A stretch of DNA of 11,576 nt from Bacteroidota bacterium (GTDB lineage: Bacteria > Bacteroidota > Bacteroidia > Bacteroidales > UBA10428): contig JAHEEB010000049.1 in the NCBI GenBank assembly GCA_024640925.1, forward strand, positions 1-11,576, given 5' to 3'. Numbering within the stretch: the first letter of the stretch is position 1; each line of letters begins with the position of its first letter. Under the pieces are notes generated by a model, which searched no databases, was not told where the DNA came from, and saw only the letters and a list, made by a program, of their open reading frames with translations. Shown here one piece after another: positions 1 to 11,576 of the stretch. Position numbers and translations under genes: made by a program.

Positions 1-181
1 AAAAAGTTGCTTCTTATAAATTCGTTCCAACGCTATTCCCCATTGTTTAATGAACCGCCGTATACGAACGGCGAAGCCCTCACGAATACCTTTGAAAAGA
101 AATTAATAAATGAGTAGACCCTTATGTACGCTGGTGTGAGAGGTTCTCCGCTAGGCATTGCATAGCGGCAGCCTACTCAAT
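1..181 (+). ncRNA. Group II intron 3' end remnant (domains V-VI), cut by the window edge
   Basis: The plus strand shows the 5' strand of a domain V helix (GAACCGCCGTA from 52), its 3' strand (TGTACGCTGG then TGTGAGAGG, 125-143), a domain VI hairpin (CCGCTA/TAGCGG, about 149-168) and the end CCTACTCAAT at 181. The layout matches the 3' end of the complete intron at 1486-3339 on the other strand. About 50 extra bases sit in the domain V loop (about 70-124), and one proximal pair is a C-C mismatch, so this copy is probably dead. The base after 181 is the T of TTAGGC, the end box of the S8 peptidase cassette, so the intron inserted into that box on the strand opposite the cassette. The intron-encoded protein, if any, lies outside the window. 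Confidence 0.6.
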
Positions 182-1485
182 TAGGCGCTGGCTTTATTTT
201 CTTCTATTTTTTCAGGTTCTCCATAAGTTCGACAGGGTTAACAATTTTCCCAAACTTATATTTCTTATTATTCTTTTCTATCTCAATTATGTCGCCAGTT
301 TCTAATGCATTATTCCAAAATTCTTGAGGTGTAACACTTGGTTTAACTTGGCAAGCTAAAGTATAAAGTCCAGCAATATATGGAATGACCCAACTTGTAC
401 CACCTGTTGAATAAAAAACATAACTATTATTTCCACTCTGACTAGCGGTACACCTAGAATCCACTGGAACCATTAATGTAGAATCTATCTTATAATATTT
501 TGGATTCTTATAAAACGATTTTGACCAAAGTACTCCTGGAAAATAGGAATGAATATCGTCTGGATTAGTCATACATTCTTTTCCAATTCCATGAAATCTT
601 AAATTTTGAGTTTTTCTAAGAGAGATGGAGACAACAAATACATTCTCTTTGCTTGCATCTTCTATAGCTTTCAGAAAGTCGGGGTTATCACTGCCAAACG
701 AAATGGATACAACTCTTATTTTTTTATCCGTAGGTAAAGTCCTATTAATCTCCAATATTCTATATATCGATTTAGTATACCCTTTGGTATATACATCCCT
801 TTTATTAAATAACTTATATCTAATAAAAGCCCCCAACGATGCATTCGTAGTAGAAATGTAATATAAATTGGCTTCAGGAGCAACTCCAACCGTTTTTCCT
901 ACAGCAATAGAAGTAACAGCTGATCCATGCATACTAGCTCCCCCATGTTTAGAAGCATGTATTTCTTCGTACATTCTCAATTGATCCTTATACTCGTAAT
1001 GGTCTACCAATAAATTCTGGTCGATTATCGCAATGCCAACTCCTTTTCCGGTTATCCCCATTTGATGAAGGTTGTGAATACTTAATCCGGGGTTCTTTCC
1101 TATTTCCATTATCGAATCCGGATTGAAACCAACAGGCAATGACTTAGGCCAATTTGTTTTACTATCAAAATCTGAATGCAATAATTCAATAAAATTATTT
1201 TTTAAATCCATATCTGAAATATCACGACATCTTAAATCACGTTCCAAATTCTTTGTAGAGCCTTCCTTGTATGTTTGCAACGAATCCAATTTTCCAAATC
1301 TATAAACAATCGAATCCGGCTTGCTTACTATTGTTAGGTCATTACCTTTCGAAATATTTGTCTTATAGAAAAGGGAACTACAGCTTGGAAATATCAAGAT
1401 TATACCAATTATTAAAATAAAGTCTTTCATAAGTATCATTTACGTTTAGTGATCAACTTGCAAATGGCTCTCAAGCTTGTGCCTA
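182..1485 (-). mobile_element. Integron-type gene cassette carrying the S8 peptidase gene
   Basis: Read on the minus strand, the cassette starts at TTAGGCACAAGC (from 1485) and ends at GCCAGCGCCTAA (193-182). The reverse complement of the end, TTAGGCGCTGGC, matches the start at TTAGGC-C--GC, as expected when a cassette's end box (R'') pairs with its own start in the excised circle. It holds one gene in the cassette direction with little spare DNA. Both boundaries carry group II intron sequence: the full intron upstream and a remnant downstream. Confidence 0.65.
204..1439 (-). CDS. S8 (subtilisin-like) serine peptidase, lipoprotein
   Basis: The protein has 411 residues. An N-terminal hydrophobic segment ends in FPSC, a probable lipobox with Cys20, so the mature enzyme is likely tethered to a membrane. 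The subtilase core follows: the Asp motif GVGIAIID (Asp140), the His motif MHGSAVTSIAVG (His171), SISFGS (about 245-250) and the Ser motif GGTSWVIPYIAG (Ser349). The Ser motif replaces the usual GTSMAAPHVAG but keeps the Ser. The stretch that normally reads AAGN and supplies the oxyanion-hole Asn reads VFVVSISLR here, so that Asn seems to be missing. Met4 (MKDFILII) is an equally good start. It is the only gene of its cassette, and its substrate is unknown. The peptidase family is clear; activity is uncertain. Confidence 0.85.
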   Translation of the reverse strand: MILMKDFILIIGIILIFPSCSSLFYKTNISKGNDLTIVSKPDSIVYRFGKLDSLQTYKEGSTKNLERDLRCRDISDMDLKNNFIELLHSDFDSKTNWPKSLPVGFNPDSIMEIGKNPGLSIHNLHQMGITGKGVGIAIIDQNLLVDHYEYKDQLRMYEEIHASKHGGASMHGSAVTSIAVGKTVGVAPEANLYYISTTNASLGAFIRYKLFNKRDVYTKGYTKSIYRILEINRTLPTDKKIRVVSISFGSDNPDFLKAIEDASKENVFVVSISLRKTQNLRFHGIGKECMTNPDDIHSYFPGVLWSKSFYKNPKYYKIDSTLMVPVDSRCTASQSGNNSYVFYSTGGTSWVIPYIAGLYTLACQVKPSVTPQEFWNNALETGDIIEIEKNNKKYKFGKIVNPVELMENLKK

Positions 1486-1578
1486 ATCGAGTAGGGAAAG
1501 ATACGAAATATTTCGCATCTCCACCCTCTCACACCACTCCCGATGTACATCGGGATACCGGCCGGTATACGGCGGTTC
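1486..1578 (-). ncRNA. Group II intron domains V and VI
   Basis: On the minus strand, GAACCGCCGTA starts at 1578, immediately after the RT stop codon, and GTGGTGTGAGAGG marks the far side of domain V. Domain VI is the AGATGCGAAAT/ATTTCGTATCT hairpin (1520-1499), followed by CCCTACTCGAT with a candidate branch-point A seven bases from the end. The distal part of domain V holds two palindromes, 1555-1568 (ATACCGGCCGGTAT) and 1538-1555. The expected TACGGTGG strand is only partly present. Confidence 0.65.
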
Positions 1579-1579
1579 G

Positions 1580-2908
1580 TTAAACATGGCTATATCTGAC
1601 GAATATTTCACTCATAGGTATAAAGCCCCTTTGTTTCAACCGTTCCATGGTTATGGTGGTTTTTAAGATTGGGGTGTTGACTATATGCCAGCCCCCACGT
1701 CTGTTTAAACCCCATGTGATGGCTAGCCACAGAGGAACTCCTAATTGTTTAAGGTTTCTGATTCTTGTTCGCATCCTTTTCCAGCTTTTCCAAATACAAT
1801 ACCGCAACCGGCCGCTCAGGATTCTGTCCAATTCTTGTAGTCGTGTCTTTATACTGGCATATTTGAAATAACCTATCCACCCAAAGCCCAGTTCACGTAA
1901 CTTTTGTGTTCGTTCAACCAGTGAGAGGGGTGTTGTTTTACGGGTTATTTCTTTACACTTGTGTACAAATTTCTGCCAGTTCGATTCGATTACTTTCAGT
2001 CCAAACTTCTGGCTCCGTGTTCGGTATATTCCGTAACCTAATAGCTCCATGTGGCCGGCATAACGCACTGCGCTCTTTTCGGTATTGATTTTGAGCTTTA
2101 GCTTGGTTTCGATATAACGTGTGATGCTCCGCATTACACGTTGTGCCGACTGTTTGGTGTGCACGTAGATGCTAAAGTCGTCGGCGTATCTCACAAATTT
2201 GTGCCCGCGTCGGGTAAGTTCTTTATCCAACTCGTTCAATACAATGTTAGAAAGCAATGGGCTCAGTGGGCTTCCTTGCGGTGTCCCCTCTGTCCGTTTA
2301 CATGTTAGGCCATCGAGCAGAATGCCCGTTTGAAGGTACCGGCGTATCAGGCTTAAAACTACTTTATCTTCTATGTCTTTTGACAAAAGCCCCATTAAAT
2401 GGTCGTGGTTTACCTTGTCGAAGAATTTCGACAAGTCGATATCTACCACATAGTGGCAGCCTTCGTTGACATAGGTTAAAGCTTGTTGTATGGCCTGATG
2501 GCAGTTCTTCCCTTTTCGGAATCCATAACTGTACATCGAAAATTTCGGGTCGTACTGTTCATTTAGCTCCTGCGATATGGCTTGCTGGATTAACCTGTCC
2601 ATAACTGTCGGGATGCCCAATAGGCGTTTACCACCTTTGGGCTTGTCTATTTCTTTCCCTAAGACTGGTTGTGGGCGATAAGTACCTTCAAGGATTGACT
2701 GTTTAATCGTGTCCCAATGTTCCTTCAGAAATGGTTTTAGTGCTACTAATTCCATTCCATCCGTCCCAGCGCAGCCTTTGTTCCCAAAGACCTGCCGGTA
2801 GGCATCGGTCATGTTCACCTTGCTTAAAATCCTTTCTATCATTTCGTCTTCTTTGGCTGTCGTTCCCCAAATGAATGCCGCCTGGCTCTCGGATACTACC
2901 TTTAGCAA
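1580..2908 (-). CDS. ltrA: Group II intron reverse transcriptase/maturase
   Basis: The protein has 442 residues. RT motifs in order are NKGCAGTDGM (about 43-52), KRLLGIPTVMDRLIQQA (94-110), VVDIDLSKFFD with catalytic Asp (154-164), GTPQGSPLSPLLSN (208-221) and RYADDFSIY (240-248, catalytic YADD). A thumb/maturase region follows with GFGWIGYFKY. The protein ends shortly after RRGGWHIVNTPILKTT, with no HNH endonuclease. It would splice its own intron RNA and reverse-transcribe it into new sites. The listed start is a TTG, because an in-frame TGA lies just upstream. An ATG at residue 23 (MIERILSKVN, position 2842) is a plausible alternative. The ORF is intact and lies inside the intron, ending at domain V. 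Confidence 0.93.
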   Translation of the reverse strand: MLKVVSESQAAFIWGTTAKEDEMIERILSKVNMTDAYRQVFGNKGCAGTDGMELVALKPFLKEHWDTIKQSILEGTYRPQPVLGKEIDKPKGGKRLLGIPTVMDRLIQQAISQELNEQYDPKFSMYSYGFRKGKNCHQAIQQALTYVNEGCHYVVDIDLSKFFDKVNHDHLMGLLSKDIEDKVVLSLIRRYLQTGILLDGLTCKRTEGTPQGSPLSPLLSNIVLNELDKELTRRGHKFVRYADDFSIYVHTKQSAQRVMRSITRYIETKLKLKINTEKSAVRYAGHMELLGYGIYRTRSQKFGLKVIESNWQKFVHKCKEITRKTTPLSLVERTQKLRELGFGWIGYFKYASIKTRLQELDRILSGRLRYCIWKSWKRMRTRIRNLKQLGVPLWLAITWGLNRRGGWHIVNTPILKTTITMERLKQRGFIPMSEIFVRYSHV

Positions 2909-3339
2909 GCCCTGCGAATTACATCATGGTTCCTGACGTTTAACGTTCTGTCCTTCGGTATTGTGTGAGGCTTCCAGTTTATCCCTTGTTCCTGGGGCTG
3001 GCTCGTGTCCATACTTAATATGACTTCTGCTGACCTCTCAATTGGACCAGCGCGTGGCCTTTGAGATCTCCCCGGGTAATGACATTAACTTTCGTCCTAT
3101 CGCTGCTACATCTACGCATCTGGTTGTTCGCAATATTTTGGGCTTCAGTGTGACGTGCCACCTTACCCTTACCAGCCCCGCCTCGGTATGTAGTTCTTGT
3201 TCATCAGTACAGGAGTTTACAGTCAGGCTTCCTTCAGACCCAGCCTCACGGATGGTATCCTTGCCTCTTGTTAGCAGTTCCATATTGCTTGGCCTGCAAG
3301 GGTCTCGCACCCTTTAGTTAATGCCCATGCCGGGCGCAC

Positions 3340-3464
3340 ACGGTGAGTATAAGAATAGTAGCCGACTGCGTGGCACTTTCTTGTCAAGTTACAAGAAAGT
3401 TGATGCGGGCTACAACCCTTGAATTTACTACTGTCCCGACTATTATTTTTATACATTGTTGTGT
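3340..3464 (-). other. attC-like recombination site ending the two-gene cassette, split by the intron
   Basis: On the minus strand the end box R'' is ACACAAC (3464-3458). L'' is GTATAAAAATAATAG (3454-3440). The central hairpin is ACTTTCTTGT/ACAAGAAAGT, flanked by GTAGCC/GGCTAC. L' is CTATTCTTATAC (3358-3347), followed by TCACC and then GT (3341-3340). The rest of R', TAGGC, lies at 1485-1481 beyond the intron. L'' and L' pair over about 12 bases with mismatches. The last codons of the upstream membrane protein (ending HNNV) run through R'' and L''. Confidence 0.65.
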
Positions 3465-3862
3465 TTAGTTTTTAACCAAATTGATGTTCCATATATTAAA
3501 ATCGTAGCAGTGAATGAAGATAATGACATTGCTAATTCACTTCCCTCATATGTACCTGATGCAGAACCAAATATTCCGAACATCAATGGCTCTCCAATCA
3601 CGATATAAATCATCTCAAAAATTATCAATGGAATTAATCCCAAGAGTAACTCAAGAGTTTTATATTTATTCGAAATCTTTTTTATAAGCAGAATAAAAAT
3701 CAAGGAAATTGCTGTTGTCAATAAGGCATTAATTAAAACTGCAATCATATAAATGTATCCTTCTGTTACATAGCCACAATAAAACATTCCTGCAATTGTG
3801 GTAATAAAAAAGTATAAAATAATACAAATCAAATCATGCTTAAATTTTGTCCTTTTAATCAT
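3449..3862 (-). CDS. Four-helix integral membrane protein of unknown function
   Basis: The protein has 137 residues and I do not recognise it. It has about four hydrophobic helices: roughly residues 10-31, 35-61, 72-91 and 108-128. Basic residues follow the start (MIKRTKFKHD) and the second helix (KKISNKYK). No transport or enzyme motif is visible. The start lies 3 nt after the stop of the upstream gene, so the two are probably translated together and may act together. The stop codon falls inside the attC-like site, so the cassette has no trailing spacer. It could be a partner or membrane anchor of the upstream soluble protein; that is inference. Confidence 0.8.
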   Translation of the reverse strand: MIKRTKFKHDLICIILYFFITTIAGMFYCGYVTEGYIYMIAVLINALLTTAISLIFILLIKKISNKYKTLELLLGLIPLIIFEMIYIVIGEPLMFGIFGSASGTYEGSELAMSLSSFTATILIYGTSIWLKTKHNNV

Positions 3863-3865
3863 TTG

Positions 3866-4282
3866 TCAATCCTTGTTAAATGGAAATCCATAAGGTCCTG
3901 GTTTTGAAACAGCCTTTGAATAAGAATTAGAATTTATAAAATCAAGAATCAAAAATTCAGTTCCTTTAATTGAGATAATTACTCCTTTGTTTGATGTTTC
4001 AATATTGAAATCTTTTTCTTGCAATTCTTTTTGAATAGTGAAGTCGTTTATAAAATCCTCGGATATTGGAGGAGCAAAATCATTGTCAATATATTCCCTT
4101 ACGTCAGAAGATTTTTCAACTACCGTTCCTGTTGAGCATACAAATCCGTCCAAGACTATTTTATTGTCATTTTCTGATTCTGAATCCAGAAGATATGCCC
4201 AAATCGAATGCTTATCCTCTTCGATTATCAAATCCTTTTTAATCGAATCAAGATGTTTTGATATGTAGATGGTTTCTCTCAT
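3866..4282 (-). CDS. Small soluble protein of unknown function, first gene of a two-gene cassette
   Basis: The protein has 138 residues and I do not recognise it. It is acidic (LIIEEDKHSIWAYLLD, SESENDNKIVLDG), with alternating hydrophobic stretches that suggest a mixed alpha/beta fold. It ends in a conserved-looking PGPYGFPFN. It has no signal peptide and no membrane segment. The ATG lies 11 bases inside the cassette boundary (GTTGTGT then an AT-rich leader), leaving no room for its own promoter within the cassette. Transcription would have to come from upstream. It is followed 3 nt later by a membrane protein gene in the same direction. Confidence 0.82.
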   Translation of the reverse strand: MRETIYISKHLDSIKKDLIIEEDKHSIWAYLLDSESENDNKIVLDGFVCSTGTVVEKSSDVREYIDNDFAPPISEDFINDFTIQKELQEKDFNIETSNKGVIISIKGTEFLILDFINSNSYSKAVSKPGPYGFPFNKD

Positions 4283-4289
4283 AAATTAA

Positions 4290-4423
4290 ACACAACAGTT
4301 GATGGTTTCGTTTAGTGTGGGAGCGCGAAGCTTTAACTAATCAGTTTACACCGCCTTTTGTTTACGGGCCACAAACGCCAAAACCCTCACCAATACCGAC
4401 ATTAACGAAACCATTTGTTGGCA
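4290..4423 (-). other. attC-like recombination site ending the lipoprotein cassette
   Basis: This is the clearest attC in the window. On the minus strand R'' is TGCCAAC (4423-4417), a two-base spacer follows, and L'' is ATGGTTTCGTT (4414-4404). A variable, partly self-complementary middle follows. L' is AACGAAACCAT (4312-4302), perfectly complementary to L'' over 11 bases. The spacer is CAACT and R' is GTTGTGT (4296-4290). The total of about 134 nt is within the normal attC range. The order of boxes and the 5-nt L'-R' spacer are as in known attC sites. Confidence 0.75.
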
Positions 4424-5112
4424 AACGTTATTTATTTATCATCCATATTTAATCTGTATACATGCCTCTTATCATAATTGTCAATCAATTGTCTGCCAAG
4501 AATTGTATCCTTTGGAAGAAACTTTCCTTCGTAATATAACTCTCCTAGTTCATCAATCGATTGTTCATGTCCTTTTTCAAATGCAAGTCTCAAATAACTT
4601 AATGCTTTATTTCTTGTTTCTTCATCACAGCTATCAAGTGAAAGTGTAGTTCCTGGTGTATCTGTACTTTTAAGAAGTTGGAAATAGACGTCAAAATATG
4701 CTTGAGGATAGTCATGTTTTTTTGCCATTTCCTCTGCTATTGGTAAAAAGTCTCCATGCGGTAAATCAAGGTATGCAATTGATAAAGAATAGTATGCATC
4801 GGTATCTCCTTGATTTAATGCTAATTCTTTTAATTCACTCAAAGGTCTACCCGGGTCATTCATGGATATAACCTTATCATTTCTTGAGTTATTACAAGAT
4901 ATAAGAATAATAACAATCACTATCCAATTAATATTTTTCATCTAAGTCATTATTAATTCTACTTTGACAGATTACCAGAAAATGGATAACCAAATCCAAT
5001 TTCCTATCCAGAATAAGTTAACAATCAAGACAATAATTCTTATAATTTTATTTTTAGATCATTTAATCAAGCCGTTTCAAATTTGCAGGAGGTCATTTAT
5101 AATGGTTGCCAA
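4296..5112 (-). mobile_element. Integron-type cassette carrying a lipoprotein gene
   Basis: It starts on the minus strand at TTGGCAACC (from 5112) and ends with R'' TTTGCCAAC (4417-4425), which matches its own start over GTTGGCAA. One gene plus the attC at 4290-4423. The start box directly abuts repeat copy 1, which carries a promoter-like sequence facing this gene. Confidence 0.68.
4432..4941 (-). CDS. Small lipoprotein with Sel1/TPR-like helical repeats
   Basis: The protein has 169 residues. A short N-terminal hydrophobic stretch ends in ILISC (Cys16), a lipobox, so it is probably a membrane-anchored lipoprotein. The rest is alpha-helical, with spaced Ala/Gly/Tyr patterns typical of Sel1 or TPR repeats: ALNQGDTDAYYSLSIAYL (about 42-59), AEEMAKKHDYPQAYFDVYFQL, and ALSYLRLAFEKGHEQSIDELGELYYEG (about 113-139). 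Such proteins generally mediate protein contacts, and the partner here is unknown. It is the only gene of its cassette. The stop lies 7 nt before the attC R'' box, and the ATG lies about 170 nt inside the cassette. Confidence 0.85.
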   Translation of the reverse strand: MKNINWIVIVIILISCNNSRNDKVISMNDPGRPLSELKELALNQGDTDAYYSLSIAYLDLPHGDFLPIAEEMAKKHDYPQAYFDVYFQLLKSTDTPGTTLSLDSCDEETRNKALSYLRLAFEKGHEQSIDELGELYYEGKFLPKDTILGRQLIDNYDKRHVYRLNMDDK

Positions 5113-5313
5113 CTCCTTATAGGTGCATAAAAACTGCACCTATTTTCCACATTTGGTACTATAGGTACACTTTTCATTCCTTTCTTCTCCATCTGGCTTT
5201 CATTTTTTTGTACTTAAAATTCCATACACAATATACCAAACTTCCCTTTACCTGTCAATAAGATTGTTTATAAAAATAAAAGGTAATTTTCAACCCGTTG
5301 TTAACAGGTATTG
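5111..5313 (-). repeat. Cassette-upstream repeat, copy 1 (promoter-bearing)
   Basis: About 200 bp, shared with 8526-8725 and 11003-11200. On the plus strand it begins AACTCCTTATAGGTGCA at the start box of the lipoprotein cassette and ends near TTAACAGGT. It includes a perfect 8-bp hairpin TAGGTGCA/TGCACCTA (5120-5142) and a minus-strand promoter (5230-5258). No ORF. The remaining gene-free sequence up to 5433 shows nothing else I can name. Confidence 0.8.
5230..5258 (-). promoter_or_regulatory. Promoter in repeat copy 1, reading into the lipoprotein cassette
   Basis: On the minus strand TTGACA (5258-5253), a 17-nt spacer, and TATATT (5235-5230). It could also be read as a Bacteroidetes TTG/TAnnTTTG promoter. 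The same arrangement is kept in all three repeat copies, though the rest of the repeat has diverged. It implies a leader of roughly 280 nt before the lipoprotein ATG. Confidence 0.5.
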
Positions 5314-5433
5314 TATGGCTAACAATATGGCAGTTTAAAAAGCTATACTGGCTAAATGCCTCTGTTTGCAGTGCAACTGAAGGAGATATGATTAAGCATG
5401 GCTGTTTCAACGGCTAGTACTCTTTTTTCCCAT

Positions 5434-5622
5434 TTACACACTTTCGTGGACTCTACCCACACTTTTTTGGACACAGTTCGTCGAATAGACTCCAATTTTA
5501 TCTTTTGCTTTATTGTCTCTATAAATACTTCTTACAAGCTGTATGGAGTCACGTTTCATGTCTTGCCCAAGCGTATATTTGTACTCACGAGGGAAATCCT
5601 GTGTATATAGAAACACCTGCAA
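5434..5622 (-). pseudogene. avd: Fragment of a diversity-generating retroelement accessory protein (Avd / four-helix bundle)
   Basis: The translation contains DFPREYKYTLGQDMKRDS followed by IQLVRSIYRDNKAKDK, which I recognise as the N-terminal half of Avd-like four-helix-bundle proteins. Intact Avd is about 110-130 residues and binds the DGR reverse transcriptase. Only about 40 residues match here. The frame has a stop just upstream (a TAA shortly after an ATG at 5637) and no ATG, only a TTG at 5622. After KAKDK the sequence switches to unrelated DNA with two 16-bp near-repeats that look like an insertion-sequence end. It lies directly downstream of the broken variable protein at 5717-6055, the usual target-then-avd order. 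Confidence 0.65.
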
Positions 5623-5716
5623 TTATTCTGCGGTCATGAGAATAGTTCGTAATATAAAGCCATAAATGTAATTTTCGTAAAAAAATCGAGCGCTACGCGG
5701 TTAAATTGTTAAATTG

Positions 5717-6055
5717 TTAAATAGCCCGAACAGCACGCACACTGTATGTGATGCTCTTTCCGTTGCTGCTCTGGTAGCCATAGTCGAAGTTCTGCACCCA
5801 AGCGTAGTAGTAGTTAAAGTTATTATCCTCGCTAGAATTCCAATACCAGGCACTAGCAAAACCGCCAACCGCAGTTTTTTGTAGGTATAATAAATTCAGC
5901 TCATATTTTGAAGGTAAATACCAGTCTCCATAGGTTACTCCATCAACAGTAACTGAATAATCGGCACAAACTTTTGCAGCAAAATTTCCTGTTTGGTTAT
6001 CTGCGATATTTCAGTTACGTTGATAAGTATATTTAATATAAAAACTTTTTTTCAT
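5717..6055 (-). pseudogene. Broken DUF1566 (Lcl C-terminal) variable protein of a diversity-generating retroelement
   Basis: On the minus strand, 97 codons are open from 6010 to the TAA at 5717-5719. They encode VCADYSVTVDGVTYGDWYLP, then SKYELNLLY and a C-terminus rich in Asn/Tyr/Ser ending YSVRAVRAI. This is the DUF1566/FGE-like C-type-lectin fold, with the C-terminal variable repeat of Bacteroidetes DGR targets. Variable positions use AAC, TAC, GAC, TTC, AGC and ATC, all one step from AAC, the mark of adenine mutagenesis. An in-frame TGA at 6011-6013 separates this from an ATG at 6055 (MKKSFYIKYTYQRN). The N-terminal domain of a full protein is missing, so it is a remnant. An Avd fragment follows downstream. 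Confidence 0.7.
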
Positions 6056-6113
6056 TAGCTTTCGTAGTAGTGGTCAGGTGATCACGTTTTAATCAATTAA
6101 AAAAACAATTTAC

Positions 6114-7916
6114 ATGGAAAAGAAATTCTACTTTACAGTTGTATTGGTTATGTGCTTCAGCTCTTTATTGCTTTCACAGAACCCGGTTGACAGCATTGTT
6201 GATGAAAATAATGGCTTCAATGGATATTTAGTCTGTCCCGTTGGAGCAACACAGTCTGATTTTTATGCTCAATCATTTATCGCCAACGTAGATACAATTA
6301 TGCGTTTTGGGGTTATTATTAACCAAAAAAGCCCAGAAGGTCAGGTTATATTATCCATTGCAGCCGATACCTCTGGTAAGCCAAATGTAACAAACCCATT
6401 GTACCAGGGGGAGTTAATAGATCCCACAACCGATACCGTTTGGTTTTATGAAGAAGTGATTAAAATCCCTGTTACCCTTGGTCAAAAATATTATGTTTTG
6501 ATTGATGGAATAAATAATGCAGGGGCAACAGGATCTGCTCAAATTGGACTTTCCGATACATATACTGACAGCTATGAATACATGATCTATTCAAATAATG
6601 GTGGATCTAGTTGGACGAATTATGGAGGTATATTAGCCATTTATGTTGAAGGCACACCGGGAAATTACCCGGTTACTTTCGCGGTAACAGATACTTCAGA
6701 CGACGATACGGTTGCTTTTGAAGGAGTAAATATATCGTTTGAAAATTATGGTGATAAATTAACTGATGAGTTGGGGTTAGTTGCATATGACCAGGTATAT
6801 TTCACCGGGGGTGATTCGATTCAATGGACAGCAACTAAATTAGGCTACTATACACGATCGGGATATGTTAAAATATCCGATACAACAACGATTAATATTA
6901 TTTTAACTCGGATACCAGTATATTCAGTAACATTTACCGTGAGCGATACAAACGGCAGTCCTATTGAAGGAGCCTCTGTTGCTCTCGATGTTTATGGAGA
7001 TATGATTACAGATGCTTACGGTATGGTTGTGTATGATACTGCATATGAAACTTTTGAACCAGGGATACCTTACCAGATATCCTTTGCCGGTTATTATCCG
7101 GTTAACGATAGCCTGGTTTTAACATCCGATACGGTTATAAACATAGAAATGGTTCATTATCCTTATTATAAAATAATCTTCCGTGTAACAGATAGCTCAG
7201 CATATGTTGAAGGGGTTAATGTAGCTCTTGCCGGCTATGGCAATGAGATTACAAATGCTGACGGATTGGCTGTTTTTGATAGCGAAATATACACTGCCGG
7301 CGAAAGCCTGACCTATGAGGTAACCTTTGCCGATTATTATCCGGTTAGCGATAGCCTGGTTTTAACATCCGATACGGTTATAAACATAGAAATGGTTCAT
7401 TATCCTTATTATAAAATAATCTTCCGTGTAACAGATGGCTCAGCATACGCTGAAGGGGTTAATGTAGCTCTTGCCGGCTATGGCAATGAGACTACAAATG
7501 CTGATGGATTGGCTGTTTTTGATAGCGTAATATACACTGCCGGCGAAAGCCTGACCTATGAGGTAACCGGAACCGGAATCAATACAGCTACCGGTAATAT
7601 AGTAATCGATACAGCCAAAACAATTAATGTTGTTGTGAGCTATCACGTTGGAATTTCTGGAATATCAAAGGAAAACATTAAAGTTTATCCTAATCCGTTT
7701 ACCGGGTATATTGAATTGAGCCTCGGGCACATTATTGCAGATTTTACATTTGTGTTGTATAATTCAGCCGGACAAGTTGTTTTAAACGAAGTTTTAAGTA
7801 ATCAAACACCTGAAAGCCTGATTAGAATCAATACCGAAGGGTTGGAAAAAGGAATTTATTTCTATCAATTGATTACTAAACAAGAAAGCTGGAGCGATAC
7901 TATTATAAAAAATTAG
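6114..7916 (+). CDS. Secreted repeat protein with a type IX secretion C-terminal sorting domain
   Basis: The protein has 600 residues. Its parts are: a signal peptide (about 1-21, KKFYFTVVLVMCFSSLLLS); a beta-rich domain (about 35-180, AQSFIANVDTIMRFGVIIN through AIYVEG); four beta-sandwich repeats of about 80 residues (185-265, 269-347, 350-428, 431-509) with the pattern VTFxVxD...VEGVNVALxGYG...TxxDGLAVFD, like carboxypeptidase-regulatory-type Ig folds; and a Por/T9SS type A sorting domain (about 518-600) with KVYPNPFTGYIELSL and GLEKGIYFYQL. It should cross the outer membrane through the T9SS and be surface-attached or released. Repeats 3 and 4 are nearly identical in DNA, a recent duplication. 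It is on the strand opposite the cassette genes, with no cassette boxes around it. Ligand or function is unknown. Confidence 0.9.
   Translation: MEKKFYFTVVLVMCFSSLLLSQNPVDSIVDENNGFNGYLVCPVGATQSDFYAQSFIANVDTIMRFGVIINQKSPEGQVILSIAADTSGKPNVTNPLYQGELIDPTTDTVWFYEEVIKIPVTLGQKYYVLIDGINNAGATGSAQIGLSDTYTDSYEYMIYSNNGGSSWTNYGGILAIYVEGTPGNYPVTFAVTDTSDDDTVAFEGVNISFENYGDKLTDELGLVAYDQVYFTGGDSIQWTATKLGYYTRSGYVKISDTTTINIILTRIPVYSVTFTVSDTNGSPIEGASVALDVYGDMITDAYGMVVYDTAYETFEPGIPYQISFAGYYPVNDSLVLTSDTVINIEMVHYPYYKIIFRVTDSSAYVEGVNVALAGYGNEITNADGLAVFDSEIYTAGESLTYEVTFADYYPVSDSLVLTSDTVINIEMVHYPYYKIIFRVTDGSAYAEGVNVALAGYGNETTNADGLAVFDSVIYTAGESLTYEVTGTGINTATGNIVIDTAKTINVVVSYHVGISGISKENIKVYPNPFTGYIELSLGHIIADFTFVLYNSAGQVVLNEVLSNQTPESLIRINTEGLEKGIYFYQLITKQESWSDTIIKN
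7090..7568 (+). repeat. 243-bp near-identical tandem repeat inside the T9SS gene
   Basis: The segment from TTATTATCCGGTT (7091) recurs at 7334, an offset of 243 bp (81 codons). The two copies differ at only a few positions over about 235 bp. The unit spans an Ig-like repeat, so gain or loss of a unit keeps the frame. Confidence 0.85.
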
Positions 7917-7930
7917 ACTATCAAAATAAT

Positions 7931-7981
7931 TGTGGAGGTAAGGTGCACTGGCGGACATAGTCCGCCAGCCATCTACTCGAT
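7931..7981 (+). ncRNA. Group II intron 3' end remnant (domain VI)
   Basis: GTGGAGGTAAGG resembles the domain V-VI junction (GTGGTGTGAGAGG) of the other copies. It is followed by a perfect hairpin CTGGCGGAC/GTCCGCCAG (7948-7968) and CTACTCGAT ending at 7981. CTACTCGATTAG is identical to the 3' junction of the complete intron. The next bases, TAGCGGTAGTGC, are the end box of the GNAT cassette. No domain V or ORF remains; the T9SS gene ends 14 nt upstream. Confidence 0.5.
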
Positions 7982-8527
7982 TAGCGGTAGTGCTTATCTG
8001 TTTAGTGTTTTCATTTCCTTAAATCCCTTTTAAGATAAATCATATCAACAAGTTGTATATCACCCTCGAAAATAGGGTGGTCGTAATTGTCTACAAAAAA
8101 ATTCTTTACTCGATATGACTTTTCAAATCCACAACTTTCATAAAACGATAATATTGCCGGCGTTTCACCTGTCCCGACAAGCATCGTTTTATAGTCATTT
8201 TTGTAAAAATCAAATATGAAATTTATCAATGATCTACCATACCCTTTGCCCTGATATTTCTCATATGTCGCTATGTTTTTCAATTCACAGGTTTCACTGT
8301 TTATTGGCATTACAACACAAACACTTTTCAAATCATCGTCAAATAAAGCAAACAAGTCTCCATTCGGCAAATAGTTGTCAATCATATTTTCCTGCTCGTC
8401 TGCCAACAACAATAAGTCAAGGAATTGTTTTTTATTTTCGATAATTTTTTCAATTTTCATCTTATCTCTGTTGTTTCCTAATTTATTAAATTTCATTTTC
8501 CGCTGTATCGCCCAGCATTACCGCTAA
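7982..8527 (-). mobile_element. Integron-type cassette carrying a GNAT acetyltransferase
   Basis: The minus-strand start is GTTAGCGGTAATGC (8528-8515). The end, read as the reverse complement, is TTAGCGGTAGTGC (7982-7994), identical but for one base. The cassette is about 546 bp around a single gene. The start abuts repeat copy 2; the end abuts an intron remnant, so its attC body is lost or displaced. Confidence 0.68.
8011..8460 (-). CDS. GNAT family N-acetyltransferase
   Basis: With the start [10 protein letters not shown] at 8460 the protein has 149 residues. The frame extends to an ATG at 8496, adding 12 residues. I prefer the inner start because the extra residues ([11 protein letters not shown]) look unlike the fold. 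The acetyl-CoA-binding motif A is [20 protein letters not shown] (QGKGYG is the pyrophosphate loop), preceded by the beta strand [16 protein letters not shown]. Motif B is [20 protein letters not shown]. It should transfer an acetyl group from acetyl-CoA to an amine; the substrate is unknown, and a drug, a toxin or a metabolite are all possible. GNATs are frequent integron cargo. It is the only gene of its cassette, downstream of repeat copy 2. Confidence 0.88.
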
Positions 8528-8725
8528 CTCCTTATACGCACATAAAAACTGCACCTATTTTCCACATTTGGTACTATAAGTGCACTTCCCATTCTTTACT
8601 TCTCCATCTGTCTTCCATTTTTACTAAATAAAAATCCACCACAATATACCAAACTCCATGTTATCTGTCAATAAGTTTGTGAATAAAATAAAAAGGTTGT
8701 TTTCAACCTGCTAAGAACAGGTGTT
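8526..8725 (-). repeat. Cassette-upstream repeat, copy 2 (promoter-bearing)
   Basis: The closest relative of copy 1: the first about 60 bases of each differ at few positions. It starts at the GNAT cassette box (CCGCTAACTCCTTATACG) and ends near GAACAGGTG. The hairpin arm TAGGTGCA has mutated to ACGCACA here and is not compensated, so the hairpin may not be essential. The minus-strand promoter is kept at 8643-8671. Confidence 0.8.
8643..8671 (-). promoter_or_regulatory. Promoter in repeat copy 2, reading into the GNAT cassette
   Basis: On the minus strand TTGACA (8671-8666), 17 nt, TATATT (8648-8643). Box sequences and spacing are identical to copy 1. It lies about 185 nt upstream of the preferred GNAT start. 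Confidence 0.5.
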
Positions 8726-8743
8726 GCAAGCTCATTCTGTTTG

Positions 8744-9148
8744 TTTTTAACCAACCCCAACCTTAGTAAGGGGCAATAACAAGGCGGTGGAACATAATAC
8801 CAACAAGCTGGTTTTAAACTGTTCTTTTTTTTTAGTACCCGAATAAAATCATTTTTCTTTGTAGTTAAAAAGAAGTCAACCTGGCAGCGTCTTCAGACCT
8901 GCCAGCGTTGTTGAAAAAAGTAACTAGAAAACATCAAAAATTCTTTAACCACAGTTTTAGGTTTTAGATAATTTTTTTTATATAATTTCCCGTTTCTCTT
9001 ATCAGTGTAATCGGGTTAATCTGTTATAATCTGCGGTTCAGACATTTTCTCCTGCACACCAAATCTTTCTTTTATGTAAAAACTCTATGTATGCACAAAT
9101 CTGTTATTGCCCCTTACTAAGGCCTTACTAAGGGGTTGGGGTTTTTAA
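8744..9148. repeat. Non-coding 405-bp element bounded by imperfect inverted repeats
   Basis: TTTTTAACCAACCCCAACC plus TTAGTAAGGGGCAATAAC (8744-8780) returns inverted at 9103-9148 (GTTATTGCCCCTTACTAAGG... to GGGGTTTTTAA). The right arm holds an extra tandem copy of the 11-mer CCTTACTAAGG. The interior has no ORF of note but includes a palindrome CTGGCAG-C-GTCT-TC-AGAC-CTGCCAG at 8881-8905. It may be a MITE-like insertion or a non-coding cassette remnant. I could not identify a target-site duplication. Confidence 0.5.
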
Positions 9149-9406
9149 TCAAAAATACCATATGTATTTGCCTGCAATTCGGAGCGTGGCCATATCAAAG
9201 TCTAATCTTTTAAAAGAGGTAGTAGATTTTTTCGTTCTCCCACTGCTTTCTTTTCTATCCTTACTGACTGTTTTTAATAGCAAAACTTGAAAAAACATGC
9301 TTTATCTACCTCTTTGTTTTTTAATTTACCTCTCTGATTTTAGCGTGTTTACCCTTTATCCCTGAAGAGAAGTCCATAGCCGCCAGGCCGGGTTTTAGTT
9401 CAACCG
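9149..9406. other. Gene-free stretch with a long imperfect hairpin
   Basis: AT-rich, no credible ORF. AAAGAGGTAGTAGAT (9213-9227) pairs with ATCTACCTCTTT (9304-9315) apart from a 3-base bulge, giving a hairpin about 100 nt long. Its size and bulge resemble a worn attC, but I find no R'/R'' boxes next to it. Nothing else recognised. Confidence 0.3.
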
Positions 9407-9443
9407 GGAGTTCATGTTTGGGCTTACAGCCCACATGAACTCC
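9407..9443. other. Strong hairpin at the end of the TIR cassette
   Basis: GGAGTTCATG (9407-9416) pairs with CATGAACTCC (9434-9443), and TGGGCT with AGCCCA inside, leaving a TT bulge and a 3-nt loop. An outer pair, GCCAGGCC (9382-9389) with GGCCGCTGGC (9452-9461), encloses it. It lies just 3' of the TIR gene end box. It could be part of an attC, a domain VI of another degraded intron (the plus strand then reads CTATTTAT before TTGGCC), or an RNA 3' end. There is no U-tract after it on the minus strand. Confidence 0.4.
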
Positions 9444-9449
9444 TATTTA

Positions 9450-11004
9450 TTGGCCGCTGGCATTTATTATTATTATGTTTATTTCAATGTTAGTGAATCT
9501 TTCATTTTAGCCTTGGCTGATTTTAATATCTCAACTAGCTTTTTATTTTCCTCTTCTCGGGAAAGGTAAACTTGAGAAAGTCTTGCATGCGTATAATCAG
9601 ATTTATCATTTATTTTTAGAGCGGAATTCAAAAAGTGTTCGGCTTTATCAAAGAATCCCTTATTATTATATAAATTACCAATATTTGAAAGAATCCAGTC
9701 CTCATTATTATTAGCTAAATCATTTGCTTTCTCATATGATGTTAAGGCTAAATTTGAAAATTCCAAATCTAAATAAGCATTACCTAAAAGCGTCCAATAC
9801 GTTGAATCTGTGCTATTGATTTTAATAAGCTCTTTATAAAGAAGTACACAGATATCTTTATGTCCTAAATCATAGCATGTCCTTGCTAATTTATAAAGAA
9901 TCTGCTCATTGTTTGGATATTCAGTAAAACCATTATATAAAATTTCTAATGCAGATTCTTTTTTGTCAATAGAAGTAAATAGTGATGAGAGTTTTATAAA
10001 CAAACCAGGATCTTTCAATAACTTCATTGATTCATTTAAAAATTCAAAGGCTTCATCTTTTTGATTTATTTCCATCAAGCAATCAATTTTAAGATTTGTA
10101 AGCGTTATTTTTCTTTGACAATGTATTAAACCTTCTTCAATAATCTCAATGGCTTTTGAATATAGATTATTGGAAAATAAGGTATTTGCATAAGCCAAAT
10201 AACTTAAATTATTTGTTTTATTCTCATTAATTAATTTTTCATATTCTGCTTTGCCAATTTGAGCATCTTTTTGGAACTTTGCATAGCAAATATATCCTTT
10301 GAATGTAACCTTGTCATCATTGTCTTTACTATTTCGAATCATCTTATTTAAAGACTTTATTGCGGAATCATATTCTTTTTTCACAAATAACATTTCAAAC
10401 CAATCTTCTGAATTATTATCTTTTTTTGTTTCTACTGTTTTTTGAGAATCAATCTCAGGTTCATCATTTAATTTCTTGGAGCCTCCATTTTTAATTATTG
10501 CTTCCCTAATCTTGTGTGAGGCACTTCCCGTAGCAGCTTGAAGATTATTATCAGTCCTTGATGTTTCATATTTTGCTGGTGTAACACCAATAAGGTCAGT
10601 GGGAAGATGAAACTCCTTGTTATCTGGAATAACTATAAAACAACTCTTTCGGCCAAGCCTACCAATAAATAATCCTAACTCAAATAAAACATTATCTCTA
10701 ATTGCTAAATCTTTTTTCCCTCTAATCATAATATGGTCATCGGGAGTAAATACGAATACACCAAAATCACATGTGTCTAAAAGAGATAACAATGATTCTA
10801 AAGATGATTCTGATAAATTAAATATACCTTGAGACCAAACAGTTGTCTCAGAAATGTATTTTAAGTTTTCCTGAATAGCGTATGCAACATCTAGTCCTTC
10901 TACAGATGAGGCAATAAATAGTCTGTATTTGCTCATGATTTATATTTAATAATAACCTGATTCAATATATTATTTGCATTGTAACAAATTTTGCTTGCGG
11001 CCAA
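9450..11004 (-). mobile_element. Integron-type cassette carrying the TIR-TPR gene
   Basis: The minus-strand start is GTTGGCCGCAAGC (11005-10993). The end, as the reverse complement, is TTGGCCGCTGGC (9450-9461), matching at 10 of 12 positions. The cassette is about 1.55 kb and filled by one gene. The end box reads AAT instead of AAC, as in the two cassettes whose end boxes are joined to intron remnants. The start abuts repeat copy 3. Confidence 0.62.
9479..10936 (-). CDS. TIR-like domain (CAP12/Pycsar type) fused to TPR repeats, candidate antiphage NADase
   Basis: The protein has 485 residues. Residues 1-150 form a TIR-like domain of the predicted nucleotide-binding kind (PF10137 group): YRLFIASSVEGLDVAYAIQ at the start, VWSQGIFNLSES, DFGVFVFTPDD and RDNVLFELGLFIGRLGR, then LPTDLIGVTPAKY. 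Glu86 in FELG is the expected catalytic Glu of NAD-cleaving TIRs. A linker with charged residues (about 152-178) follows, then TPR-like helices to the end, for example SYLAYANTLFSNNLYSKAIE and WTLLGNAYLDLEFSNLAL. No signal peptide or membrane segment, so cytoplasmic. TIR domains of this type are effectors in CBASS and Pycsar, but no cyclase gene is adjacent, so the TPRs probably do the sensing (inference). Single gene of a cassette, downstream of repeat copy 3. Confidence 0.85.
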   Translation of the reverse strand: MSKYRLFIASSVEGLDVAYAIQENLKYISETTVWSQGIFNLSESSLESLLSLLDTCDFGVFVFTPDDHIMIRGKKDLAIRDNVLFELGLFIGRLGRKSCFIVIPDNKEFHLPTDLIGVTPAKYETSRTDNNLQAATGSASHKIREAIIKNGGSKKLNDEPEIDSQKTVETKKDNNSEDWFEMLFVKKEYDSAIKSLNKMIRNSKDNDDKVTFKGYICYAKFQKDAQIGKAEYEKLINENKTNNLSYLAYANTLFSNNLYSKAIEIIEEGLIHCQRKITLTNLKIDCLMEINQKDEAFEFLNESMKLLKDPGLFIKLSSLFTSIDKKESALEILYNGFTEYPNNEQILYKLARTCYDLGHKDICVLLYKELIKINSTDSTYWTLLGNAYLDLEFSNLALTSYEKANDLANNNEDWILSNIGNLYNNKGFFDKAEHFLNSALKINDKSDYTHARLSQVYLSREEENKKLVEILKSAKAKMKDSLTLK

Positions 11005-11200
11005 CTCCTTATAGGTGCAATAAAACCACACCTATTTTCCATATTTCGTACTATAGGTGCACTTTTCCTTCCTTTCTTCTCCATCTGTTTTCCATTTTAA
11101 GTAAATAATCTACCCCAATATACAACCTCCGCCGTTATCTTCCAATACCTTCCTGTATATAATAATCAATAAGTTTTCAACTAGTAAGTTATTAACAGAC
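11003..11200 (-). repeat. Cassette-upstream repeat, copy 3 (promoter-bearing)
   Basis: The most diverged copy. It starts at the TIR cassette box (GGCCAACTCCTTATAGGTGCA), keeps CTATAGGTGCACTTTTC and the TCTTCTCCATCTG block, and ends near ATTAACAGA. The hairpin is shortened to TAGGTG/CACCTA. The promoter boxes are kept at the same spacing. The gene-free stretch 10937-11231 holds only this repeat and the gene leader. Confidence 0.78.
11117..11145 (-). promoter_or_regulatory. Promoter in repeat copy 3, reading into the TIR cassette
   Basis: On the minus strand TTGGAA (11145-11140), 17 nt, TATATT (11122-11117). The upstream box is weaker than TTGACA in copies 1 and 2, but the spacing is the same although the sequence around it differs. 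It lies about 180 nt upstream of the TIR gene start. Confidence 0.42.
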
Positions 11201-11272
11201 AGGGAGCAGGAATAAAAAAACGCTGTAAACATTAATCTTCGTTTAAACAAACTACTCTACCCTTCCCGAGGA

Positions 11273-11576
11273 TCGTTGCAGATTCGACAAAGATCGTTGC
11301 AGATTCAATAAAAGTTACTGCAGATTCGACAAAGATCGTTGCAGATTCGATAAAAGTTACTGCAGATTCGACAAAGATCGTTGCAGATTTGAAAAAAGTT
11401 ACTGCAGATTCAATAAAGATCATTGCAGATTCAACAAAGATCATTGCAGATTCGATAAAAGTTGTTGCAGATTCGACAAAGATCATAGCAGATTTGAAAA
11501 AAGTTACTGCAGATTCGATAAAAGTTACTGCAGATTCAATAAAAGTTGTTGCAGATTCGACAAAGATCATAGCAGA
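11273..11576. repeat. 21-bp tandem repeat running off the window
   Basis: At least 14 units of a 21-bp repeat (type unit GTTGCAGATTCGACAAAGATC). Units vary at a few fixed positions (GTT/ACT/ATT/ATA, TCG/TCA/TTG, ACA/ATA/AAA, ATC/GTT). Because 21 is a multiple of three, both strands stay open. Plus reads VADSTKI-type heptads with no ATG after the TAA at 11253-11255 region or upstream start in view; minus reads FVESATI-type heptads ending LGKGRVVCLNED. I cannot tell which strand, if either, is coding, since synonymous changes occur in both readings. Confidence 0.85.

Follow-up and report, generated by a model that had tools for sequence, protein, structure and literature searches.

Integron-type gene cassettes of Bacteroidota and a probable integrase without the IntI patch

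Introduction

Integrons that depend on an IntI integrase (TIGR02249) carry co-oriented gene cassettes, with attC sites that fold through their R''-L''-L'-R' arms and share a G|TT core. The integrase gene, the attI site, and the array follow one another in this order, with promoter-like sequence before the first cassette. According to published accounts, integron recombination requires the IntI patch of the enzyme (PMC9668308; PMC8138268), which one of them describes as not fully conserved (PMC8138268). Arrays with no IntI gene nearby are known as CALINs (clusters of attC lacking an integron integrase). Group IIC-attC introns insert in attC sites within the GTT core (published as TTGT/T), in the opposite orientation according to the rule described in PMC7923331. 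In mobile integrons, 26 unusual Delta-attI cassettes place attI sequence inside arrays, as described in PMC12901181. Integrons are believed to be rare in Bacteroidota; by the account in PMC9024848, only integrase-without-cassette elements had previously been found there, to which this 2022 survey adds one complete integron, in Salinibacter.

Here, we describe a window (the whole stretch of DNA analyzed, 11,576 nt; contig JAHEEB010000049.1) from a metagenome-assembled Bacteroidota genome (Bacteroidales; UBA10428). Its cassettes and those of related genomes resemble IntI integrons in their co-orientation, folded site, and core, and in some genera also in an apparent integrase-attI-array order and in the promoter-like sequence before the first cassette. 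They differ in that GTTRRRY is replaced by a variable 13-letter box in which an A-C mismatch recurs, in that the probable integrase has no IntI patch but in most cases WS repeats, and, in the window's own genome, in having many array heads rather than one. As in CALINs, the arrays have no IntI nearby, but related genera have platforms with another recombinase. We regard it as probable that Bacteroidota have a cassette system of the integron type, and that the integrase behind it is not IntI and lacks the patch. If this is true, about half of the sampled genomes in one order (85/159) carry integron-type cassettes, models tuned to IntI and GTTRRRY might miss them, folded DNA has a second natural route of recombination that does without the IntI patch, and a new pool of cassette genes, defence genes included, becomes accessible. 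Because the same kind of cassette spans an order and is sometimes headed by a non-textbook integrase, gene shuffling on a large scale may have escaped notice. The multiplied attI sites and intron-filled attC sites also provide a setting for testable questions on cassette formation.

Results and Discussion

Gene cassettes of the window

All five co-oriented units named in the preliminary description are present in the window, each on the minus strand, and the start box of each returns as its reverse complement at the cassette end. The TIR (CAP12/Pycsar type)-TPR cassette (9450..11004) has its start box at 11004-10992 and its end box at 9462-9450 (best score 9, where the maximum is 9.5). The GNAT acetyltransferase cassette (7981..8527; boxes 8527-8515 and 7993-7981) scores 9.5, the lipoprotein-like cassette (4418..5112; boxes 5112-5100 and 4430-4418), which has no Pfam match, scores 8.5, and the S8 peptidase cassette (181..1486; boxes 1486-1474 and 193-181) scores 8. 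In the two-gene cassette (3459..4295), which encodes proteins of 137 and 138 aa without Pfam matches, 12 of the 13 letters of the two boxes (4295-4283 and 3471-3459) are equal, and the sole difference is at position 10. An intact attC (R''-L''-L'-R') joins the lipoprotein and two-gene cassettes at 4284..4430 on the minus strand. The textbook attC claimed at 4290-4423 is real and is matched over 4284-4430 by our covariance model R1 (129.7 bits), although this site belongs to the training set of the model.

Three of the cassettes are preceded, on the same strand, by an attI-like repeat with a predicted promoter. The repeat at 11000..11145 (family D3) runs up to the TIR cassette, where boundary alignment places its end at G|TT, and contains, by consensus reading with the hexamers checked, a -35 TTGGAA (11140-11145) and a -10 TATATT (11117-11122) at a spacing of 17. 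The repeats before the GNAT cassette (8523..8726; TTGACA 8666-8671, TATATT 8643-8648) and the lipoprotein cassette (5108..5313; TTGACA 5253-5258, TATATT 5230-5235) are similarly organized. Repeats with promoter-like sequence had been claimed and are indeed there, but they are attI-like and end exactly at the box.

The remaining elements are intron-related. A group II intron (1486..3339, minus strand) lies between the two T of a GTT core; it matches RF02001 at 3081-3255 (125.4 bits), its ends (GTGCG...AT) were set by eye, and its reverse transcriptase/maturase gene (1580-2908, minus strand) has RVT_1 and GIIM matches. It splits the attC of the two-gene cassette (3333..3471, minus strand) at GT|T, and this site, which lies outside the training set, still matches R1 (41.8 bits, E 5.8e-8). 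On the plus strand, a putative group II intron 3' end (7940..7981; ...CTACTCGAT|T), so called for its resemblance to other intron 3' ends, abuts the GNAT end box, and the 3' end of a second, inverted group II intron occupies the S8 attC (1..181), as read from the boundary sequence and an inverted repeat (44-65 / 1565-1586), with no model match. The self-matching cassette ends of the preliminary description stand, but the S8 start box, the S8 end, and, by resemblance, the GNAT end adjoin group II intron 3' ends and not attC arms.

Self-matching boxes in the own genome

Over 36 stretches of the window's own genome, 50 boundaries were marked, 46 of them with a TT box and 30 of these with a marked downstream end. 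The start/end match of the 30 pairs sums to 220, compared to a permutation maximum of 152 or 154 in two runs, and none of 20,000 permutations reached the observed value, even with the eight pairs that score 5 or less of 11 retained. Four of the 30 ends had been chosen by self-match or by eye; when these are left out, the remaining 26 pairs sum to 183 against a permutation maximum of 135 (0/20,000). The proposed agreement of the boxes within a cassette is confirmed over these own-genome pairs. An end box scoring at least 8 was found for 24 of the 46 start boxes.

The box is 13 nt long, with a recurrent mismatch between start and end boxes at position 10. Strict GTTRRRY occurs in only 3 of the 46 boxes, whereas GTT itself is conserved at all but one of 22 repeat boundaries (21/22). 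The A|TT rule of one boundary class is in part a product of the search, whose motif already included that A, with up to three substitutions permitted. Each cassette is read as a gene that opens with TT and 11 variable letters and closes with the reverse complement of these, then AAC. On circularization, the start and end boxes would pair to give the outer stem of the folded attC.

The attC fold

R1 was built from five attC sites of the window's genome. Among the 25 base pairs of its structure, which was derived from the same alignment, 12 are changed on both sides, and covariation is 0.448 compared to 0.191 (0/500 shuffles). The R''-L''-L'-R' folding of IntI-type attC sites is thus reflected in covariation, and in whole-sequence folding four of the five intact sites were no better than shuffles, with non-significant energies. 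The preliminary description had named a lack of attC model matches at any boundary as refuting; such matches do occur, although with a model made from the genome's own sites. The cassettes and attC sites as such are strongly supported as real.

Distribution among relatives

Sites matching R1 were found in 21 of the 23 genomes of the family and in 85 of the 159 genomes of the order. In a box test of relatives (33 of 35 matches used, two partial ones omitted), 15 pairs sum to 98, compared to a maximum of 86.5. Arrays of 18 other genomes, selected for assembly quality and site number, show this box and its mismatch as well (78 pairs, 40 stretches): 51 of the 78 pairs score at least 8, compared to 0.67% of other pairings, and in 48 of these 51 position 10 is an A-C mismatch. 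This mismatch is maintained across the order. In all 30 stretches of these genomes with two or more sites, the sites lie on a single strand. One array encodes a CBASS cyclase, E2 and effector, a TIR/SEFIR protein, a GmrSD-type enzyme, and an FRG protein.

Compared with the relatives searched, practically all occurrences of the promoter repeat and of two common body sequences lie in the own genome. The repeat had no BLAST match in 22 relatives, and one degenerate pattern of it had no exact match in GTDB or viral contigs.

Absence of IntI and presence of another recombinase

No integrase had been seen in the window, and in its genome none of six Phage_integrase places exceeds the TIGR02249 cut-off. 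A gene split over two contigs (C444/C909) is followed by an IS91-type transposase and was set aside. The cassettes could be ordinary IntI remnants (CALINs): a canonical IntI, now missing from the assembly or lost from most of the order, would have formed and moved them, with the patch-less recombinase as a bystander. We consider this unlikely. Within the genus, G008 has a true IntI (422 bits), two named Bacteroidetes MAGs have broken or incomplete IntI genes, the sites have an attC-like fold, and CALINs are described as outnumbering complete integrons in bacteria (PMC9668308). However, true IntI over the cut-off was found in only 5 of 393 genomes of the order and is far rarer than the sites (85/159), few boxes fit GTTRRRY, and the recombinase at array heads belongs to another clade. 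Moreover, when 28 of 81 IntI-bearing loci were tested, R1 matched none of 24 stretches from other phyla and one of four from Bacteroidota.

Canonical attC sites of IntI-bearing loci gave no usable pairs in a strict scan. A relaxed scan gave a small sample of 23 pairs; because both strands were read, only about half of them are independent. Agreement is mostly limited to the first six letters, a few pairs agree over 9-13, and no mismatch recurs at position 10. A canonical-type scan gave eight matches, both strands read, on 40 stretches containing 125 R1 sites.

A non-IntI tyrosine recombinase gene is present in 8 of 53 array stretches. In seven of the eight it lies 0.8-4 kb upstream of the sites in the same orientation (G085, G164, G107, G024, G168, G007, and G021), with 16 sites following in G085; in G037 it is divergent from the array. 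These recombinases are related to IntI but lack its patch, and mostly have N-terminal WS repeats. All eight score 193-227 bits on TIGR02249, below the cut-off of 265, each matching in two stretches, and they fall outside the IntI clade in the tree (support 100/100). The best sequence neighbors are XerA (NF040815; PDB 4a8e, 5hxy) and IntI4 (2a3v). NF040815 is named 'site-specific tyrosine recombinase/integron integrase', and two of the eight array recombinases exceed its cut-off; with IntI4, the alignment runs in two stretches around the IntI4 patch. XerA is not known to have WS repeats.

When recombinase presence was scored at E 1e-70, 53 genomes of the order had both recombinase and sites, 32 sites only, 12 the recombinase only, and 62 neither (p 2.8e-9); these and the other counts are uncorrected for relatedness. 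Downstream sequence of at least 500 nt is available for 25 recombinase genes, and 12 of them are followed within 450 nt by a self-matching first cassette, compared to 11 of 125 in shuffled sequences. Ten of the 12 were accepted, post hoc, because two lack the position-10 pattern; these ten (10/25), all in genomes other than the window's, start 34-359 nt after the recombinase. With this pattern included, three of the seven co-oriented loci passed (G085, G024, and G021). Three further contigs (L341, L345, and L351) break off 3-5 nt from a putative G|TT downstream of the recombinase.

These associations suggest that the patch-less recombinase moves the cassettes. A less likely alternative to this than IntI remnants is that host XerC/XerD or some other recombinase does so, with the WS recombinase genes as passengers of array heads. 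It is consistent with the 43 of 53 array stretches that have no recombinase match (two more, L316 and L332, have only weak or fragmentary ones), with the 32 of 85 site-bearing genomes that lack it at E 1e-70, and with G011, in which the recombinase is directly before an attC-like site, like a cassette gene. The upstream, co-oriented placement in seven of eight loci and the strong tie to sites across genomes argue against it. Of the 33 genomes that have at least five sites, 7 lack the recombinase. Nor was it found in the genome of the window (82% complete), where it may act in trans from an unassembled part or have been lost. It belongs to a large family, with 7,253 of 8,000 scored proteins at E 1e-60, which may have other roles.

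The integron-type reading of the preliminary description is thus retained for the cassettes, their R''/R' self-match, their co-orientation, and the Bacteroidota-like genome, with the corrections that the boxes are not GTTRRRY and that the integrase at some arrays elsewhere in the order, most likely an IntI-related tyrosine recombinase without the patch, is not IntI. On balance, we lean toward an order-wide integron lineage of Bacteroidota, in which this WS-repeat relative of IntI would recombine folded attC sites with a 13-nt self-matching box, the conserved A-C mismatch perhaps being a mark of strand or polarity. In some species, the attI-promoter site would have been multiplied, such that one integrase feeds dozens of arrays that include defence and unknown genes.

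attI-like promoter repeats

In the own genome, the promoter repeats have 26 matches on 18 contigs; their ends coincide with the box, and they look like copies of attI. Cassettes would have been inserted at their terminal G|TT and then transcribed from the predicted promoter. As in Delta-attI cassettes, attI sequence would occur inside arrays, but here as promoter-like matches within one genome. Alternatively, the repeat could be the interior of giant attC sites, since some copies follow an attC arm. The attI reading is preferred because other copies follow unrelated genes and because, in the platforms of other genera, the recombinase is followed by a similar motif; both readings may hold for some copies. 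In G010, of the same genus, the site after the recombinase reads GCACCTATAAAAGAG|TT, which is close to the own repeat ends GCACCTATAAGGAG|TT. The motif is loose, with TATAA near the cut in 3 of the 10 accepted first-cassette sites. In a search of stretches from seven genomes for a repeat common to the downstream side of the recombinase and other array heads, only matches of 38-66 nt were found (G085, G024, and G168), and the 77 nt from the end of the recombinase gene in G118 match nothing else. Multiplied attI sites are therefore evident in G000 only.

Group II introns in attC sites

At some cassette ends in the own genome, a group II intron has inserted at GT|T of an attC core, and its 3' end forms the cassette end. 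That the boxes and hairpins are mere targets or products of such introns, or of other hairpin-loving elements, is very improbable: many own-genome boundaries are intron 3' ends, but the fold is seen in intact, intron-free sites, the same boxes occur in array stretches of 18 other genomes, and introns are described as targeting attC (PMC7923331). More plausibly, the introns invaded existing attC sites later, in both orientations. In its insertion within the GTT core, the group II intron of the window resembles group IIC-attC introns. Unlike the published opposite-strand rule, which the window copy does not follow, insertions here are also cassette-oriented and occur in many sites. The junction letters of the window intron at GT|T were checked. 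Ends reading CTACTCGA|TT had been candidates for attC arms; an intron gene stop and domain V/VI-like sequence upstream identify them as intron ends.

Cassette boundaries and attC sites

Aligned copies of a repeat that directly precedes cassettes in this genome (MAG of 5.67 Mb, 1131 contigs, 82% complete; the window is the entire contig C234) agree through GTT and diverge beyond it. The letters after GTT recur, reverse-complemented, where the unit of the following gene ends. The preliminary description had proposed that the start box of each cassette returns as its reverse complement at the cassette end, and this self-match was borne out for boxes of TT plus 11 variable letters. Over the 11 positions, the mean match was 7.33 in 30 adjacent pairs versus 3.68 in other pairings, and the sum of the 30 pairs, including eight poor ones retained in the test, was reached by none of 20,000 permutations. 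When four ends picked by self-match or by eye were left out, the remaining 26 pairs summed to 183, compared with a permutation maximum of 135. Among 46 start boxes, 24 scored at least 8 (maximum 9.5), three strictly conformed to GTTRRRY, and position 10 is A in 41, whereas C mostly stands there in the matching end boxes.

The textbook attC described near 4290–4423 likewise held. The site at 4287–4430 aligns with four further intact sites of the same genome (contigs C639, C329, C909, and C226). Both sides changed in 12 of the 25 consensus pairs of this five-site alignment. The covariation score was 0.448, compared with 0.191 upon shuffling (0/500) and at most 0.20 when slid, with the structure being derived from the same alignment, which favors the score. 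The single-strand folding energy of the whole site is unremarkable in four of the five attC sites, and the C909 site has a z-score of about -5. When 36 stretches of the genome were searched with a covariance model built from these sites (R1), 20 matches were obtained (E ≤ 1). One of them, at 3333–3471 of the window (41.8 bits), is a site outside the training set. R1 yields rough E-values, and its site counts probably err on the low side because the model stems from one genome.

attI-like repeats and group II introns

A 126-nt repeat occurs three times in the window, and a longer query derived from it matched 26 times in the genome, across 18 contigs. The copies end in ...GCACCTATAAGGAG|TT or ...CTATAAATAG|TT. 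In the congeneric genome G010, 34 nt separate the stop codon of a tyrosine recombinase from the start of the first cassette, at ...GCACCTATAAAAGAG|TT. Given this resemblance, the repeats may be read as attI copies. All three window copies have a predicted promoter upstream (TTGACA or TTGGAA, 17 nt, and TATATT, by consensus reading). Within arrays, an attC arm precedes several of the copies, and thus some may be hybrid sites. A short element with the perfect 21-nt inverted repeat CCTTAGTAAGGGGCAATAACA (window 8761–8781 and 9102–9122) recurs ahead of several copies of the repeat and inside attC bodies of this genome.

A group II intron (RF02001, 125.4 bits) interrupts the attC of the two-gene cassette. 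It has the 5' end GTGCG and the 3' end AT (ends read by eye) and is located between the two T's of the core. This position would explain why one boundary class reads A|TT (24/24, partly built in by the search motif); repeat boundaries read G|TT in 21 of 22 cases. Similar intron 3' ends are found at other boundaries in both orientations. According to PMC7923331, the insertion site of IIC-attC introns is TTGT/T of the bottom strand, which gives intron and cassettes opposite orientations, with one same-strand case. On the minus strand of contig C637, an apparently well-formed domain V/VI, recognized by eye and belonging to a group II intron other than that of the window, lies directly before a cassette box (before 1260).

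Gene content of the cassettes

The minus-strand genes of the window encode an S8 peptidase, the reverse transcriptase of a group II intron, two small unknown proteins, a lipoprotein-like protein, a GNAT, and a TIR-TPR protein with matches to the PADLOC models for TIR effectors and for PycTIR. A plus-strand gene for a type IX secretion-tail protein (6114–7916), with two 243-nt repeats that are 96% alike, is flanked by the end box of the GNAT cassette and the attI-like repeat that comes next. What the preliminary description called DGR remnants (5650–6010) is a fragment resembling the terminal part of a repeat-rich extracellular protein. Tandem 21-nt units of the form GATTCGACAAAGATCGTTGCA occupy 11229–11576 and reach past the contig end, with open frames on both strands.

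Among 20 proteins behind boxes or in arrays on other contigs of this genome, eight had Pfam matches over the cut-off (three GNATs, a tautomerase, an isochorismatase, a PIN, a cNMP-binding, and a GldM C-terminal-like protein), two had weaker matches only, and ten had none. An array in G022 (L262, 4442–14965) has five attC sites with a CBASS cyclase, E2, 4TM effector, TIR/SEFIR, GmrSD-type enzyme, and FRG; PADLOC matched six of its nine proteins (cyclase, E2, 4TM effector, bSEFIR, GmrSD-like, and FRG). A repeat of ~300 nt, recognized by eye, flanks this array on both sides.

Distribution among related genomes

Searches of 22 relatives with the repeat and with two common body sequences gave no match or single 24–26-nt matches, and all three are practically confined to the window's genome. 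R1 sites were found in 21 of 23 family genomes (E ≤ 0.01) and, at E ≤ 1e-4 with stricter filters, in 85 of 159 order genomes (79 of 139 genera). In the relatives, 15 box pairs summed to 98, compared with a permutation maximum of 86.5; five of these pairs are poor, some from misread register, and two partial matches out of 35 were omitted. In a further set of 40 stretches (125 sites) from 18 genomes that we picked, the sites within every stretch lie on a single strand (30 stretches have two or more). Scores of at least 8 were obtained for 51 of 78 adjacent pairs versus 0.67% of other pairings. At position 10, A faces C in 48 of the 51 high-scoring pairs.

True IntI above the cut-off was found in one of 23 family and five of 393 order genomes. 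When R1 was applied to 28 of 81 IntI-bearing loci (24 from other phyla and four from Bacteroidota), the sole match was in L160, a Bacteroidetes MAG locus. In L160 and L174, both from named Bacteroidetes MAGs, the IntI genes are broken or incomplete, and the R1 site in L160 (1680–1821) lies just behind a 464-aa frame resembling an intron reverse transcriptase.

A candidate integrase

Four IntI-related tyrosine recombinases without the IntI-specific insertion were compared with 53 array stretches (13 family and 40 order; tblastn, E ≤ 1e-5), of which ten matched (eight strongly, L316 weakly, and L332 by a short fragment) and 43 had no match. In seven of the eight strong loci (G085, G164, G107, G024, G168, G007, and G021), the recombinase is co-oriented and 0.8–4 kb upstream of the first R1 site; it is divergent in G037. 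The G085 gene is broken into two frames and has 16 sites downstream, and in G011 a site lies directly behind the recombinase. A protein identical to that of G168 is recorded from Bacteroidetes bacterium GWF2_38_335.

Eight scanned recombinases contain PF00589 and PF13495. They scored 193–227 bits with the IntI profile TIGR02249, each in two stretches and all below the cut-off of 265, and 202–238 bits with XerA NF040815, two being above the cut-off of 220. N-terminal CRWSxTMxCWHxP-type repeats are present in most of the alignment and absent in L061. In the tree, IntI form a single clade (100/100) separate from the recombinases, two of which are placed beside IntI with weak support. The nearest solved structures by sequence are 4a8e, 2a3v (IntI4), and 5hxy.

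The recombinase is present in 65 of 159 order genomes (E ≤ 1e-70) and in 26 of the 33 genomes that have at least five sites. If the two draws of 159 are assumed to comprise identical genomes, going by handles, 53 have both recombinase and sites, 32 sites only, 12 recombinase only, and 62 neither (p = 2.8e-9, uncorrected for relatedness); at E ≤ 1e-100, the corresponding counts, also uncorrected, are 47, 38, 10, and 64. In 25 of 40 recombinase loci, the downstream sequence extends for 500 nt or more, and a self-matching first cassette was found within 450 nt in 12 of these versus 11 of 125 shuffled tests. Ten of the 12 were accepted post hoc, the other two (L324 and L301) lacking the position-10 pattern. 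On the basis of position and co-occurrence, we infer that the recombinase is the integrase of the cassettes.

Among 63 hits (E ≤ about 1e-100), the recombinase 3' end lies <1 kb from the contig start in 17 of 34 minus-strand hits, compared with three of 29 for the 5' end in plus-strand hits (p = 0.001 for the difference), as expected if the sequence downstream of the recombinase varies or is repeated. In L341, L345, and L351, the contig breaks off within 3–5 nt of a putative G|TT behind the recombinase, as would be seen with a first cassette that is variable in the population.

According to IntegronFinder 2.0, only integrase-without-cassette elements were previously described for Bacteroidetes, to which it adds one complete integron in Salinibacter (PMC9024848). 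Bacteroidota figure among the integron-bearing phyla in a review and a survey (PMC8618304; PMC9668308). The IntI-specific domain is regarded as necessary for integron recombination (PMC9668308), and the insertion as indispensable to integron function yet incompletely conserved (PMC8138268). A title and abstract search of a library that lacks most subscription papers and preprints returned no cassette arrays with an integrase devoid of this insertion in Bacteroidota. The recombinase was not found in the window's own assembly (82% complete). On contigs C444 and C909 of this assembly, a tyrosine recombinase is apparently split between the two contigs, and a gene for an IS91-type transposase (Zn_Tnp_IS91 and Y2_Tnp) comes immediately after it.
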